Assembly: GCA_017396945.1 (NCBI GenBank)
Contig: JAFQKI010000010.1
Span: 1-64,000 of the forward strand
Direction: 5' to 3'
DNA length: 64,000 nt
DNA from: Muribaculaceae bacterium
GTDB lineage: Bacteria; Bacteroidota; Bacteroidia; Bacteroidales; Muribaculaceae
Part shown: positions 1 through 64,000 of the stretch, one piece after another
How positions within the stretch are numbered: position 1 is the stretch's first letter
Layout: each line of letters opens with the position of its first letter
Position numbers and translations under genes: made by a program
The notes under the pieces: model-generated
What the model was told of the DNA's origin: nothing
The model's database searches: none
Seen by the model: the letters and a program-made list of their open reading frames with translations, nothing else

Positions 1-873
1 GGCGGAGCCTTTGGCGACATCTGCCAACGCAGCGACCTCTACCGCTACTCGGGCAAAGAGTTGGACAAGATCAGCGGACTGGACTGGTATGACTTCTCAG
101 CCCGCCACCTCGACCCGGCATACTGCCGCTTCACCACCCCCAACCCCTTAGCCGAGCAATACCCTGACCTATCCCCATACGCCTACTGCATGGGGAACCC
201 CATCAAATTTATCGACCCGACAGGTTGTACAGTAAATATCAGCGATCTAATAAATGCATATAACAGCGTTGGGGATAATTTTGCTCAAATGCTAATATCA
301 GACTTAGCACATCAAACAGGTTTGGTTATTAGTTTTGATGAATACGGGAACCTAACTTATAAAAAAGATGATGATGGAAAACCGATTGTTACTTCGAAAA
401 CGAATGAAGATGGAGAAGAAGTTGAGGAAGGTAGTCAAACAGCACGAGATTATCTGATTCAGTTAATCGAAGATGAACGCACATTGACTGTTGCATTTGG
501 CAAAGAGTCTGTGAGTCATCCTAAAAAGAATTTGATTGGATTCGGGATAAAGCAAGTTGAAGCATTTATTTCTGGAGCGAATAATTTGGATAATCGCACA
601 TTAGGATATGGTATGGTCTTTTTCCATGAATCAATGCACACATTGATGGGTGGCAATATGCGAGATGCTACCTATGGAACTGGTGGTGTTGTGGACAAGA
701 TGAACCAAATCAGAGAAGAACTAAATAAAAAAGGATATAATTATGGGAAAAGAGAATCATATACTAATATAATGATTAATGGTGTTTTTTATATACCTTT
801 TGACCGTGACGCATATAGACGGCTTGACCAAAATAAACGTCCTTCAAGAAATAGTAAATATATATATTATTAA
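1..873 (+). CDS. RHS-repeat protein, C-terminal end with putative metallopeptidase toxin tip (5' truncated)
   Basis: The reading frame is open from base 1, so this is the 3' end of a longer gene. The first ~75 codons are the conserved RHS core ending: YRYSGKE, then a segment of the GLDWYDFSARHLDP type, then NPIKFIDPTG. The DPTG motif (bases 214-225) is where RHS proteins switch from the conserved shell to a variable C-terminal toxin. Base composition changes at the same point, from GC-richer to clearly AT-rich, as expected for exchangeable tips. The tip of about 215 residues carries an HExxH motif (HESMH, bases 625-639), the zinc-binding signature of metallopeptidases, so a protease effector is inferred. 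I do not recognise the tip family, and the third zinc ligand cannot be assigned. The next gene is probably the immunity partner. RHS identity is secure; the protease role is an inference. Confidence 0.85.
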   Translation, partial: GGAFGDICQRSDLYRYSGKELDKISGLDWYDFSARHLDPAYCRFTTPNPLAEQYPDLSPYAYCMGNPIKFIDPTGCTVNISDLINAYNSVGDNFAQMLISDLAHQTGLVISFDEYGNLTYKKDDDGKPIVTSKTNEDGEEVEEGSQTARDYLIQLIEDERTLTVAFGKESVSHPKKNLIGFGIKQVEAFISGANNLDNRTLGYGMVFFHESMHTLMGGNMRDATYGTGGVVDKMNQIREELNKKGYNYGKRESYTNIMINGVFYIPFDRDAYRRLDQNKRPSRNSKYIYY

Positions 874-885
874 TTTTAAATATAA

Positions 886-1392
886 ATGAAAAAGACATCG
901 TTATTATTATTGCTATTTTGTTTGACATTAAAAATTTATGGTCAAATAGATACTTGTAAGGTTTACATGGCTGCAGTTGATTCAATTTTAAAATATAATG
1001 ATTCTCCGAATAATAGTATTCAACTATATGAATACTATGTGGATTTAGATAAATGGCATGGACGTTCTCTTTTTGAAAAAAACACAAAGGAATATAATTA
1101 TTTATCCAGTAATACGTATCATTCATATTTTGAGAATAGTCCTATTCCGGATTGTTTGATTGAAATTGTAAAATCGCAGAACCAAATTACCTATATATTA
1201 TATTTTTCACCATTAGAAGACTCATTCTTATTTGCGGAATTAATACAACTCAGCCCTAATCCACGACGTAGATACAGCAATTATTCTTATGCTGAAGTCG
1301 CTGGCTTTACCATTGGCAATGGATATGTATTCCAAATTGATGAAAATGGAGATATAATTAACTGGGAAGAATCTGAAATTATATATGATTAA
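886..1392 (+). CDS. Small exported protein, candidate immunity protein for the RHS toxin tip
   Basis: This 168-residue protein starts 12 bases after the RHS stop codon and shares its low GC content. The N-terminus is a clear signal peptide (Lys-Lys followed by a Leu-rich core, cleavage near IYGQ, residue ~20), so it should act in the periplasm or on the surface. There is no lipobox cysteine. The mature part is rich in Tyr, Asn and Glu, and I recognise no domain. Position directly after an RHS tip is the usual place of the cognate immunity gene in polymorphic toxin systems. An exported immunity protein would fit a toxin that acts outside the cytoplasm. The immunity role comes from context only. 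Confidence 0.6.
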   Translation: MKKTSLLLLLFCLTLKIYGQIDTCKVYMAAVDSILKYNDSPNNSIQLYEYYVDLDKWHGRSLFEKNTKEYNYLSSNTYHSYFENSPIPDCLIEIVKSQNQITYILYFSPLEDSFLFAELIQLSPNPRRRYSNYSYAEVAGFTIGNGYVFQIDENGDIINWEESEIIYD

Positions 1393-1454
1393 TTACGTTT
1401 TTCTCGATATATTTGCCTCAAAGAAAGAGGCGTTGATGTTTCATGATATGACAG

Positions 1455-1499
1455 GCTAAGACGCAGATATGTAAGGAGCGACGGCAAGGCGGCGTCAGC
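1455..1499. other. GC-rich imperfect hairpin in the RHS-downstream spacer
   Basis: GCT/GACGC at 1455-1464 can pair with GCGTC/AGC at 1492-1499 around a GC-rich loop. The surrounding spacer (1393-1598) is otherwise AT-rich. A -7-like box TATATTTG (1408-1415) lies about 45 bases upstream on the plus strand, so a short transcript is possible. There is no T-run, so it is not an ordinary terminator. It could equally be a leftover of RHS cassette rearrangement. Confidence 0.25.
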
Positions 1500-1543
1500 T
1501 TATAATTTTATGGCTTAATGTCATAATTGGCACTTTTAGTTAT

Positions 1544-1581
1544 TATATTTGTGATGGATAAAAGTTTTTTCGCTATATTTG
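1544..1581 (+). promoter_or_regulatory. Two tandem Bacteroidetes -7 boxes before the BspA-like gene
   Basis: The box TATATTTG occurs twice, at 1544-1551 and 1574-1581, both matching TAnnTTTG. The downstream one would start transcription about 24 bases before the ATG at 1611. The TTTG at the end of the upstream copy lies 22 bases from the downstream box and could also serve as its -33 element. Confidence 0.5.
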
Positions 1582-1610
1582 CATAATTAAATCATATTGT
1601 GCGCATTATT

Positions 1611-3104
1611 ATGAAAATGAAAATAACTTTGATGTTGGTAGCAATGCTATCAACACTTAATATCAACGCATTTACAGTAGAGACAGCAGCCGGTGAATTT
1701 GGACAGACAATAGGAGCCGATACAACAGCAACGTCAATAACCGTTATCGGTGAATTGAACGCTGCCGACTTCGCGTTTATCGCCAAATCGATGTCGGAGC
1801 TGTCAACGCTCGATCTCTCAGGAGCAAAAATCGTGGCATACACCGGCAAAGCGGTTATCACAGAACAGCAATCATACGAAGCCGACGTGTTGCCCGACTA
1901 TGCATTGATGGGTAGCAATATCTCTACATTGATTTTGCCCAACTCGCTCAAAAAAATTGGAGACGGCGCACTTGCCGCAACCAAAATAACATCAATCGAA
2001 ATTCCCGCATCGGTTACAACTATAGGAATGGGGGCGTTCAGTAATTGCGACGAATTGACCGCAATTTCTATTCCCGCAACCGTTACCACAATCGGCTCAC
2101 ACGCATTTATGGGTTGTGACCAACTCGCTACCGTCGCAATTGCCGGAGCAACAGAAATAAACGACGCCACATTTGCTCGCTGCCCTCAACTCACAAATGT
2201 CACACTACCCGCCTCAACCACCTCAATAGGTAATAGCGCGTTCAATGGTTGTGGAAATGTAGCGACATTCTCGTTTGGTAACAAATTGGAATTTATCGGT
2301 AGTGAAGCGTTTCAAGCGACCGGACTTGCAGAGGTCGATCTGTCGGCGTGCAATGCTCTTGACTCAATCGGAGACTGGGCGTTTGCTCACTGCGCGGCAC
2401 TTGTAAATGTGAAATTGCCCGACGGATTGTCGGCAATAGGTCATGGTGCTTTTTTTGAAGACACTCAACTATCTACTCTAACAATTCCATCCTCTTGCAC
2501 AGCATTGAGCGACTACATGTTGAAAGGGGCCATAGCACTTGACTCTACCGCTATTATAAACTCATCGGTGGAACATATCGGCAACTACTCAATGATGGGT
2601 TGGAAACAAATCTCAGTGTTTACACTTCCCCCAACCGTTAGATATATCGGCGATAACGCTTTTGAGGGGTGGACATCACTTGAACGTCTTAACGCCGAAG
2701 ATTTAACCGAGGTACCTGCTCTTGGCTCAAATGTGTGGCAAGGACTAAACCAAGAAAATATCAAATTGGTTGTTTCAAACGATATGTTCAACGCATTTGA
2801 AGCCGCCGAACAATGGACAGAGTTTGACATCACCAACTCAACTGCAATCGAAGAAATTATTACCGACGACCCCGACTCGGCAGTAACAGCTCATTTTGAA
2901 GGCTTTGCGTTACACCTTAATGCGACAAACGAAATTGCCGAAGTTAAGCTATATGACTCATCGGGTCGTCAATACATATATGAAACCCCGCAATCAACAC
3001 AATTCACAATCAATACCGATGATTGGAATTGTCGCATATATATTTTAAAGGTCAGATTGACCGACGGAACATCAAGCACTCTTAAACTTGCTCGTCGTCA
3101 ATAA
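1611..3104 (+). CDS. BspA-like leucine-rich repeat surface protein with T9SS-type C-terminus
   Basis: This 497-residue secreted protein has a signal peptide (MKMKITLMLVAML...NINA). From residue ~95 to ~390 it carries repeated LRR_5/BspA units of the form I-P-x-x-V-T-x-I-G-x-x-A-F-x-x-C. The last ~80 residues form a small beta-rich domain (EVKLYDSSGRQ ... RIYILKVRLTDG) resembling the T9SS type A sorting domain, which suggests export through the outer membrane and attachment to the surface. BspA-type proteins of this order are often adhesins; the ligand cannot be read from sequence. The ATG at 1611 is preferred over the in-frame GTG at 1599 because it directly precedes the signal peptide. It stands alone, 21 bases before trmB on the same strand. 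Confidence 0.8.
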   Translation: MKMKITLMLVAMLSTLNINAFTVETAAGEFGQTIGADTTATSITVIGELNAADFAFIAKSMSELSTLDLSGAKIVAYTGKAVITEQQSYEADVLPDYALMGSNISTLILPNSLKKIGDGALAATKITSIEIPASVTTIGMGAFSNCDELTAISIPATVTTIGSHAFMGCDQLATVAIAGATEINDATFARCPQLTNVTLPASTTSIGNSAFNGCGNVATFSFGNKLEFIGSEAFQATGLAEVDLSACNALDSIGDWAFAHCAALVNVKLPDGLSAIGHGAFFEDTQLSTLTIPSSCTALSDYMLKGAIALDSTAIINSSVEHIGNYSMMGWKQISVFTLPPTVRYIGDNAFEGWTSLERLNAEDLTEVPALGSNVWQGLNQENIKLVVSNDMFNAFEAAEQWTEFDITNSTAIEEIITDDPDSAVTAHFEGFALHLNATNEIAEVKLYDSSGRQYIYETPQSTQFTINTDDWNCRIYILKVRLTDGTSSTLKLARRQ

Positions 3105-3125
3105 ATAAACTCCGGACATACAAAA

Positions 3126-3824
3126 ATGGGTAAAAATAAACTGAAAAAGTTTAGGGATATGGAAACCATTGACTTTGTGTTTCAATATCCCTTTGCTGTA
3201 TTAAAAGAAAAAGGATTTCCCTTAAAAGGGAATTGGCATAAAGAGTTTTTCAACAACGACAATCCCATCGTACTTGAATTGGGTTGTGGTAAGGGTGAAT
3301 ATGCGGTAGGGCTTGCCCGCCGTTTCCCCGACAAAAACTTCATAGGGATTGACATCAAGGGTGCTCGCATGTGGACCGGCGCGTGCCAGGCTCGCAATGA
3401 AGGGCTCAAAAACGTGGCATTCTTGCGCACAAACATCGAGCTACTTCCCCACTTCTTTGCAGCCGGCGAGGTTGCCGAAATATGGATTACATTCCCCGAC
3501 CCACAGATGAAAAAGGTGCGTAAACGCCTTTCATCAACTCGTTTCTTGGAATTGTATCGCGAAGTGCTTGTTGAAAACGGCATTGTGCATCTCAAGACCG
3601 ATAGTCCGTTTCTATACACTTACACTCACCTGCTTGCCAAACTCAACGAATTGCCTACAATCGTTGACACCTACGATTTGTATCACTCCGACTATGTATC
3701 GGATATCCTCGAAATCAAGACCTTTTATGAGCAACAATGGCTTGACCGCGGCTTGACAATCAAATATATAAGCTTCACGCTCGACCACACAACCGAGTTG
3801 AAAGAGCCCGAAATCGATATTTAG
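3126..3824 (+). CDS. trmB: tRNA (guanine-N7-)-methyltransferase TrmB
   Basis: This 232-residue cytoplasmic enzyme methylates N7 of G46 in the variable loop of tRNAs, using S-adenosylmethionine. The SAM-binding motif I is [16 protein letters not shown] (residues ~50-65), followed by [12 protein letters not shown]. The family signature WITFPDPQ with the following basic stretch KKVRKRLSS is present near residues 120-135. Length fits the family. It begins 21 bases after the BspA-like gene and its stop codon is about 100 bases before the metH start, so co-transcription with metH is possible. Identification is firm. Confidence 0.93.
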
Positions 3825-3927
3825 TTTGACACCTACCGCAGTTTCTCTCGCGGAGAATTACAATGCCCCGAATTGTGCAATCCTCGCGTCACTCCCAAAC
3901 AACAATAGTCATAATAGACCGGATATC

Positions 3928-6900
3928 ATGACTGATAGAAATATATGTGAGCAAATAGCCCACCGCATCATCATACTTGATGGTGCTATGGGTACTATGA
4001 TACAACAATATCGATTGACCGAAGAGGATTTCAGAGGCTCGGAGTTTGCCGACCATCAAGTGAAACTCATTGGAAACAACGATATTCTCTCGTTGACCCG
4101 CCCCGATATTATTGCCAAGATACATCGCGAATACCTTGAAGCCGGAGCCGATATTATCGAAACCAACACGTTTAACGCTCAAACTGTCTCACAAGCAGAG
4201 TATCTCACAGCCGACAAAGTCAGAGAAATAAACCTCTCGGCGGCTCGCATTGCAAGAGCCGAAGCCGACCGCATGTCGGCAATTACCCCTACGAAACCCC
4301 GTTTTGTAGCCGGTTCGATTGGTCCTACAGGCAAAGCGGCGTCAATCTCCCCCGATGTGGAAAATCCCGCATTGCGCGCGATTGATTTTGATACACTCAA
4401 AACCGCATATATCGAACAGATTACCGCCCTTGTGGATGGTGGTGTGGATATGTTGCTTATCGAGACCATATTTGACACAATCAACGCCAAAGCTGCGTTA
4501 ACGGCGACTCAAGAGGTATTCAACGAGCGAAACATTAAGTTGCCTATAATGCTGTCGATAACTATTGCCGATGCCGCGGGACGCACTTTATCGGGACAAA
4601 CAATTGAAGCATTTATGGCGTCGGTAGCTCACGCCGACATATTTTCCATTGGGCTGAATTGCTCATTTGGAGCAGTTCAGATGCTACCATTTCTACGCCA
4701 ACTATCACGCATATCCCCATATTATGTAAGTGTCCACCCCAATGCCGGATTACCCGATGCGATGGGGCAATATGTAGAGACACCCAAATCTATGGCAACT
4801 CACATCAAAACATTTTTAGATGAAGGATTGGTTAACATCGTGGGAGGTTGCTGTGGCTCTACCCCTGCCCATATAAAAGCGATAGCAACCGAGGTCGCAA
4901 AAACTGAGATAATAAGAACTCCCAATAACGGAGCCGGAGCATGGCTCTCAGGGTTGGAGGCATTTGACTCGACAGGCGCGTTTATCAATGTCGGTGAACG
5001 TTGCAATGTCGCCGGCAGTCGCAAGTTTTTACGTCTCATCAATGAGAAAAATTACGACGAGGCATTGGCTATCGCTCGCTCACAAGTGACAGCCGGAGCT
5101 ATGATTCTTGACATCAACATGGATGATGCCATGCTTGACGCTCAAACCGAAATGGTAACATTCCTCAATCTCATGGGTTCTGACCCCGAAGTGGCACGCG
5201 TGCCATGGATGATAGACTCCTCACGATTTGATGTTATTGAAGCCGCACTGAAAACAGTTCAAGGTAAAGCAATCGTAAACTCACTTTCACTCAAAGAGGG
5301 TGAGGAATTGTTTTTACAACGAGCCAAGCAAGTCAAAGAAATGGGAGCGGCACTTGTTGTCATGGCATTTGACGAGCAAGGGCAAGCGACTACCTATGAG
5401 CGACGTGTTGAAATATGTACCCGCGCCTACCATTTGCTTACCGAACGCATCGGATTTAATCCCAATGATATAATTTTTGACCCCAACATATTAACCATAG
5501 CAACCGGAATAAAGGAGCACAATCGTTATGCTCTTGATTTTATCGAGACGGTGAGATATATCCATTCACACCTACCGGGAGCGCGCGTGAGTGGCGGTGT
5601 CAGCAACCTGTCATTTGCGTTGCGTGGCAATAATTATCTGCGTGAGGCAATGCACTCGGTATTTTTGTATCACGCCATAAAAGCGGGGCTCGACATGGCT
5701 ATCGTAAACCCTGCGACAGCTGTGATGTATGAAGATATCCCCACAGAATTGTTAGAAGCACTTGAAGATGTGATATTATGCCGCCGAGAAGATGCGACCG
5801 ACAGATTAATGACAATTGCCGAGCGATATAAATCATCACCAACTATCGACAAAAAAGAATGTGTTGTTAATCGCAACGAAATATCCCTTGACAAGCGTCT
5901 TGCCGACGCATTGCGACAAGGTGACGATAGCAACCTTGCAGCCGATTTAACCGAAGCAATGACAAAATATCAATCAGCATCGGCAATAATTGAGGGTCCG
6001 TTAATGACCGGAATGACAGAGGTCGGCGAACTGTTTGGAGCCGGAAAAATGTTTTTACCCCAAGTGGTAAAAACCGCTCGCACAATGAAAACCGCGGTAA
6101 ATTTCCTAACTCCATACATAGAGAGCAATCGCAACGCAAGCGGTAATGCAAAAGTCATAATCGCAACGGTGAAAGGAGATGTTCATGACATCGGGAAAAA
6201 CATTGTATCGGTTATTATGAGTTGCAACGGTTTTGAGATGATAGATCTTGGAGTAATGGTTCCCGGTGAGGAAATTGTGGCTCGCGCAATAGCCGAGAAA
6301 GCCGATTTTATTGCTCTTAGCGGATTGATTACCCCCTCGCTTGAGGAGATGTGTCATGTAGCCCGACTTATGGAAGAGGCAAAACTATCAATTCCATTGT
6401 TGATAGGCGGAGCGACCACTTCGGCACTTCATACAGCCGTTAAAATCGCCCCTTGCTATAGTGGAGTCGTCGTGTTTACACGCGATGCTGCCATACTTCC
6501 CTCAATAGCTCAGAGACTCATAAACCCTGAAACTTGTAAGGAGTGTATCTCTCAAATAAAAATGGAGCAAGAGAAGTTGCGCCGGGAGTATTTGGCTGAA
6601 CAATCGGCAATGTCGGCAGATGAGGCGCGCCGGTACAGATTTGACTATGGTCGCGACACCATAATTCCGGAGCCACAATATCCGGGTCTTCACAACCTCA
6701 ATATACCTATTGCCGATGCCCGGCGATTGATTAATTGGCGCGCGTTTTTTGTCGCATGGAAACTTGACGCGTCATTAGCCACAATCGCCGAAATTGACGG
6801 ATGCGATCATTGCAAGGCTCAATGGTTAGCGACAATACCTCAAGAGCAACGACCTAAAGCCACCGAAGCGATGCAACTCTACAAAGAAGCCTGCAAAGCA

Positions 6901-7527
6901 CTTGACGATATCCAAGATGCGCTTGGCGATAACGGACTGCTCGCACGCGTGGCTCTACTCCCAGCCGGAAGTCGTGATGAAGATATTCTATATTCATTAA
7001 ATGGCGAAATATACACGCTACCCACACCACGACAACGCCACAAAAACGATGATGGGCAATGTCTCGCACTCGCCGACTTTATCAAACCAATTGAAACCAA
7101 CTATGAGCTGGAAGATTGGATTGGATTGTTTGCCGTTACAACAGGAAAAAAGTTGCAACGCGTCATCGATCGATATAAATCAACCGATGATGATTTCAAT
7201 GCCATTTTATACCAATCGATTGCTGATCGTCTTGCCGAGGCGGCGACCGAAATCATGCATCGTCATGTAAGACTCAATCTATGGGGTTATGCGACCGACG
7301 AAGATGATAATCCTCACAATCTATTGCGCCAATACTATAAAGGAATACGCCCGGCAATTGGTTACCCGTCACTCCCCGACCAATCGTTGGTATTCCTTGC
7401 CGATAAAGTGTTGCGTTATGCCGAGTTGGATATTTCGTTGACCGAAAATGGTGCGCTTTACCCTACAGCATCCACCACAGGTTACATTATAGCTCACCCT
7501 CAATCTCGCTATTTCACAATTAAATAG
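3928..7527 (+). CDS. metH: Cobalamin-dependent methionine synthase MetH
   Basis: The enzyme transfers a methyl group from 5-methyltetrahydrofolate to homocysteine through methylcobalamin. All four modules are present. The homocysteine module has zinc ligands in GLNCSFG and GGCCGST. The pterin-binding module begins around [16 protein letters not shown]. The B12 module has the DxHxxG signature in [11 protein letters not shown] (the cobalt-ligating His). The C-terminal reactivation module has [11 protein letters not shown] and [11 protein letters not shown]. The start chosen is the ATG at 3928 (MTDRNICEQ; 1199 aa), which matches the usual N-terminus; the frame is also open from a TTG at 3826. 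I found no riboswitch in the 100 bases before it. Confidence 0.95.
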
Positions 7528-7570
7528 ACGCATAACCTCCACGATTTTTCGTCGAACCAACGTTATTTTG

Positions 7571-7578
7571 TAACTTTG
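7571..7578 (+). promoter_or_regulatory. -7 box TAACTTTG directly before the HAD gene
   Basis: TAACTTTG matches TAnnTTTG, and the ATG at 7583 begins only four bases after the box. In Bacteroidetes, transcription starts roughly five to seven bases after this box, so the mRNA would begin at or next to the start codon, that is, be leaderless or nearly so. Confidence 0.6.
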
Positions 7579-7582
7579 CGAC

Positions 7583-8188
7583 ATGATTAAGAATTTACTA
7601 TTTGACTTGGGCGGAGTTATCATGGATATACGCCGTCTTAATTGTGTGAAATCGTTTGAGCGCATCGGTATGACCGATGCCGATAGCTTCCTTGGTGAAT
7701 ATGCACAAAAGGGTCCGTTCTTGCTATTGGAAGAGGGGGCGATTACTCCCGGACAATTCCGTGATGAAGTGAGAAAACTCATTAAAGGAGATGTAACCGA
7801 TGAGCAGATCGATAGTGCGTTTTGCGACTTCCTGATAGGCATACCGCGCCACCGCTTGGAAACATTGCGTGAGCTGAAAACGCGTTATGGTATCTATATG
7901 TTATCAAACACCAACTCTATCATGTGGCATAGTCGCATTGCTGAGGAGTTCCGCCAAGAGGGGTATGACATCAATTATTATTTTGATGAAATTGTCACTT
8001 CATTTGAGGCTCGCAGCATCAAGCCTGATCGCCTGATTTTTGAAACCGTAATAACGAAATGTGGCATTAATCCAGAGGAAACACTATTTCTTGATGACTC
8101 TCAAAAAAATCTTGATGCGGCGGCACAATTAGGGTTCAAAACCGCACTTGTAACTCCCGGAAGCGAGTTTATCGACCTAATCCCATAA
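7583..8188 (+). CDS. HAD-superfamily phosphatase (subfamily IA, YihX-like)
   Basis: This 201-residue cytoplasmic hydrolase is probably a small-molecule phosphatase. Motif I is LLFDLGGVIMD (residues 5-15). The second acidic position of the classical DxD is Gly, as in YihX-type members. Motif II is MLSNTNS (~residue 110), the motif III lysine lies in RSIKPD (~residue 147), and motif IV is TLFLDDSQKNLDAA (~residues 173-186). The alpha-helical cap sits between motifs I and II. The substrate cannot be deduced; YihX acts on alpha-glucose-1-phosphate. ribF follows after five bases, suggesting one transcript. Confidence 0.85.
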   Translation: MIKNLLFDLGGVIMDIRRLNCVKSFERIGMTDADSFLGEYAQKGPFLLLEEGAITPGQFRDEVRKLIKGDVTDEQIDSAFCDFLIGIPRHRLETLRELKTRYGIYMLSNTNSIMWHSRIAEEFRQEGYDINYYFDEIVTSFEARSIKPDRLIFETVITKCGINPEETLFLDDSQKNLDAAAQLGFKTALVTPGSEFIDLIP

Positions 8189-8193
8189 ATATC

Positions 8194-9105
8194 ATGCAAA
8201 TTCTCACGACTCCACAAGCACAACAACGACTCATGGTCTCAATAGGGACTTATGATGGTGTGCATCGTGGTCATCGATTTCTCATCGAGCATCTTCGCCA
8301 AGAGTCAGAAAATCGAGGACTTAAAAGTGGAGTTGTGACATTTAAAAATCATCCGCAATCGGTTGTAAATCCACAACACACCCCCAAAACCTTGTCAACT
8401 CTTGATGAGCGCCTTGCTCTTCTTGAAGAGACCGGTATTGACTACTGCATTCTGCTTAATTTTGACGAGAGACTAAGAAGTTACACCGCCGAGGAGTTTA
8501 TGACAACATTTCTCAATGATTATGGAGTCAACGCTCTTATTTTGGGATATGACAATCGTTTTGGGCGTGACCGCATCAATTGCATTGATGGATATCGTGA
8601 AATAGGCAAACGCTTAGGAGTTGAAGTGATACAAGCTCCTGAGTTAAAAGGCAATATTTCTTCCTCCACAATACGATCTCTGTTGCTCAATGGTGATGTC
8701 GAGGCAGCTAACGAAGCATTGGGATATGAATACTCCTTAACCGGTATTATTACAGCGGGTAAGCAACTCGGACGCACTATCGGGTTCCCGACGGCTAATC
8801 TTGACGTCAATGACAAGAACAAATTGATACCGGCCAATGGGGCTTATGCCACTATCGCAATCACCGCCGACGGCTCAAAACACAAAGCGATGGTAAATAT
8901 AGGACGACGCCCCACTGTTGATGTCAAAGACGCGCCTATTACTATCGAAGCTCACTTGTTGGATTTCAATAGCGATATATACGGACAATCACTCACGCTG
9001 AAATTCATAAAATTTCTACGTCCCGAAAAACGCTTTAATTCCCTTGAAGAATTATCAGCTCAACTATCTTGTGATTTAAACGCCGTCAGTCTAATTTCTA
9101 ATTAA
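8194..9105 (+). CDS. ribF: Bifunctional riboflavin kinase / FAD synthetase RibF
   Basis: This 303-residue cytoplasmic enzyme makes FMN from riboflavin and FAD from FMN. The N-terminal nucleotidyl-transferase part has the GTYDGVHRGHR motif (residues ~17-27) and ISSSTIRSLL (~residues 155-165). The C-terminal riboflavin-kinase part has GRTIGFPTANL (~residues 192-202) and a downstream NIGRRPT. Length and order match the family. It follows the HAD gene with a five-base gap. A HAD phosphatase next to ribF could be involved in flavin synthesis, but that is only a guess from position. Confidence 0.94.
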   Translation: MQILTTPQAQQRLMVSIGTYDGVHRGHRFLIEHLRQESENRGLKSGVVTFKNHPQSVVNPQHTPKTLSTLDERLALLEETGIDYCILLNFDERLRSYTAEEFMTTFLNDYGVNALILGYDNRFGRDRINCIDGYREIGKRLGVEVIQAPELKGNISSSTIRSLLLNGDVEAANEALGYEYSLTGIITAGKQLGRTIGFPTANLDVNDKNKLIPANGAYATIAITADGSKHKAMVNIGRRPTVDVKDAPITIEAHLLDFNSDIYGQSLTLKFIKFLRPEKRFNSLEELSAQLSCDLNAVSLISN

Positions 9106-9180
9106 TTATTAGGAATTTATGGCATAAATATCCCTTTATGCATCAAAAAACAGATATTTGACAAAAAACATTGTGTTTTG

Positions 9181-9212
9181 TTGCAATAAATGAATTTTAT
9201 TTCATAATTTTG
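9181..9212 (+). promoter_or_regulatory. Promoter before the TolB-like gene
   Basis: A -33-like TTG (9181-9183) is followed after 21 bases by the -7 box TAATTTTG (9205-9212). The predicted leader is about 75 bases to the ATG at 9295. Confidence 0.5.
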
Positions 9213-9294
9213 TGAATTACGCTATATGTGTAAAGCGACATCTAACATTTTTTGAACAAATCAACATAAAATAATAACTTAAATTTAACCGCTG

Positions 9295-10263
9295 ATGAAA
9301 AAAACAATTCTTGTGATGACTACCGTGCTATTGGCACAAATGGCTTCGGCTCAGGCTCTTAAACAAGGAACGTTGAGCAATGTAACTCGTCTAACTAACG
9401 ACGGAGCGACAATGTATGAAAATCCGCGTTGGTCACCAGACGGCAGTAAAATCGCCTTCACCCAATTGGGTTATGATGGCTTGTATGTAATGAATGCCGA
9501 TGGATCGGGAAAAACGCAACTCACAGCGGATGCCGGTGTAGGGTATCTTTACCAATGGAGTGCCGATGGTAAAGAAATTCTCGTGCGCGACACCCGTTGG
9601 GAGCAAACCTCTACCGGTATAATGCGCCTACATGCCGCATGGGCAATCTCCATGACCGGTGCAAAAACTAAATTGACACAAGATGCCGAATACATGCAAC
9701 CCGCCGCATGGCGTTATAGCACAACCGGCGTTAAAAGCGTGATGTCACTCGACGCAAAAGCGTTACCAGTAAAACTTTCTCCGGTAACTAAGACCGCTAC
9801 CGATCTTATCCGTAAAGATCCAAGAGCCAATATCAGTTTCTATATCGATGCCGACAATGACATCCTTTATTTGATAAAAGCCGATGGCTCAAAAGTTGTT
9901 ATCAACTCAGGTGTTCCCTCATTTAACGCGACATTGTCGCCCGATGGGACAAAAGTTGCATTCAATCAACTTGATGACATTTATATCGTAAATGTTGATG
10001 GTAGTGGCAAGCGCCTTTTGACTCGTGGTTTCAACCCGCAATGGGTAAATGACGACCAATTGGTTTATGAGTTAACCACCGATGATGGTCACTCTTACAC
10101 AAGTGGTGAGTTATATATGATTAACGCCAATGGCTCAAGTCTAAAACAACTCACAACCACAACCAACAGAATTGAGATGAACCCTTCTGTGTCACCCGAT
10201 GGCTCAAAGGTTGTTTTCACATCAATAATCGATGGTCAAATTTATATTGCCGACCTTAAATAA
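9295..10263 (+). CDS. Secreted TolB-like beta-propeller (PD40 repeat) protein
   Basis: This 322-residue protein has a signal peptide (MKKTILVMTTVLLAQMASAQ) and several PD40/WD40-like repeats. The blades carry the P-x-W-S-P-D-G-S-K-I-A-F pattern (NPRWSPDGSKIAF near residue 42, TLSPDGTKVAF near residue 218, SVSPDGSKVVF near residue 300). This is the TolB-propeller fold, usually a protein- or glycan-binding scaffold. It lacks the N-terminal TolB domain, so it is not TolB itself. The next gene, a large peptidoglycan amidase, begins 21 bases downstream and is probably co-expressed, so a joint role at the cell wall or surface is possible. I see no catalytic site. Confidence 0.75.
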   Translation: MKKTILVMTTVLLAQMASAQALKQGTLSNVTRLTNDGATMYENPRWSPDGSKIAFTQLGYDGLYVMNADGSGKTQLTADAGVGYLYQWSADGKEILVRDTRWEQTSTGIMRLHAAWAISMTGAKTKLTQDAEYMQPAAWRYSTTGVKSVMSLDAKALPVKLSPVTKTATDLIRKDPRANISFYIDADNDILYLIKADGSKVVINSGVPSFNATLSPDGTKVAFNQLDDIYIVNVDGSGKRLLTRGFNPQWVNDDQLVYELTTDDGHSYTSGELYMINANGSSLKQLTTTTNRIEMNPSVSPDGSKVVFTSIIDGQIYIADLK

Positions 10264-10284
10264 TAACCCATAAAGGCTGAAATT

Positions 10285-13200
10285 ATGAAAAAAATATCTT
10301 ACATAATAGCATTGGTTCTTGTGGCGGCATTATCTTTCAACGCCCAAGCCGCGACAAAATGGACAAACTATAAAATCATGCTTGACCCCGGCCACGGCGG
10401 TAGTGACCCCGGCGCACAAGGTCCAAGCGCTCCCCACGAAGCAACCCTCGTGTTGCGTTGTGGTAACGCATTGAAAAATCGTATCGTAAACGAGTGTAGT
10501 GGTACAGTGAAAATGACTCGTTCAACCGATGTCTTTATCTCATTGTCATCTCGTAGAAGTTCATCAGTTTCATACGACCCTTACATTTTCTGTTCAATTC
10601 ACCTTAACGCATACAACAAGTCATCCAAAGGGACAGAAACCTATTACTATTGGTCAACAGGTAATAGTAACCTATTGGCAAATAAAGTTCAAGCGCAACT
10701 CATTGCCCAATTCAAAACAGTTAGCGGATTTACTCCCACCAATCGTGGTGTAAAATATGGTAATCTTGCGGTAATCAAAGGATCTTCAAGCGTTCCCGCT
10801 ATTTTGACCGAAGGTCTATTTGTGGATAACTCAACCGAATGGGGTATTATCAACACCGAGTCAAAAGACGGTTTCAAAAAATGGGTACAAGGACACCTTT
10901 ATGGATTCTATGATCGTTTGGTGCTTTTGAAGAGTGACATAGTTGACCCATCCGATACAGGAGGCTCTACAACTACAACCCCCTCATGGACCATCAACCC
11001 GACTTCATTGGATTTCACTTGTGTTGAAGGCAATTCTGCCACCAACTCAGTAACGATTAAAGGATCAAATCTTACCGCCGCTCCAACGGCAACCATAAGC
11101 GGTACAGGTTTCTCTATTGCAAGTAAGTCTTTGAAAACAGGAACCGCAACAAGTACTGTTACAATACAATTCTCACCAACAAGCGCCGGTAGCTATTCAG
11201 GGACATTAACCCTTAAATCAGGTTCACTTTCAAAAACTGTGAAATTAACAGGTACAGCTTCGGCGAAACCTCTAACATTTACTGAAAAATGGAACTTTTC
11301 TGATCAAAGCGGTACGCTCACCAAAAAAGGTTGGGACGCCGGAAAAGTGCGCAACATGACATATAATGCAGGTAAACTATATCTTGTTTACAACCATAGC
11401 GACATTAAAGTTGTCAATGCCCAAGATGGTACAGATCTCGGTAACCTTAATAAAGCCGGTGTTGAAGGTGGTACACTCACTCTTTGTGACGTGAAATACT
11501 TTGACGGAAAAGTTGTGGCTTGTAACTTGGCTGTTACAGGTCAGGAATTGAAACTATATGTATGGGATGATGATCAACAAAATCCTCGCGTGTTACTTAA
11601 GACAACCGACTTTGGCGGAGCTACCCGCATTGGTGATTATTTAGGTTTCTACGGAACTTGGTCAAGCGGTAAGGTTGTGTTTGGACACTATGCATCAGAT
11701 GCTACCCGCATCATATCATACGCAATCAAAGATGGCGTTTGCTCAACAACTCCGACTATTGTAAAAGCAACCACCGACGGTTCTACAATACTTAACACCG
11801 GTGGTTCTACTCGTGTATATCCCGGTTCTGATTATTATTGGATTGACGGCAAAAACAATCACACTACACGCTTGGACGCAAATGGTGCACGCCAATACTA
11901 CATCGATACCGATGAAACTTGGGGTACAGCATTCCAAACATTTACATGGAAAGGTACCGAATATGGTGTAGCAATGACTTTCAACACTATGGAAGGTGAA
12001 AGTTGGTCGGTTCAAACCGATGAGCAAAAAGCCAAGAACTATACAGGTGGTCGCATGGTATTATTCCGCAATGATTCGGGTTGGAATAAACCGACAGTAT
12101 GTGAAGAATATCCCGAAGCCGGTTTAAGTTCTACTGTTCAAAACACCAACTGTACAGGTAACGTAATCGCCGCGGTTAACGGAACAAGCGGTGTTGAAGC
12201 ATGGGTATTGTCAACCGGACAAGGTATCGGCTACTATCTCCATGGCACTGCACCCACCTATAGTGTTTCTGAAATCACTCCTGCCACCCCAACTGTAAAA
12301 TCAAGCAAATCATCTGTAAGTTTGACCGCGACAGTTGGAGAAACCGCTACTTCAAAAATCACAGTTTCGGGTACTTCTCTTGAAGGAGACATAACACTTG
12401 CGTTGTCGGGAGTTGACGCGTCAATGTTCTCTATCTCATCATCTAAAATCGCACAAGCAACCGCAAGTGGAAGCATTACTATCACATACGCTCCGACATT
12501 GGCAGGTAGTCACACTGCCACATTGACAATCTCGTCAACCGGAGCTCCTGATGCTAAAGTTACTCTCAAAGGTACCGCAACTGAAAAATTGGTTGTAACC
12601 GGAGCCGAAATCAAACAAGATTGGGCACAAACAAGCAACCATATTACCGTTGGTGGCGCAGGTCGTTGCTGGAGTACCGCATTTGATGGCAAAATCTATT
12701 TCAACGACTATGCCAACAGCAAGTTGTATTATTGGACAAAATCAGGTATCACAGAAGTTGGCGCATCGGCAGCCGGTGCGGCAATAACAAGTGATGATGC
12801 CGGTAACATTATTATTAACACTACTCTTTGGTCGGCAGCGGCAACTTCATTTAAAATTCTTCCTGCCGGAAGTACAACCTTCCAAGATTTGACAATCACA
12901 CTCCCCGATGGTATGACAACTAACCAACTTCAATATCTTGGTAAGGCTGTTGGTAATGTTATGAACTCTAAGGGTGGCGCATTGTTCTTGTTCCCTAACA
13001 CATCAACAAATGTCGCAAAAATTATTATTCAGAATGGCGCTCAATCTTCGGCTAAAGCTATTCCTGTAAATGTTCTTACCGCCGATGCTCAATCAATAGC
13101 AGTTCCATTGACAAGCGACATCAATAGCGACGCAATTGCAGTTCGTGTACGTGCCCAAAAACACTTCTACTATCACAACGGCACTGAATTTGTCGCTTAT

Positions 13201-13731
13201 CCCGACAATGGCATAAACACAACTCAGGGTGGTACATTATTCACTCTTAACGAAACATTGTATGCGGTTGAACCAATAGGAACCCCCGCATATCTTGATG
13301 GTTTCCAAGTTGTGGATATCACCAACAATAAAGTTGTAGCTACTCACGCCGCAGAATTAACCGAAGCGGCGTATAAGCCCAACCCCAATAGCATTACCGC
13401 GGAAATTGTTGGTGACTATGAAGCTAAATTGTATCAATACATTCCCGGTCAGCTCGCTGCTCAATACACATTCACGTTGATTACAACTGTCGGTGTTGAA
13501 GATGTAGCTGTTGATGGTGGCGAAGGCTTTGAAGCTGTTGTATATGGCGATGAATTGCAATTCATCGGTATCGAAGCCGACATGATTAATGTCTATAATG
13601 TCGCCGGCGTTCTCGTGGCAAGCGGTAACGGTGTTTCTACACTCGACATCAGCACTCTCGCTGCCGGCATCTATGTTGTTCAAGTGAAAGACACAGCAGG
13701 CAACATTTACAGCGCGACAATCAAGAAATAA
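10285..13731 (+). CDS. Secreted N-acetylmuramoyl-L-alanine amidase with Ig-like and propeller-like modules and T9SS tail
   Basis: This 1148-residue protein has a signal peptide (cleavage near NAQAA). Residues ~28-210 form an Amidase_3 domain that would cut the muramoyl-alanine bond of peptidoglycan: zinc ligands lie in LDPGHGGSDPG, the Glu of APHEATL and the His of CSIHLNA, and the late Glu in LTEGLFVDN fits the catalytic Glu. Two beta-sandwich repeats of the choice-of-anchor D type follow (about 228-330 and 665-770; ends like GTLTLKSG and ATLTISSTG). Between and after them are propeller-like stretches. The last ~75 residues (VYNVAGVLVASG ... GIYVVQVKDT) are a T9SS type A sorting domain. The segment from about residue 785 to 1075 closely resembles the C-terminal part of the minus-strand protein at 31585-35454. 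Confidence 0.85.
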   Translation: MKKISYIIALVLVAALSFNAQAATKWTNYKIMLDPGHGGSDPGAQGPSAPHEATLVLRCGNALKNRIVNECSGTVKMTRSTDVFISLSSRRSSSVSYDPYIFCSIHLNAYNKSSKGTETYYYWSTGNSNLLANKVQAQLIAQFKTVSGFTPTNRGVKYGNLAVIKGSSSVPAILTEGLFVDNSTEWGIINTESKDGFKKWVQGHLYGFYDRLVLLKSDIVDPSDTGGSTTTTPSWTINPTSLDFTCVEGNSATNSVTIKGSNLTAAPTATISGTGFSIASKSLKTGTATSTVTIQFSPTSAGSYSGTLTLKSGSLSKTVKLTGTASAKPLTFTEKWNFSDQSGTLTKKGWDAGKVRNMTYNAGKLYLVYNHSDIKVVNAQDGTDLGNLNKAGVEGGTLTLCDVKYFDGKVVACNLAVTGQELKLYVWDDDQQNPRVLLKTTDFGGATRIGDYLGFYGTWSSGKVVFGHYASDATRIISYAIKDGVCSTTPTIVKATTDGSTILNTGGSTRVYPGSDYYWIDGKNNHTTRLDANGARQYYIDTDETWGTAFQTFTWKGTEYGVAMTFNTMEGESWSVQTDEQKAKNYTGGRMVLFRNDSGWNKPTVCEEYPEAGLSSTVQNTNCTGNVIAAVNGTSGVEAWVLSTGQGIGYYLHGTAPTYSVSEITPATPTVKSSKSSVSLTATVGETATSKITVSGTSLEGDITLALSGVDASMFSISSSKIAQATASGSITITYAPTLAGSHTATLTISSTGAPDAKVTLKGTATEKLVVTGAEIKQDWAQTSNHITVGGAGRCWSTAFDGKIYFNDYANSKLYYWTKSGITEVGASAAGAAITSDDAGNIIINTTLWSAAATSFKILPAGSTTFQDLTITLPDGMTTNQLQYLGKAVGNVMNSKGGALFLFPNTSTNVAKIIIQNGAQSSAKAIPVNVLTADAQSIAVPLTSDINSDAIAVRVRAQKHFYYHNGTEFVAYPDNGINTTQGGTLFTLNETLYAVEPIGTPAYLDGFQVVDITNNKVVATHAAELTEAAYKPNPNSITAEIVGDYEAKLYQYIPGQLAAQYTFTLITTVGVEDVAVDGGEGFEAVVYGDELQFIGIEADMINVYNVAGVLVASGNGVSTLDISTLAAGIYVVQVKDTAGNIYSATIKK

Positions 13732-13761
13732 TAACATCAATAAATAAAATTTCTTCATGAG

Positions 13762-13796
13762 GGAGCTACGCTATTTTGGGCGTAGCTCCTTTTTTT
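13762..13796 (+). terminator. Rho-independent terminator after the amidase gene
   Basis: A perfect 10-bp stem (GGAGCTACGC at 13762-13771 with GCGTAGCTCC at 13780-13789), an eight-base loop and a run of seven T residues. It lies 30 bases after the stop codon. Confidence 0.9.
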
Positions 13797-13842
13797 AACA
13801 CCTTATTATGAGATATTGAAAAATTTTCTCGTTTTTTTCTCG

Positions 13843-13850
13843 TAACTTTG
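13843..13850 (+). promoter_or_regulatory. -7 box TAACTTTG before the GH13 gene
   Basis: It matches TAnnTTTG and lies between the preceding terminator and the ATG at 13908, giving a predicted leader of about 50 bases. Confidence 0.55.
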
Positions 13851-13907
13851 TTTCCATGGAATTTATAGAAGTTTCATTTAATTGAAATCAATAATAATTA
13901 TATACCA

Positions 13908-15317
13908 ATGAAAAAAGTTATTTTTAAATCAATTATCGCAGGAATCGCGTCATTGTTTACCTTTGGAAGCAATGCGACCACCCCTGCCAAAACAAATGTG
14001 ATACACCCCGAATGGAGCCGCGACGCGGTAATCTATGAAGTCAATCTGCGTCAATACACCCCTACCGGCAAAGTCGCCGACTTTGCCAAGGAATTGCCCC
14101 GATTGAAAGAGCTTGGTGTTGACATCTTGTGGTTCATGCCCATTCACCCCATTTCAGAGAAAAATCGCAAAGGGGAGCTTGGCAGTTACTATGCCGTTAA
14201 GGACTACAAAGGTTTCAACCCCGAATATGGCACAATTGATGAATTTAAGGCTATGGTAGATCAGGCACACAAGTTGGGAATGAAAGTTATTCTCGACTGG
14301 GTTCCTAATCACACCGGCTGCGACAACGCTTGGGTCACAGAGCACCCCGAATGGTTCTCTCGCAATGAGCAAGGCGAGATGTATGGTCCATTTGACTGGA
14401 CCGATGTCTATGAGCTCAATTACGACAATCGCGAGATGCGTGCCGCAATGGTCGATGCGTTTAAATTCTGGCTCACCGAGATTGGTGTTGACGGTTTCCG
14501 CTGTGACGTTGCAATGGAAGTTCCCACCGATTTCTGGAATGAGACCCGACCACAATTGCAAGCCGTAAAGCCCGACTTGTTTATGCTCGCTGAGGCAAGT
14601 GTGCCCGAATTGCACATCGACGCATTCAACATGGGTTATAACTGGCCAATGAAAGACCTCTTCAGCGAAATCGCCGCCACTGCCGGTCAATACACGTTCA
14701 AGAAAGAGGGTGAACCAATGAAAACATTCCCTATCAAACATGCTGTTGCTATCGATTCGTTGCTTGCCGACCAGGCAGCCAACTACCCCGGCGACACATA
14801 CTTAATGAACATGATTACCAACCACGATCTCAACTCTTGGGAAGGAACCGAGTTTGATCGTCTTGGCAATCTTAACAAAGCATTTGCAGTACTCAGTTAC
14901 ACCTTGCCGGGAATGCCTCTCATCTACACCGGACAGGAAACCGGTATGAACCGAGCATTTGAGTTCTTTAAAAAAGATGAAGCCCCCGCATGGGAACCTC
15001 ACAACGAGTATTTCACTTTCTATCAAACACTCAACAACTTGAAGCATTCCAATAAAGCATTGCGCGCCGGTGAGCAAGGGGGAAAAATGCTTCGTTACCC
15101 TACAACGAGCGATGACCTTTATATTTTCTCTCGTGAGGCTGAAGGAGACAAAGTAGTGGTAATGGTAAATCTCGGAGCTAAAACCGCCGACGTGACTTAC
15201 ACCGGCACAGCTCCCGCCCAAGCCACCAATATCAACATCTTTACCGGCAAAGCCGAAAATCACCCCAACTCCCTTGCTCCCGGTGAATATCGTGTTTTCA
15301 TCAATCCAACCAATTAA
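13908..15317 (+). CDS. Exported alpha-amylase family glycoside hydrolase (GH13)
   Basis: This 469-residue protein has an N-terminal signal sequence (cleavage near SNATT). It should act on alpha-glucans or malto-oligosaccharides in the periplasm or at the surface. The catalytic (beta/alpha)8 barrel shows the four conserved GH13 regions: region I DWVPNHTG; region II GFRCDVAME with nucleophile Asp200; region III MLAEAS with acid/base Glu229; region IV TNHD with Asp307. A C-terminal beta domain starts near residue 385. It is flanked by its own promoter and terminator and has no SusCD neighbours, so it appears to be a single-gene unit. The exact specificity cannot be told from sequence. Confidence 0.9.
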   Translation: MKKVIFKSIIAGIASLFTFGSNATTPAKTNVIHPEWSRDAVIYEVNLRQYTPTGKVADFAKELPRLKELGVDILWFMPIHPISEKNRKGELGSYYAVKDYKGFNPEYGTIDEFKAMVDQAHKLGMKVILDWVPNHTGCDNAWVTEHPEWFSRNEQGEMYGPFDWTDVYELNYDNREMRAAMVDAFKFWLTEIGVDGFRCDVAMEVPTDFWNETRPQLQAVKPDLFMLAEASVPELHIDAFNMGYNWPMKDLFSEIAATAGQYTFKKEGEPMKTFPIKHAVAIDSLLADQAANYPGDTYLMNMITNHDLNSWEGTEFDRLGNLNKAFAVLSYTLPGMPLIYTGQETGMNRAFEFFKKDEAPAWEPHNEYFTFYQTLNNLKHSNKALRAGEQGGKMLRYPTTSDDLYIFSREAEGDKVVVMVNLGAKTADVTYTGTAPAQATNINIFTGKAENHPNSLAPGEYRVFINPTN

Positions 15318-15360
15318 AAGGAGCTTATAGGAATTCACATAAATTTCTGAAACGACAAAA

Positions 15361-15398
15361 GAGGCTGACTAAAAATTTTGGTCAGCTTCTTTCTTTTT
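15361..15398 (+). terminator. Rho-independent terminator after the GH13 gene
   Basis: GAGGCTGACT (15361-15370) pairs with GGTCAGCTTC (15380-15389), including two G-T pairs, and is followed by a T-rich tract (15390-15398). Confidence 0.85.
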
Positions 15399-15463
15399 GT
15401 AAAGCATTTTATATATGTTAACATCTTTTAAATGTGGGGGGGTAAAAACTGGCCTTTTCTCAG

Positions 15464-15578
15464 TAACTTTGCAATCGGTTTAGACACGAAAACATTATGG
15501 TTCATCAATTAACCCATATTGTTTCATCAAAGAAGCGATTGAAAAATTGTATTGGATAGTCGTGTAACTATAATTTTG
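15464..15578 (+). promoter_or_regulatory. Two tandem promoters in the 303-base gap before the long BspA-like gene
   Basis: The gap 15318-15620 holds the GH13 terminator and two -7 boxes: TAACTTTG (15464-15471) and TAATTTTG (15571-15578). The second has a TTG at 15547-15549, 21 bases upstream, as a -33 element. Transcripts would have leaders of about 140 and 35 bases. A run of seven G residues (15435-15441) precedes the first box. Confidence 0.5.
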
Positions 15579-15620
15579 CATCAAAATCAATCAAATTTTA
15601 GTAACATAAATCAGTTTTAA

Positions 15621-18600
15621 ATGAAAAAAATTTTACTCAAATCGTTGCTTGTCGCAGCAGGGCTGTCGACAAGTGTGCAGGTTATGGCCAAGGGCTATGA
15701 CTTCTATGTTGACGGCATTTACTACAATGTCACTTCAAAAGAAAACCTCACCGTCGAGGTAACAGACAAATATGGCTATAGCGATCCAACCATGCTCAAG
15801 CTTTACAGCTACTCAGGAGATGTAGTAATCCCCAATAGTGTAACATGGAACGATACCACTTACTCAGTAACAAAAATCGGTAACGGAGCAATGGCATGGT
15901 GTAAAGACCTTACATCGGTATATATTCCGGCTTCAGTCGATACTATAGGTCGTAATGCAATTTCGTATGAGCGAGAATCTATTGGTCCTCGCAACCCAAT
16001 AAAAGTGACAATCGAATATAGCGAAAAACCTTTGTATTGTTCTAATTATACTCTTCAAGTTGATTCTGTTATCATCAACCGAGATTTAAAGTTTTTTGCT
16101 TCAGCAAATAGTTGGGGATTTATAATTATTCCAGACGCTTACTATGTTGAGTTTGGAGATAGTATCTCAACAATCAATCCTCATGTAGTTTCACACAACC
16201 AAAATCTTAAGGAGGTGAGATTCCCTAATCATAGTTTCTCATTCAACGTGTTTGTGACCGACGAAGTAACCGGATGGCGATCCTATGGCATATTTGAAGG
16301 TTGTACCTCACTTGAAAAAATTGACTTAAGCAACTTGATACCATTTAGCTCATCAATGGAATGGGAAGACTATGGTAACGGCAATGGAGCATACACCGAC
16401 CTTGGACGCAATACACAATCCTATTTTATCACTCCTATGGCATTTAGAGGGTGCACCTCTTTGAAAGAGGTGATATTGCCCGATACGATCATGTATGAGC
16501 GCAACGTAAATCTCTCCTCATATAATACGGCAGTTGGTTCAATGGCTTTTGATGGTTGCAACTCACTCCAAAATATAGACCTTCCGGTATTTACCGGCAC
16601 AGTTTCAACATCTCGCTTTCAACTCAAAATGGGTTATCGCGCCTTTTCAGGCACTGCGATAACTTCTGTAGAGTTACCCGCATCAATTTCCCGTATCGAA
16701 GCAGAAGCGTTTGCCGACTGCACAAGCCTCACTTATGTGAAATTCCCCAACGAGTGGGAATGGAAAAAGCCTACACAAAATTACGACCACGGCAGTACCA
16801 CAACAACATTATATCTTGGGAACTACACATTTAAAAATTGTACCTCACTCAAAACCGTTGAGATTGGACCGGCAGTAACATATATTCCTGAAACGACCTT
16901 TGATGGTTGCGCAATTGAAAACATCAGTTTCTCCAGCGCCCTCACATATCTCAGCACCGATGGTTTGAAGAGTCGCAACATCAAATCAATATATGCCGAT
17001 CCTTATAACAGTGTTTACTCTCTCAAGGATAATATGCTCACAACGTCAACTTATATTAACTGCAACACATGGGTTCTTACCGTTGGAAATCCTTATACCG
17101 GCGCAACTACACTGAAAAATGACACCGTCAACATCTTAGGCGCATACCTTTATGACGGACTTCCCATCGAAAGCTTTGATTTCCCGGCTGTTTATAATTA
17201 TGGCAATCGTTCGCTTGCCGGTACCAATATAAAGAGTGTTCACATCAAAGACACCATCTGTTATATCATTAGTGGGGAGACTTATACAAATACTGTAATG
17301 TACGGAACTGAAGCATTTGCCGACTGTAAATTGCTTGAAGAGTGTACAATCGATCCCTCAGTGACTAAATTGGCTCAAGGCTTGTTTAAAAATTGTTCCC
17401 CTCTCGCCACCGCTCCCGAAATCCCTGCCGGGATCGAAAGCATTCCCGCCGAGTTGTTCTATGGCACGGCAATCAGTGAGATTACAATTGGAGAGAAAGT
17501 AAAACGATTATATGAAAACGCTCTGCCCGCCGGCATGACCGACATCACTCTATACCCCTCTATACCCCCAGTGGTAACTGAAGTTGATAGTGTTGAATGG
17601 ATAGGTAACACCACTATTGTAGTTCCCTCATCTTGTGTAGAAGCGTATGCCGCTCACAAGTTCTGGGGACGAGCCAAAGCTATTATCGGCAATAGCGATT
17701 TTGCCGGACATGGTTACAGCGGATATATCCAACCTGCACCCGACGGACTGTATTTCTCTGTGAAAGATGGCAACATCTGTTACTATGATGGAGAAAATGT
17801 TGTTGATACATATATCCCTTCAGGCTCACACCCATTCCAACTCGCCTCTTGGCATGGCGCAATCTACTGTGTGGATGCCGGAAAAAACTACTACTATCAA
17901 AATGACGCCGATAACACCCTTGGCGATGGAGAATTATTTGTGGTGAACAAACACGAAACAGGCTTCTCAAGAACCACCATTGTAAACAACACCAATCAAG
18001 GCGATGGCGCCAATTATCAGGCATTTAACGACCCTTACCTCATCTATATAGATGACAGCGAGGATCAGATTTATTTTGGTGGTCGTACGATAAACGAAGG
18101 TATCCGCAGCTTTATTGTCTCTGAAAGCTATGCTACACCTTTCCAAACATCAGCCGAAATGCCTTTGTTTGTTCGGGGTAATTGGTTGTCTTATTATGGT
18201 AGAGGAATATCCTTTGGAGCGAGACACATCGGTTTCCAAAAAGACTCAGAGGGTGTTTATTGGCATGCGTTTACTTATAATGGTAACGGTATTTTCCGAT
18301 ACAAGGCAAGCGATGTTTATGTGGGAGCCGAATATGACAATACTGTTCCATATCCTACTATCGCTGACGGATCTAAATTTACGGCGATGTATCTCGATGA
18401 ACCAAATGATTACATCTATGTATTCTCAAGAAACAACACCAATCATGGTGTTTACCGTATGCACATCAGCGCGATACGCAGTGAAGCACGCACAAACTTC
18501 CCAAGCGAATGGGAATTAATCGATAACTCACAAGCCGACGCTGAAAACACTACCGCCGATGAGGGTGTCTATGTACGCCAATTCACTTCTGACGGCAACT

Positions 18601-18974
18601 ATGTTTATTGGGCATACAGAACCGATGGCTCAAACCCCAATAGCCCCTCAGGCATCAAGCGTGTAAATGCAACAGGAACTCCGGTAGTTGAATATGTAGT
18701 GAAAGATGTTGAAGCATACGGTATCTGCCACTACAAGTATGACGGCTCACTCGGTGTCGAGTCGGTAATCGGCAACGAAAGCGTTACTGTTGTAAGTGTC
18801 AAAGGTAACACTATCACTGCCCTCCAAACTACCGATGTAGCTGTTTACTCAATCAATGGCGCTATGGTCGAAAAAGCGACTCTCCCGGCAGGCTCAACAT
18901 TGACTATCAACTACACTCCCGGCATCTATATTGTCAAAGCCGGTGCTGAAACCCATAAAATAGTCATCAAATAA
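15621..18974 (+). CDS. Large BspA-like leucine-rich repeat surface protein with C-terminal propeller-like domain and T9SS tail
   Basis: This 1117-residue protein has a signal peptide (cleavage near VMAKG). Residues ~60-700 are LRR_5/BspA repeats (for example TKIGNGAMAWCKDLTSVYIP, and later AFADCTSLTYVKFP). Residues ~705-1040 lack the LRR pattern and are rich in Gly, Tyr and Trp, with blade-like segments (DGLYFSVKDGNICYYDGENV; DEPNDYIYVFSRNN), which looks like a beta-propeller. The last ~70 residues (VAVYSINGAMVEKA ... GIYIVKAG) fit a T9SS type A sorting domain. It is probably a surface adhesin or scaffold. No catalytic residues are evident. The gene has its own promoters and a strong terminator. 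Confidence 0.8.
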   Translation: MKKILLKSLLVAAGLSTSVQVMAKGYDFYVDGIYYNVTSKENLTVEVTDKYGYSDPTMLKLYSYSGDVVIPNSVTWNDTTYSVTKIGNGAMAWCKDLTSVYIPASVDTIGRNAISYERESIGPRNPIKVTIEYSEKPLYCSNYTLQVDSVIINRDLKFFASANSWGFIIIPDAYYVEFGDSISTINPHVVSHNQNLKEVRFPNHSFSFNVFVTDEVTGWRSYGIFEGCTSLEKIDLSNLIPFSSSMEWEDYGNGNGAYTDLGRNTQSYFITPMAFRGCTSLKEVILPDTIMYERNVNLSSYNTAVGSMAFDGCNSLQNIDLPVFTGTVSTSRFQLKMGYRAFSGTAITSVELPASISRIEAEAFADCTSLTYVKFPNEWEWKKPTQNYDHGSTTTTLYLGNYTFKNCTSLKTVEIGPAVTYIPETTFDGCAIENISFSSALTYLSTDGLKSRNIKSIYADPYNSVYSLKDNMLTTSTYINCNTWVLTVGNPYTGATTLKNDTVNILGAYLYDGLPIESFDFPAVYNYGNRSLAGTNIKSVHIKDTICYIISGETYTNTVMYGTEAFADCKLLEECTIDPSVTKLAQGLFKNCSPLATAPEIPAGIESIPAELFYGTAISEITIGEKVKRLYENALPAGMTDITLYPSIPPVVTEVDSVEWIGNTTIVVPSSCVEAYAAHKFWGRAKAIIGNSDFAGHGYSGYIQPAPDGLYFSVKDGNICYYDGENVVDTYIPSGSHPFQLASWHGAIYCVDAGKNYYYQNDADNTLGDGELFVVNKHETGFSRTTIVNNTNQGDGANYQAFNDPYLIYIDDSEDQIYFGGRTINEGIRSFIVSESYATPFQTSAEMPLFVRGNWLSYYGRGISFGARHIGFQKDSEGVYWHAFTYNGNGIFRYKASDVYVGAEYDNTVPYPTIADGSKFTAMYLDEPNDYIYVFSRNNTNHGVYRMHISAIRSEARTNFPSEWELIDNSQADAENTTADEGVYVRQFTSDGNYVYWAYRTDGSNPNSPSGIKRVNATGTPVVEYVVKDVEAYGICHYKYDGSLGVESVIGNESVTVVSVKGNTITALQTTDVAVYSINGAMVEKATLPAGSTLTINYTPGIYIVKAGAETHKIVIK

Positions 18975-18998
18975 TAAAACATCTTCTCATAATTCAGA

Positions 18999-19034
18999 AA
19001 TCCCGCTATAGTTTTTGCCATGGCGGGATTTTTT
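18999..19034 (+). terminator. Rho-independent terminator after the BspA-like gene
   Basis: AATCCCGC (18999-19006) pairs with GCGGGATT (19023-19030), followed by a T-run (19029-19034). Confidence 0.85.
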
Positions 19035-19053
19035 ATTTATCAACAGAAAATTG

Positions 19054-19061
19054 TATCTTTG
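19054..19061 (+). promoter_or_regulatory. -7 box TATCTTTG before ksgA-mgtE
   Basis: It matches TAnnTTTG and gives a predicted leader of about 70 bases to the ATG at 19136. It follows the preceding terminator directly. Confidence 0.6.
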
Positions 19062-19135
19062 CAGTTGTAAAGCCACCGGTAGTGGTGGCTTTGATGAAAC
19101 AAAACGATTGTTTAACCCTTAACCCAAAAGTCATT

Positions 19136-19927
19136 ATGCAACAGGTAAAGCCTAAAAAAGCTCTTGGACAGCACTTTTTGACCGACCTTAGCGTGGCTCG
19201 TCGCATAGCTGCCACAGTCGATGACTACAAGGGTATGCCGATATTGGAGATAGGTCCCGGCATGGGGGTGCTCACTCAATATCTTCTTGAAGCGGGTCAC
19301 GATGTAACAGTGGTGGAAATCGACGGTGAAAGCGTTGACTTCTTGCGAGTAAACTTCCCTGCGCTCGATGGGCGCATTGAGGCTTGCGACTTTTTGAAGA
19401 TGCGACTTGAGGAGTTGTATGGCGATCGTGATTTCTGTGTCATAGGAAATTATCCCTACAATATATCTTCTCAGATATTTTTCAAGGTACTCGACTATAA
19501 AGATAACGTGACTTGTTGCTCAGGGATGCTTCAAAAAGAGGTTGCCGAGCGACTTGCCGCCCAACCGGGGACAAAAACTCGCGGTATATTGAGCGTGTTG
19601 TTACAAGCATGGTATGATGTCGAATACTTGTTTACGGTAAATGAGAATGTGTTTAACCCTCCACCCAAGGTGAAATCGGGCGTAGTGAGACTACGTCGCA
19701 ATGGTGTGACCTCGCTGGGATGTGACGAGCGATTGTTTAAGACAGTTGTCAAGACATCGTTTGGTCAACGTCGCAAGACGTTGCGCAACTCCCTACGCGG
19801 ATTATTACCTCCCGACGTGCCGTTACCCGACAATCCGATTTTTACCCGACGTCCGGAACAACTCAGCGTCGCTGAGTTTATCGAGTTAACCAACACAATA
19901 TCTCAACTACGTAACACCGAAAAATAA
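19136..19927 (+). CDS. ksgA: 16S rRNA (adenine1518-N6/adenine1519-N6)-dimethyltransferase KsgA
   Basis: This 263-residue cytoplasmic enzyme dimethylates two adjacent adenines at the 3' end of 16S rRNA during 30S assembly. Typical motifs are present: KKALGQHFLTD at the N-terminus, SAM motif I ILEIGPGMGVLT (~residues 35-46), VVEIDGESV, the catalytic NYPYNISSQI (family NxPY, ~residues 105-114) and FGQRRKTLRNSL near the C-terminus. The ATG at 19136 (MQQVKPKKALGQ) gives the expected length; the frame is open upstream to a GTG at 19082, but that extension is not conserved in the family. The stop codon overlaps the mgtE start (TAATG). Confidence 0.94.
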   Translation: MQQVKPKKALGQHFLTDLSVARRIAATVDDYKGMPILEIGPGMGVLTQYLLEAGHDVTVVEIDGESVDFLRVNFPALDGRIEACDFLKMRLEELYGDRDFCVIGNYPYNISSQIFFKVLDYKDNVTCCSGMLQKEVAERLAAQPGTKTRGILSVLLQAWYDVEYLFTVNENVFNPPPKVKSGVVRLRRNGVTSLGCDERLFKTVVKTSFGQRRKTLRNSLRGLLPPDVPLPDNPIFTRRPEQLSVAEFIELTNTISQLRNTEK

Positions 19928-21279
19928 TGAAGGAATTTACACCCGAATATCTCGAACAGATACGTCTCATTATCAAAGATAAAGACGAGGTCGCAGCATT
20001 AAAAGAATTGGAGGGTATGCACCCCGCCGACTTGGCAGAGTTGTACCAAAGTCTTGACCTTGACGAGGCTGAATATCTATACAAATTGCTCGATGACGAC
20101 ACCGCAGCCGAGGTGTTGATGGAACTTGACGAGGATGACCGCCGCAAGCTGTTGCGCGACATGCCCGCCGAAGAGATCGCCAAGCAATTTATCGACCACC
20201 TCGACACCGACGACGCTGTTGACATCATCCAGGAACTCGATGAAGAGGATCGTGATGAAATCCTCTCCCACATCGACGACGTGGAGCAAGCCGGCGATAT
20301 CATCGACCTATTGAAATATGACGAGGACACTGCCGGTGGTTTGATGGGTACCGAAATGATTGTCGTTAACGAGAATTGGAGTATGCCTGAGTGTATCAAG
20401 CAGATGCGTTTACAAGCCGAGGATATGAACGAGATATACTATGTTTATGTCGTCGATAATGATAACAAACTCAAAGGTGTGTTCCCGCTCAAAACAATGG
20501 TCACTCACCCCTCGGTATCAAAAATCAAGCATGTTATGGAGACCGACCCGGTGGCTGTAAAAGATGACGCACCGATTGAGGAGGTAGCTCTTGATTTTGA
20601 AAAATATAACCTTGTGGCAATGCCTGTTATCGACTCAATAGGGCGATTGCTTGGTCGTATCACTGTCGATGACGTTATGGATCAAGTGCGTGAACAGAGT
20701 GAACGCGACTACCAATTGGCATCAGGTCTTTCTACCGATGTGGAAACCGACGACACAATGTTTAAACAGACCAAAGCGCGCTTGCCATGGTTATTGATAG
20801 GTGTCATCGGGGGTATAGCAACGGCATGGATATTGGGATTATTTGATGAATCGTTTGCCAATAATCCCATCTTAGCGTTATTTATTCCTCTTATCGCCGC
20901 GATGGGGGGGAATGTGGGGATACAATCATCGGCAATAGTTGTTCAAGGTCTTGCCAATGGTTCGTTGGAGATTTCAGAAGCTTCCAAGCAGATATTCAAA
21001 GAGTTTGGCGTGGGGTTGCTAAACGCGACGATTTTGTCGTTGGTGGTGTTTGGCTACAACTTTTTCACCTATGGCATTCATGAGGTAGCGACTATCGCCG
21101 TGGCATTATCATTGTTCTCAGTAGTGATATTTGCTTCGGTATTCGGCACATTCGTTCCATTGACGCTTGAACGCTTAAAAATAGACCCAGCCTTGGCTAC
21201 CGGTCCCTTTATCACGATTACCAACGACATCATAGGCATGATAATCTACATGTCGATATGTAAAGGGTTGATGGCGTGA
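19927..21279 (+). CDS. mgtE: Magnesium transporter MgtE
   Basis: This 450-residue inner-membrane Mg2+ channel has the classical layout. An acidic N-domain of superhelical repeats (MHPADLAELYQSL, residues ~30-130) is followed by a CBS pair (about 135-255; GVFPLKTMVTHP, LGRITVDDVMD) that senses cytosolic Mg2+. Five membrane helices follow from about residue 285 to 450; PLIAAMGGNVGIQSSAI is the conserved pore-region signature. Its start codon overlaps the ksgA stop by one base (TAATG), so translation is probably coupled. Regulation is expected at protein level through the Mg2+-binding cytosolic domains. Confidence 0.94.
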   Translation: MKEFTPEYLEQIRLIIKDKDEVAALKELEGMHPADLAELYQSLDLDEAEYLYKLLDDDTAAEVLMELDEDDRRKLLRDMPAEEIAKQFIDHLDTDDAVDIIQELDEEDRDEILSHIDDVEQAGDIIDLLKYDEDTAGGLMGTEMIVVNENWSMPECIKQMRLQAEDMNEIYYVYVVDNDNKLKGVFPLKTMVTHPSVSKIKHVMETDPVAVKDDAPIEEVALDFEKYNLVAMPVIDSIGRLLGRITVDDVMDQVREQSERDYQLASGLSTDVETDDTMFKQTKARLPWLLIGVIGGIATAWILGLFDESFANNPILALFIPLIAAMGGNVGIQSSAIVVQGLANGSLEISEASKQIFKEFGVGLLNATILSLVVFGYNFFTYGIHEVATIAVALSLFSVVIFASVFGTFVPLTLERLKIDPALATGPFITITNDIIGMIIYMSICKGLMA

Positions 21280-21281
21280 TT

Positions 21282-21746
21282 TTATCTGATTAATTCCTTT
21301 GTTGTTTCCCACCCGGGGCGATTGTTGAAGGCAAATGCCACAAACAATCCTCCTTGCTCGGCATTATACTTGATGTGGTAACGCTCAGGCGCAAGAAAAT
21401 CCAAAATAAAGGTTGCGGTGTTGACCGGTGTGTCATACACATCGCGTGATGGCACAAACCGCTCCTCAATAGTGACGTCAAACCCTATCACTGTCACAGC
21501 CACGCTCAACGCACCTGAATCGCCAAGTCCCTCAATGCCATGACGGATGAGTGCCACATTGCCATCTTCACCAACTTTTAAAGATATTGACGGCGTGGTT
21601 ATCTCTCCGTAACTGAGTTCTCCGGCAAGGAGATGAGTTCTTGCCTCACCTCTTGACGATGGTTTTGCCGCAAATGCGACAATCATAGCGGCGACGACCG
21701 CGGCGATTACATAAAACTCAGGTGTATTTATAAATGCCGGTGACAT
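21282..21746 (-). CDS. Conserved-type hypothetical protein with one N-terminal membrane segment
   Basis: I do not recognise this 154-residue protein. It starts with a hydrophobic helix (FYVIAAVVAAMIVAFAA, residues ~11-27) that may anchor it in the inner membrane. The remaining ~120 residues are predicted to be mostly beta-strand (GNVALIRHGIEGLGDSGALS; YHIKYNAEQGGLFVAFAF). It converges with mgtE, leaving two bases between the stops. A strong minus-strand terminator of the FKBP operon lies just upstream, so it probably has its own weak promoter or depends on read-through. No function is proposed. Confidence 0.6.
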   Translation of the reverse strand: MSPAFINTPEFYVIAAVVAAMIVAFAAKPSSRGEARTHLLAGELSYGEITTPSISLKVGEDGNVALIRHGIEGLGDSGALSVAVTVIGFDVTIEERFVPSRDVYDTPVNTATFILDFLAPERYHIKYNAEQGGLFVAFAFNNRPGWETTKELIR

Positions 21747-21771
21747 AATGTTTTTATGAGAATGTGTTTAG

Positions 21772-21811
21772 AAAAAACTCCGCCGATATTGAAGTAAAGT
21801 ACCGGCGGAGT
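21772..21811 (-). terminator. Terminator of the FKBP operon (minus strand)
   Basis: ACTCCGCCG (21777-21785) pairs with CGGCGGAGT (21803-21811). The A-run at 21772-21777 reads as a U-run on the minus-strand transcript. It follows the last FKBP gene stop by 14 bases. Confidence 0.85.
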
Positions 21812-21824
21812 CTGATATTAAGTG

Positions 21825-23069
21825 TTATTTAATGTCGATAAGTTCGATCTCAAAAATCAGGGTTTCGTTTGGTTTAATAGGTCCGCCGGGCGTTCCTTGT
21901 GGACCATATCCGAGTTTGCCGGGGATATACAGAGTTGCTTTCCCCCCTTTGCCGATGAGTTGTAATCCTTCGCCAAATCCGGGGATAACCTGATTAACCA
22001 TAAACTCAGCAGGCTCGCCACGATCGACTGAACTATCAAACACGGTACCGTCGATGTGTTTGCCGGTATAATGAACAACCAAAGTGTTGTCGGCGGTGGG
22101 TTTAACATCAGAACCCGGCTCGTGAATCTTGTAGCAAAGACCCGATGCTGATTGTTTTATTGTAGGATCGCTCTTCAACAAATTGTCGATAAATGCTTCA
22201 CCTGTGCGATCGCCCATAATAGCCTCATCGGTAGATGCGGCAGCCGCAAGTTGGCGATTGACCCCAACTTGTTTCACAATAGCGGTAAGCGAATCCAATG
22301 AATGTTGATATAAAACCATTTCCTCATGAGATACCGCGGGTCGTTTAATCATCTTGGCAACAGCCTTCAACACAACTCCATTATTGAACTTAACAAATTC
22401 AAAATTACGATTGAACATTGCCATGTCACCGCGAAGTTGCGCCCCAGCCGAAAGTCCCATAGCAAAATCCTCATCATCAACAGATTTAACAAACACCATT
22501 TCAATACCTTTGATCAACTGCTTTTTGTCAAAGTTTTTATCTTGTTGGATCAAGTCTGAATTAAGACGCAATCCCACCAATTTTCCATAACAAACCGAAG
22601 ATGACTCATTAATCACTTGGCTTGAATCAGTCATTGATTTCGTTATAAGTTCATCAATTTTTTGAGTAACTTGTTGTAACTCCTGAAGTGAAACAGAATC
22701 ACAATTAAAAGCCTCTAACAAATGCTCATTGACTATCTTTGAATCAAAGTCGATTTTTGCGAAATATGGAGCTGTCTCCATTTCTGATTTAAGTCCTAAA
22801 CCGATGGTCATACCAATAAATGAGGCAGAGTCGGCATATAGGGCAGTGCGCATACCCTTCAAGAACTTAGCGTTGTTTATTACGCTGTCTCGTTGAGAAA
22901 AATCCTGTTTAAATAAACTACCGTAATAGTTTCCTAACGCTTCTGATATAGAATCGTTGAAAGCAGAAGTAGTTTCGGTATCTGTCGCAGGATTTGTCTC
23001 CTTTTGTTGGCAACCTGTCGCAACCAACATCAAAACAATCACACTTAGCGATAAAAATATCTTTCTCAT
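21825..23069 (-). CDS. FKBP-type peptidyl-prolyl isomerase lipoprotein
   Basis: This 414-residue protein is last in a three-gene FKBP operon. The N-terminus is a lipoprotein signal with a lipobox ending in Cys20 (LVATGC), so it should be lipid-anchored in the envelope. Two FKBP_N-like helical dimerisation regions appear to fill residues ~35-280. The C-terminal ~110 residues are an FKBP_C domain (VHYTGKHIDGTVFDSSVDRG; QVIPGFGEGLQLIGKGGKATLYIPGKLGYG) with the usual aromatic and Asp pocket residues. Its role is to speed up proline isomerisation and to act as a chaperone for envelope proteins. It starts eight bases after the preceding FKBP gene. Confidence 0.9.
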   Translation of the reverse strand: MRKIFLSLSVIVLMLVATGCQQKETNPATDTETTSAFNDSISEALGNYYGSLFKQDFSQRDSVINNAKFLKGMRTALYADSASFIGMTIGLGLKSEMETAPYFAKIDFDSKIVNEHLLEAFNCDSVSLQELQQVTQKIDELITKSMTDSSQVINESSSVCYGKLVGLRLNSDLIQQDKNFDKKQLIKGIEMVFVKSVDDEDFAMGLSAGAQLRGDMAMFNRNFEFVKFNNGVVLKAVAKMIKRPAVSHEEMVLYQHSLDSLTAIVKQVGVNRQLAAAASTDEAIMGDRTGEAFIDNLLKSDPTIKQSASGLCYKIHEPGSDVKPTADNTLVVHYTGKHIDGTVFDSSVDRGEPAEFMVNQVIPGFGEGLQLIGKGGKATLYIPGKLGYGPQGTPGGPIKPNETLIFEIELIDIK

Positions 23070-23077
23070 AATTATTT

Positions 23078-23917
23078 TTATTGTTGAGCTGGGATAATAT
23101 CAATCAATACAACCTCAAAATCAAGTGCCGCGCCACCGGGAACTGCATCACCGGCTCCTTGCTCGCCATACCCCAATGATGCGGGCATATACATGCGATA
23201 GTGACCACCCTTTTTCATTAAAAGAAGCCCTTCAGTAAATCCGGGGATTAGTTGACTGACGTTAAACATCACAGGATTTTCACTTTGATCAAACACAGTG
23301 CCATCGGCAAGACGACCGGTATAAGTTACAAGCACATTATCGGTAGGCTGAGGTGACGCGCCATCACCGACTGTGATAGTCTCAAACACCAATCCCGACT
23401 CGGTAGTCATCACATTGTCACGCTTTGCCATATTTTTAAGAAACGAACTTTGCACTTCGGGATCGACCGTTATGGTCGGATTTAGAATTGACTGAATGTG
23501 GGCGTCGGCCGACGCAAAATCCATACCGAGCGACTCTCCCTTAGCCACTATCGCCATCATACCTCCAACAGTAGTCATGTCGATTGTCAAACCGGCAGAT
23601 TGCAATTGCTGTAAATTTTGAATTAAAATCGCACCGGTCGCGGCACCTTGATGATAGGCAGTTTGACTTGCACTTGTAGCTTCAAAGGCGTCAACAACAC
23701 CGCGCATAAACACACCTTGAGCAATGGGATCTCCAGGGTATTCTGATTCGGCAGCTTGGCGCAATGATTGACCAAACACTGTAGCTACCGCAATTGTGGT
23801 AGAGTCGGCAGGAGTCTCTGCGGTCTCACTTATGAGCATAACTTCATGTTGGGCATAGCTCACTCCGGTAGAGAGTAGAACAGAAAGCGCCAATGCTCCT
23901 ATTTTCAATGATTTCAT
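23078..23917 (-). CDS. Periplasmic FKBP-type peptidyl-prolyl isomerase
   Basis: This 279-residue protein has a Sec signal peptide (MKSLKIGALALSVLLSTGVSYAQ) without a lipobox cysteine, suggesting a soluble periplasmic form. Residues ~40-165 resemble the helical FKBP_N region; residues ~170-277 are FKBP_C (VTYTGRLADGTVFDQSE; LIPGFTEGLLLMKKGGHYRMYMPASLGYG). It is the middle gene of the operon, two bases after the first FKBP gene and eight before the lipoprotein gene. The three paralogues appear to serve different compartments. Confidence 0.9.
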   Translation of the reverse strand: MKSLKIGALALSVLLSTGVSYAQHEVMLISETAETPADSTTIAVATVFGQSLRQAAESEYPGDPIAQGVFMRGVVDAFEATSASQTAYHQGAATGAILIQNLQQLQSAGLTIDMTTVGGMMAIVAKGESLGMDFASADAHIQSILNPTITVDPEVQSSFLKNMAKRDNVMTTESGLVFETITVGDGASPQPTDNVLVTYTGRLADGTVFDQSENPVMFNVSQLIPGFTEGLLLMKKGGHYRMYMPASLGYGEQGAGDAVPGGAALDFEVVLIDIIPAQQ

Positions 23918-23919
23918 AA

Positions 23920-24546
23920 TTATTTCTTGTTAACTTTAAGAAGTTCAACATCAAAGATAAGTGTCGCGTTTGGTCCGATAAGATTTCCTGCACCATTGGC
24001 TCCGTATGCAAGTTCTCCGGGAATATAAAGACGCCATTTTGCACCTTCGCTCATAAGTTGAAGACCTTCAACCCAACCGGCAATAACTTGAGTCACGCCA
24101 AATGTAGCAGGCTCACCACGATCAACAGAACTGTCAAACACAGTGCCGTCAATGAGTTTTCCGGTATAGTGGACAGTCACAGAGTCAGAAGCAGCAGGTT
24201 TTTCTCCGGTTCCCTCAGTTAATACCTCATATTGCAATCCCGACGCTGTTGTGGTAACTTCGGGACGTTTTGCGTTTTCAGCAAGGAAGGCTTCACCGGC
24301 GGCTTTATTTACTTCGCCCATTTTCTTGGCTGCTTCTTGTTGCTTAGCTTCAAGAGCCATGAAGTAGTTGCGTATTTCAGTTTTAGCGTCTTCGTATGAC
24401 ATTTTGGGAGTTTCTCCCGCAAAAACCGCGGCAACACCATCGGCAAAGTCGGCAATATTGAGGGTTTCAATACCCGAACTGCGGAAATTATTACCCATGC
24501 TCAATCCTAACGCATAGCTGATTTTGTCAATTTCTTTATTTTCCAT
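23920..24546 (-). CDS. FKBP-type peptidyl-prolyl isomerase without signal peptide (FklB-like)
   Basis: This 208-residue protein begins MENKEIDKISYALGLSMG, which is the start of the FKBP_N domain itself. With no signal peptide it should be cytoplasmic. FKBP_N spans about residues 5-95. FKBP_C spans about 100-207 (VHYTGKLIDGTVFDSSVDRG; QVIAGWVEGLQLMSEGAKWRLYIPGELAYG). The length and build resemble E. coli FklB. It is first in the operon, about 100 bases after the predicted promoter. Confidence 0.92.
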   Translation of the reverse strand: MENKEIDKISYALGLSMGNNFRSSGIETLNIADFADGVAAVFAGETPKMSYEDAKTEIRNYFMALEAKQQEAAKKMGEVNKAAGEAFLAENAKRPEVTTTASGLQYEVLTEGTGEKPAASDSVTVHYTGKLIDGTVFDSSVDRGEPATFGVTQVIAGWVEGLQLMSEGAKWRLYIPGELAYGANGAGNLIGPNATLIFDVELLKVNKK

Positions 24547-24652
24547 TTTACTAATAAGTTATTTTGTTAATTAATATGCTATTATTATCAATTAAATTTT
24601 TTATATGGGATTATTCTTACATGCCCATAATTACCCAATTTAAATAATATCG

Positions 24653-24660
24653 CAAAGATA
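24653..24660 (-). promoter_or_regulatory. -7 box (TATCTTTG on minus strand) of the FKBP operon
   Basis: CAAAGATA on the plus strand reads TATCTTTG on the minus strand. The predicted leader to the ATG at 24546 is about 100 bases. Confidence 0.55.
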
Positions 24661-24713
24661 CTAAAATTTCCAACAAATATAAACAGCATCACGGCTTTAA
24701 ATGTTTGTAATAC

Positions 24714-24751
24714 ATAAAAACACCCCGAAATGCATAACAGATTTCGGGGTG
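24714..24751 (-). terminator. Terminator of the second amidase gene (minus strand)
   Basis: CACCCCGAAAT (24721-24731) pairs with ATTTCGGGGTG (24741-24751) in a perfect 11-bp stem. The A-run at 24716-24720 gives the U-tract on the minus-strand transcript. It lies 22 bases after the stop codon. Confidence 0.9.
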
Positions 24752-24773
24752 TTTCTGAGAGATATTTATATCT

Positions 24774-27700
24774 TTATTTTACAAGAACTTTGCTTGCTTT
24801 GCCTCCTTGAACTTTTATGTATGTTCCGGGGGCGATGTTTTCGCCATCGACTTTCACACCTTGCAAGTTAAAGTAAACTGCGGGAGCAGACTCATCTGTT
24901 GAAATACTTTCGATGCCTACCGAAGCTGCGCAAGTGAGTTGAGATGTTGACAATGCGTTGGTAATGGTTTGACGAGCGTTGGTTTTAACCGCATAAACGA
25001 GCAAACCTTTTTGTGCCGATGCAATGTATAGATTACCTGCATGGTCAAATACCATTTGGTCAACCGACTTTGTTCCGTCCAATTTAATAGAATAACTATA
25101 AGAGAGTGATGGAGTCTCACCATTCCAAGCTACTTTGTAAAAATCAATACTAATATCAGACGAACTGCCTTCTTCAACAGCATCAACAATCACAAAGGTT
25201 GAAAGGTCGTCACTGATTGCCATACCTCCGCGTTCTGAACCACTCAATGAAGTCAATACGTCTGACTTGTATAATACCGTTCCGCTCTTATTTACAAACA
25301 CAAAACATGGTACATCGGCAGAGTTGTTTCCGCTATAACGATGTTGTGACGCAAATAGACCTTTGTCGGTCGCAAGCAAATCTCCATCGGCATTAATCAT
25401 TCCTATGCCATAGAGCCCTGAAGGACTTGCCGCATTTCCTGCCCAAGTGTCAGCTGTACCGATATTATAGTACTTGAGACCATTTTCATTGTAAGAGTAC
25501 ATTACACGGCTTGAACCGGATCCGATAAACGCAACAGCTCGTTGATATTCGGTTGTAAGCATTTGCGTAGCGTTAGTTCCGGCATTGGGGTCAAAGATCC
25601 AAACACCTGAATTGACCGCTGCATAGTTGGCAATATATACTTTACCATTGTTTACGACCATGCGGTTGGAGCGAATATATCTATTTGAGCTGGTAGATGT
25701 TGAGGCATCATATCCAAAAAGATTTGTAAGAATCTTAGACCCGTTTTTGCTAAGGTCGGGGTTGTAGCGTTGCAACCCTTGCCCCATGGCGGTCATGGTG
25801 TAGATTGTACCAAAGTTGGCACTTGTTTCATCTTTATCGATAGTCACACCGATGCGTGCATCATTTGTTCCATTATTATAAATAATAGAGTTGTCGCTAT
25901 GCACCAATTCAACCGATGGGCTGGCGGGGTTATCGAGTGCGATAGCCCAATTATAGATGCTGTCGGCAGGCATTTCGGTGCGATCCAAAATGTAGCTGTT
26001 TTCACCGGCTACAACAGCGCCAATAGATGTTACTTCTTTCCAACCGGTAGATATATTTGTCAATACCAACGAAGCGTTATCAACAGCACCTGTCGATTTA
26101 AATTTCAATGTATAGGCATTTTCAGCCGTTTCTACTTCGAGACCATAGGCAAAATGACCTTGTACGGCAGGCTCAACCACACCTTGAATTAATAGTGATT
26201 TATTGGCATTGGTTATGGTTTGGCGAGCCGGATTTTTGATAGTATATACAAGAAGTCCTTTCTCGCGAGATGCGATATAAAGATTGCCTGCATGGTCAAA
26301 TGCCATTTGGTCAACCCATTGTGTACCACTCAATGGAATTGAGTATTGATATATAAACGACGGAGTATTTCCACCCCATGAAACGCTGAAAACATCAACT
26401 TCAATATCGGCAGGATTTGAGTAACCGTCAACGATAGCAAATGTAGCAAGGTCAGAGGTTATTGCCATACCGCCACATTGTGAACCAGTCAGGTAAGATG
26501 ATAATGAACTTGAATTGAAGAGTACAGAACCGCTTTTATCGACAAATTTAAATACAGGCACATCGGCTGAGTTGTTTCCGCTATAACGATTTTGAGCTGC
26601 AAAAAATCCCTTATCGGTCATCACCAAGTCGCCGTCACCATTTATCATATTGATGCTGAATGATCCTGACGGACTGGTCGCATTGCCCGACCATGAGTCT
26701 GACGTGCCGATGTTGTAATAATTTAAACTGCTTTCGTGTCCGACATACATTACTCGACTTGAACCGGTACCTGAGAATGCAACGTTTCTCTCATAATAAG
26801 AGCTAAGTATATTGGTCGCGGTTGCAGATCCGCTTGGATTATATACCCAAACACCTGAATTGACCGCTGCATAGTTGGCAATATATACTTTTCCGTTACT
26901 TACAGTCATGCGGTTGGAGCGGATATATCTATTTGCACTGGTAGATGTTGAGGCATCATATCCAAAAAGATTTGTAAGTATCTTTGACCCGTTTTTGCTA
27001 AGGTCGGGGTTATAACGTTGTAACCCTTGTCCCATGGCGGTCATGGTGTAGATTGTACCGAAATTGGTGCTTGTTTCATCTTTGTCTATCGCCAAGCCGA
27101 TGCGGGCATTGTTGGTGCCATTATTGTAAACGATCGAGTTGTCGGAGTGTATAAGCTCAATGCCCGTACTTTTGGGATTTTCAAGAGAGATTGCCCAAGA
27201 GAATTTATCTTTTGAGCCTAAATCAGAGGCTTTGATTGTAACGGTGTTTTCTCCCGCTTTGATAGCTCCGATTTCAACCGATTGTGTCGCGCCGGTTGAG
27301 GTATTGGTCAATATCACAAAGCCTTTATTTACCGCGCCGGTCGATTTAAATTTCAAAGTGTAGTTTTCTCCCTCATTGGTCATTGACAAGTTGTAGGCAT
27401 AGTGACCTTGCACCGCGATGGTCTCTGTAGTGGTTGAAATTCGGGGAGTGGGGAACACTGTCTCATTTGCTTTAACTGTTATCTGCTCGGTCGCGTCTTT
27501 ATAATCGGGATGAGAATAAACTATGGTATATGTACCGGGGGTTACTTTGTTAAACACAAACACTCCGTTGTATTCATCGTCGGTTGTGTAAGTCGCTACT
27601 ACAGTTCCCTCACTGTTTTTAAGAGTAATGGTAGCGTTGTTGATAGGTAGATACTTGTCAAGAGTACCGGTATTGGGAGTGTAATAAGTGTGAGTAAATG

Positions 27701-28574
27701 TTTTTTCAGCATCACGAAGTACACCATAGATTGTTCCGTAACTATCTTTTTTGCCCCAACCAAAGTAGTCATTAAAACCTTTGGCATAGGCTTGTCCTTC
27801 CCAACGACATGCGTCCCAATTCATTGCTTTATGGCGAGCCGGTTGGTAGGTGTGGAAATATCCCTCAACCAAGAATCCGGGGACGCTATGACGCAAAACG
27901 CCATAACCTTGTGTTCCCCAACTTGACATGAAAGTCCAGTCGCCTTGAACATTCATATTTGTGGCGGAGTAGTTGGTCCACATCATGTGTTGGTTTTTCC
28001 ACCAATGTGGCCAACAAGCTTTAGAAACCGCAGAACTTCCTGCATTTTGTTCCGAGCCTGTGTATCCTCTATAAAGGAATAGCGGATAGTTGGTTGTGGT
28101 TCCTTCTGTTGCTGCGTTGGAGTGAATTGAAATCATCATATCGGCGTTCCAACTTTCGCATTCTGCCGCTATTTCACTTAAATTTCGGCTGTAAGCGCCG
28201 TATGTTGATCCATCGTGTGGATATGGACCATTTTTGACACGGCTCATCACAAGGTTTGTTTGACTTAAATCAAGTGCGGCGCCTCGGCGTGCCGCATTGG
28301 AATTGTTTTGATTTTTGGTGCGGTCAAAAGGGATTCCATATTCGATGAGTTTTTCCAACATCCCAAACCCTTTTTCAAGATTGGTATTTGATTCATAAAA
28401 TCCGGCAGTGTCGGTATAGGTAGCACCGCCATGAGTCACCGTACCCATGTGTCGGTCTTCACCGCCCCAAGAGCCGTGACCGGGGTTGATGTAAATGCGC
28501 ACTTGAGAGGTCGATTGAGCCTGAGCCATAGCACATATACACAATAAAAAAGCTAAGGTAAAATACTTTTTCAT
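24774..28574 (-). CDS. Giant secreted amidase-like protein with duplicated propeller-like module and T9SS-type tail
   Basis: This 1266-residue protein has a signal peptide (cleavage near AQAQS). Residues ~25-270 form an Amidase_3-like domain: zinc ligands fit His33 in NPGHGSWGG, the Glu in FYESNTNLEK and the His in ISIHSNAA. An insert-rich segment (PLFLYRGYTG) and the late VEGYFHTYQ follow. A carboxypeptidase-like Ig domain (residues ~280-375, PINNATITLKNSEG) may serve as a spacer. Two tandem copies of a ~416-residue module then run to about residue 1215, each holding GTIYTMTAMGQGLQRYNPDL and propeller-like strands. The tail (VYFNLQGVKVDGENIAPGTY) fits a sorting domain. It probably cuts peptidoglycan outside the cell or binds it. 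It stands alone between its promoter and terminator. Confidence 0.8.
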   Translation of the reverse strand: MKKYFTLAFLLCICAMAQAQSTSQVRIYINPGHGSWGGEDRHMGTVTHGGATYTDTAGFYESNTNLEKGFGMLEKLIEYGIPFDRTKNQNNSNAARRGAALDLSQTNLVMSRVKNGPYPHDGSTYGAYSRNLSEIAAECESWNADMMISIHSNAATEGTTTNYPLFLYRGYTGSEQNAGSSAVSKACWPHWWKNQHMMWTNYSATNMNVQGDWTFMSSWGTQGYGVLRHSVPGFLVEGYFHTYQPARHKAMNWDACRWEGQAYAKGFNDYFGWGKKDSYGTIYGVLRDAEKTFTHTYYTPNTGTLDKYLPINNATITLKNSEGTVVATYTTDDEYNGVFVFNKVTPGTYTIVYSHPDYKDATEQITVKANETVFPTPRISTTTETIAVQGHYAYNLSMTNEGENYTLKFKSTGAVNKGFVILTNTSTGATQSVEIGAIKAGENTVTIKASDLGSKDKFSWAISLENPKSTGIELIHSDNSIVYNNGTNNARIGLAIDKDETSTNFGTIYTMTAMGQGLQRYNPDLSKNGSKILTNLFGYDASTSTSANRYIRSNRMTVSNGKVYIANYAAVNSGVWVYNPSGSATATNILSSYYERNVAFSGTGSSRVMYVGHESSLNYYNIGTSDSWSGNATSPSGSFSINMINGDGDLVMTDKGFFAAQNRYSGNNSADVPVFKFVDKSGSVLFNSSSLSSYLTGSQCGGMAITSDLATFAIVDGYSNPADIEVDVFSVSWGGNTPSFIYQYSIPLSGTQWVDQMAFDHAGNLYIASREKGLLVYTIKNPARQTITNANKSLLIQGVVEPAVQGHFAYGLEVETAENAYTLKFKSTGAVDNASLVLTNISTGWKEVTSIGAVVAGENSYILDRTEMPADSIYNWAIALDNPASPSVELVHSDNSIIYNNGTNDARIGVTIDKDETSANFGTIYTMTAMGQGLQRYNPDLSKNGSKILTNLFGYDASTSTSSNRYIRSNRMVVNNGKVYIANYAAVNSGVWIFDPNAGTNATQMLTTEYQRAVAFIGSGSSRVMYSYNENGLKYYNIGTADTWAGNAASPSGLYGIGMINADGDLLATDKGLFASQHRYSGNNSADVPCFVFVNKSGTVLYKSDVLTSLSGSERGGMAISDDLSTFVIVDAVEEGSSSDISIDFYKVAWNGETPSLSYSYSIKLDGTKSVDQMVFDHAGNLYIASAQKGLLVYAVKTNARQTITNALSTSQLTCAASVGIESISTDESAPAVYFNLQGVKVDGENIAPGTYIKVQGGKASKVLVK
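24920..27415 (-). repeat. Tandem duplication inside the amidase gene, period 1248 bp
   Basis: Matching DNA recurs at a constant offset of 1248 bases (416 codons). For example, AAACACCTGA at 25601 and 26849, and TGACCTTG at 26155 and 27403, with long near-identical stretches around them. The two copies lie roughly at 26168-27415 and 24920-26167; exact borders are uncertain. Some blocks are almost identical while the outer parts have diverged. Confidence 0.8.
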
Positions 28575-28630
28575 GATAGGTTGTTTTTGATATTTATTTA
28601 GTTAGTATTTGTTTTATAATTGATAAGATA

Positions 28631-28638
28631 CAAAGGTA
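28631..28638 (-). promoter_or_regulatory. -7 box (TACCTTTG on minus strand) of the second amidase gene
   Basis: CAAAGGTA on the plus strand; it gives a leader of about 50 bases to the ATG at 28574. The thyA gene diverges from here; its nearest -7-like site is TAACTTCG (28757-28764), which has one mismatch. Confidence 0.5.
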
Positions 28639-28797
28639 ATATATTTTAAGAAAACCAATTTAAAGAAACTATGTTTTTCATAGAAAAACAAAATGATTTT
28701 AACGATAAATTAACGAAGAATGACAAAATTATGAGGTTTAATAACCGAAAATTGTGTAACTTCGTAGTCTAATAAGTTTCCTTAAACTCATGACACG

Positions 28798-29592
28798 ATG
28801 AAACAATATCTCGACCTATTAAACCATATTATGGAACATGGTGTGGCAAAAGAGGACCGCACCGGCACCGGCACTCGCAGTGTTTTCGGATACCAAATGC
28901 GTTTTGATCTATCAAAAGGATTTCCGTTGCTAACCACTAAAAAACTGCATCTCAAATCAATAATCCATGAGTTGCTATGGTTTCTCAAAGGTGATACCAA
29001 TGTCAAATACTTGCAAGAAAACGGCGTGAGAATATGGAATGAATGGGCTGATGAAAATGGAGACCTCGGACATATTTACGGCTACCAATGGCGCTCATGG
29101 CCCGACTATAACGGAGGGCATATCGACCAGATTTCGAAAGTTATCGACACTATCAAAAACAATCCCGACTCTCGTCGCATCATTGTAAACGCTTGGAACG
29201 TTGCCGATCTTCCCAATATGAACCTACCTCCCTGTCATGCGTTTTTCCAATTCTATGTTGCCGACGGCAAGTTAAGCCTTCAACTATATCAACGTAGTGC
29301 CGACTCTTTCCTTGGCGTACCGTTCAACATCGCGTCATACGCGCTATTATTGATGATGGTAGCGCAAGTGACCGGACTTCAACCCGGAGACTTTGTACAC
29401 ACCCTTGGTGATACACACATCTACAATAACCACTTCGAGCAAGTGCGCGAGCAACTTTCACGCGAGCCACGACACTTGCCACGCATGATTATTAACCCCG
29501 AAGTGAAAAGCATTTTTGATTTTAAGTATGAGGATTTTACACTTGTTGATTATGATCCGCATCCCCACATCAAAGGTGTAGTCGCTGTATAA
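28798..29592 (+). CDS. thyA: Thymidylate synthase ThyA
   Basis: This 264-residue cytoplasmic enzyme methylates dUMP to dTMP using methylenetetrahydrofolate, which is turned into dihydrofolate. It shows the family features: KEDRTGTGT near the N-terminus, the active-site Cys in [12 protein letters not shown] (~residue 146), [20 protein letters not shown] (~166-185) and the closing [10 protein letters not shown]-type end. The length of 264 matches the short bacterial form. folA follows after 14 bases, a common pairing because ThyA produces the substrate of FolA. Confidence 0.97.
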
Positions 29593-29606
29593 TCCCACTG
29601 TTCCTT

Positions 29607-30101
29607 ATGACAAAAATCTCAATCATAGTTGCGGTAACACGCAATAATGCAATTGGCACTAACGGTGACTTGCTATACCACATCAGCGCCGACCTAAAAC
29701 ACTTTAAGGAAATCACAATGGGACACCCTATCATCATGGGGCGCAAAACGTTTGAGTCATTCCCAAATGGACCATTGCCCGGACGTCGCAACATCGTGAT
29801 TACCCGTAACACCGACTATGTTCATCAAGGAATTGAAGTGGTTCATTCACTTAAAGAAGCTATTGACGCGGTAGCAGATACCGACGAAGCTATGGTAATC
29901 GGGGGAGGAGAAATTTATCGTGAAGCAATGTCGATTGCGAGTCGATTGTATCTCACCGAGATTGACGCGACAAGAGACGACGCCGACACATTTTTTCCCA
30001 ACTTCAATCGAGATGAGTGGGAGATAGAGTCACAGTCAGAAACGTTTGAAGACCCACGCAGTGGCGTCTCATATCGTTTCACTTGCTTATCTCACCGATA
30101 A
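29607..30101 (+). CDS. folA: Dihydrofolate reductase FolA
   Basis: This 164-residue cytoplasmic enzyme reduces dihydrofolate to tetrahydrofolate with NADPH and so recycles the ThyA product. Visible motifs are ISIIVAVTRNNAIGTNGDLLYHI (with the Asn-Gly-Asp-Leu region), HPIIMGRKTFESFP (NADPH site), GRRNIVITRN, and EAMVIGGGEIYREAM. It lies 14 bases after thyA in the same transcription unit, and the tRNA-Arg gene follows 27 bases after its stop. Confidence 0.96.
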   Translation: MTKISIIVAVTRNNAIGTNGDLLYHISADLKHFKEITMGHPIIMGRKTFESFPNGPLPGRRNIVITRNTDYVHQGIEVVHSLKEAIDAVADTDEAMVIGGGEIYREAMSIASRLYLTEIDATRDDADTFFPNFNRDEWEIESQSETFEDPRSGVSYRFTCLSHR

Positions 30102-30128
30102 CCACTATCTTTGTCCTCGCAAATTGTA

Positions 30129-30200
30129 GCCCCGATAGTTCAACGGATAGAATAGAAGTTTCCTAAACTTTTGATAGCAGTTCGATTCTGCTTCGGGGTA
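30129..30200 (+). tRNA. tRNA-Arg (anticodon CCT)
   Basis: A full cloverleaf can be drawn. The acceptor stem is GCCCCGA with TCGGGGT (one G-T pair), and the discriminator is A at 30200. The D stem is GTTC/GAAT, the anticodon stem GAAGT/ACTTT with loop TTCCTAA, and the T stem AGCAG/CTGCT with loop TTCGATT. The anticodon CCT is at 30162-30164, reading AGG. The CCA end is not encoded, so it must be added after transcription. Confidence 0.93.
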
Positions 30201-30231
30201 CACCCCAATAATGGTTGTCACTAATTTGGAA

Positions 30232-30268
30232 AGAACCCCAAGAGTTGGTCATAAACTCTTGGGGTTCT
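30232..30268. terminator. Strong hairpin between the tRNA-Arg gene and the minus-strand esterase gene
   Basis: A perfect 15-bp stem (30232-30246 with 30254-30268) around a seven-base loop. It sits between two converging units (tRNA on plus, esterase on minus) and probably terminates both, although neither side has a long T-run. Confidence 0.65.
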
Positions 30269-30301
30269 ACTTATACTGATAGTGTTCTCTCTCAAATCTG
30301 T

Positions 30302-31588
30302 TTACTGAGATTTGAGGGTTGTGATGAGCCAATTCCAAAGAGCGGCGGTCTGCTCAGGATATAGCCAATGACCGATGTTTTCGCCTATCATCAACGTTTT
30401 GGGGGCGGTGATGACATTGTATGTGGCGCAAGTGGTAGTGGGCGCACAAGTCAAGTCGTTATATCCATAAATATAATATACCGGAGCCTTAAGCTCACGA
30501 GCAAAGTTGGCAACATCATAGTAGCGAGCGGTTTGCAACTTTTCGGGAGTGCGATTTGCCTTGTTTTTAAACATGTGGGGCCACCCTCCGGCGCGCCCGA
30601 GAGTGTAACCCTCAAGGTCACACAATGCCGGAAAATAAACAGCGGTTGCTGATATGCGAGAATCGAGTGCCGATGTCACAATCGACAACGCCCCTCCTTG
30701 ACTGCCTCCAAGAGTTCCCACCTTTCCGTTATATTGCGGAAGTGTCTCCAAGAAGTCAATCCCTTTAACGCAACCAAGATACACACGCTTATAGTAATAG
30801 CTATCGCGATTATCATTACCATAGGTAGGGTAAGAGGCGAGCGCACCTCGATTGAGGTCGGCATAGACGCTGCCCGATAGATTCACAGGAATGCCATGTA
30901 TGCCAAGTTCAAGCACGATTACTCCTTGCGCCGCATGTGTGATGTCTCCACCCTTTTCACCGACGCCGGCTCCCGGGAAACGCAATATAGCGGGATATTT
31001 GCCTTCAGCTTTAGGCATTGTCAAGATACCATACATGCGTGTGTTGCCAATGTTTCCGTATGAGATGTGATAAACATTGACATCATCGGTGCAACGTTCA
31101 GGAATAAGTGTCATTATAGGTTTCACGGCAACACCGGCAACAGCTGACGTGTTTTTGCTCCAGAACTCATTGAAATCATCGGGTTGAGTAACTATGGGAA
31201 TTAACTTGTCGGTGTCAAAACCGACTGTGGCGAGCGTGCTATATGTGCCACCTTCATGTTTAATTGTCGCTTTGACTCTGAGAAAACCGGCTTTCTTCAT
31301 CGTACCGACATTTATACTACCCTCATTCCCACGCAAAGTAATAGAATCGGTTTTGTGGGGAGTCATTAAATCCTCACTCACCTCATATTTGATTGTCACC
31401 CCGCTCAAAGTCATACCGCAATCAAGAGCAATTACTTTCATTTTCACATTTTCTCCGATGTGATAAAGCGCGTCGGCATGGTCAGGGGCAAGAATCAGTT
31501 GCACCTTAGTGGCGCGAGGTTGTGAGACCGCACTGAGTCCCACAACCAACATTAACGCCAATATAATTTGCTTTATTTTGCGGCTCAT
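30302..31588 (-). CDS. Exported acetyl-xylan esterase-like protein (CE7 family)
   Basis: This 428-residue protein has a signal peptide (MSRKIKQIILALMLVVGLSA). Residues ~25-125 are an extra N-terminal beta domain found in Bacteroidetes members. The C-terminal alpha/beta-hydrolase shows the CE7 catalytic triad: Ser296 in GGSQGG, Asp378 in GYNDLTC and His407 in GHWLYPEQT. The family removes acetyl groups from xylan oligomers and similar acetylated sugars. Its ATG overlaps the stop of the preceding phosphodiester glycosidase-like gene by four bases (ATGA), so translation is probably coupled and the two enzymes may act on one glycan. Confidence 0.88.
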   Translation of the reverse strand: MSRKIKQIILALMLVVGLSAVSQPRATKVQLILAPDHADALYHIGENVKMKVIALDCGMTLSGVTIKYEVSEDLMTPHKTDSITLRGNEGSINVGTMKKAGFLRVKATIKHEGGTYSTLATVGFDTDKLIPIVTQPDDFNEFWSKNTSAVAGVAVKPIMTLIPERCTDDVNVYHISYGNIGNTRMYGILTMPKAEGKYPAILRFPGAGVGEKGGDITHAAQGVIVLELGIHGIPVNLSGSVYADLNRGALASYPTYGNDNRDSYYYKRVYLGCVKGIDFLETLPQYNGKVGTLGGSQGGALSIVTSALDSRISATAVYFPALCDLEGYTLGRAGGWPHMFKNKANRTPEKLQTARYYDVANFARELKAPVYYIYGYNDLTCAPTTTCATYNVITAPKTLMIGENIGHWLYPEQTAALWNWLITTLKSQ

Positions 31589-34500
31589 CTTACCACAACT
31601 TTAGTCGCTTGACCATTGACATTCACAATGTATATGCCGGCGGCGCAATCGATTTCTGTTTCACCACGGCTCACGAGCATTCCGGCGACGTTGTAAACCT
31701 CTATGGTTTCAACTTCACCTATTACGCTGATAGAACCGACACCGGCTACAACTTCAACATTATTGCCCTCTTCCACCGTGTCAATACCAACCGAAGGACT
31801 TGCCGTGAATGTGTACATTGTGGCAAGTTGTCCGGGGACATATTGATATAAACGTACTGTGCTGCCATTTATTGGCTCTGCTATGATACAATTGGGGTTG
31901 GGTGATACTGCCGTTGTTGTTAATTGGGTGTCGTGGGTAGCCACTACTTCATTTTTTGCGATATTCACAACTTGGAACCCATCTCGATAGTTTGTTCCGA
32001 TTGGTTCTACTGCAAATAGTGTATTCCCAAGGGTAAACAATGTACCTCCTGCGGTTGAATTAATGCTATTGTTGGGGTATGCTACATATTCAGTTCCATT
32101 GTGATAATAGAAGTGCTTGCTTGTACGAAGACGTACTGCTACATTATTACTGTTGATATCACTTGTCAAGGGCACTGCGACTGATTGACCATCGGCTGTA
32201 ATTGCATTAACTGCGATTGTGGTTGCCGATGTCTGAACTCCGTTTTCAAATATGATTTTTGCTACCGACGTTGCCCCTGAAGGGAAGAGATATAGAGCTC
32301 CGCCATTGCCCATGATATCGCCTACCGCTTTGCCGAGATATTGCATCTGTGCGGCTGTCACGCCTTCGGGCATAGTGATTGTAAGTGCTTGGAAGGCGTT
32401 ACCTCCCGCGGGGAGAATTTTCATTGAGGTATTTCCTCCGGCATACATCGAAGTCGAAACAACGATATTTCCGGCATCGTCGCTTGTAATAGCAGTTCCG
32501 GCAGCCGATGCTATTCCGGTATCAGACAATCCGCTTTCGCTCCAATAATATAATTTGCTATTGGCATGATCATTGATGTAGATTTTGCCGTCAAAAGCGG
32601 TTGCCCATCGAGTTTGAGAATTGGCTGTAAGATGACCTTCGGTTTGTTCCCACTCTTGAGTGAGAGTATATCCTTCATTGGCACTCTCACCTTCACTCAA
32701 GTCGCCGGCTTCGATAGAGAAACTATAAGTTGAGGCCGCTTCGGTAGTAAACGCATTATTATTGCGAGGAATACTGAACGCTTTTAGAATTTCACCATTA
32801 TTGCTCACTGTATATATATTGTTCGCCAAATCCCACGCAATATCATTGATGTTTTTTCCCATGCCGTGAGTGATGCGAATTTTTTCAGTCAACGTTGGAG
32901 TTCCGTCGGTTGAGTAGCTGATGTCATAGATTGAAAGCGTTGATTCCGAACTTGCGATGGCAATCTGAGTAAAATCGGGATTGAAACGTATGCCACCACC
33001 TCCGCGAGGAGTTGTGATGTCAAGATATTTTTGTTCTCCCGCTGAGTTTATATAAATGAGAGCAGGTTGAGTAGCAGTTGGGGATTGACGATATTGGCAA
33101 TACCACAATCCGCCACGATTGTCATAACAGATGTTTGTACCCGAATAGTTAACAGTATATTTTCCTGAAAGCGCGCTCACAGGGGCTGCCGCGCTACTCC
33201 AATTGGCTTTACTCCCCAACGCATATTGGTCAAGACGAGACACTGAAGTTACGGTGCTTGAGAATAATGTTGCTTGTCCCGACAACATGGCGAGAGTCAA
33301 TGACTCGCCAGAGCCTTTGAGGTCAAAACCGATGTTGGGCGCGGCAATGAATGTACTGCCGTTCTCATAGGCAAATGTAGTAGTGTTGAGCGAACCACCC
33401 GAGAATACGGGAGTAAACGCGGCGTCTGTCTGCACTACAGTTGCGGCATCGGGTACTTCATAGAGATAATTACCACTATCGTTTTGGCGAGTTACAAATA
33501 TACGACCATCGTCAGCTACACGCACCTTGCGGAAGTCGGCACCCGATTTTGAGCCTACGGTTTGGTCAAATGTCACACCTCCGGTGTAGGCATATTTTCC
33601 TGTAATCCAGTTTTGAATACCGATGAAGCGTGGGGTGAACATATACAGCCCTTGCCCGCCATTGGCTGAGCTATAGTGAACAGAGTTGGTCGTTGCGCGT
33701 CCCTCGGTCACATAGATGCGACCAAAGTAGGGTGACTCGAAATTGCGGTCGGTGTCAATGCCTTGTGGGTGATTAAATCGTATAGACTTAAATTCCTGAA
33801 CGGCGCCTTTCGTCGCTCCGGTCACGTTTATGCCCCATGTGTATTCACCTGCGGCAAGTCCGGCAAGGTCGATAGAGGCGGTGTGAGCCGCTTCGGTGCA
33901 ATAATCACTGCCGAGTGATACCGATTTCACTACCGCACCATTTTTCTTTATATCCACTGCTACAGCGGTAGCGGCGGTATTGAGCACATAATTTACAGTC
34001 AACTTGTTATCGGCAACAGAACCGGTCACCTCAAAAGCGTATGGATTGGCTGTCCCGGCTGCCGGAGTAACTTCCACATATTGGTCGGTAGGTGTTTCTG
34101 GAGTTCCACTATCTCCGCTCACAGAATAGATCATTATACCTCCGGCAATCGAGCGTTCGCTACCGTCGCTTGGAGAATTGATGATTTTTCCTCCAATAGC
34201 CATCTGTGCCGAGCCTCCGGCATCCATGTTTAACACATCATCGGCACCAAATTGTTTCATGATATAGCTCATGCGGGTAGTGCTGCAACCCGATGAAGAA
34301 CCATAGGTGGCATCAGCCTTATTATCGATGACACACATTACAACTTTCTTGCCATCGGCACTCACACCATAAGCCGAGCGAGAATATACGCGTGAGTTAT
34401 AGTATTCATCGGTGGCTCTGGCCGTAATCGCACCATCTTTCATAACAATTGCATTTCCGGCAACGATATTTTCAAATGCGGGGGAATATCCAGCCTCACT

Positions 34501-35454
34501 TGCGCGATTTGCGTCACACAAGTGCCAGTTATATTTAATCTTCATTTGATCGCCAACGGCAATCGACGCGAGAATGTTTTGATTAGCTCCGGGTGAAGCG
34601 ACAAGCACCAAGTCATAATTGCCGCGTGTACTGCTTGAAGAGTTTGTGCCAATTTTCCCGACTGTCGCGGTAACCCATGAGTTGTGGGTCATCGTTTGAC
34701 CGCTATTGATAGTCAAATAAACCTCAAGACCGGTGCCGGTAACTTGTGTCCCGGCTTGTCCTGCCGATGAGTCGATGACTTTTAATGCGGTTGTGCTGGG
34801 ATATTTGGGTGTAAACAACGCTAAAATATCACTTGCGTGGCAATACTTGTTGACTTCAGTCACAGTGAGATAATTGGCGTTTTCATCAGTACCCCATTTG
34901 GCTGGACACATTACCTTAATCAACGTTTGATAATTGTCAATATAAGCTTTGCCGTCAGAGGTAATGCCAAGCACTCCGGTGCGCGACGGACCGCCATTCC
35001 ATTGATCTTGATGAAAGTTGGTCTCGGTAATTATCTCGCCATTGACCATTGCGCCGCCAAGGCAAGTGTTTGTCGCATATACTCCGGCGTCGGTAGTAGT
35101 TTGAGATGACATTGACCAGAAATGGGCGTTTTGTGATGCGATAGGATGACGGCCCGCGTTTTTCTTGCGAGTGTAGTGAGTCGTCATAGCCTCGCGTTTC
35201 AAAGCCATGTCGCTACCGGTAAAAGCCTCAACCCTAACGTCGGGATTGCTCAAGTCGGCTGTCACGATGTTGACATTAATCGTTACAGGAGAGGTAAATC
35301 TCAATCTATGGTGAGTCACCCCCGAACTAAGTGTTTTGTTTTCCAATACCGTGTAGGTATAAGTTTCCCCACCGGCGGTAAAACTCTCGGCATTGCTCGA
35401 CATGGGTAATGCCATAGCCGTCAACGCCAAAAAAGAGAAGAACTGTTTTCGCAT
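31585..35454 (-). CDS. Secreted phosphodiester glycosidase-like (NAGPA) protein with propeller modules and T9SS tail
   Basis: This 1289-residue protein has a signal peptide (cleavage near SSNAES). Residues ~55-450 match the NAGPA/phosphodiester glycosidase family (GIMIYS end; RSAYGVSADGKKVVMCVID; VLNMDAGGSAQMAIGG, the metal- and substrate-site region). These enzymes uncover sugars capped by a phosphodiester. Residues ~455-560 are an Ig-like domain, about 570-930 a propeller-like region, and about 945-1220 a module closely similar to the C-terminal part of the amidase at 10285-13731 (FDGKIYINDHANSKLYYW; SVAVPLTSDIN; KHFYYHNGTEYVAYP). The last ~60 residues (EVYNVAGMLVSRGE ... GIYIVNVNG) are a T9SS type A tail. 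It is upstream of and overlaps the CE7 esterase gene. Confidence 0.82.
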   Translation of the reverse strand: MRKQFFSFLALTAMALPMSSNAESFTAGGETYTYTVLENKTLSSGVTHHRLRFTSPVTINVNIVTADLSNPDVRVEAFTGSDMALKREAMTTHYTRKKNAGRHPIASQNAHFWSMSSQTTTDAGVYATNTCLGGAMVNGEIITETNFHQDQWNGGPSRTGVLGITSDGKAYIDNYQTLIKVMCPAKWGTDENANYLTVTEVNKYCHASDILALFTPKYPSTTALKVIDSSAGQAGTQVTGTGLEVYLTINSGQTMTHNSWVTATVGKIGTNSSSSTRGNYDLVLVASPGANQNILASIAVGDQMKIKYNWHLCDANRASEAGYSPAFENIVAGNAIVMKDGAITARATDEYYNSRVYSRSAYGVSADGKKVVMCVIDNKADATYGSSSGCSTTRMSYIMKQFGADDVLNMDAGGSAQMAIGGKIINSPSDGSERSIAGGIMIYSVSGDSGTPETPTDQYVEVTPAAGTANPYAFEVTGSVADNKLTVNYVLNTAATAVAVDIKKNGAVVKSVSLGSDYCTEAAHTASIDLAGLAAGEYTWGINVTGATKGAVQEFKSIRFNHPQGIDTDRNFESPYFGRIYVTEGRATTNSVHYSSANGGQGLYMFTPRFIGIQNWITGKYAYTGGVTFDQTVGSKSGADFRKVRVADDGRIFVTRQNDSGNYLYEVPDAATVVQTDAAFTPVFSGGSLNTTTFAYENGSTFIAAPNIGFDLKGSGESLTLAMLSGQATLFSSTVTSVSRLDQYALGSKANWSSAAAPVSALSGKYTVNYSGTNICYDNRGGLWYCQYRQSPTATQPALIYINSAGEQKYLDITTPRGGGGIRFNPDFTQIAIASSESTLSIYDISYSTDGTPTLTEKIRITHGMGKNINDIAWDLANNIYTVSNNGEILKAFSIPRNNNAFTTEAASTYSFSIEAGDLSEGESANEGYTLTQEWEQTEGHLTANSQTRWATAFDGKIYINDHANSKLYYWSESGLSDTGIASAAGTAITSDDAGNIVVSTSMYAGGNTSMKILPAGGNAFQALTITMPEGVTAAQMQYLGKAVGDIMGNGGALYLFPSGATSVAKIIFENGVQTSATTIAVNAITADGQSVAVPLTSDINSNNVAVRLRTSKHFYYHNGTEYVAYPNNSINSTAGGTLFTLGNTLFAVEPIGTNYRDGFQVVNIAKNEVVATHDTQLTTTAVSPNPNCIIAEPINGSTVRLYQYVPGQLATMYTFTASPSVGIDTVEEGNNVEVVAGVGSISVIGEVETIEVYNVAGMLVSRGETEIDCAAGIYIVNVNGQATKVVVR

Positions 35455-35493
35455 AATCGTTAGTATTTTTATGTTAGTATTTATTCTATTTCA

Positions 35494-35501
35494 CAAATTT
35501 A
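35494..35501 (-). promoter_or_regulatory. -7 box (TAAATTTG on minus strand) of the NAGPA-esterase operon
   Basis: CAAATTTA on the plus strand lies about 40 bases upstream of the ATG at 35454. It is the best TAnnTTTG match in the region. Confidence 0.5.
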
Positions 35502-35607
35502 GATATAAATCTTGATTTATATGCCGAAGAAATAAGAAAAAATCAAGATTTATATCTACTAATTGCAATTATTACTGCCCGCTAAAAGTTCATACATCAT
35601 TATAAAG

Positions 35608-35650
35608 ATAGGGCTGTCCCCCGATTTTGGAAGTCAGCCCTATTTTATTT
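35608..35650 (+). terminator. Hairpin with T-rich tail in front of the transposase remnant
   Basis: ATAGGGCTG (35608-35616) pairs with CAGCCCTAT (35635-35643), followed by a T-rich tract. The sequence GGGCTGTCCC also resembles the ends of insertion sequences, so it may be the relic left end of the IS. It lies 43 bases before the remnant start codon. Confidence 0.5.
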
Positions 35651-35686
35651 TGGTTATCATTGAGTTACCACACTAAAAGTTTAACC

Positions 35687-35960
35687 ATGAGCAAAAGTAC
35701 AATTTCTTCGGTCAGCCGATATATTGGCAGCAAATAAAACTGTTAGACAAGTCCAAAATTCTTCAATTCAGCCGTAATCATGGTGGTAGCTTTGATGGCT
35801 TTACCCATCTGCTTACGATGCTCTATGCCGTGATAATGCGCTTCGATGCATTGCGTTAGAGATAGAATAATACTCTGAAAGTGCTTCTGCTCATAACTCA
35901 ACTTTTTTGTTTGCGAAATTATTACTTGTAGAGTTGAGTGACGGTAAGCAAAACACAGCG
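35687..35960 (+). pseudogene. Remnant of an IS4-type transposase (N-terminal part)
   Basis: An ATG at 35687 gives MSKST and then shifts frame. The frame one step away reads NFFGQPIYWQQIKLLDKSK, continues with ILQFSRNHGG-SFDGFTHLL and TMLYAVIMRFDALR, and then meets a stop (35857-35859). This matches the N-terminal DUF4372-type region of IS4-family transposases common in Bacteroides. Compared with my memory of such proteins, about five residues are missing after HGG. A third frame continues weakly (ALEIE). At least two frameshifts, a deletion and stops make it non-functional. The rest of the 820-base gap (about 35960-36240) shows no gene and no clear structure. Confidence 0.6.
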
Positions 35961-36245
35961 TATCGGTGCAAAAGAATCAGCCGAAGCGAAACCGTAACGA
36001 AGATATAAGAAAACTCCTATATCTGCAACCGTAATCGCTTAACAAGTATTGCTATTCAATCTGTTACAGCAACCAGTATAACCCATTGAAAGCAATATTC
36101 AAAGTAACGGAATAGTAACGAAACATTGTCATTTCTTGGCTTCTCATTGGCTTTTGATGGCACAGCAACATATTGGCAAACACCGGTAAATCACTAACAG
36201 ACAACATTCTTTCCCCGTTTTGCATTCACTTTCGTTTCTTTGTTG

Positions 36246-36253
36246 TATCTTTG
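36246..36253 (+). promoter_or_regulatory. -7 box TATCTTTG before the Mrp gene
   Basis: It matches TAnnTTTG; a TTTG at 36219-36222 may be the -33 element. The leader to the ATG at 36275 is about 15 bases. Confidence 0.6.
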
Positions 36254-36274
36254 TAATAAATAAAAAATACTGAT

Positions 36275-37380
36275 ATGGAAAGATTATATCCCGCATTGAT
36301 ATTGGATGCGTTGAAAAATGTGCGCTATCCCGGAAATGGTAAAAATATCGTAGAACTTGAAATGGTCGAAGATGACATACGCATTGACGGCAATAAGGTG
36401 TCGTTTTCATTGATTTTTGAGAAACCTACCGATCCATTCATTAAATCATTGGTAAAATCGGCTGAGACAGCTATTTTGACTTATATCTCTCCAGAAGTGG
36501 AGATTAAAGGCAACATCGCGGTGAAGACTCGTCAAGTGGTGCATGCTCCCGTTAATCCGCTTCCCGGTGTAAAAAACATCATCGGAGTGTCATCGGGCAA
36601 AGGCGGTGTAGGGAAATCGACCGTTGCCAGTAATCTCGCCGTGGCTCTCGCTCGCGAGGGTTACAAAGTGGGGTTGCTCGATGCCGACATTTTCGGTCCG
36701 TCGGTACCTAAATGTTTGGCGTGGAAGATGAGCAACTATTCATGCACAATGTTGACGGACGCGACTTGATAATACCGGTTGAACGCTATGGCGTGAAAAT
36801 GCTGTCGATAGGTTTTGTCGTTGACAAAAACTCTCCGGTGTTGTGGCGCGGTGGTATGGCGTCTAACGCGTTGAAACAACTCATCACCGATGCCGATTGG
36901 GGCGAACTCGATTATTTCCTCATCGATATGCCCCCCGGCACAAGCGACATACACTTAACTCTCGTGCAGACGCTTGGCATTACCGGGGTAATCGTAGTCA
37001 GCACCCCGCAAGAGGTGGCTCTCGCCGATGCCCGCAAGGGTATCGCAATGTTCACCGGCGACAAGGTGAATGTACCCATTCTCGGTCTTGTCGAAAACAT
37101 GGCATGGTTCACTCCGGCACCTCATCCCGAAGAACGCTACTACATATTTGGTCGCGAGGGTGGTGTGAAACTCGCCGAAGAACTCGGTGTGAAACTGTTG
37201 GCACAGATACCGGTTGTCGGCTCAATTTGTGAAGGTGGCGACAATGGAGCGCCCATCGCTCTTGAAGACTCAATCGCCGGACAAGCGTTTATGCACCTTG
37301 CCCATGAGGCGATTGACGCAATCGACGCGCGCAACGAGGACTTGCCCCCTACGATAAAAGTTGATGTAGCAAAACGATAA
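36275..37380 (+). pseudogene. mrp: Mrp/ApbC iron-sulfur cluster carrier ATPase, interrupted by a one-base frameshift
   Basis: Together the two frames encode a normal Mrp-type P-loop ATPase (about 368 residues), which loads Fe-S clusters into apoproteins in the cytoplasm. Frame 1 (36275 on) holds the DUF59-like N-domain, the deviant Walker [12 protein letters not shown] (~residues 108-118) and [13 protein letters not shown]. At CCTAAATG (36707-36714) one A seems to be missing. Frame 1 then runs on to a stop at 36769, while the true continuation starts in another frame at ATG 36712 ([10 protein letters not shown]) and holds FLIDMPPGTSD and LVENMAWF. The C-terminal CPxC motif of some Mrp proteins is absent; I believe this is normal for this group. 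It is either a sequencing or assembly error in the A-run or a real lesion. Confidence 0.85.
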
Positions 37381-37392
37381 AACTCTACCGTT

Positions 37393-38331
37393 ATGACAAA
37401 TCGCACAAATAACATCGTCGCGTTAGTGTTAATGCTTGCAACGTCGTTTCTCTCGGGAAATGCGCAAGCATTGTCGCAATCGCCATTGCAAGTCACATCA
37501 GGGCAATTACAACACTTGGAGATTTATTCTCCCGAAATGGTAGAAACCATCAAAGTGGATATATGGACTCCACAAGGCTATTCACCACAAGAGAAATATC
37601 CTGTGGTGTATATGCACGACGGACAAAACCTGTTTGACGCCTCATCGACTTGGAATCATCAGGCATGGGAAATGGACTCCGTCGCGGGTGAACTCATTGA
37701 AACCGGCAAAATTCCACCGGTGATAATCGTGGGAATACATAGCGTTAACTCTACTCGACTCGGTGACTTGATGCCCGAAAAACCATTGAAATATCTCACT
37801 TGCGACACCGTCAAGCAATTTATTGTAAATAGCATGTGTCGAGGCAAGTTGCGTGCCGATGAATATCTCGCGTTTATCGTGAACACTCTCAAGCCGTTTA
37901 TTGATAGCAATTTCTCAACCGACCCGACAATGGAAGCTACATCTATAATGGGTTCAAGCATGGGAGGACTGATTTCAATCTATGGAATGGCTGAATATCC
38001 CGAAGTGTTTGGCTCGGCGGCGTGCTTGTCAACTCACTGGAGTGGCACGATCGACAGCAACCCCGATTTTCCCAATGCGATGATACGCTATTTAGGAGAA
38101 TCGCTGCCACGAGACAACAAGCATTACCTTTATATGGACAATGGTGATTGTATGATCGATACCTTATATACTCCTCACTTCAACCGCATAAATGTTATTG
38201 CCCGCGATGAATGGGGTTTTGGCGACAACCGATTGTTGACACGCTATTTGCCCGGTGCTTCGCACTGCGAGCGTGATTGGGCTGAACGAGTGGCGTTGCC
38301 TCTGACATTTATACTCAATAAAAAACGCTGA
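37393..38331 (+). CDS. Exported alpha/beta-hydrolase esterase (esterase D / enterochelin esterase type)
   Basis: This 312-residue protein has a signal sequence (hydrophobic core IVALVLMLATSFLSG, cleavage near NAQA). The hydrolase fold shows VDIWTPQGYSPQEKYPVVYMHDGQNLFD, typical of the putative esterase family (PF00756). The nucleophile elbow is GSSMGG (Ser189) and a C-terminal His291 in GASHCERDW completes the probable triad. The substrate is unknown; relatives hydrolyse acyl or feruloyl esters on sugars. The stop codon overlaps the next start (TGATG), so the downstream membrane protein is translationally coupled. It starts 12 bases after the Mrp gene. Confidence 0.82.
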   Translation: MTNRTNNIVALVLMLATSFLSGNAQALSQSPLQVTSGQLQHLEIYSPEMVETIKVDIWTPQGYSPQEKYPVVYMHDGQNLFDASSTWNHQAWEMDSVAGELIETGKIPPVIIVGIHSVNSTRLGDLMPEKPLKYLTCDTVKQFIVNSMCRGKLRADEYLAFIVNTLKPFIDSNFSTDPTMEATSIMGSSMGGLISIYGMAEYPEVFGSAACLSTHWSGTIDSNPDFPNAMIRYLGESLPRDNKHYLYMDNGDCMIDTLYTPHFNRINVIARDEWGFGDNRLLTRYLPGASHCERDWAERVALPLTFILNKKR

Positions 38332-39869
38332 TGAATCGGTTGCCCGACATAAGGCAAGAGATGAAAACATCGCGATATGTCATCCCCGGCATACTATTAT
38401 TTATTGGTATCGCTTATGCCATAATCTATTGGTTTATGCCCTACTCAGGGGATGACCTTGAAAACCTTATAATTTTCACCGGGTGGTGTGAGGGAAATGG
38501 TCCTCACGATCTTTCCTATTATCCCTACTACGGAATAGCAAGGCACTGGAAATGGATAAACGGTCGCATAGCCGATATGCTCAATCCGTTTATGCCACTT
38601 ATGATACCCCACCGCGTTAACGCCATCCTCAATAGCGTCAGCATCACTGCGATGCTTGCTTTTGCGATGAAATTATGCCGATTTCCCAATCAAGCGGTGA
38701 CCGGAAAAATTGTTTTGATATCGATTATCATTTTTGCGTTTCCTTGGTGGGACTCGTTTCAAGTGTTTGATGTTGTTTACAACTATGTGTTCAGCAGCGC
38801 ATTGTGTCTGTGGTTCTTGACTCATTTTCTCAATCGTTCCGACCAATACACACCCAAGAACCGGTTTATACAATTGTTGTGGTGCTTGCTGTTTTTTATT
38901 GCCGGAGGTATGCACGAGGCTTGCGGAGTCCCCATCAGTTGCGGACTGATAGCCTATTTTGTCATGTCAAAGGGATTTGCCTCGTTATCACGCTACAAGA
39001 AATATATCACTTGGAGTTTCTTTGCGGGTACATTATTCTGTTTTGCCTCAAGAGGTATTTGGGATAGACTTAATCGCATGCAGGAACCAAACGACCCAAT
39101 AGGGTGGCTCATATTAAAGTCAGACACAATAGTGTTGATATTACTTGTCGCTGTGCTTATCGCTTTGTGTTTCAAATCATCACGCCACAAGCTCATCAAA
39201 TTGTCTCACACCGAGTGGATAATTTTTTTCATCGCAGCAATCGCTTCACTTTGTTTCAGCGCCGTGTCGGGAATTGTGGGGCGTAGCGGATGGTTTGCCA
39301 ATCTGTTTGCGCTGATCGCTATTTTCCGATGGGTAAACAGCTACAAATTTTCGATTTCACAATTCACAGCCATAGGCGTTTCAACCATTCTTTCGGTCAC
39401 ATTGATAGCCCATTTCATTGAGTTTGCACGATACCAGGTGATACTTGGGAAAGAACATGACGAGATGTTGGCATTGTTTAACGCGTCACCCGACGGCACA
39501 ATATATATGGACGCCACATTTGAGACCGACATCCCTTGGTGGATTCTCAACAAAACTCGCGGAGTGCCTGATGCCGACGATATCCACCTGATATATTGGA
39601 TTAACTATTACCATGGTAGGGGGGGTAAAACACTCGCCATCTTACCAAAGAGTGTTAAAGATATTGATTGGAAACGTTTCAGAGGTTTACAACGACTTTC
39701 AAACGGCGATTATATTACCGACACACCGCCTTTTGACCCACAAACACCTCATGTGCTTAACTATATCTTCAAAATGGGAAAACACGAGTGGGTTGGAGTT
39801 CCATTCAAGATTAATGACAGCACCTACTACCTCATCACCCCTCGCCTGCTTGACCCCGGCGACCGCTAA
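38331..39869 (+). CDS. Polytopic membrane protein (DUF6056-like)
   Basis: This 512-residue protein has roughly ten membrane helices in its first 370 residues (for example PGILLFIGIAYAIIYWF and LVAVLIALCF). A soluble C-terminal domain of ~140 residues follows. The early MPYSGDDLEN acidic motif after the first helix, and the later NGRIADMLNPF, recall the layout of GT-C-type glycosyltransferases and DUF6056 proteins, which suggests transfer of a lipid-linked sugar. This is an inference from topology. The TGATG overlap with the esterase gene supports the start used. Its stop codon directly abuts the displaced 3' end of a LolC/E-like gene. Confidence 0.65.
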   Translation: MNRLPDIRQEMKTSRYVIPGILLFIGIAYAIIYWFMPYSGDDLENLIIFTGWCEGNGPHDLSYYPYYGIARHWKWINGRIADMLNPFMPLMIPHRVNAILNSVSITAMLAFAMKLCRFPNQAVTGKIVLISIIIFAFPWWDSFQVFDVVYNYVFSSALCLWFLTHFLNRSDQYTPKNRFIQLLWCLLFFIAGGMHEACGVPISCGLIAYFVMSKGFASLSRYKKYITWSFFAGTLFCFASRGIWDRLNRMQEPNDPIGWLILKSDTIVLILLVAVLIALCFKSSRHKLIKLSHTEWIIFFIAAIASLCFSAVSGIVGRSGWFANLFALIAIFRWVNSYKFSISQFTAIGVSTILSVTLIAHFIEFARYQVILGKEHDEMLALFNASPDGTIYMDATFETDIPWWILNKTRGVPDADDIHLIYWINYYHGRGGKTLAILPKSVKDIDWKRFRGLQRLSNGDYITDTPPFDPQTPHVLNYIFKMGKHEWVGVPFKINDSTYYLITPRLLDPGDR

Positions 39870-39949
39870 TTAGGATTTGAGGCGACGGCAGATGAAAACC
39901 GACGTGACAAGCGAGGTCAAAAGCTACAAGAGCCAATGCAATCCGCATC
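39870..39949 (-). pseudogene. Displaced remnant of the 3' end of the LolC/E-like gene
   Basis: On the minus strand this stretch reads LTSLVTSVFICRRLKS and stop, matching the C-terminus of the intact gene at 41253 (LTSLVTSVFTRRRLKS). Over the first 51 bases I count 46 identities by hand. Further upstream the match continues after a gap of about 11-12 bases that breaks the frame. It stands alone, with no upstream part of the gene, on the far side of the fic cassette. Confidence 0.8.
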
Positions 39950-40010
39950 AAGTGAAATTTTTATATACCACCACTTTTAGTGGTATATATTTTTATAAGT
40001 GGTATATATT
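39950..40010 (+). repeat. Left inverted repeat of the fic cassette
   Basis: The block 39961-40010 is an imperfect inverted copy of 41107-41157. It contains TATATACCAC (39962-39971) and its reverse complement GTGGTATATA twice (39980-39989 and 39999-40008). An outer 12-base segment AAGTGAAATTTT (39950-39961) recurs inverted at 41204-41215. Confidence 0.75.
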
Positions 40011-40021
40011 TTGTAGTTTTG
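39980..40021 (+). promoter_or_regulatory. fic promoter overlapped by two operator-like repeats
   Basis: The -7 box TAGTTTTG (40014-40021) precedes the fic ATG by 19 bases. Two GTGGTATATA copies 19 bases apart (39980 and 39999) cover the -33 region and the spacer. A protein bound there would block RNA polymerase, so repression is likely. The Fic protein's own C-terminal winged-helix domain is a candidate binder. Confidence 0.6.
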
Positions 40022-40040
40022 CAATAAATTCATAAAATAA

Positions 40041-41108
40041 ATGAAACAACTTACTATTAATATACTAAATAGGTGGCGAGAACTTGAACCTAAACGTGAT
40101 GTCGTAAAAGACCAATTAGCACGAAAATTCTCTATCGAGTTCAACTACAACAGTAACCATATTGAGGGCAACACTCTAACCTATGGTCAAACAGAAATTT
40201 TAATACTATTTGGAAGAGTAATCGGAGAGGCTAAGATGTTTGATTTGGAAGAAATGAAAGCTCATAACATCGGACTAAAAATGGTACTTGCAGAAGCATC
40301 TACTAATAATCCTCTTACCGAGACTTTTATTCGCCAAACTCATAAAATTCTTCTGCGTGAAGATTATGAAGTGTACCGTAATTTACCAGGTGGTGTCACT
40401 ACTTCATATACGGTTCATGCCGGATGCTATAAAACCCGCCCCAATTCTGTCATCACACCCTCGGGAGAGAGATTTGAATATGCCAGCCCAGAGGAAACGC
40501 CCGGATTGATGGCTGATTTAATAAGATGGTATCAGGATGAAGAAACCAAAGGCGAACTTAACCCACTTGAACTTGCGGCTCTGTTTCACTATCGCTACAT
40601 AAGAATACACCCTTTTGAAGATGGGAACGGACGTATAGCTCGTCTTATGATGAATTTTATTTTAGCAAGACACAATTATCCACTGATTGTTGTGCCGACA
40701 AAGACAAAAAGCCAATATCTGGAAGCTTTAGCTTCTGTCGATAGTTTAGTTGGCGCAGTACCTTCAGACGGAGCTAAAGCCACTTTGAAACAAGTAAAGC
40801 CTTTTATAGATTATTTAGAAAGGCTTATGACTATTGAAATGCAAACAGACATGGTGGTAGCTGAAAGTGATGGTGGACAATGGTGGTATGATGGTGGTTG
40901 GGTTTGTTTTGACAATCCTAATGTAATAGAAATAATAAACCAATTAATACAGAAGCCCTCAGTATCAATTTCTGAATTAGCTGACATACTTGGTATAAAT
41001 CGTTCTGCCGTTCAAAAACACATGAAATCACTTCAGGACAAAGGATATATAGTACGTTCCGGTTCACGAAAAACAGGAGTGTGGCAAGTGGTTTTAACGA
41101 AACTATAA
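40041..41108 (+). CDS. Fic-family AMP-transferase-like protein with C-terminal winged helix
   Basis: This 355-residue cytoplasmic protein carries the canonical Fic motif HPFEDGNGRIAR with catalytic His190; such enzymes usually transfer AMP to a hydroxyl of a target protein. An N-terminal Fic_N region contains the inhibitory-helix motif SNHIEGN (Ser38, Glu42), the (S/T)xxxE(G/N) signature of self-inhibited class II Fic proteins. Residues ~290-350 form a winged helix (ISELADILGINRSAVQKHMKSLQDKGYI), which suggests DNA binding and self-regulation. No separate antitoxin gene is visible. It is AT-richer than the genes around it and lies inside inverted repeats, which indicates horizontal gain. The target is unknown. 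Confidence 0.9.
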   Translation: MKQLTINILNRWRELEPKRDVVKDQLARKFSIEFNYNSNHIEGNTLTYGQTEILILFGRVIGEAKMFDLEEMKAHNIGLKMVLAEASTNNPLTETFIRQTHKILLREDYEVYRNLPGGVTTSYTVHAGCYKTRPNSVITPSGERFEYASPEETPGLMADLIRWYQDEETKGELNPLELAALFHYRYIRIHPFEDGNGRIARLMMNFILARHNYPLIVVPTKTKSQYLEALASVDSLVGAVPSDGAKATLKQVKPFIDYLERLMTIEMQTDMVVAESDGGQWWYDGGWVCFDNPNVIEIINQLIQKPSVSISELADILGINRSAVQKHMKSLQDKGYIVRSGSRKTGVWQVVLTKL

Positions 41109-41215
41109 TATATACCACCTCTTGAAATATATACCACCAAAATGGGTGGTACAATAAATTTTGGTGCTGTCGATTCTCCTATACAAGGAGAATATAAAAT
41201 CGGAAAATTTCACTT
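41107..41215 (-). repeat. Right inverted repeat of the fic cassette
   Basis: 41107-41157 is the reverse complement of 39961-40010 with scattered mismatches. TATATACCAC occurs at 41109-41118 and 41128-41137 (19 bases apart), with a degenerate inverted copy starting at 41146; the spacings 19 and 18 mirror those of the left block. A small hairpin (ATTCTCCT/AGGAGAAT, 41173-41193) and the inverted outer 12-mer (41204-41215) follow. Confidence 0.72.
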
Positions 41216-41252
41216 TTAGGGGAAATAGCAAAAAATACTATATTTATAACGA

Positions 41253-42473
41253 TTAGGATTTGAGGCGACGGCGGGTGAATACCGACGTGACAAGTGAGGT
41301 TAACAGCCCTACGACCGCTACAAGTGCCATCACAATCACCAAGTCACCCACATTGACGACTACCGGATAGGTTGCGATTGTAAGTTGCGATGGGTCAGCA
41401 TTTAGTTTTATAACTCCAAAGAATTGCTGTATCAGGCACAATGTCACCCCTATGATAACGCCGATAAAGCCTCCGGCCAAGGAGATTAACCACCCTTCAA
41501 GCATGAAAATGCGTGCAATCATGCCCTGCGACGCACCAAGTGCTTTAAATGTGTGTATGTTTTCGTCTTTTTCTATCACAAGCATCGATAATGTCGAGAT
41601 GATATTAAACGAGGCAATGATCAAAATAAAGGCGAGCATCACAAACGAAATCCATTTCTCTATCGAAATCATGCGAAACGCTTGCTCTTGCTGTGCCATA
41701 CGATCTTTTATCTCATATCCCGACCCTATTTTTGCGGTGATTGCGGCAATAGCCTTATCGACCGACACCCCCGGAGGTGTGGCAATCTCGATAGCTGTTG
41801 ATTCGGTGGTGTATTGGAGCAATCGGCGCGCATTTTCAAGCGGAACAATCACCATATCGGTGTCATACTCCTGTTGCTCAACTCTGAACACTCCGCCCAC
41901 CAACAAGGAGTCGGCTCGGAATGCCGTCATGGGATTTGACGTGTTGATGCGTCCCACACGCTTGGGAACATATATTTTCAGCCAACGGAAGTCTCCCGGA
42001 TAGGCTTTCAGTGACATTGAAGTGCCCACACTCAATGTCGCATAATCGATTTCTTCGACAGGCAACAAATATGCTCCGTCGATTATCAACGAGTCAATGC
42101 TGTTTATCTCATTGAAATTGTCGGGAATACCCTTTAGCGTGATAGGAATTTGCCTATTATTAAACATTGCCAACGCTTGCTCCTGAATAGTCGGGACTGC
42201 CGCCGCCACCTCAGGGAGAGAGGCTATTACCCCGGCGATAGAGTCGCCATTGGCTATTGTTTTTCCTGTTGTGGCAGTTACCTTTATTTCGGGATCCAAA
42301 CGAGACATCTGACGAGCAGCCAAGTCACTGAAGCCATTGAAAACCGACAACACACACACGATTGCCATCGTGGCTACGGCGACACCTACGACCGCCACCA
42401 ACGAGATGATATTGACGGCATTGTGGGTTTTCTTTGAAAACAGGTATCTTATGGCTACTCTGAGCGCAAACAT
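41253..42473 (-). CDS. LolC/E-like ABC transporter permease (lipoprotein release, FtsX family)
   Basis: This 406-residue inner-membrane protein has the MacB/LolE layout. One N-terminal membrane helix (NIISLVAVVGVAVATMAIVCVLSVF, ~residues 21-45) is followed by a large periplasmic domain (about 50-260). Three C-terminal helices form the FtsX domain (WISFVMLAFILIIASFNIISTL; the LEGWLISLAGGFIG region; a last helix before TRRRLKS). With an ATP-binding partner encoded elsewhere it would extract lipoproteins from the inner membrane for transfer to the outer membrane. It is last in the aroQ - methyltransferase - rbfA - lolC order, two bases after rbfA. Its 3' end has a displaced copy on the other side of the fic cassette. 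Confidence 0.88.
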   Translation of the reverse strand: MFALRVAIRYLFSKKTHNAVNIISLVAVVGVAVATMAIVCVLSVFNGFSDLAARQMSRLDPEIKVTATTGKTIANGDSIAGVIASLPEVAAAVPTIQEQALAMFNNRQIPITLKGIPDNFNEINSIDSLIIDGAYLLPVEEIDYATLSVGTSMSLKAYPGDFRWLKIYVPKRVGRINTSNPMTAFRADSLLVGGVFRVEQQEYDTDMVIVPLENARRLLQYTTESTAIEIATPPGVSVDKAIAAITAKIGSGYEIKDRMAQQEQAFRMISIEKWISFVMLAFILIIASFNIISTLSMLVIEKDENIHTFKALGASQGMIARIFMLEGWLISLAGGFIGVIIGVTLCLIQQFFGVIKLNADPSQLTIATYPVVVNVGDLVIVMALVAVVGLLTSLVTSVFTRRRLKS

Positions 42474-42475
42474 TA

Positions 42476-42808
42476 TTATTTCAACAAAGAGTCGATATTG
42501 GCGATATAGTCGAGCGAATCATCAATGAAGAATGACAATTCGGGAGTTTTGCGCAATTGATAACGTACCTTCTGAGCGAGCTCATAACGTATCTCGCGTG
42601 CGCTCTTATTGATGCTCTCAATCAACACCTCGGCCTTATCAGATGGGAAAATTGACAGATAGACTCGTGCAATACTGAGATCGGGCGACACTCTGACGGC
42701 ACTCACCGACACGAGTACACCTTGAGTTTTGGCAGTCTGTTGGCGAAATATCTCGCTCAATTCTTTTTGCAACAGACGTGCTATTTTGGCTTGGCGGGTT
42801 GTTTCCAT
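42476..42808 (-). CDS. rbfA: Ribosome-binding factor A RbfA
   Basis: This 110-residue cytoplasmic protein assists 16S rRNA 5' processing and late 30S assembly. It shows the family pattern: R-Q-A-K-I-A-R-L-L-Q-K-E-L-S-E-I near the N-terminus, LVSVSAVRVSPDLSIARVYLSIFP in the KH-like core, and ELAQKVRYQLRKTPELSFFIDDSLD at the C-terminus. Length fits. It lies two bases before the LolC/E-like gene and 28 bases after the methyltransferase gene on the same strand. Confidence 0.93.
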   Translation of the reverse strand: METTRQAKIARLLQKELSEIFRQQTAKTQGVLVSVSAVRVSPDLSIARVYLSIFPSDKAEVLIESINKSAREIRYELAQKVRYQLRKTPELSFFIDDSLDYIANIDSLLK

Positions 42809-42836
42809 AGATAGTATTTTTTTGTTTTTGTGATTA

Positions 42837-43466
42837 TTATAATTTGTGAATAAGAGTCAATCCATCGCGCAGTGGCAATATCACTTTCTCGACACTCTTG
42901 TCTTGAGCCACAAGGTCGTTAAAGGCGAGTATCCCCTGAGTTTGAGCATCGTGAGCCGTGTCATCGGTCACCTTGCCATCCCACAATGTGTTATCGGCAA
43001 TGATAAATCCCCCTTTCTTGACACGTGGAAGTACAAGTTGGTAATACTCAACATAATTGCGCTTGTTGGCATCGATAAAAACCAAATCAAACTCACCCTC
43101 TATCTCAGGTATAATCGTCATCGCGTCACCAATGTGCAGATGCATGCGCTCGGCATAAGGCGACGCGTCAAAACGTTGGCGAATGAAATCCTCCCCCTCA
43201 TCATCAATCTCAATCGTGTGCAACTCGGCATCATCGGGCATGCCCTCGGCAAAACACAACGCCGAGTATCCGGTAAACGTACCGAGCTCAAGGATGCGTT
43301 TAGGTTGTATCATGCGGGTAAACATCTTGAGCATACGCCCTTGAAGATGCCCCGAACACATGCGGGAATAAAGATGATACACATGAGTGTCGCGGTTGAG
43401 TTTCTTCAACTCAGCCGGCTCCTCATCGATATGGGCAAGGATATATTCCTCCAATTCCTCTTGCAT
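42837..43466 (-). CDS. SAM-dependent O-methyltransferase (class I, TrmR/caffeoyl-CoA OMT type)
   Basis: This 209-residue cytoplasmic enzyme has SAM motif I RILELGTFTGYSALCFAEG (~residues 54-72), LHTIEIDDEGEDFIRQRF, GDAMTIIPE, FDLVFIDANKRNYVEYY with metal-ligand Asp/Asn candidates, and GGFIIADNTLWDGKV. This matches the O-methyltransferase family 3 (PF01596). Bacterial relatives methylate 5-hydroxyuridine in tRNA (TrmR) or small phenolics; which applies here is unclear. It sits 14 bases after aroQ. A long antisense open frame over this gene is a shadow. Confidence 0.88.
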   Translation of the reverse strand: MQEELEEYILAHIDEEPAELKKLNRDTHVYHLYSRMCSGHLQGRMLKMFTRMIQPKRILELGTFTGYSALCFAEGMPDDAELHTIEIDDEGEDFIRQRFDASPYAERMHLHIGDAMTIIPEIEGEFDLVFIDANKRNYVEYYQLVLPRVKKGGFIIADNTLWDGKVTDDTAHDAQTQGILAFNDLVAQDKSVEKVILPLRDGLTLIHKL

Positions 43467-43480
43467 CTCAAGCGATAGAT

Positions 43481-43912
43481 TTAACGATTTAACAATGTTT
43501 CCACTCCGAGACGATAGCTATCAAGCCCAAAGCCGGCAATCACCCCTACACACACCGGAGAAATCATCGACGTGTGGCGCACAGCCTCACGAGCGTGAAC
43601 ATTTGAAATGTGTACCTCAACAACCGGCAATTTTATCGCCGCAATGGCATCGGCGATGGCAAGTGAAGTGTGGGTATAGGCACCGGCATTGAGTACAACT
43701 CCCTTGTAGCTCTCGTTAAAACCCACCTCGTGCAACTTGTCGATAATCGCACCCTCGTGATTGCTTTGAAAATACTCAATCACCACTTCGGGATATTTCA
43801 CACGGAGCGCACTAACGCAATCATCCATCGAACTATTGCCATAAATCCCCGGCTCTCTCACCCCAAGAAGATTGAGATTGGGACCATTGATTATAAGTAT
43901 CTTATTCATCAT
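43481..43912 (-). CDS. aroQ: 3-dehydroquinate dehydratase, type II (AroQ)
   Basis: This 143-residue cytoplasmic enzyme makes 3-dehydroshikimate in the shikimate pathway. It has the type II signature INGPNLNLLGVREPGIYG at the N-terminus with catalytic Arg and Tyr, FQSNHEGAIIDKLHE, VLNAGAYTHTSLAIADAI and VEVHISNVHAREAVRHTS with catalytic His. The length of about 145 residues is typical of the dodecameric class. It is first gene of the minus-strand unit aroQ - methyltransferase - rbfA - lolC. Confidence 0.96.
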   Translation of the reverse strand: MMNKILIINGPNLNLLGVREPGIYGNSSMDDCVSALRVKYPEVVIEYFQSNHEGAIIDKLHEVGFNESYKGVVLNAGAYTHTSLAIADAIAAIKLPVVEVHISNVHAREAVRHTSMISPVCVGVIAGFGLDSYRLGVETLLNR

Positions 43913-43929
43913 CTCTGAGTTTTAATTGA

Positions 43930-43937
43930 CAAAGATA
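43930..43937 (-). promoter_or_regulatory. -7 box (TATCTTTG on minus strand) of the aroQ operon
   Basis: CAAAGATA on the plus strand, 18 bases before the ATG at 43912, predicting a short leader of about 10 bases. Confidence 0.6.
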
Positions 43938-44163
43938 CAACAAAGAAATGAAAAACTAAGCTTTTTAGCTTCGTGCATAAGCAATTATTGACATTATCAT
44001 ATAAAAACACTACTACACACTACAAGCCTTTACTCCACAATAAAATTATGAATTGCATAAAAAAACGGTTCACAAAATCGGTGGAATTCTCTCAATGCGT
44101 GAAAAATAAACAAAAAACGGCTAATATATAGCCACATGTGTGGGATTATCGGTGGAGTTGTTG

Positions 44164-44171
44164 TATTTTTG
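44164..44171 (+). promoter_or_regulatory. -7 box TATTTTTG before dapB
   Basis: It matches TAnnTTTG and lies 34 bases before the ATG at 44205. This supports the start at 44205 rather than the in-frame codon at 44136, which would lie upstream of the promoter. The rest of the gap 43938-44163 is AT-rich and shows no gene. Confidence 0.6.
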
Positions 44172-44204
44172 CATAAAAGTTTTGATTTTTATAGACGTTT
44201 CCTT

Positions 44205-44951
44205 ATGAAAATAGCACTTATAGGATATGGCAAAATGGGTAAAACCATCGAACGTATTGCCATCAATCGCGGACACGAAATAGTCTCAATCATAGATATT
44301 AACAACCAAGAAGATTTTGACAGCGACGCATTTCGCAGTGCCGATATCGCAATCGAGTTTACCACTCCGGCTACCGCTGTTGGCAACTATCACAAGGCGT
44401 TTGCCCAGGGAGTGCCTGTTGTGTCGGGCAGCACCGGGTGGACAGCCCAAATGCCTGAGATAAAGCAGTTATGCGAAACCTCCGGAGCGACTTTTTTCTG
44501 GACCTCAAATTTCAGTCTCGGTGTAAACATCTTTTTCGCGCTAAACAAATACTTGAGCGCATTGATGGATAATTTTGCCAACTACACTCCGGAAATGAAA
44601 GAGATCCACCACATCCACAAGCTCGACCACCCAAGCGGTACAGCCATCACGCTTGCCGATGGATTGATCGAAAAAGTGGGTCGCATCAACCGTTGGGCAG
44701 AAGAAAACCAGGCTGACGATACTTTGATTATCAATCACGAGCGTGAAGGGGAAGTTCCCGGAACACACATCATCTCTTGGGATAGCGACGTGGATAATAT
44801 CACAATAGAGCATCGCGCCAAAACTCGTGAGGGATTTGCCCTCGGTGCCGTTGTCGCCGCCGAGTGGGTAAATGGTAAAAAAGGATTTCTCACTATGGAC
44901 GAGATGATGCACGACATCGTAAAAAACTCTCACCTTTTAGACATAAAATAA
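44205..44951 (+). CDS. dapB: 4-hydroxy-tetrahydrodipicolinate reductase DapB
   Basis: This 248-residue cytoplasmic enzyme works in the diaminopimelate/lysine pathway and uses NAD(P)H. The Rossmann motif is MKIALIGYGKMGKTIE at the N-terminus. IAIEFTTPATAVGNY, SGSTGWT and the catalytic segment EIHHIHKLDHPSGTAITLA (His-His with Lys) are all present, as is IEHRAKTREGFALGAV. The start at 44205 begins exactly with the nucleotide-binding strand and follows the promoter. It appears to be first gene of the unit dapB-lepB-wbqC; lepB starts three bases after its stop. Confidence 0.96.
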   Translation: MKIALIGYGKMGKTIERIAINRGHEIVSIIDINNQEDFDSDAFRSADIAIEFTTPATAVGNYHKAFAQGVPVVSGSTGWTAQMPEIKQLCETSGATFFWTSNFSLGVNIFFALNKYLSALMDNFANYTPEMKEIHHIHKLDHPSGTAITLADGLIEKVGRINRWAEENQADDTLIINHEREGEVPGTHIISWDSDVDNITIEHRAKTREGFALGAVVAAEWVNGKKGFLTMDEMMHDIVKNSHLLDIK

Positions 44952-44954
44952 ACT

Positions 44955-46376
44955 ATGAAACCTGAATATAAAGAAAAACTCGACAGATTTAAAGCCGACT
45001 TCTTGCGTCGCGTAAGCGAAACCAAAAAGACACGTTGGTGGCGTTTTGGCATCGTCGCCGCATTGTTTTTTGCATGGGTCATTTGGCTCGGCACATGGTG
45101 GGTGGGATTGTTTATCATTCTGCTTTTTGATGTATATATCACCGGATATATACCATTCACATGGTGGAAAAACAGTAAAAACAAAACTGTGCGCTCAGTG
45201 ATGAGTTGGGTTGACGCCATTGTATATGCTCTGATTTTGGTTTACTTTGTTTTCAACTTCATAGGTCAAAACTACCAAATACCCTCTTCGTCGCTCGAAA
45301 AAACATTGTTGACCGGCGACTACTTGTGGGTAAACAAAATGGCATATGGTCCCCGCGTACCGATGACCCCTATCCATTTCCCGCTTGTCCACAACACATT
45401 GCCTTTTATCAACACCAAGAGCTATCTTGAATGGCCTGAACTTGAATATCACCGACTCAAAGGTTATCGCAATGTTGAAACAGGCGATATAGTTGTGTTT
45501 AATTTTCCTGCCGGCGACACCGTGGCATCAAAAGTCCCCAATCCCGACTATTACACACTCGTGAAGCAGAACGGACATGAAATAGTGCATAGCCGCAAAG
45601 ATATCTTTGGTGACATAATCTATCGCCCCGTAGATCGTCGCGAAAACTATGTGAAACGTTGTGTGGGACTCCCCGGAGAACGTCTCAAAATCGTTGACGG
45701 AGTAATTTACATAAACGGCAAAGCACAGAAACAACCCAATGATGTGCAATTTAACTATCTAGTTACCGTAACATCTCCTATCACCGACAGCGAATGGGAA
45801 AGCCTTGGTGTGGCTGTCGATGACCGAAAAGAACAAGGATATTTTCAAGATTCCCAAATCTATGCCCATGTTCTGCCCCTCACATCGTCGATGCTAAACT
45901 CGCTGAGACAAAATCCTAAAGTCATAAACATAGAGCGTTTTCAAGCTATGTCTGACAACCTGTTCCCGGAACAAAAATCAATGGCTGAGGGATGGGATTG
46001 TGAAAATTATGGTGGAGAAGAAGGTATTCTCATTCCCAAAAAAGGTATGACTATCAAATTAAATGCCGAAACTTGGGATATGTATCATCGCTGCATTCGC
46101 AACTATGAACGTAATTTTGATGCCTGCCTAAAAGGTAACACAGTGTATATCAACGGTAAGCCTGCCGATAAATATACTTTCAAAATGGACTATTACTTCA
46201 TGATGGGCGACAATCGAGACAACTCGCTTGACTCGCGTTTCTGGGGTTTTGTTCCTGAGGATCACATTGTTGGAACTCCGATGTTTGTTCTCATCTCGTT
46301 TGACAAAGACAAAAGCATTTTCAATGGCGGAATACGTTGGAACCGCATATTCAAAGATGCCAACCCCGACTATTAA
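44955..46376 (+). CDS. lepB: Signal peptidase I LepB (long Bacteroidetes form)
   Basis: This 473-residue inner-membrane protease removes signal peptides from exported proteins. It has N-terminal membrane segments ([20 protein letters not shown]; a second near residue 83). The catalytic box [12 protein letters not shown] has nucleophile Ser113, and [16 protein letters not shown] has the general-base Lys234. The C-terminal box is [26 protein letters not shown] large insertion between the boxes makes it longer than the E. coli enzyme (324 residues), as is usual in this phylum. It sits three bases after dapB and four before the WbqC-family gene. Confidence 0.94.
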
Positions 46377-46379
46377 CCT

Positions 46380-47033
46380 ATGCAATCCCCTTTGATAAAA
46401 TACAACGACACTACCGCGATACTCCCACCAATGTATTGCGGTAGTGTAGGTTATTACGCAACATTGGCCGCCCACAAAAATGTGGTCATCGATTGCGACA
46501 TGCGATACAACAAACGCCAAAAATCGACACATCGTTGCCACATAGCCGACACCCATGGAGAACTCATGCTCACAGTACCCATTGTAAAGCCTGTTAATTG
46601 CCGTCAAGCGACTTGGAATAATATAGAGGTATCAACTCATGGTCAATGGTGGAACGTGCATAAAACAGCCTTATTCTCGGCTTATGGGCGCACTCCTTTT
46701 TTTGAATTTTATTTTGACCGTTTCCTACAGTTTTTCCAACATCGCAACGGAGAGGAAAAGGAATCGCTGATGAGCTTGGATTGCGATATAGATGCTATCA
46801 TACGCGATATTCTCGGTATTGACAGCAATGTGATATATCAATTAAGCGACAACTTTACAGATATAAAAGATTACCGCAATGACAATTTTGTACTTGCCAC
46901 TGCGGTAGAATACTATCAAGTGCGTCGCCAAGAACTTGGCTTTATACCTAATCTAAGTGTTTTAGACCTTATTTTTAATATGGGCACCGAAGCACCACTT
47001 GTTTTAAAAGAGATTATATCAAAGCATATTTAA
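46380..47033 (+). CDS. WbqC-family protein
   Basis: This 217-residue cytoplasmic protein resembles the WbqC family (PF08889): an N-terminal AILPPMYCGSVGYYATL, CDMRYNKRQKSTHRCHI with the family's N-K-R-x-x-x-R pattern, and LMLTVPIVKPVN. Members are found in O-antigen and surface-sugar clusters, but their activity is not established. It is four bases after lepB, in the same unit. The 3' end overlaps the converging hypothetical gene at 47019 by 15 bases. Confidence 0.82.
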   Translation: MQSPLIKYNDTTAILPPMYCGSVGYYATLAAHKNVVIDCDMRYNKRQKSTHRCHIADTHGELMLTVPIVKPVNCRQATWNNIEVSTHGQWWNVHKTALFSAYGRTPFFEFYFDRFLQFFQHRNGEEKESLMSLDCDIDAIIRDILGIDSNVIYQLSDNFTDIKDYRNDNFVLATAVEYYQVRRQELGFIPNLSVLDLIFNMGTEAPLVLKEIISKHI

Positions 47034-47546
47034 TGCCTGAAGATTTTCTATGACCTCGGCACGTGTCAATCTTCTTTGCTGCTTCAAAGTGTCGGCAAAC
47101 TCCCTCACTATATTTTGCACCGCATGGTGAGAAAATATGCGTTCGATATAGTCATAACTTTTATTAAACATGTGTTCAATCTCATCGCGTTCAAGCGAGC
47201 ATGTCTCACGAGCCTCATCCTCAATATGCTTATATAGCAATCGTTTAGTATCACTATTTAACGCGACACCTTTTGACATATAATTGCGACACACAACATT
47301 GGAAATGAGCATACTTATTGACACTTGAAAATTTTCAAGTATCTGTTTCCATGCCAATTTTGGTGATAATCGCGGATTTCCTGAGAAATAGAAATCGGGG
47401 GTAAACTCCACAACTTTATCGGCACAGGCATCAAGTGATATGGCTGAAAGCAGATTTTCACAGTCCCACACAACCATACTGACAGCCATGCCGGTTATGC
47501 CGTAGCATTTATCATCTTCATCTACATACTTCAAACTGATTTCCAT
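47019..47546 (-). CDS. Hypothetical protein, probably cytoplasmic
   Basis: I do not recognise this 175-residue protein. It has no signal peptide or membrane helix. The N-terminal half reads like a small alpha/beta domain (KYVDEDDKCYGITGMAVSMV; CENLLSAISLD). The C-terminal half is helical and charged (DEARETCSLERDEIEHMF; EFADTLKQQRRLTRAEVIEN). It is last in the nadA-leuS-rdgB-porZ-like order, 31 bases after the PorZ-like gene. Confidence 0.65.
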   Translation of the reverse strand: MEISLKYVDEDDKCYGITGMAVSMVVWDCENLLSAISLDACADKVVEFTPDFYFSGNPRLSPKLAWKQILENFQVSISMLISNVVCRNYMSKGVALNSDTKRLLYKHIEDEARETCSLERDEIEHMFNKSYDYIERIFSHHAVQNIVREFADTLKQQRRLTRAEVIENLQALNML

Positions 47547-47577
47547 AATCCAGAAACACAGCCAACAGATAATTTTA

Positions 47578-49977
47578 TTAATTTACCACCATTATTTTGG
47601 TTACGACACCCGAAGCGTCGCCATTCTCGTTTTGAGAAGCAAACACATAGTAAACACCTGTTTTTACTCGCTCTCCACTCGCGTCGCAACCGTCCCATGT
47701 CACCATACCACCCTCAGAGCGTGTGGTAAAGAACACATTGCCTGCCGCATCGGCTATCTTGACAAGAGATTTATCCATCAATCCCCTGATTGTTATCCAA
47801 CCGGTATAGTCGGGACGCACAGGATTGGGATAGGCGTAAACATCGGAATAATCCTCTGACGCAGGCGCCGAATTGCTTGTGTAAATAACCAAACCTTGGT
47901 CGGTTCCGAAATATACTCTATTATTATTGGGGTCACACAATACAGAGAATATCTTGTTTGACGGCAAATCGCTGTTATCCATTGTGAAATGGGCTAAAAT
48001 CTCATCACCATCTTCGCTCACGAGATATACACCATTTGACTCGGTACCTATCCATTTGCGATTGGAATTATCCACAGCCAAAGAATAAATCATTATACCG
48101 TCAAGAAGATAATCGGCATAGGGAGTTCCATCATTGCGAGGCACTTTAATGCGATTGATTGTCATCTGCGGGTCAGTCCCGTTGGCGGGACGTGTTATCT
48201 CAAATACCCCGCTTGGAGTACCTACCCACACACGACCGTCATGATCCTCCACAATAGCAGTTATACGCTCAGGATCTAAGTTTTTACCATCTTGATCGGT
48301 AAATTTCTCCCACACCATGTAATCATCATCTGACATATCATCGTATGTTCCCTTTGTGTCATATATTACAAGCGGACTATTCCAACCACCATGACCCATT
48401 ACAATCATATTGGAGTGTTTACATATAATCATGCGGTTGTCTTTGTCTCCAAGGTAATCACCAAGAGTGGTACCGGACCAATCACTGATTGTAGTAGTCT
48501 CTTTTAGGCAATTTTCGGCTTTCAGCATATGGAGCACGGCATTACCCTTGGTTGCACGTTGAATACACCACAAGTTATTATGTTTATCAAAAGCAATTAC
48601 ATGTATTTGACATTGCACACCTGCAGGGTCCATAGTAATAGTACTATTTGTCCAGTCAAATTTCTGAATGGCGACTCCATCTTTAACCTTATACATTCCT
48701 TCCCAATAAGAACCTATATAATACGCATCAGGATCATTGGGATCCTCACATAGATTATAAGTGTCACAAAGAGTTGTTCTCAAATAACTATACATATAAG
48801 ACAAACTCTTTTTATTTTTTATTTCAAATTCCAAAGCTCCCACATTTGTAATCTCTCCGTTGTTAATAGTGTTGACTTGTGACACTTGCCATGAGTCCCA
48901 ACCCATGTAAACACTACCAGCCGAGTTACATAAATATAGTTTACCATCTTTGCCCATATTCAAGAACACCACCTTTTTGACGGTAACGGTTTCAGGTATG
49001 AATTTGTCGCGCAACACAGTCAATGTGCCGTCATCTTCCACTTTATAGTTGGCAATACCGTTGGCATCACCTACCCACACATTTTTATAACTGTCCCAGA
49101 ATGTCATAGTCATCTTTTGCAAGCTACTTGCAATATCGGTAGTTGTAATGTTACCTTCGGCATCAACAAAACCTATCTGTGTCGCATTATAAGTATAAAG
49201 ACCATCGGCATAGTCAGCCAATAATGATCCGTCATTGAATTGCATATCAACAAAACCTGATAGCTTATTATTAACAAAATCCACACTATAAAGACGATAC
49301 ATATATTTAGTTCCGTCATTTAATCTCAATATAACTTTACCATTTTCCAAACCTGTTATACTTGAAGCGTTGGCACCTGCTATTTTAATAAACTTATCAA
49401 AAGAATTGTGACGCTCTGTTACTTTTGATATATATAGACCATAATTATAACACAATACTATATAATCACCAACCACATCTATTGCGCCAAGACTGAGGTT
49501 ATAAATTCCTGACTCTACAACTTCATGTTTTTGATCATCAAATATAACAAGACCAAATGAGGTGGTCACATAAACGCGATTTCCGTGAAAACCCACATCA
49601 TTTATAGTTTTGGCTGTTGTCAAAACAGCATCTTTAATATCAGGAAGATTTACAACTGTGCCATCATCATAAAGCAAGTCTATATTTCCTGAATTATAGG
49701 TAATCAACAAGTACTTATTGCGTTTATTATAATATATATTAGTTATATCAGAGTCGCTCAATTTATTGACAACCATATAGATATAAGACTCTTCAGTTTC
49801 TTTATCAAAAGAATAAAGATTCATGGCCGACAGATAATACACTTTCTCAGGAGTCTCTATCATTTTGGTAATTCCACCTGAAAACACCGAATAAACTTTC
49901 ATGTTATCCGATGCCATCTGCGCTTTCATGCAAAATGGTATCAGAATTAATAGTGCCAATAACGTTTTTCTTATCAT
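47578..49977 (-). CDS. porZ: PorZ-like two-component-regulator-type beta-propeller protein with T9SS tail
   Basis: This 799-residue protein has a signal peptide (MIRKTLLALLILIPFCMKAQ). Residues ~25-330 begin with the PorZ-type N-terminal propeller pattern (YSVFSGGITKMIETPEKVYYLSAMNLYSFDK, read in parts). Blades of the regulator-propeller kind follow (VEDHDGRVWVGTPSGVFEI; DNSNRKWIGTESNGVYLV; CDPNNNRVYFGTDQGLVIY). The end is a T9SS type A domain with the YPNPVRPDYTG start and KTGVYYVFAS. In Porphyromonas, PorZ is a surface part of the T9SS attachment complex, and its length of about 780 residues is similar. The function is inferred from this architecture. It follows rdgB by 21 bases. Confidence 0.75.
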   Translation of the reverse strand: MIRKTLLALLILIPFCMKAQMASDNMKVYSVFSGGITKMIETPEKVYYLSAMNLYSFDKETEESYIYMVVNKLSDSDITNIYYNKRNKYLLITYNSGNIDLLYDDGTVVNLPDIKDAVLTTAKTINDVGFHGNRVYVTTSFGLVIFDDQKHEVVESGIYNLSLGAIDVVGDYIVLCYNYGLYISKVTERHNSFDKFIKIAGANASSITGLENGKVILRLNDGTKYMYRLYSVDFVNNKLSGFVDMQFNDGSLLADYADGLYTYNATQIGFVDAEGNITTTDIASSLQKMTMTFWDSYKNVWVGDANGIANYKVEDDGTLTVLRDKFIPETVTVKKVVFLNMGKDGKLYLCNSAGSVYMGWDSWQVSQVNTINNGEITNVGALEFEIKNKKSLSYMYSYLRTTLCDTYNLCEDPNDPDAYYIGSYWEGMYKVKDGVAIQKFDWTNSTITMDPAGVQCQIHVIAFDKHNNLWCIQRATKGNAVLHMLKAENCLKETTTISDWSGTTLGDYLGDKDNRMIICKHSNMIVMGHGGWNSPLVIYDTKGTYDDMSDDDYMVWEKFTDQDGKNLDPERITAIVEDHDGRVWVGTPSGVFEITRPANGTDPQMTINRIKVPRNDGTPYADYLLDGIMIYSLAVDNSNRKWIGTESNGVYLVSEDGDEILAHFTMDNSDLPSNKIFSVLCDPNNNRVYFGTDQGLVIYTSNSAPASEDYSDVYAYPNPVRPDYTGWITIRGLMDKSLVKIADAAGNVFFTTRSEGGMVTWDGCDASGERVKTGVYYVFASQNENGDASGVVTKIMVVN

Positions 49978-49998
49978 AATATCTGTATTTTATCTTAT

Positions 49999-50583
49999 TT
50001 AATTATTCAATATACTTATGAGTTTTTCGGTAGCCCGACCTCGATGACTGATAGAATTTTTTTCAACGCTATCCATTTGAGCAAATGTCACTTGCTTATC
50101 TTCGGGACGGAATACAGGGTCATAACCAAAACCATTATCACCTTGCGGATGGCATGTTATCTCACCATTTACGATACCTTCAACAAGAGTTAATTTATCA
50201 CCTTGAATAAGAGCTATCACTGTGCGAAAACGTGCTTTACGATTTTCTTTATCTTTCATGTTTTCAAGCAATAGCCTCATATTAGCCAAGGAGTCGTGAA
50301 CTTCACCTGCATATCGTGCCGAATATACACCCGGCTCTCCATTCAATGCTTCCACTTCAAGACCTGTATCATCGGCAAAACAATCATAACCATAATTGTC
50401 TTTGATATATCTTGCTTTAATCTCGGCATTACCCTCAAGTGTAGAAGCAGTTTCGGGTATATCCTCATTACACCCAATATCTTTAAGACTCAAAATTTTA
50501 TATTTATCACCGACAATCTCCTTTATCTCAGTGAGTTTGTGAAGATTGTTGGTGGCAAATACTATTTCTTTTATATTAGACAT
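49999..50583 (-). CDS. rdgB: Non-canonical purine NTP pyrophosphatase RdgB (Ham1 family)
   Basis: This 194-residue cytoplasmic enzyme hydrolyses dITP, XTP and similar to the monophosphates, keeping deaminated purines out of DNA and RNA. It has the family start [55 protein letters not shown] and [10 protein letters not shown]-like [12 protein letters not shown], then [10 protein letters not shown] at the end. Length fits. It follows leuS by 47 bases. Confidence 0.95.
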
Positions 50584-50630
50584 AAATCAAATAAGGATAT
50601 TTATTTTATAACGAAAAAACTCGTAATTTA

Positions 50631-53402
50631 TTATCCTACAACTATATTGACTATTTTATTAGGCACTACAATGATTTTGCGGATAGTTTTTCCGTCAATC
50701 CACTTAGTCGCACTCTCATGTTCCAAAGCAAGTTTTTCAACCTCTTCACGAGCAGTATCAGCAGCCACTTCTATATTGTAACGAGCCTTACCATTGAATG
50801 ACACCGCATACGTCACTTTATCCTCTTTAAGATATTCTTCGTTATGCACAGGCCATTTAGCATCACATATAGTGTCATTGTTTCCTATCGCGTGCCACAA
50901 TTCTTCAGTGATGTGAGGTGCAAATGGTGCAAGCAATATAAGCAATTGAGATAATACTTCCTTATTGCTACATTTTTGAGAATTTAACTCGTTAACACAT
51001 ATCATAAACGCACTGATAGAAGTGTTATATGAGAAATTCTCTATATCAAATGTAACTTTTTTAATGAGTTTATGAATAGATTTCAATGCCTCGCGAGTAG
51101 GTTCCTCTTCTTTTACCACCAAAGTTTCTCCCTTATAGAATAAACCCCAAAGTTTTTTCAAGAAACGGTTTACACCATCTATACCATTGGTATCCCATGG
51201 TTTACTTTGTTCAAGCGGACCGAGGAACATTTCATAAAGACGCAATGTGTCGGCACCATAACGTTCAACTATATCATCGGGATTTACAACATTGAACATT
51301 GATTTAGACATCTTTTCCACCGCATATCCACACACATATTTTCCATCCTCAAGAATAAATTGAGCATCATTAAATTCAGGACGCCATGCACGGAACTTAT
51401 CGGTATCAAGAACATCATTGCTCACAATGTTGACATCAACGTGAATAGGTGTCACATCATAATCCTTTTTTAAGTTATATGACACAAAAGTATTGGTATC
51501 TTTAATGCGATAAACAAAGTTACTACGACCTTGTATCATACCTTGGTTGATGAGTTTTTTAAATGGTTCATCCTCACAAACTTTACCTAAGTCATAAAGA
51601 AATTTATTCCAGAAACGGCTGTAAATCAAGTGACCGGTAGCATGCTCGGTTCCACCAATATACAAGTCAACGTTACGCCAATAATCATTTGCTTCGGTTG
51701 ATACCAACGTATCATTGTTGCGTGGATCCATATAGCGTAGATAATAAGCCGATGAACCCGCAAATCCGGGCATAGTGCATAATTCAATAGGATAACCTTC
51801 GTGAGTCTTCCAATTCTCAGCACGTCCAAGAGGTGGCTCACCTGTTTCGGTAGGAAGATACTTATCTACTTCGGGAAGCAATAAAGGCAATTGATCTTCA
51901 CTCATCATGCATGGAATTCCATCTTTATAATATACAGGGAATGGTTCACCCCAATAACGTTGACGGCTGAATATAGCGTCACGCAAGCGATAGTTTATCT
52001 TTATTTTACCTATACCTTTTTCACTTATATATTTTTTTGTCGCGGCGATAGCATCTTTGACCTCAAGACCGTTAAGATTTAATTCTTTGCCTTGAGAATT
52101 CATCATTTTACCCGCTTTTGCGTCAAAACTTTCTTCTGACACATCACAACCCTCAATCAAAGGAATAATAGGCAGATTAAAATGACGAGCAAACGCATAG
52201 TCACGACTATCGTGAGCAGGCACAGCCATAATTGCGCCTGTACCATAACCGGCAAGCACATAATCACTTACCCACACCGGTATTTTTTCTTCAGTCAACG
52301 GATTTATTGCATACGCACCTGTGAATACCCCGGTTACACGCTTTTCAATCATGCGTTCACGCTCTGTTTTGTGCTTTATGCTTTTAATATATTCCTCTAC
52401 CTCTGATTTTTTATCATCGGTAGTAATCATATCTACATAGGCACTTTCGGGAGCGAGAACCATAAATGTTACACCAAAAACAGTATCGGCGCGCGTTGTG
52501 AATATTTCAAGTTCCACATCGCTATCGGCAATTTTAAACCTCATCTCAGCACCCTCTGAACGTCCTATCCAATTGCGTTGGGTTTCCTTTAAAGAATCGG
52601 TCCAATCAATAGTATCAAGACCATCAAGCAATCTTTGAGAGTAAGCTGATACACGAAGACACCATTGATACATCAACTTTTGCTCTACCGGATATCCACC
52701 ACGTATTGAAACACCTTCACTTACCTCGTCATTGGCAAGCACTGTTCCTAGTTTTGGACACCAGTTTACCATTGTATTACCAAGATAAGCGATGCGATAA
52801 TTCATCAACACATCACTCTTTTCTTTATCGGTATAATTTTTCCACTCTTCAGCAGTAAATTCAAGTTCTTTGCTGCAAGCCGCATTTATATCTGTAGAAC
52901 CTTGTTTTTCAAAACATTCTATCAGCTCACATATAGGACAAGCTTTTTGTTTTTCAGTATTATAATAACTGTTGAACATTTCTATAAATGCCCATTGAGT
53001 CCATTTATAATACTCAGGATCACAAGTTTTAATTTCTCTATCCCAGTCATAGCAAAAACCTATCTTATCCAACTGACTGCGATAACGTGCTATATTTTGA
53101 GTAGTGGTAATTTCGGGATGTTGACCTGTTTGGATTGCATATTGTTCTGCGGGAAGCCCATAGGCGTCATATCCCATAGGGTGCAAAACATTAAATCCTT
53201 GAAGACGTTTATAACGCGAATATATATCAGAAGCTATATATCCAAGTGGGTGTCCTACATGTAATCCCGCACCTGACGGATAAGGAAACATGTCAAGCAC
53301 ATAAAATTTAGGACGACTATTATCAATTTCAGTCTTATATACTTTATTTTCTTTCCAATACTGTTGCCAACGGCTTTCAATATCTTTATGATTATATTCC
53401 AT
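50631..53402 (-). CDS. leuS: Leucyl-tRNA synthetase LeuS
   Basis: This 923-residue cytoplasmic enzyme charges tRNA-Leu. The HIGH-type signature appears in [16 protein letters not shown] (~residues 39-54). The CP1 editing domain is present ([21 protein letters not shown]). The KMSKS signature is in [18 protein letters not shown] (~residue 695). A C-terminal anticodon-binding domain ends with [19 protein letters not shown] and the [17 protein letters not shown] tail. Length fits the bacterial type. It lies 50 bases after nadA and precedes rdgB on the same strand. Confidence 0.97.
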
Positions 53403-53452
53403 GATCTTTATATTATTAATATATTATATATGCAAATTTATTTATAAAATCT

Positions 53453-54433
53453 TCAAAGTCCAAGTTTTTCCGAAATTTCAAGCATTCGCTTTATAGGTTT
53501 AATGGCTTTTTGAGATAATTCTTTTTCTACCATTACCTCAGGTTGCTCATATTTCAGACATTTATATAACTTTTCAAGTGTATTTAATTTCATGTAATTA
53601 CAATCATTGCAAGCACATGAACCTGTCTCAGGTGGAGCCGGTATAAAAGTCTTATCGGGACATTTTTTGCGCATTTCATGTAAAATTCCACTTTCTGTAG
53701 CTACTATAAAAGTATCACATTCAGAATTTACGGCATGATTAAGCAATGCAGCTGTAGATCCTACTTTGTCGGCAAGCATAACTACAACTTTTTTACATTC
53801 GGGATGAACTAATACTTGAGCATCGGGATATTCTTTTTTCAATTCCACTATTTTTGAGACAGAAAACTGCTCATGCACATGACAAGCTCCATCCCACAAC
53901 AACATCTGACGACCTGTTATGCTATTTATGTAATTACCTAAATTACGATCAGGACCAAATATAATTTTCTTATCAGCCGGAAGACTTTCCACTATCTGAC
54001 GAGCATTTGAAGAGGTAACCACTATATCGGTAAGAGCTTTTACACTTGCCGAAGTGTTTACATAACTGATAATAGTGTGTCCGGGATGATCATTTATTAA
54101 TTTTTCAAATTCATCAGCCGGACAACTGTCAGCAAGCGAACATCCTGCCGACATATCAGGTATCAACACTTTTTTATCAGGGCATAGCACTTTGGCGGTT
54201 TCTCCCATAAAATGTACTCCACATAATATAATTATAGGAGCCTCTATTTTAGTTGCTATTTGAGCCAAAGCTAAACTATCACCTATATAATCGGCCATAT
54301 CCTGAATTTCTCCATTTTGATAATAATGTGCTAATATCACAGCATTTTTCTCCTTCTTTAATTTCAGTATCTCTTCTTTTAAATTAAGAGATTTATCAAT
54401 GGGGGCATCTACATAGCCTTTATCGACATTCAT
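53453..54433 (-). CDS. nadA: Quinolinate synthase NadA
   Basis: This cytoplasmic 4Fe-4S enzyme condenses iminoaspartate with dihydroxyacetone phosphate to quinolinate for NAD synthesis. The chosen start (MNVDKGYVDAPID, 326 aa) precedes the conserved KNAVILAHYYQNGEIQDMADYIGDSL; an ATG 16 codons upstream is also possible. The three cluster cysteines fit AKVLCPDKK, VHPECKKVV and the SCACNDCNYMKLNTLEKL segment. I see no nadB or nadC next to it. It appears to be the first gene of the minus-strand series leading to leuS. Confidence 0.95.
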   Translation of the reverse strand: MNVDKGYVDAPIDKSLNLKEEILKLKKEKNAVILAHYYQNGEIQDMADYIGDSLALAQIATKIEAPIIILCGVHFMGETAKVLCPDKKVLIPDMSAGCSLADSCPADEFEKLINDHPGHTIISYVNTSASVKALTDIVVTSSNARQIVESLPADKKIIFGPDRNLGNYINSITGRQMLLWDGACHVHEQFSVSKIVELKKEYPDAQVLVHPECKKVVVMLADKVGSTAALLNHAVNSECDTFIVATESGILHEMRKKCPDKTFIPAPPETGSCACNDCNYMKLNTLEKLYKCLKYEQPEVMVEKELSQKAIKPIKRMLEISEKLGL

Positions 54434-54481
54434 TATTTTATTTTTTAAGTTTAGTTTTTTGAAAAATTCTTTTAATAACAA

Positions 54482-54846
54482 TAATAATAGGTGTTGATAG
54501 CAATGATAACTTTTTAATGAAAAACTTGCTTTTTAAGTTATTAATATATCAATTTACTTTATCAGATGGTTATAAACATCATCATAAAGTGATATATAAT
54601 AGGTTAGCTATGTTATCAACATTATGTTTATAAAGTGCAAAGTTAATAACTTTGATTCATTTGACACACTAATAAGTTGATAAATAATTATTGATAAAGG
54701 TTTAATATCTTAATTGTAACTAATTTTGGATATAGAAATAAACATTTATACTGAGTGCATAATGTTAAAAGCAAATTTTGTTATAAAAAATTGCTTCTTT
54801 ATTTATTTTACAATATCAACACTTTATCAACATTCACTGTTGATAT
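54482..54846. other. AT-rich gene-free stretch with TTATCAACA-type repeats
   Basis: No gene is visible between nadA and the LytTR-like gene. The stretch is very AT-rich and holds several copies of TTATCAACA or close variants: 54492-54500 (inverted, one mismatch), 54613-54621, 54813-54821 (one mismatch), 54824-54832 and 54838-54846 (inverted, one mismatch). They differ by one base from the DnaA box TTATCCACA. Function unknown; a replication-linked site or a regulator-binding cluster are options. Confidence 0.4.
54638..54654. promoter_or_regulatory. Perfect 17-base palindrome made of two facing -7 boxes
   Basis: CAAAGTTA A TAACTTTG contains TAACTTTG on both strands. The minus-strand copy would drive nadA with a ~200-base leader. 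The plus-strand copy points into a region without genes on that strand. Confidence 0.45.
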
Positions 54847-54880
54847 AAAAAAAGTGTCTGATATGATAACATATAGACAC
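54847..54880 (-). terminator. Terminator after the LytTR-like gene (minus strand)
   Basis: GTGTCT (54854-54859) pairs with AGACAC (54875-54880), with extra ATAT/ATAT pairing inside. A run of seven A residues (54847-54853) is the U-tract on the minus-strand RNA. It lies 30 bases after the stop codon. Confidence 0.75.
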
Positions 54881-54909
54881 ATTATAAAGTTCACTGAAAA
54901 ATAAAAAAA

Positions 54910-55269
54910 TCAACAACCCATTAATTTTTTCATTAGTTCGTTTATACGAGTACGACTATGTATAAAAATTTTATAATGTCTGTTTAAATCTTTTCTGTCA
55001 GTAAGGCGCAATACGCCATCATAAGAAAGTTCATAAACACAACTGAGATTTATGCAAGCATCGCGTGTAACTTTTTCAAGGTTATTGCCATAGACAGGTG
55101 AAAAAAGTTGGTAAAGTTCTGATACAGATTTGTGTACTGTTAATCGTCTGTTACCTGATAATACTATATCTGAAGAATTGGTTTTCTCGGTGCTTACACT
55201 GAAATAAATTAAATCTTCAACATCAAAGATGTGAAGAGTGCGATTGGCGCTTATTGCTAATTTTTTCAT
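54910..55269 (-). CDS. LytTR-like DNA-binding domain protein (stand-alone)
   Basis: This 119-residue protein appears to be a single LytTR domain without a receiver or membrane part. The pattern fits LytTR: an initial strand with MKKLAISANRTLHIFDVEDLIYF (read as strand, edge, strand), RLTVHKSVSELYQLF for the middle strands and helix, KVTRDACINLSCVYELSYDG in place of the usual R-x-H-R-S-x-x-V-N-L segment, and IFIHSRTRINELMKKL at the end. Such domains bind direct repeats of about 9 bp spaced about 21 bp apart. Repeats of this geometry lie upstream of the two neighbouring genes. It is last in the unit with the acidic membrane protein, behind a hairpin. Confidence 0.72.
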   Translation of the reverse strand: MKKLAISANRTLHIFDVEDLIYFSVSTEKTNSSDIVLSGNRRLTVHKSVSELYQLFSPVYGNNLEKVTRDACINLSCVYELSYDGVLRLTDRKDLNRHYKIFIHSRTRINELMKKLMGC

Positions 55270-55300
55270 AATAATTATTATATAGGAGAAGAGTATAAAA

Positions 55301-55332
55301 AATAGGATAATGTAATTTTACATTATCCTATT
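55301..55332 (-). terminator. Perfect 15-bp hairpin between the acidic protein gene and the LytTR-like gene
   Basis: AATAGGATAATGTAA (55301-55315) pairs with TTACATTATCCTATT (55318-55332). An A-rich tract before it (about 55296-55302) gives U residues on the minus-strand RNA, so it can terminate transcripts from the acidic protein gene. A -7-like box (55357-55364) lies upstream of it, so RNA starting there would also contain the hairpin before the LytTR start codon: a possible attenuator. Confidence 0.65.
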
Positions 55333-55356
55333 AATGGATAGTTATAAATTACACCT

Positions 55357-55364
55357 CAAAGGTA
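55357..55364 (-). promoter_or_regulatory. Possible -7 box (TACCTTTG on minus strand) of the LytTR-like gene
   Basis: CAAAGGTA on the plus strand, about 90 bases before the ATG at 55269 and just after the stop of the acidic protein gene. The hairpin 55301-55332 lies between this box and the gene. Confidence 0.4.
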
Positions 55365-55392
55365 TAAAATAAACTACTTTATTCAAAATTTA

Positions 55393-56181
55393 TCAATAAG
55401 CGTCAGCTATAATATCATTGCTATCATTATAGTCAATAGAATTTTCATCTATATCATAATCTTCATAACATGTAGGGTCATATTCTTGTGAATTGTCGAT
55501 ACCGATATAAGCTGAGTCGTTATTAATCATGTGAATTTCCATATCATTTGGATCTTCGGCGAGGCTATTAGTAACAGTTATATCGGCAAAACCATCATTA
55601 TTAACATCAATAAGTAAATCTTCTCTGCCATCATCATTATAAGCGATAGCTACATTACCTTCAAAACCTACCGGATCAGAAAAAGCCACATCGGTATAAT
55701 CAATATCTTCGGGTTCAACAATTTGATCTTCAGGAATAATGACTTCCTCATCATTTACAGCGACTACATTATTACTTGGTTCTACTTCGGTTATTGTTTC
55801 TTCCGTATTATCAGCTATATTATTTTCATTAACAACTTGTTGAGGCTCTACTTCTTCAGCGAGTTTGGTATTATAGAGTTTACCATTCCATTCAAAAGTC
55901 TCTAAATCTTCACCACGAGCTGTACTAAAAGCTTCAGCAAATGACATATCTTCAAAATTTTGATCGGTTGTGATTTCTTCAGTGACATCTGCTGTATCAG
56001 TTGCAGCCGAACTGTCATTTGATACTGAACTAAAGGCTCCGTCATTGTACATTGCCGCCGCTACACCGACACCGGCACCTGCCGCGCCTATTGCTACCGC
56101 GCCTGCCGCTACTGTTTTTGCACGAGAAGAAGATTTTTGATTGTTATCAATAACTTTGGTTTCAATTTTTTTAGTTGACAT
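55393..56181 (-). CDS. Acidic single-span membrane protein of unknown function
   Basis: This 262-residue protein has a short basic N-terminus, then a Gly/Ala-rich membrane segment (about residues 23-45, AAGAVAIGAAGAGVGVAAAMY), then a very acidic extracytoplasmic part rich in Asp, Glu and Asn. It contains SFAEAFSTARGED and FEWNGKLYNT (~residues 79-110), a pattern I recall from uncharacterised Bacteroidales proteins. Near residues 185-205 it has NDDGREDLLIDVNNDGFAD, an FG-GAP/EF-like calcium-binding pattern. There is no signal peptidase site. Its promoter shares a ~50-base block with the caspase gene, so joint control is likely. No function can be stated. Confidence 0.7.
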   Translation of the reverse strand: MSTKKIETKVIDNNQKSSSRAKTVAAGAVAIGAAGAGVGVAAAMYNDGAFSSVSNDSSAATDTADVTEEITTDQNFEDMSFAEAFSTARGEDLETFEWNGKLYNTKLAEEVEPQQVVNENNIADNTEETITEVEPSNNVVAVNDEEVIIPEDQIVEPEDIDYTDVAFSDPVGFEGNVAIAYNDDGREDLLIDVNNDGFADITVTNSLAEDPNDMEIHMINNDSAYIGIDNSQEYDPTCYEDYDIDENSIDYNDSNDIIADAY

Positions 56182-56228
56182 AATTTTTAAGTATTTAATA
56201 GTTTGACATTTGTTTTTTATTTACGATA

Positions 56229-56317
56229 CAAAGTTAATTATGAATTTTAATTATCAAAATAAATAAGTGATGAAATGAATGATTGTGAGTTATGAAATAC
56301 TGTTTTAGAGTGATAAG
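56229..56317 (-). promoter_or_regulatory. Promoter and three-repeat activator-like block of the acidic protein gene
   Basis: The -7 box is CAAAGTTA (56229-56236; TAACTTTG on the minus strand). From 56265, exactly 36 bases from the box start, come the repeats AGTGATGAA (56266), AGTTATGAA (56288) and AGTGATAAG (56309), 22 and 21 bases apart. About 39 of 50 bases equal the block at 57151-57203 by hand count. Confidence 0.6.
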
Positions 56318-56326
56318 TAAATTTAT

Positions 56327-57085
56327 TTATTGAATTATAAAAGGTGTGTTGCGATTGAAACGTCCTACCATTTGCGGTGTTTGGTCTGTGTTGTTTTTGA
56401 AACTCTCTTTTATAAAATCATAAGTTTCTCCTATGGTGATAATACCATCACTATTACTATCGGCACTGCCACCCAAACCATTTAAAAGCGAGCTTACAAA
56501 ATGACTGTTATAATTCTCTCCTACATAAGTATATGATAACATATTATGACGTGTTGAAGTTAAGATAATAACATTTGAACGACCGTTTTGAGCTATATTA
56601 CCCATATTGCTCCATGTGGATTGTGACGATGTTTCCTCAGGTGTGGTATTAAAAGATCCTGAATGGCAACTATTTACAATTATATATTTGTTTGTGGCTT
56701 TGCTGTTATGAAATATCTCACGCACTTGGCGAGTGTATAAATAACCATCATAAGTTGAAACTCCACCGTCATGACCATGGGTACTTATAAAAAATACTAT
56801 AGTATCATCTTTTTTAGCGTGTGAGAAATGTCTTTTGGCTACTTTTATTATATTTTCTGTTGTAGCTTCTTCATTAGTTAATAAAAGGAAGATACCGTTT
56901 TTGGCGGTTGATTTATATAAATTGTACAAATCTACGGCATCATTGTAAGATGATTGGTGGGGTGTTACATCATCTCTGTTATATTCACTTAATCCTATAA
57001 ATAAACCAAACGTGCGACTTTGCGCGGTTTGTGATAAACAAAGTATAGTAATTATTGATATTATTAAATTTTTTAAGGTGTTCAT
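56327..57085 (-). CDS. Secreted caspase-like protease (peptidase C14 family) with an EF-hand-like loop
   Basis: The start at 57085 (MNTLKNLIISIITILCLSQ) gives 252 residues with a signal peptide cleaved near AQS. A codon at 57115 would lie inside the promoter. The caspase fold begins with FGLFIGLSEYNRDD. The catalytic His is in STHGHDGG (His103 most likely) and the catalytic Cys is in NSCHSGSF (Cys140), the metacaspase-like dyad. Residues 209-220 (DSNSDGIITIGE) are a full 12-residue EF-hand-type calcium loop. There is no inhibitory prodomain, and the ~250-residue length is close to a bare p20/p10 unit. It is the first gene of the minus-strand set; substrate and role are unknown. Confidence 0.85.
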   Translation of the reverse strand: MNTLKNLIISIITILCLSQTAQSRTFGLFIGLSEYNRDDVTPHQSSYNDAVDLYNLYKSTAKNGIFLLLTNEEATTENIIKVAKRHFSHAKKDDTIVFFISTHGHDGGVSTYDGYLYTRQVREIFHNSKATNKYIIVNSCHSGSFNTTPEETSSQSTWSNMGNIAQNGRSNVIILTSTRHNMLSYTYVGENYNSHFVSSLLNGLGGSADSNSDGIITIGETYDFIKESFKNNTDQTPQMVGRFNRNTPFIIQ

Positions 57086-57114
57086 TATTCTGGTTTTATA
57101 TATTTGGCTTGACA

Positions 57115-57203
57115 CAAAGTTAAAAAATTTAATATGAAAATAGTATAAGGAAGTGATGAAACTTATGATTATAAGTTATGAATAATGGTTTTGAAGTGAT
57201 TAA
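57115..57203 (-). promoter_or_regulatory. Promoter and three-repeat activator-like block of the caspase gene
   Basis: CAAAGTTA (57115-57122) is the -7 box on the minus strand. AAGTGATGAA begins at 57151, again exactly 36 bases away. The repeats are AGTGATGAA (57152), AGTTATGAA (57174) and AGTGATTAA (57195), spaced 22 and 21 bases, as in the block at 56265. It lies between the caspase gene and the divergent MATE gene and could affect both. Confidence 0.6.
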
Positions 57204-57210
57204 ATTTGAC

Positions 57211-57218
57211 TAACTTTG
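57211..57218 (+). promoter_or_regulatory. -7 box TAACTTTG directly before the MATE gene
   Basis: The ATG at 57224 starts five bases after this box, so the mRNA is predicted to be leaderless. This supports ATG 57224 over the in-frame TTG at 57206, which is upstream of the box. Confidence 0.6.
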
Positions 57219-57223
57219 TAGTC

Positions 57224-58570
57224 ATGAAACACCTTTGGAGTAAATACAATGCTAATTATAAGTCTATTATAAAACTTGGCATCCCTATTTTGATAGGTCA
57301 GCTTGGTATGATAGTGGTGGGATTTGCCGACAATATAATGGTGGGAAAATACTCAACAGAGGCATTGGCATCGGCATCGTTTGTCAACAATCTTTTTAAT
57401 GTGGCTATATTTGCTTGTTTGGGATTTTCTTATGGTTTGACACCGCTCATCGGTGCGTTGTATTCTCAGAAACGCGACGATGCGATTGGTGATTTATTGA
57501 AAAACGGATTGTTGTTGAACATGTTGTTTGCATTGGTGGTAACAGGCATAATGACAGTTTTTTACTTCAATCTTGAAAATATGGGTCAACCGGAGGAATT
57601 GTTGCCTCTGATACGCCCCTATTTTTTGATATATCTTGCGGGAATGTTGACTACTTCATTGTTTAATGTATTTGCTCAGTGGGCTTATGCAATCAATCGT
57701 TCAAAAATGCCCATGTGGATTATTCTTATTTCCAATGTAATAAATGTCGTAGGCAATTGGCTGTTGATATATGGTAATTGTGGTTTTCCTGAAATGGGAT
57801 TGATAGGAGCCGGATTAAGCACTTTACTTGCACGTGTGTTTTGTCCGGTTGCGATTATAATAGTATTTTTCAGTTTTAGATGCTATAAATCTTATAGCAA
57901 GGGTTTTAGAGAGAGCAAAATTACAATAAACAGATTGTGTCAAGTCAATCGCACATCATGGCCTGTTGCATTGCAAATGTCGTTGGAGTCGGGATCATTT
58001 ACTATTGCGGCAGTAATGGCGGGATGGCTTGGAGCGATATCGTTGGCGGCTTATCAGATAATAGTAATTACAGGCACTCTCGGTTTCTGTATTTATTATA
58101 GCATAGCCGCGAGTGTGTCGGTATTGGTTTCAAATGCCGCCGGGTTATGTGATAATAAAGCAATGCGCCAAGTGGCATTTGCCGGGTATCATTTATTGTT
58201 GACATTGGCTGCGATATCATCAACTATTTTTGTGATTTTCGGTGAAAATATCATTGAATTCTTTACTAACGATGTGGCTGTGATAACAACTACTGTCACT
58301 CTTATATTTCCTTTGGTGTTGTATCAACTTAGTGATGCTACTCAGATAAATTTTGCCAACGCTTTGCGTGGCACTTCAAACGTGATGCCTATGTTGTGGA
58401 TTGCGTTTGTCAGTTATGTGGTTATAGGGATACCGGCTACTTATCTGCTTGGATTTACCGCTGGAATGGGTATTTATGGCATTATATTGAGTTTTTCGGC
58501 ATCGTTGTTTATGGCTGCGGCTTTGTTCCTTTTTTATTTTCTCAAAACGACACGTAAATATAAATGTTAA
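57224..58570 (+). CDS. MATE-family efflux transporter (NorM-like)
   Basis: This 448-residue inner-membrane protein exports drugs or metabolites in exchange for Na+ or H+. It has about twelve membrane helices in two related halves. The first opens with LGIPILIGQLGMIVVGFADNIMVGKYSTEALASAS, typical of MATE proteins. The second has WPVALQMSLESGSFTIAAVMAGWLGAISLAAYQI, with the conserved Glu after Leu in helix 7. Length fits. It diverges from the caspase gene, and the repeat block at 57151-57203 lies between the two promoters. Substrates cannot be deduced. Confidence 0.9.
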   Translation: MKHLWSKYNANYKSIIKLGIPILIGQLGMIVVGFADNIMVGKYSTEALASASFVNNLFNVAIFACLGFSYGLTPLIGALYSQKRDDAIGDLLKNGLLLNMLFALVVTGIMTVFYFNLENMGQPEELLPLIRPYFLIYLAGMLTTSLFNVFAQWAYAINRSKMPMWIILISNVINVVGNWLLIYGNCGFPEMGLIGAGLSTLLARVFCPVAIIIVFFSFRCYKSYSKGFRESKITINRLCQVNRTSWPVALQMSLESGSFTIAAVMAGWLGAISLAAYQIIVITGTLGFCIYYSIAASVSVLVSNAAGLCDNKAMRQVAFAGYHLLLTLAAISSTIFVIFGENIIEFFTNDVAVITTTVTLIFPLVLYQLSDATQINFANALRGTSNVMPMLWIAFVSYVVIGIPATYLLGFTAGMGIYGIILSFSASLFMAAALFLFYFLKTTRKYKC

Positions 58571-58673
58571 ACTAATTTAAAATCAAGGGGTAGCTGCCCA
58601 CGTTTTTAAATTTATATTTTAAATTTGTGATTATACAATTAAATAATTGTTTAACTATTTAAATTTATGCGTT

Positions 58674-59084
58674 ATGGAACAGATTTTAAAAATTATTCGT
58701 GAATTTGATGTGAAAAAAGCTTCTATGGTTTATGGAGGTTTGGGCATCGCGTTTTTGCTGTTTTTCTTGATATTGCCAATGGTTTCGGCCGGTGGAGGAT
58801 TTATAAGTATATCAATTAGTGGTTCTAATCTTCTTTTTGGAGGTTTACCCTTAGGATTTAAAGGATTTTTGCTTTGGGTTGGTTTTCTTGCCACTATCGG
58901 AGCTGTGGTGTGGTCCTATGTACAAAAGAAAGTGGATTTTATAGTTCCTTGTGTAGCAGTAGGTTGCATTTTATTGGGTAGTATATTACTTGGCTTTGGT
59001 TTTGGCTGGATTATAGAATTATTGATAGGTGCGGCATGGATACTTGTAGCTCATGTACACAAAGGCAAACCTTTCAATATATAA
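58674..59084 (+). CDS. Small hypothetical membrane protein
   Basis: This 136-residue protein has three or four membrane helices (GLGIAFLLFFLILPMV; GFLLWVGFLATIGAVVWSYV; VAVGCILLGSILLGFGFG; ELLIGAAWILVAHVH) and a short basic C-terminus. The ATG at 58674 (MEQILKIIREFD) is preferred over a TTG 27 bases upstream. I recognise no family. It starts 103 bases after the MATE stop and ends at a bidirectional terminator. Confidence 0.65.
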   Translation: MEQILKIIREFDVKKASMVYGGLGIAFLLFFLILPMVSAGGGFISISISGSNLLFGGLPLGFKGFLLWVGFLATIGAVVWSYVQKKVDFIVPCVAVGCILLGSILLGFGFGWIIELLIGAAWILVAHVHKGKPFNI

Positions 59085-59090
59085 AATAAC

Positions 59091-59122
59091 AAAAAAAGGC
59101 TCTCAATCGAGAGCCTTTTTTT
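59091..59122. terminator. Bidirectional terminator between the small membrane protein gene and frr
   Basis: GGCTCTC (59098-59104) pairs with GAGAGCC (59109-59115) around a four-base loop. It is flanked by seven A residues on the left and seven T residues on the right, so it works for both converging units. Confidence 0.92.
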
Positions 59123-59137
59123 ATGTATATCAATAAA

Positions 59138-59698
59138 TTATACTGTGAGTATTTCTTTTTCTTTGGCGGCGAAAAGTTCATCGATTTTCTTCAAGTATTT
59201 GTCATGAAGTTTTTGAACCGATGCTTCACCATCTTTTGATACGTCTTCGGGCATACCGTTTTTAACAGCTTTTTTCAATCCGTCGATAGCATCGCGACGA
59301 GCGTTGCGCACCGATACTTTAGCGTTTTCAGCTTCACCCTTGCATTGTTTAACAAGAGCTTTACGGCGATCTTCGGTCAATGGTGGAATAGTGAGACGAA
59401 TGATTTCACCGTTGTTTTCAGGAGTGATGCCGAGTTCTGAGTTTATAATGGCTTTTTCAATTTCCTTAAACATCGCTTTTTCCCAAGGAGTAATGGCGAT
59501 TGTGCGTGCGTCGGGAACCGATACATTGGCTACATTAGAGATGGGCACCGCGCTACCATAATACTCTACGCGTATCCCTTCGAGAATTTTGGCATTGGCT
59601 TTACCTGCGCGAATGCGAGCAAGTGTCTCATCAAGATATTCCACAGCCATTTCCATTTTTTCTTCAGCCGGGTCCAAATAAGTTTTTACGTCAGTCAT
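59138..59698 (-). CDS. frr: Ribosome recycling factor Frr
   Basis: This 186-residue cytoplasmic protein splits post-termination ribosomes together with EF-G. It shows [47 protein letters not shown] in the N-terminal and hinge region, [38 protein letters not shown] in domain I, and the long C-terminal helix ending [12 protein letters not shown]; quoted here as successive pieces of one continuous pattern. Length (about 185) is standard. It follows pyrH by 40 bases, the usual bacterial order. Confidence 0.96.
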
Positions 59699-59738
59699 AA
59701 TATCTGTATTTTAAATTAATAATCAATTAAATCGTGAA

Positions 59739-60449
59739 TTAATACACAAGTGTGCCAATCGGTTCGCCGGCGATAACTTTGGCGAGGTTTCCCGGAGTAT
59801 CCATATCAAACACTACGATAGGGAGATTGTTTTCTTTACACAAAGCGGTTGCGGTCAAGTCCATTACTTTCAATCCGCGGGTGTAAACCTCATCGTAGGT
59901 GATTTCGGTAAATTTTGTTGCTGTGGGGTCTTTTTCGGGGTCGGCGGTGTAGATGCCGTCAACACGTGTACCTTTGAGCATAACATCTGCCTCAACTTCA
60001 ATTCCGCGAAGTGCCGAACCGGTATCGGTGGTAAAGAATGGATTACCTGTGCCTCCGGCTATGATTGACACGGCTCCGGCATTGAGGGCTTCAATGGCTT
60101 TCCACTTACTATAGTGCTCGCCTATGGGAAACATGTTGATGGCGGTGAATACTTTGGCGGGCTGTCCCGCAGCTTCGAGAGCCGAACTCAAAGCAAGCGA
60201 GTTGATTACGGTAGCCAACATACCCATTTGGTCGCCTTTCACGCGGTCAAAACCTTTTGACGCACCCGACAAGCCACGGAATATGTTTCCGCCACCTATC
60301 ACGATTGCCACTTGCACGCCTTGTGAGGCTATCTCTTTTATTTGTGAGGCATATTCGCCAAGGCGTTTAGTGTCAATGCCATAACCTTGTTCGCCCATGA
60401 GCGACTCGCCACTGAGTTTGAGCAACACTCTGTTGTATTTTGATCTCAT
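59739..60449 (-). CDS. pyrH: UMP kinase PyrH
   Basis: This 236-residue cytoplasmic enzyme phosphorylates UMP to UDP with ATP; it is hexameric and regulated by GTP and UTP. Typical motifs are RVLLKLSGESLMGEQGYGID, VAIVIGGGNIFRG, DQMGMLATVINSLALSSALE, AGGTGNPFFTTDTGSALRGIE and TADPEKDPTATKF. The length equals that of family members. It is upstream of frr on the same strand, with a -7 box at 60478-60485. Confidence 0.97.
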   Translation of the reverse strand: MRSKYNRVLLKLSGESLMGEQGYGIDTKRLGEYASQIKEIASQGVQVAIVIGGGNIFRGLSGASKGFDRVKGDQMGMLATVINSLALSSALEAAGQPAKVFTAINMFPIGEHYSKWKAIEALNAGAVSIIAGGTGNPFFTTDTGSALRGIEVEADVMLKGTRVDGIYTADPEKDPTATKFTEITYDEVYTRGLKVMDLTATALCKENNLPIVVFDMDTPGNLAKVIAGEPIGTLVY

Positions 60450-60477
60450 ATTAATGTTTTTATTTTACGTTATTATG

Positions 60478-60485
60478 CAAAGATA
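60478..60485 (-). promoter_or_regulatory. -7 box (TATCTTTG on minus strand) of pyrH-frr
   Basis: CAAAGATA on the plus strand, 29 bases before the ATG at 60449. The divergent plus-strand gene has only a weaker match (TAACTTAG, 60589-60596). Confidence 0.6.
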
Positions 60486-60625
60486 TAGTTTTTTCTGTTA
60501 AGTCACAAAAGTAGGTTTAAAAAGTCGTTATTTTTGGCAAAAAACCAATTTATGACTGTTTTTTTTGGCATTTATGAACTTAAATGCCTAACTTAGCACA
60601 TTAATAGATTAAATTCAAAGTATAT

Positions 60626-61708
60626 ATGACAAACAACCATCGATATTGTGTGATAATGTGTGGGGGTGTAGGTAGCCGTTTTTGGCCCTACAGTCGCGCC
60701 GATCGCCCTAAACAGTTTATAGATTTTCTTGGTACAGGTCGCACCTTGTTGCAGATGAGTTTTGACCGTATATTGCCACTTGTACCTGCTGAGAATATAA
60801 TTATTGTAACCAATGCGCAATATGCTCCAATTGTGAAAGAGCAATTGCCCGAACTCAAAGATGATCAAATTCTTCTCGAACCGGCTCGTCGCAACACGGC
60901 TCCATGTATCGCCTGGGCAGCCTATCACATTGCGGCACGCGACCCGCAAGCGAGCATGATTGTGACTCCGAGCGATCATCTTATCACTCGCGAACGGGAG
61001 TTTGAGCAAAGCATTGAGACAGGTTTTGAATTTGTTGAAAACAATGACGCTTTGCTGACACTTGGCATAAAACCGGTGCGTCCCGAAACCGGTTATGGTT
61101 ATATTCAAATCGGAGATGAGGTTTCTGAGGGAGTGCGCAAAGTAAAAACGTTTACCGAGAAACCCAATCTTGAACTTGCCAAAGTTTTTCTTGAATCGGG
61201 CGAATTTTTCTGGAACTCAGGTATTTTCCTTTGGAAAGCGTCAACCATTTTGGATGCGTTACACACTCATGCACCCGATATTACCACACAATTTGACATG
61301 GGTAAGGATCTGTTTGGTACATCTGCCGAAAACGATTTTATCGCTCAATGTTTCCCCGCATGTGTTGGCATTTCAATAGACTTTGCGGTTATGGAGAAAG
61401 CTCCTAATGTTTATGTCGAGTGTGTCAATTTTGGCTGGAACGATCTCGGCACATGGAGTGCGTTGTTTGATAATTCACCCAAGAATCGTGATGGCAATGT
61501 GACGCAAAATTGCAGAGTTTTGTCCTATAACTCATCGGGTAATATATTTGCCGTGAGAGGAGAGAAATTGGTTGTGGTTTCAGGGCTTAAAGATTATATA
61601 ATCGCCGATGCCGGTGATGTGTTGCTTGTGTGTCCGCTCAGTGAGGAGCAACGCATCAAGCAGATGGTAAATGACGCCAAACTCGATTACGGAGATAAAT
61701 ACTTGTAA
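60626..61708 (+). CDS. manC: Mannose-1-phosphate guanylyltransferase
   Basis: This 360-residue cytoplasmic enzyme makes GDP-mannose from mannose-1-phosphate and GTP, feeding glycan and GDP-fucose synthesis. The nucleotidyl-transferase signature is IMCGGVGSRFWPYSRADRPKQF (residues ~9-30, read in two parts). MIVTPSDHLI holds the metal-binding Asp. PETGYGYIQIG, VKTFTEKPNLELA, EFFWNSGIFLWKA and FGWNDLGTWSAL follow in the expected order. It lacks the C-terminal isomerase domain of type II enzymes, so it is the single-function form. It precedes a large membrane protein gene on the same strand. Confidence 0.93.
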   Translation: MTNNHRYCVIMCGGVGSRFWPYSRADRPKQFIDFLGTGRTLLQMSFDRILPLVPAENIIIVTNAQYAPIVKEQLPELKDDQILLEPARRNTAPCIAWAAYHIAARDPQASMIVTPSDHLITREREFEQSIETGFEFVENNDALLTLGIKPVRPETGYGYIQIGDEVSEGVRKVKTFTEKPNLELAKVFLESGEFFWNSGIFLWKASTILDALHTHAPDITTQFDMGKDLFGTSAENDFIAQCFPACVGISIDFAVMEKAPNVYVECVNFGWNDLGTWSALFDNSPKNRDGNVTQNCRVLSYNSSGNIFAVRGEKLVVVSGLKDYIIADAGDVLLVCPLSEEQRIKQMVNDAKLDYGDKYL

Positions 61709-61724
61709 TAACATAAACCTTATT

Positions 61725-61757
61725 ACCCCTATATTGCCCGATGTGTGATATAGGGGT
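61725..61757 (+). terminator. Weak terminator-like hairpin after the manC gene
   Basis: ACCCCTATAT (61725-61734) pairs with ATATAGGGGT (61748-61757), followed only by TT and G, so termination is probably partial. Confidence 0.5.
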
Positions 61758-61785
61758 TTGTATGTGAAAAATAAATTTTGAATAT

Positions 61786-64000
61786 ATGAAATTTAATATC
61801 AAAGAGATAAAAGAAAATCTGATAGAGTGGGTGAAACGCCCTCAGGTGTGGGGATTTTTTGTGTCGGTAGCGGTTTTATTTGTAATATCATTTGCATTCT
61901 TCTATCCTGACGCTTCTCAGGGCAGAGTGTTGCATCAAAATGATATGATGCAAGGAGCCGCCAATGGTCAGGAGATTAAGGATTATATGGAGCAGACCGG
62001 TGAGAAATCTTGGTGGACCAACTCGTTAATGTCGGGTATGCCAGCGTTCCAAATCGCTCCAAGTTACACATCAAATTCGCTATTTAGTTGGATTAATGAT
62101 CTTTATGGCTTGGGATTACCCGTGCCGTCTGACTTATTGTTTACAATGATGTTTGGGTTCCTTATATTGTTGTTTGCGATGCGTGTGCGGTGGTACTTCT
62201 CTTTGATAGGTGCAATTGCTTTTGGTTTCTCGACCTATTTCATCATAATCATAGGAGCCGGGCATATATGGAAATTTGTTACGCTTTCCTACATTCCTCC
62301 GACTATTGCCGGGATTGTGTTGTGTTATCGTGGCAAATATCTGCTTGGAGGTGCGCTTGCGGCATTGTTTGCGATGATGCAGATTGCGTCAAACCATGTG
62401 CAGATGAGCTACTATTTCATGTTTGTCATCGTGGGGCTTGTGATAACCTATCTTGTGATGGCTGTGAAAGAAAAAAAATTGAAGCAATGGTGCATTGCCA
62501 CCGGTGTGTTGCTCGCTTCTGCTACACTTGCCGTCGGAGCCAATCTTCCAAGTCTGTATCACACCTATAAATACTCAAAAGAGACAATACGTGGTACTTA
62601 TACCGAGTTGACCTCAGCCGAAGCCGAAAAATCAGCCGAAGCGTCATCAAGTGGTGTTTCTCGCGGTTACATGACACAATACAGCTATGGGAAATCAGAA
62701 ACTCTTTCATTGTTGATACCCGACATCAATGGTGGCGCCAGCCATTTGTTGGGTGAGCTTGAAGAGGTTGAAAACTATGCGAAGAACAACTTTGAACCCG
62801 AAGATCAAATAGTTTCTCAATTTTTACCTTATTATACTCAGTATTTTGGTGGTGATGAAGGTACGAGTGGTCCGGTATATGTAGGTGCGATAATTTTTGT
62901 ATTGTTCTTGCTTGGTTTCTTTGTTATTAAGAAGCCTATAGCATTGACATTGTTTATACTTACCTCGTTGTCGGTATTGCTTGCTCTCGGACGCAATTTC
63001 ATGTGGTTTACCGATCTGTTTGCCGATTATTTACCGATGTATGAAAGTTTCCGCGCTGTTGAGTCGATACTTGTTATTGCCGAGTTTACCATTCCATTGT
63101 TGGCGGTGCTTGCGCTTCAGAAACTGTTTACGACTGAAAATGTGTGGGTAAAACACAAGGTGGCTATAATTTCGGTATTTGCCACAACAATGGTTGTGTG
63201 TCTTATAATTGCGATTGTTCCCGATATTTTTGGTTCTACAATCGGTGGAAGAGATACTGAGATGACAAACAGAATTGTTGAGGAGGCATTAAAACCAAAC
63301 GGATTGTCGGACGTTCAAATTACAGCCGTAACGGCTAAATTGCATAATGAGATTAATGCATTGCGTTATTCAATGGTGTCGGCCGACGCTTGGCGCAGTT
63401 TCTGGTTTATCGCAGCTGCGTTAGGAGCTTTGTTGCTCTATTTCTATCGCAAGATACCCATGTGGATGTCATGCTCGATAATCGGAGTGCTTGTGCTTGG
63501 CGACCTATATTCTGTAAACAAGCGTTATGTAAATCATGATAGTTTCCATGATGAACCAATGGAGGTTATCTTTACCCCTCAAGAGATAGATAAGGAGATA
63601 TATAGGCAAGCCGAAGCGAGAGGCTTGGGTGAAAACTATCGAGTGGTGAATCTTGACAATTTCGGTAGTCACCGTGAGAGCTATTTTCATAAATCGGTAG
63701 GTGGTTATCACGCTGCGAAACTCACACGTTATAATGATTTGATAAGCCATGGTATGAATGGTAATGTTTTGAGTATGCTCAACACCTGTTTTGTTATTCA
63801 AAATGGTAAATTATTACCCAATTTCGGTCTTGGCAACGCGTGGTTTGTTGGCGAAATCAGCTATGTTGACAATGCCGATGACGAGATGGCTGCGTTAAGC
63901 GTGATTGACCCGGCGGTTGAGGCGGTTGCCGATGCCAAGTTTAAACAAATTCTCGGTTCTGACATTCCCGCTGTTTCTGAGGGTGATGAGATTGTTGAAA
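61786..64000 (+). CDS. YfhO-like large membrane protein (3' truncated by the window end)
   Basis: The frame is open from the ATG at 61786 (MKFNIKEIKENLIEW) to the end of the window, about 738 codons. The first membrane helix (GFFVSVAVLFVISFAFFY, ~residues 23-40) is followed by an acidic motif region HQNDMMQGAANGQEI. Further helices follow (PSDLLFTMMFGFLILLFAM; FSLIGAIAFGFSTYFIIII; GLVITYLVMAV) and then large extracytoplasmic parts. This agrees with the YfhO / bacterial membrane protein family (PF09586), GT-C-like proteins thought to add sugars to cell-surface polymers. The specific reaction is unknown. It follows the GDP-mannose-forming enzyme, so a link to glycan building is plausible. Confidence 0.75.
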   Translation, partial: MKFNIKEIKENLIEWVKRPQVWGFFVSVAVLFVISFAFFYPDASQGRVLHQNDMMQGAANGQEIKDYMEQTGEKSWWTNSLMSGMPAFQIAPSYTSNSLFSWINDLYGLGLPVPSDLLFTMMFGFLILLFAMRVRWYFSLIGAIAFGFSTYFIIIIGAGHIWKFVTLSYIPPTIAGIVLCYRGKYLLGGALAALFAMMQIASNHVQMSYYFMFVIVGLVITYLVMAVKEKKLKQWCIATGVLLASATLAVGANLPSLYHTYKYSKETIRGTYTELTSAEAEKSAEASSSGVSRGYMTQYSYGKSETLSLLIPDINGGASHLLGELEEVENYAKNNFEPEDQIVSQFLPYYTQYFGGDEGTSGPVYVGAIIFVLFLLGFFVIKKPIALTLFILTSLSVLLALGRNFMWFTDLFADYLPMYESFRAVESILVIAEFTIPLLAVLALQKLFTTENVWVKHKVAIISVFATTMVVCLIIAIVPDIFGSTIGGRDTEMTNRIVEEALKPNGLSDVQITAVTAKLHNEINALRYSMVSADAWRSFWFIAAALGALLLYFYRKIPMWMSCSIIGVLVLGDLYSVNKRYVNHDSFHDEPMEVIFTPQEIDKEIYRQAEARGLGENYRVVNLDNFGSHRESYFHKSVGGYHAAKLTRYNDLISHGMNGNVLSMLNTCFVIQNGKLLPNFGLGNAWFVGEISYVDNADDEMAALSVIDPAVEAVADAKFKQILGSDIPAVSEGDEIVE

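Follow-up and report, generated by a model that had tools for sequence, protein, structure and literature searches.

The window, 64,000 nucleotides of DNA from a Muribaculaceae bacterium, carries on its minus strand a caspase gene, a gene for an acidic protein and a gene for a small putative regulator, at the positions given in the first-pass annotation, and this arrangement raises the question of what could switch on a bacterial caspase and with which partners. The caspase gene (56327..57085) encodes a protein of 252 aa with a leader recognised by eye, a match to PF00656 (4.4e-14), a His/Cys dyad and an EF-hand-like loop. H103 was invariant and C140 nearly invariant in the comparison, and the window protein, which has both, was assigned to the C14 caspase fold as a putative secreted peptidase. 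The acidic protein (55393..56181) has 262 aa, a pI of 4.05, an Ala/Gly-rich hydrophobic segment and two motifs in common with its relatives. Its match to the acidic profile acid5 (1.5e-15) came from a five-sequence search and is subject to strong low-complexity bias; an FG-GAP match was weak and under the cut-off. When ten proteins were submitted to PADLOC, only caspase, kinase and PP2C-type models were matched, all judged generic, and no system-specific match to a known anti-phage defence system was obtained. Carriage of the caspase on mobile elements was also discarded, with no phage match and five distant plasmid matches.

The promoters of the acidic and caspase genes had been proposed to share a block of about 50 bases with three direct repeats, starting at a fixed distance from an identical -7 box, and each of these points was confirmed. 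By direct comparison, the blocks at 56265..56314 (acidic gene) and 57151..57200 (caspase gene), both on the minus strand, were identical at 39/50 positions, while in 5000 first-order Markov simulations of both intergenic regions the best 50-mer did not exceed 36 and none reached 39. Between the blocks the three boxes were identical (24/24) and the spacers agreed at 15/26 positions. The repeats are AGTGATGAA at 56266 and 57152, AGTTATGAA at 56288 and 57174, and a third one, AGTGATAAG at 56309 and AGTGATTAA at 57195, spaced 22 and then 21 bases apart in both blocks; the boxes thus occupy 56266-56274, 56288-56296 and 56309-56317 before the acidic gene and 57152-57160, 57174-57182 and 57195-57203 before the caspase gene. 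The predicted -7 box TAACTTTG lies at 56229..56236 and 57115..57122 (minus strand), and its low end was 36 bases from the block start in both cases. Read in the direction of the genes, the nearest box, TTCATCACT, begins 38 bases before TAACTTTG, and the remaining boxes begin 60 and 81 bases before it. With direct repeats of about 9 bp, spacers of 13 and 12 bp and a position upstream of the promoter, both blocks have the form of a LytTR operator.

Furthermore, these sites were rare. The two-repeat pattern with up to 2 mismatches occurred twice in the window against 0.08 expected. In the recovered part of its own genome (1.48 Mb, 63.83% complete), the three-repeat pattern with up to 3 mismatches was found only at these two sites, and the reversed control gave 0, so that the block is not widespread before unrelated genes there. 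When two repeats were combined with TAnnTTTG at the window distance, both window sites matched in the own genome with 0 mismatches, and a single match, with 3 mismatches, appeared in 11 same-genus genomes. Sigma-70-type promoter-like sites were near chance (26 vs 21.0).

The candidate for the protein that reads these sites is encoded at 54910..55269 (minus strand). This product of 119 aa (P0001) matched 0 Pfam families, PF04397 of the LytTR domain included, and therefore has no receiver domain of the AgrA/AlgR type before it. Nevertheless, its alignment by hhalign to a profile of 13 LytTR relatives was collinear over residues 1-105 (E 5.8e-4, with a probability of only 29%), and its profile score of 14.3 bits exceeded that of 2000/2000 shuffles; in a set of 101 real proteins, 15 of them LytTR relatives, no non-LytTR protein scored as high. 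Profile alignment and score together support homology to proven LytTR members, and the protein is classed as a strongly diverged LytTR-like protein (14-22% identity to the 13 relatives) and likely regulator. It was the sole LytTR-like protein found in the recovered genome, in which a PF04397 search gave none at E <= 1. A P0001 search across 148 genomes recovered only P0001 itself, and comparison with NCBIfam and PDB sequences gave weak, unrelated matches only. Its gene has a possible -7 box, TACCTTTG, found by eye at 55357..55364, and is separated from the acidic gene by a 14-pair hairpin followed by a T-run (55301..55332; z -3.84 for 55270-55365), both on the minus strand.

In relatives, a stand-alone LytTR gene adjoins the caspase and acidic genes, and the Muribaculaceae caspase is often found in a cluster of the order LytTR, FHA, caspase, acidic protein, Zn-ribbon/FHA, PP2C and kinase. 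Among annotated LytTR loci, the caspase was downstream in 21/23 and the acidic gene in 18/23, and all 13 of the relatives' LytTR proteins in the alignment (A3) matched PF04397. A cluster-type LytTR gene and a caspase co-occurred in 18 genomes at a cut of 1e-34 chosen after the list was seen; 13 of them had given alignment rows because a caspase was present, and the other five also have one. In the window's own genome the kinase, PP2C and FHA genes are located on a separate contig (C8). Cluster neighbours were also read by eye, and no secretion-system genes were recognised among those listed.

Comparing upstream regions in relatives, as the first-pass annotation had proposed, showed boxes with a period of 21-22 bases whose distances from TAnnTTTG are fixed and which precede the -33 region. 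TAnnTTTG was present in 32/45 upstream regions of acidic genes, the window being left out; the other 13, including those at C4 and C6 of the own genome (box TTACTTTG), lacked it within 125 bases and were excluded from the count. TTCRT[CA] boxes in the acidic promoters began 47-49, 68-71 or 89-92 bases before TAnnTTTG in 37/38 cases, and 29/32 promoters had boxes at these three offset classes; without rows L119_10179 and L174, added after the motif had been noticed in them, the values were 35/36 and 27/30. In 39 control promoters, 0/5 boxes fell at these offsets. Since the offsets had first been counted by hand on an earlier sequence set, only the later locus set was held out; there, once six loci repeating earlier genomes had been dropped, 13/13 boxes and 11/12 promoters agreed, one locus (L134) being close to an earlier one (L059). 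The pentamer TTCGT was at the family offsets in 25/25 occurrences in relatives' promoters, the median for pentamers being 8.5%. The caspase's own promoter carried boxes in two relatives (69/48 and 91/69/48), for which a binomial value is no true probability, as promoters of related species share ancestry; no family boxes were present in 21/24 of the caspase upstream regions examined. The window departs from this family in two ways: its operator lies 10 bases closer to the promoter (38/60/81 vs 48/69/91), and its box sequences (TTCATAACT/TTCATCACT) are unlike the family form.

The cluster is conserved in relatives, the operator geometry is conserved, and both window genes carry matched operators. 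The LytTR reading of the repeats, which at first rested on their spacing alone, is now backed by the comparison with relatives: their LytTR neighbours and promoter boxes, the likeness to AlgR, RcoM and CoxC sites, and the profile match of the 119-aa protein. We consider it probable, from sequence comparison, that both blocks serve as operators of a LytTR regulator of the stand-alone type, with the 119-aa protein as the simplest candidate. This regulator would bind the three direct repeats just upstream of the promoter, which lie two helical turns apart and on one face of the DNA, and would activate both genes, that of the acidic membrane protein and that of the secreted caspase, jointly. Points against this reading are the lack of a Pfam match for the 119-aa protein and its distance from its relatives, the departure of the window boxes and offsets from the family form, the family-form sites elsewhere in the own genome, and the absence of family boxes from most of the caspase upstream regions. 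Since the relatives' regulator, caspase and acidic genes share one cluster with FHA, PP2C and Hanks-type kinase genes, the input is likely Ser/Thr phosphorylation. The output is likely an envelope protease, with probable calcium dependence, which would act beside a presumed calcium-binding acidic protein as its possible substrate, inhibitor or scaffold. The regulon is likely wider than the window's two genes.

A different binder was also considered. The third of the genome that was not recovered could encode another LytTR protein, of canonical type, that reads the operators; the 119-aa protein would then be a decayed or regulatory paralogue. Family-form sites were found at C4, C6 and C9 of the own genome, which suggests a second regulator, and in a same-genus genome (G003) two LytTR genes stand side by side before an acidic gene; the incomplete recovery of the own genome leaves room for such a gene. 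Against this, the recovered part yielded no second LytTR-like protein, and the window sites differ from the family form, as expected if a diverged protein reads them. Overall, a second binder appears rather unlikely. A point against the LytTR operator reading in general is that, across 11 genomes, the family pattern (up to 2 mismatches) was no commoner than its reverse (41 vs 38 matches). In G003 there were 25 matches vs 7 for the control, but counts alone are not clean, because G005 reached 29 vs 12 without a strong cluster-type LytTR match; the genes downstream were read by eye, for some sites only.

A negative feedback of the LRS type, in which LytTR regulators are paired with inhibitory membrane proteins (PMC6193735), is about equally doubtful. 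The acidic membrane protein, itself LytTR-controlled, would keep the LytTR protein inactive until the caspase cut it; the two genes adjoin, and among the targets the acidic gene is the most regular. Nevertheless, LRS regulators use repeats to activate the operon that encodes them, and here 0/9 LytTR-gene promoters with TAnnTTTG in the held-out loci, repeat genomes left out, had a TTCRT[CA] box. It is improbable that the sites are bound by a repressor or by some factor other than LytTR, with the LytTR gene as a mere neighbour: LytTR repression through three repeats is known for CoxC (PMC11347149), but in relatives the boxes precede the -33 region, and LytTR is favoured by the box sequence, by the period of 21-22 bp and by the conservation of a LytTR neighbour. 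Finally, a mere promoter duplication or chance likeness is very improbable: the spacers are fairly alike, as after a recent duplication, but the simulations, the identity of the boxes while the spacers diverged, and the same type of geometry in diverged relatives all argue against it.

Returning to control by the stand-alone LytTR regulator, a more general scheme can be put forward tentatively. Muribaculaceae and some neighbours might possess an undescribed system in which Ser/Thr kinase, PP2C and FHA proteins signal to a stand-alone LytTR protein. This protein would switch on a caspase that is secreted and calcium-dependent, together with the acidic membrane protein as its partner, and the same operator would also serve additional acidic and envelope genes at other loci; in the lineage of the window, regulator and operator would have co-diverged, the operator having moved by one helical turn. 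Because relatives have the same type of switch in a kinase/phosphatase/caspase cluster, signalling may control some bacterial caspases in a coordinated way. A bacterial caspase is thereby given recurring partners and a switch that could plausibly act on its transcription, and the role of secreted bacterial caspases becomes directly testable; the records of three held-out loci (L117, L121 and L125) bear strain or isolate names, so that tests need not await this metagenome species. The L117 locus, from a Muribaculaceae isolate, carries the complete cluster, and that of Muribaculum caecicola (L125) extends as far as PP2C on its contig. In gut Bacteroidales, eukaryote-like phosphorylation genes are also linked with a regulator of the LytTR type, and further genomes can be scanned for a sharply defined operator, with boxes at a period of 21-22 bp lying 48/69/91 bp before TAnnTTTG.

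In agreement with the first-pass annotation, no description of this gene and operator set was found in the literature searched, and a 2012 survey of caspase homologues names no such gene set in its section on operons (PMC3501461). The operators resemble those of the LytTR factors AgrA, AlgR, RcoM and CoxC in having, upstream of the promoter, direct repeats of about 9 bp that are separated by 12-13 bp (PMC4064291, PMC11347149). RcoM and CoxC likewise use triple repeats with such spacers (PMC11347149), and the relatives' TTTCGTCA, with its TTCGTC core, resembles the AlgR core CCGTTCGTC (PMC4064291). Unlike these factors, the 119-aa protein is a stand-alone domain without a receiver or gas-sensing domain, the relatives' neighbours are FHA, PP2C, kinase, caspase and acidic-protein genes, and the window box sequence departs. 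LRS share a soluble stand-alone LytTR protein, a nearby candidate membrane partner and repeats about 12 bp apart, and LRS-like operons of Bacteroides have TATCTTTG promoters (PMC6193735). They differ in autoactivation, for which the relatives' LytTR genes lacked canonical boxes (TTCRT[CA] form only), and here the partner is an acidic single-segment protein, accompanied by caspase and phosphorylation genes.

Kinase-PP2C-FHA modules occur, for example, beside type VI secretion. The relatives' cluster similarly brings Hanks kinase, PP2C and FHA genes together, but it includes LytTR and caspase genes, and no secretion-system genes were recognised by eye among the neighbours listed. With the prokaryotic caspase homologues (C14, orthocaspases) the window protein shares the caspase domain and its His/Cys dyad; it differs from them in its predicted secretion, in its EF-hand-like loop and, in relatives, in its place within a LytTR/FHA/PP2C/kinase cluster.

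The minus-strand genes for the acidic protein (55393-56181) and the caspase (56327-57085) were each preceded by their own upstream block (56265-56314 and 57151-57200), and the likeness of about 39 in 50 bases counted by hand in the first-pass annotation was borne out (39/50 identical, reached by 0 of 5000 simulated pairs). The three direct-repeat boxes were identical at 24/24 positions and the spacers at 15/26, and the distance from each block to the -7 box TAACTTTG was indeed the same at both genes. The window makes up the first 64 kb of contig C5 in the own genome. When the recovered genome (1.48 Mb, 63.83% complete) was searched for the three-repeat pattern with up to three mismatches, just these two sites were obtained. 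The combination of two repeats and a -7 box at the window distance was likewise found, with zero mismatches, only there; 11 same-genus genomes gave one match, with three mismatches. On the plus strand (57211-57224), TAACTTTG also lies just a few bases before the ATG of a divergent MATE-family gene, whose intergenic region also holds the putative caspase operator; the transcript of this gene may thus lack a leader, or its true start may lie further downstream, and the operator could influence it as well.

The acidic-gene promoters of relatives were also examined. In a lag scan of 24 acidic upstream regions (that of the window and 23 of relatives), direct repeats were seen at lags of 21 and 22 bases (means 6.79 and 6.25; 166 controls, 6.19 and 5.73). 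Outside the window, 45 acidic upstream regions (43 from relatives and two from the own genome) were examined for motif offsets, and in 32 of them TAnnTTTG lay no more than 125 bases from the start codon. All but one of 38 TTCRT[CA] hexamers preceding this element lay 47-49, 68-71 or 89-92 bases before it, in 29/32 promoters, whereas 39 control promoters held five such hexamers, none at these family offsets. The same offsets were occupied by 13/13 hexamers, in 11/12 promoters, of held-out loci from named genomes, unused in setting them; TTCGT fell there in 25/25 cases and TTCAT in 14/18, against a median of 8.5% across 68 pentamers with 8 or more occurrences. A consensus built from 16 promoters was roughly TTTCGTCAAnAAAnCCCnnnGnTTCGnAA, followed by ATTTG near -33 and TAAnTTTG. 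A stricter promoter score of at least 10 was reached by 10/22 acidic genes, four of the ten from repeat genomes, vs 4/219 unlabelled genes, three of these within a cluster and one directly 3' of a LytTR gene; the relatives' promoters share ancestry and the gene calls were mechanical. Comparison of upstream regions in relatives, which had been proposed as a check, thus upheld the repeats (37/38 hexamers in three offset classes, 0/5 in controls).

At caspase promoters, boxes were seen in 3/24 upstream regions, those of the window, G068 and G039 (two compared genomes). They lay 69 and 48 bases before TAATTTTG in G068, and 91, 69 and 48 before TTACTTTG in G039, where an alternative possible -7 box would give 62, 40 and 19. 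The acidic gene adjoining the G039 caspase was also box-bearing; in G068 the boxes were found at three acidic genes of another locus, and the acidic gene adjoining the caspase had no TAnnTTTG. These three acidic genes are consecutive, and a separate promoter with boxes precedes each of them. The caspase seems to be co-transcribed with LytTR and FHA in most relatives.

Four family-form matches were found in the own genome (contigs C4, C6, C9 and C15) vs two for the reversed control, so that this count alone is no evidence. Three of them, each with two mismatches at 48 bases, are nevertheless made credible by the acidic genes that follow, by an additional box on the upstream side and, at C6 and C9, by a -33-like TTGC: C4:47744, before a second acidic protein and then a Sel1-like protein (labelled by eye), C6:10158, before two small membrane proteins, and C9:4098, before a lipoprotein. 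Zero-mismatch matches in the 11 genomes numbered four, three before acidic genes and one before a secreted protein. The same-genus genome G003 carried two adjacent LytTR genes followed by an acidic gene, with a box at 48, and further sites, some before envelope genes.

The 119-aa protein (54910-55269, minus strand), proposed as the LytTR-like regulator, had no match in a Pfam search, but it aligned end to end with the relatives' LytTR profile (pairwise E 5.8e-4, probability 29%), exceeded 2000/2000 shuffles, and outscored every non-LytTR among 101 real proteins, the 15 above it being LytTR relatives. No second LytTR was detected in the recovered own genome (63.83% complete), in searches of which one used a profile that included the 119-aa protein itself. 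A 14-pair hairpin with a T-run (55301-55332, minus strand), possibly a terminator of the acidic gene or an attenuator of the regulator, lies between a possible -7 box of the LytTR-like gene (TACCTTTG, 55357-55364, minus strand) and its start codon.

Many caspase relatives had as recurring neighbours a stand-alone LytTR, FHA, acidic, zinc-ribbon/FHA-like, PP2C and Hanks kinase genes, and PF04397 was matched by 13/13 LytTR relatives. A LytTR-alignment search of named genomes gave 27 loci, by record title 8 Muribaculaceae/Muribaculum/Paramuribaculum, 7 Porphyromonadaceae, 4 Prevotellaceae, 4 Bacteroidales and 4 others. The LytTR ORF was annotated in 23, and the 9.5 kb that follow it held, on its own strand, caspase (21), acidic (18), FHA (17), ZnR/FHA (17), PP2C (12) and kinase (12) genes; several of these loci are cut off by the end of a contig, and six come from genomes that the comparison had covered before. 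Among 89 genomes of the window's family, caspase was present in 18/18 with a cluster-type LytTR (E <= 1e-34) vs 4/71 others, a partly circular comparison, as 13 of the 18 had supplied alignment rows because of their caspase; all five outside the alignment (G014, G022, G027, G040, G085) had it. Caspase relatives occurred in 33/148 genomes, own genome counted. The window holds just three cluster genes, in an order differing from that of relatives; an FHA, zinc-ribbon/FHA-like, PP2C and kinase cluster was located at C8:9391-18376 of the own genome, together with an FHA-trypsin gene. Pkinase matches in the recovered genome numbered nine, on C8 and also on C2, C3, C4, C11, C17 and C19. Another set of LytTR genes that stand alone (L176, L178, L182, L183) lacked a caspase, often with very large proteins nearby (1815, 2485, 693 and 1837 aa), and in L176 and L183 TTTCATACAT-like repeats precede the LytTR gene itself.

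The caspase matched Peptidase_C14 (4.4e-14), with the His/Cys dyad and, judged by eye, an apparent signal peptide. Its EF-hand-like loop, D-x-N-x-D-x-x-I-T-x-x-E, in which D209 and E220 were invariant and D213 nearly so in 22 aligned proteins, may bind calcium. The acidic protein (pI 4.05) is basic at its N-terminus, contains an Ala/Gly-rich hydrophobic segment and has two short motifs in common with some relatives; pI was below 4.5 in 40/40 acidic proteins examined, and a hydrophobicity cut gave a membrane segment in only 29/40.

On the best reading, the stand-alone LytTR protein would bind three boxes two turns apart beside the promoter and activate it, the window set (38, 60 and 81 bases from the -7 box, vs about 48, 69 and 91 in the family form) being shifted by 10 bases, one turn, which would keep the helix face. 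The input, judging from gene company, would probably be phosphorylation by the kinase/PP2C/FHA proteins; as output, caspase and acidic protein are predicted from their sequences to meet outside the inner membrane, where calcium-type loops in both suggest a calcium-dependent action.

In the open-licence literature, no paper was found on LytTR with caspase in Bacteroidetes, metacaspase in Muribaculaceae, any combination tried of three among LytTR, FHA domain, protein phosphatase and Bacteroidales, or a LytTR direct-repeat regulon in Bacteroidetes; Muribaculaceae with LytTR gave only a paper which, in its accessible part, concerns a probiotic and gut microbes. The operon section of a survey of prokaryotic caspase homologues did not contain the LytTR/FHA/PP2C/kinase/caspase/acidic set (PMC3501461), and LytTR was absent from the accessible part of a survey of conflict systems (PMC7159879). 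According to the accessible parts of the respective papers, AlgR binds CCGTTCGTC (PMC4064291), RcoM/CoxC sites comprise three repeats separated by 12-13 bp (PMC11347149), LRS has 9-bp repeats mostly 12 bp apart, with TATCTTTG promoters in Bacteroides LRS-like operons (PMC6193735), and AgrA recognises a pair of direct repeats lying upstream of the promoters it controls (PMC4227749).
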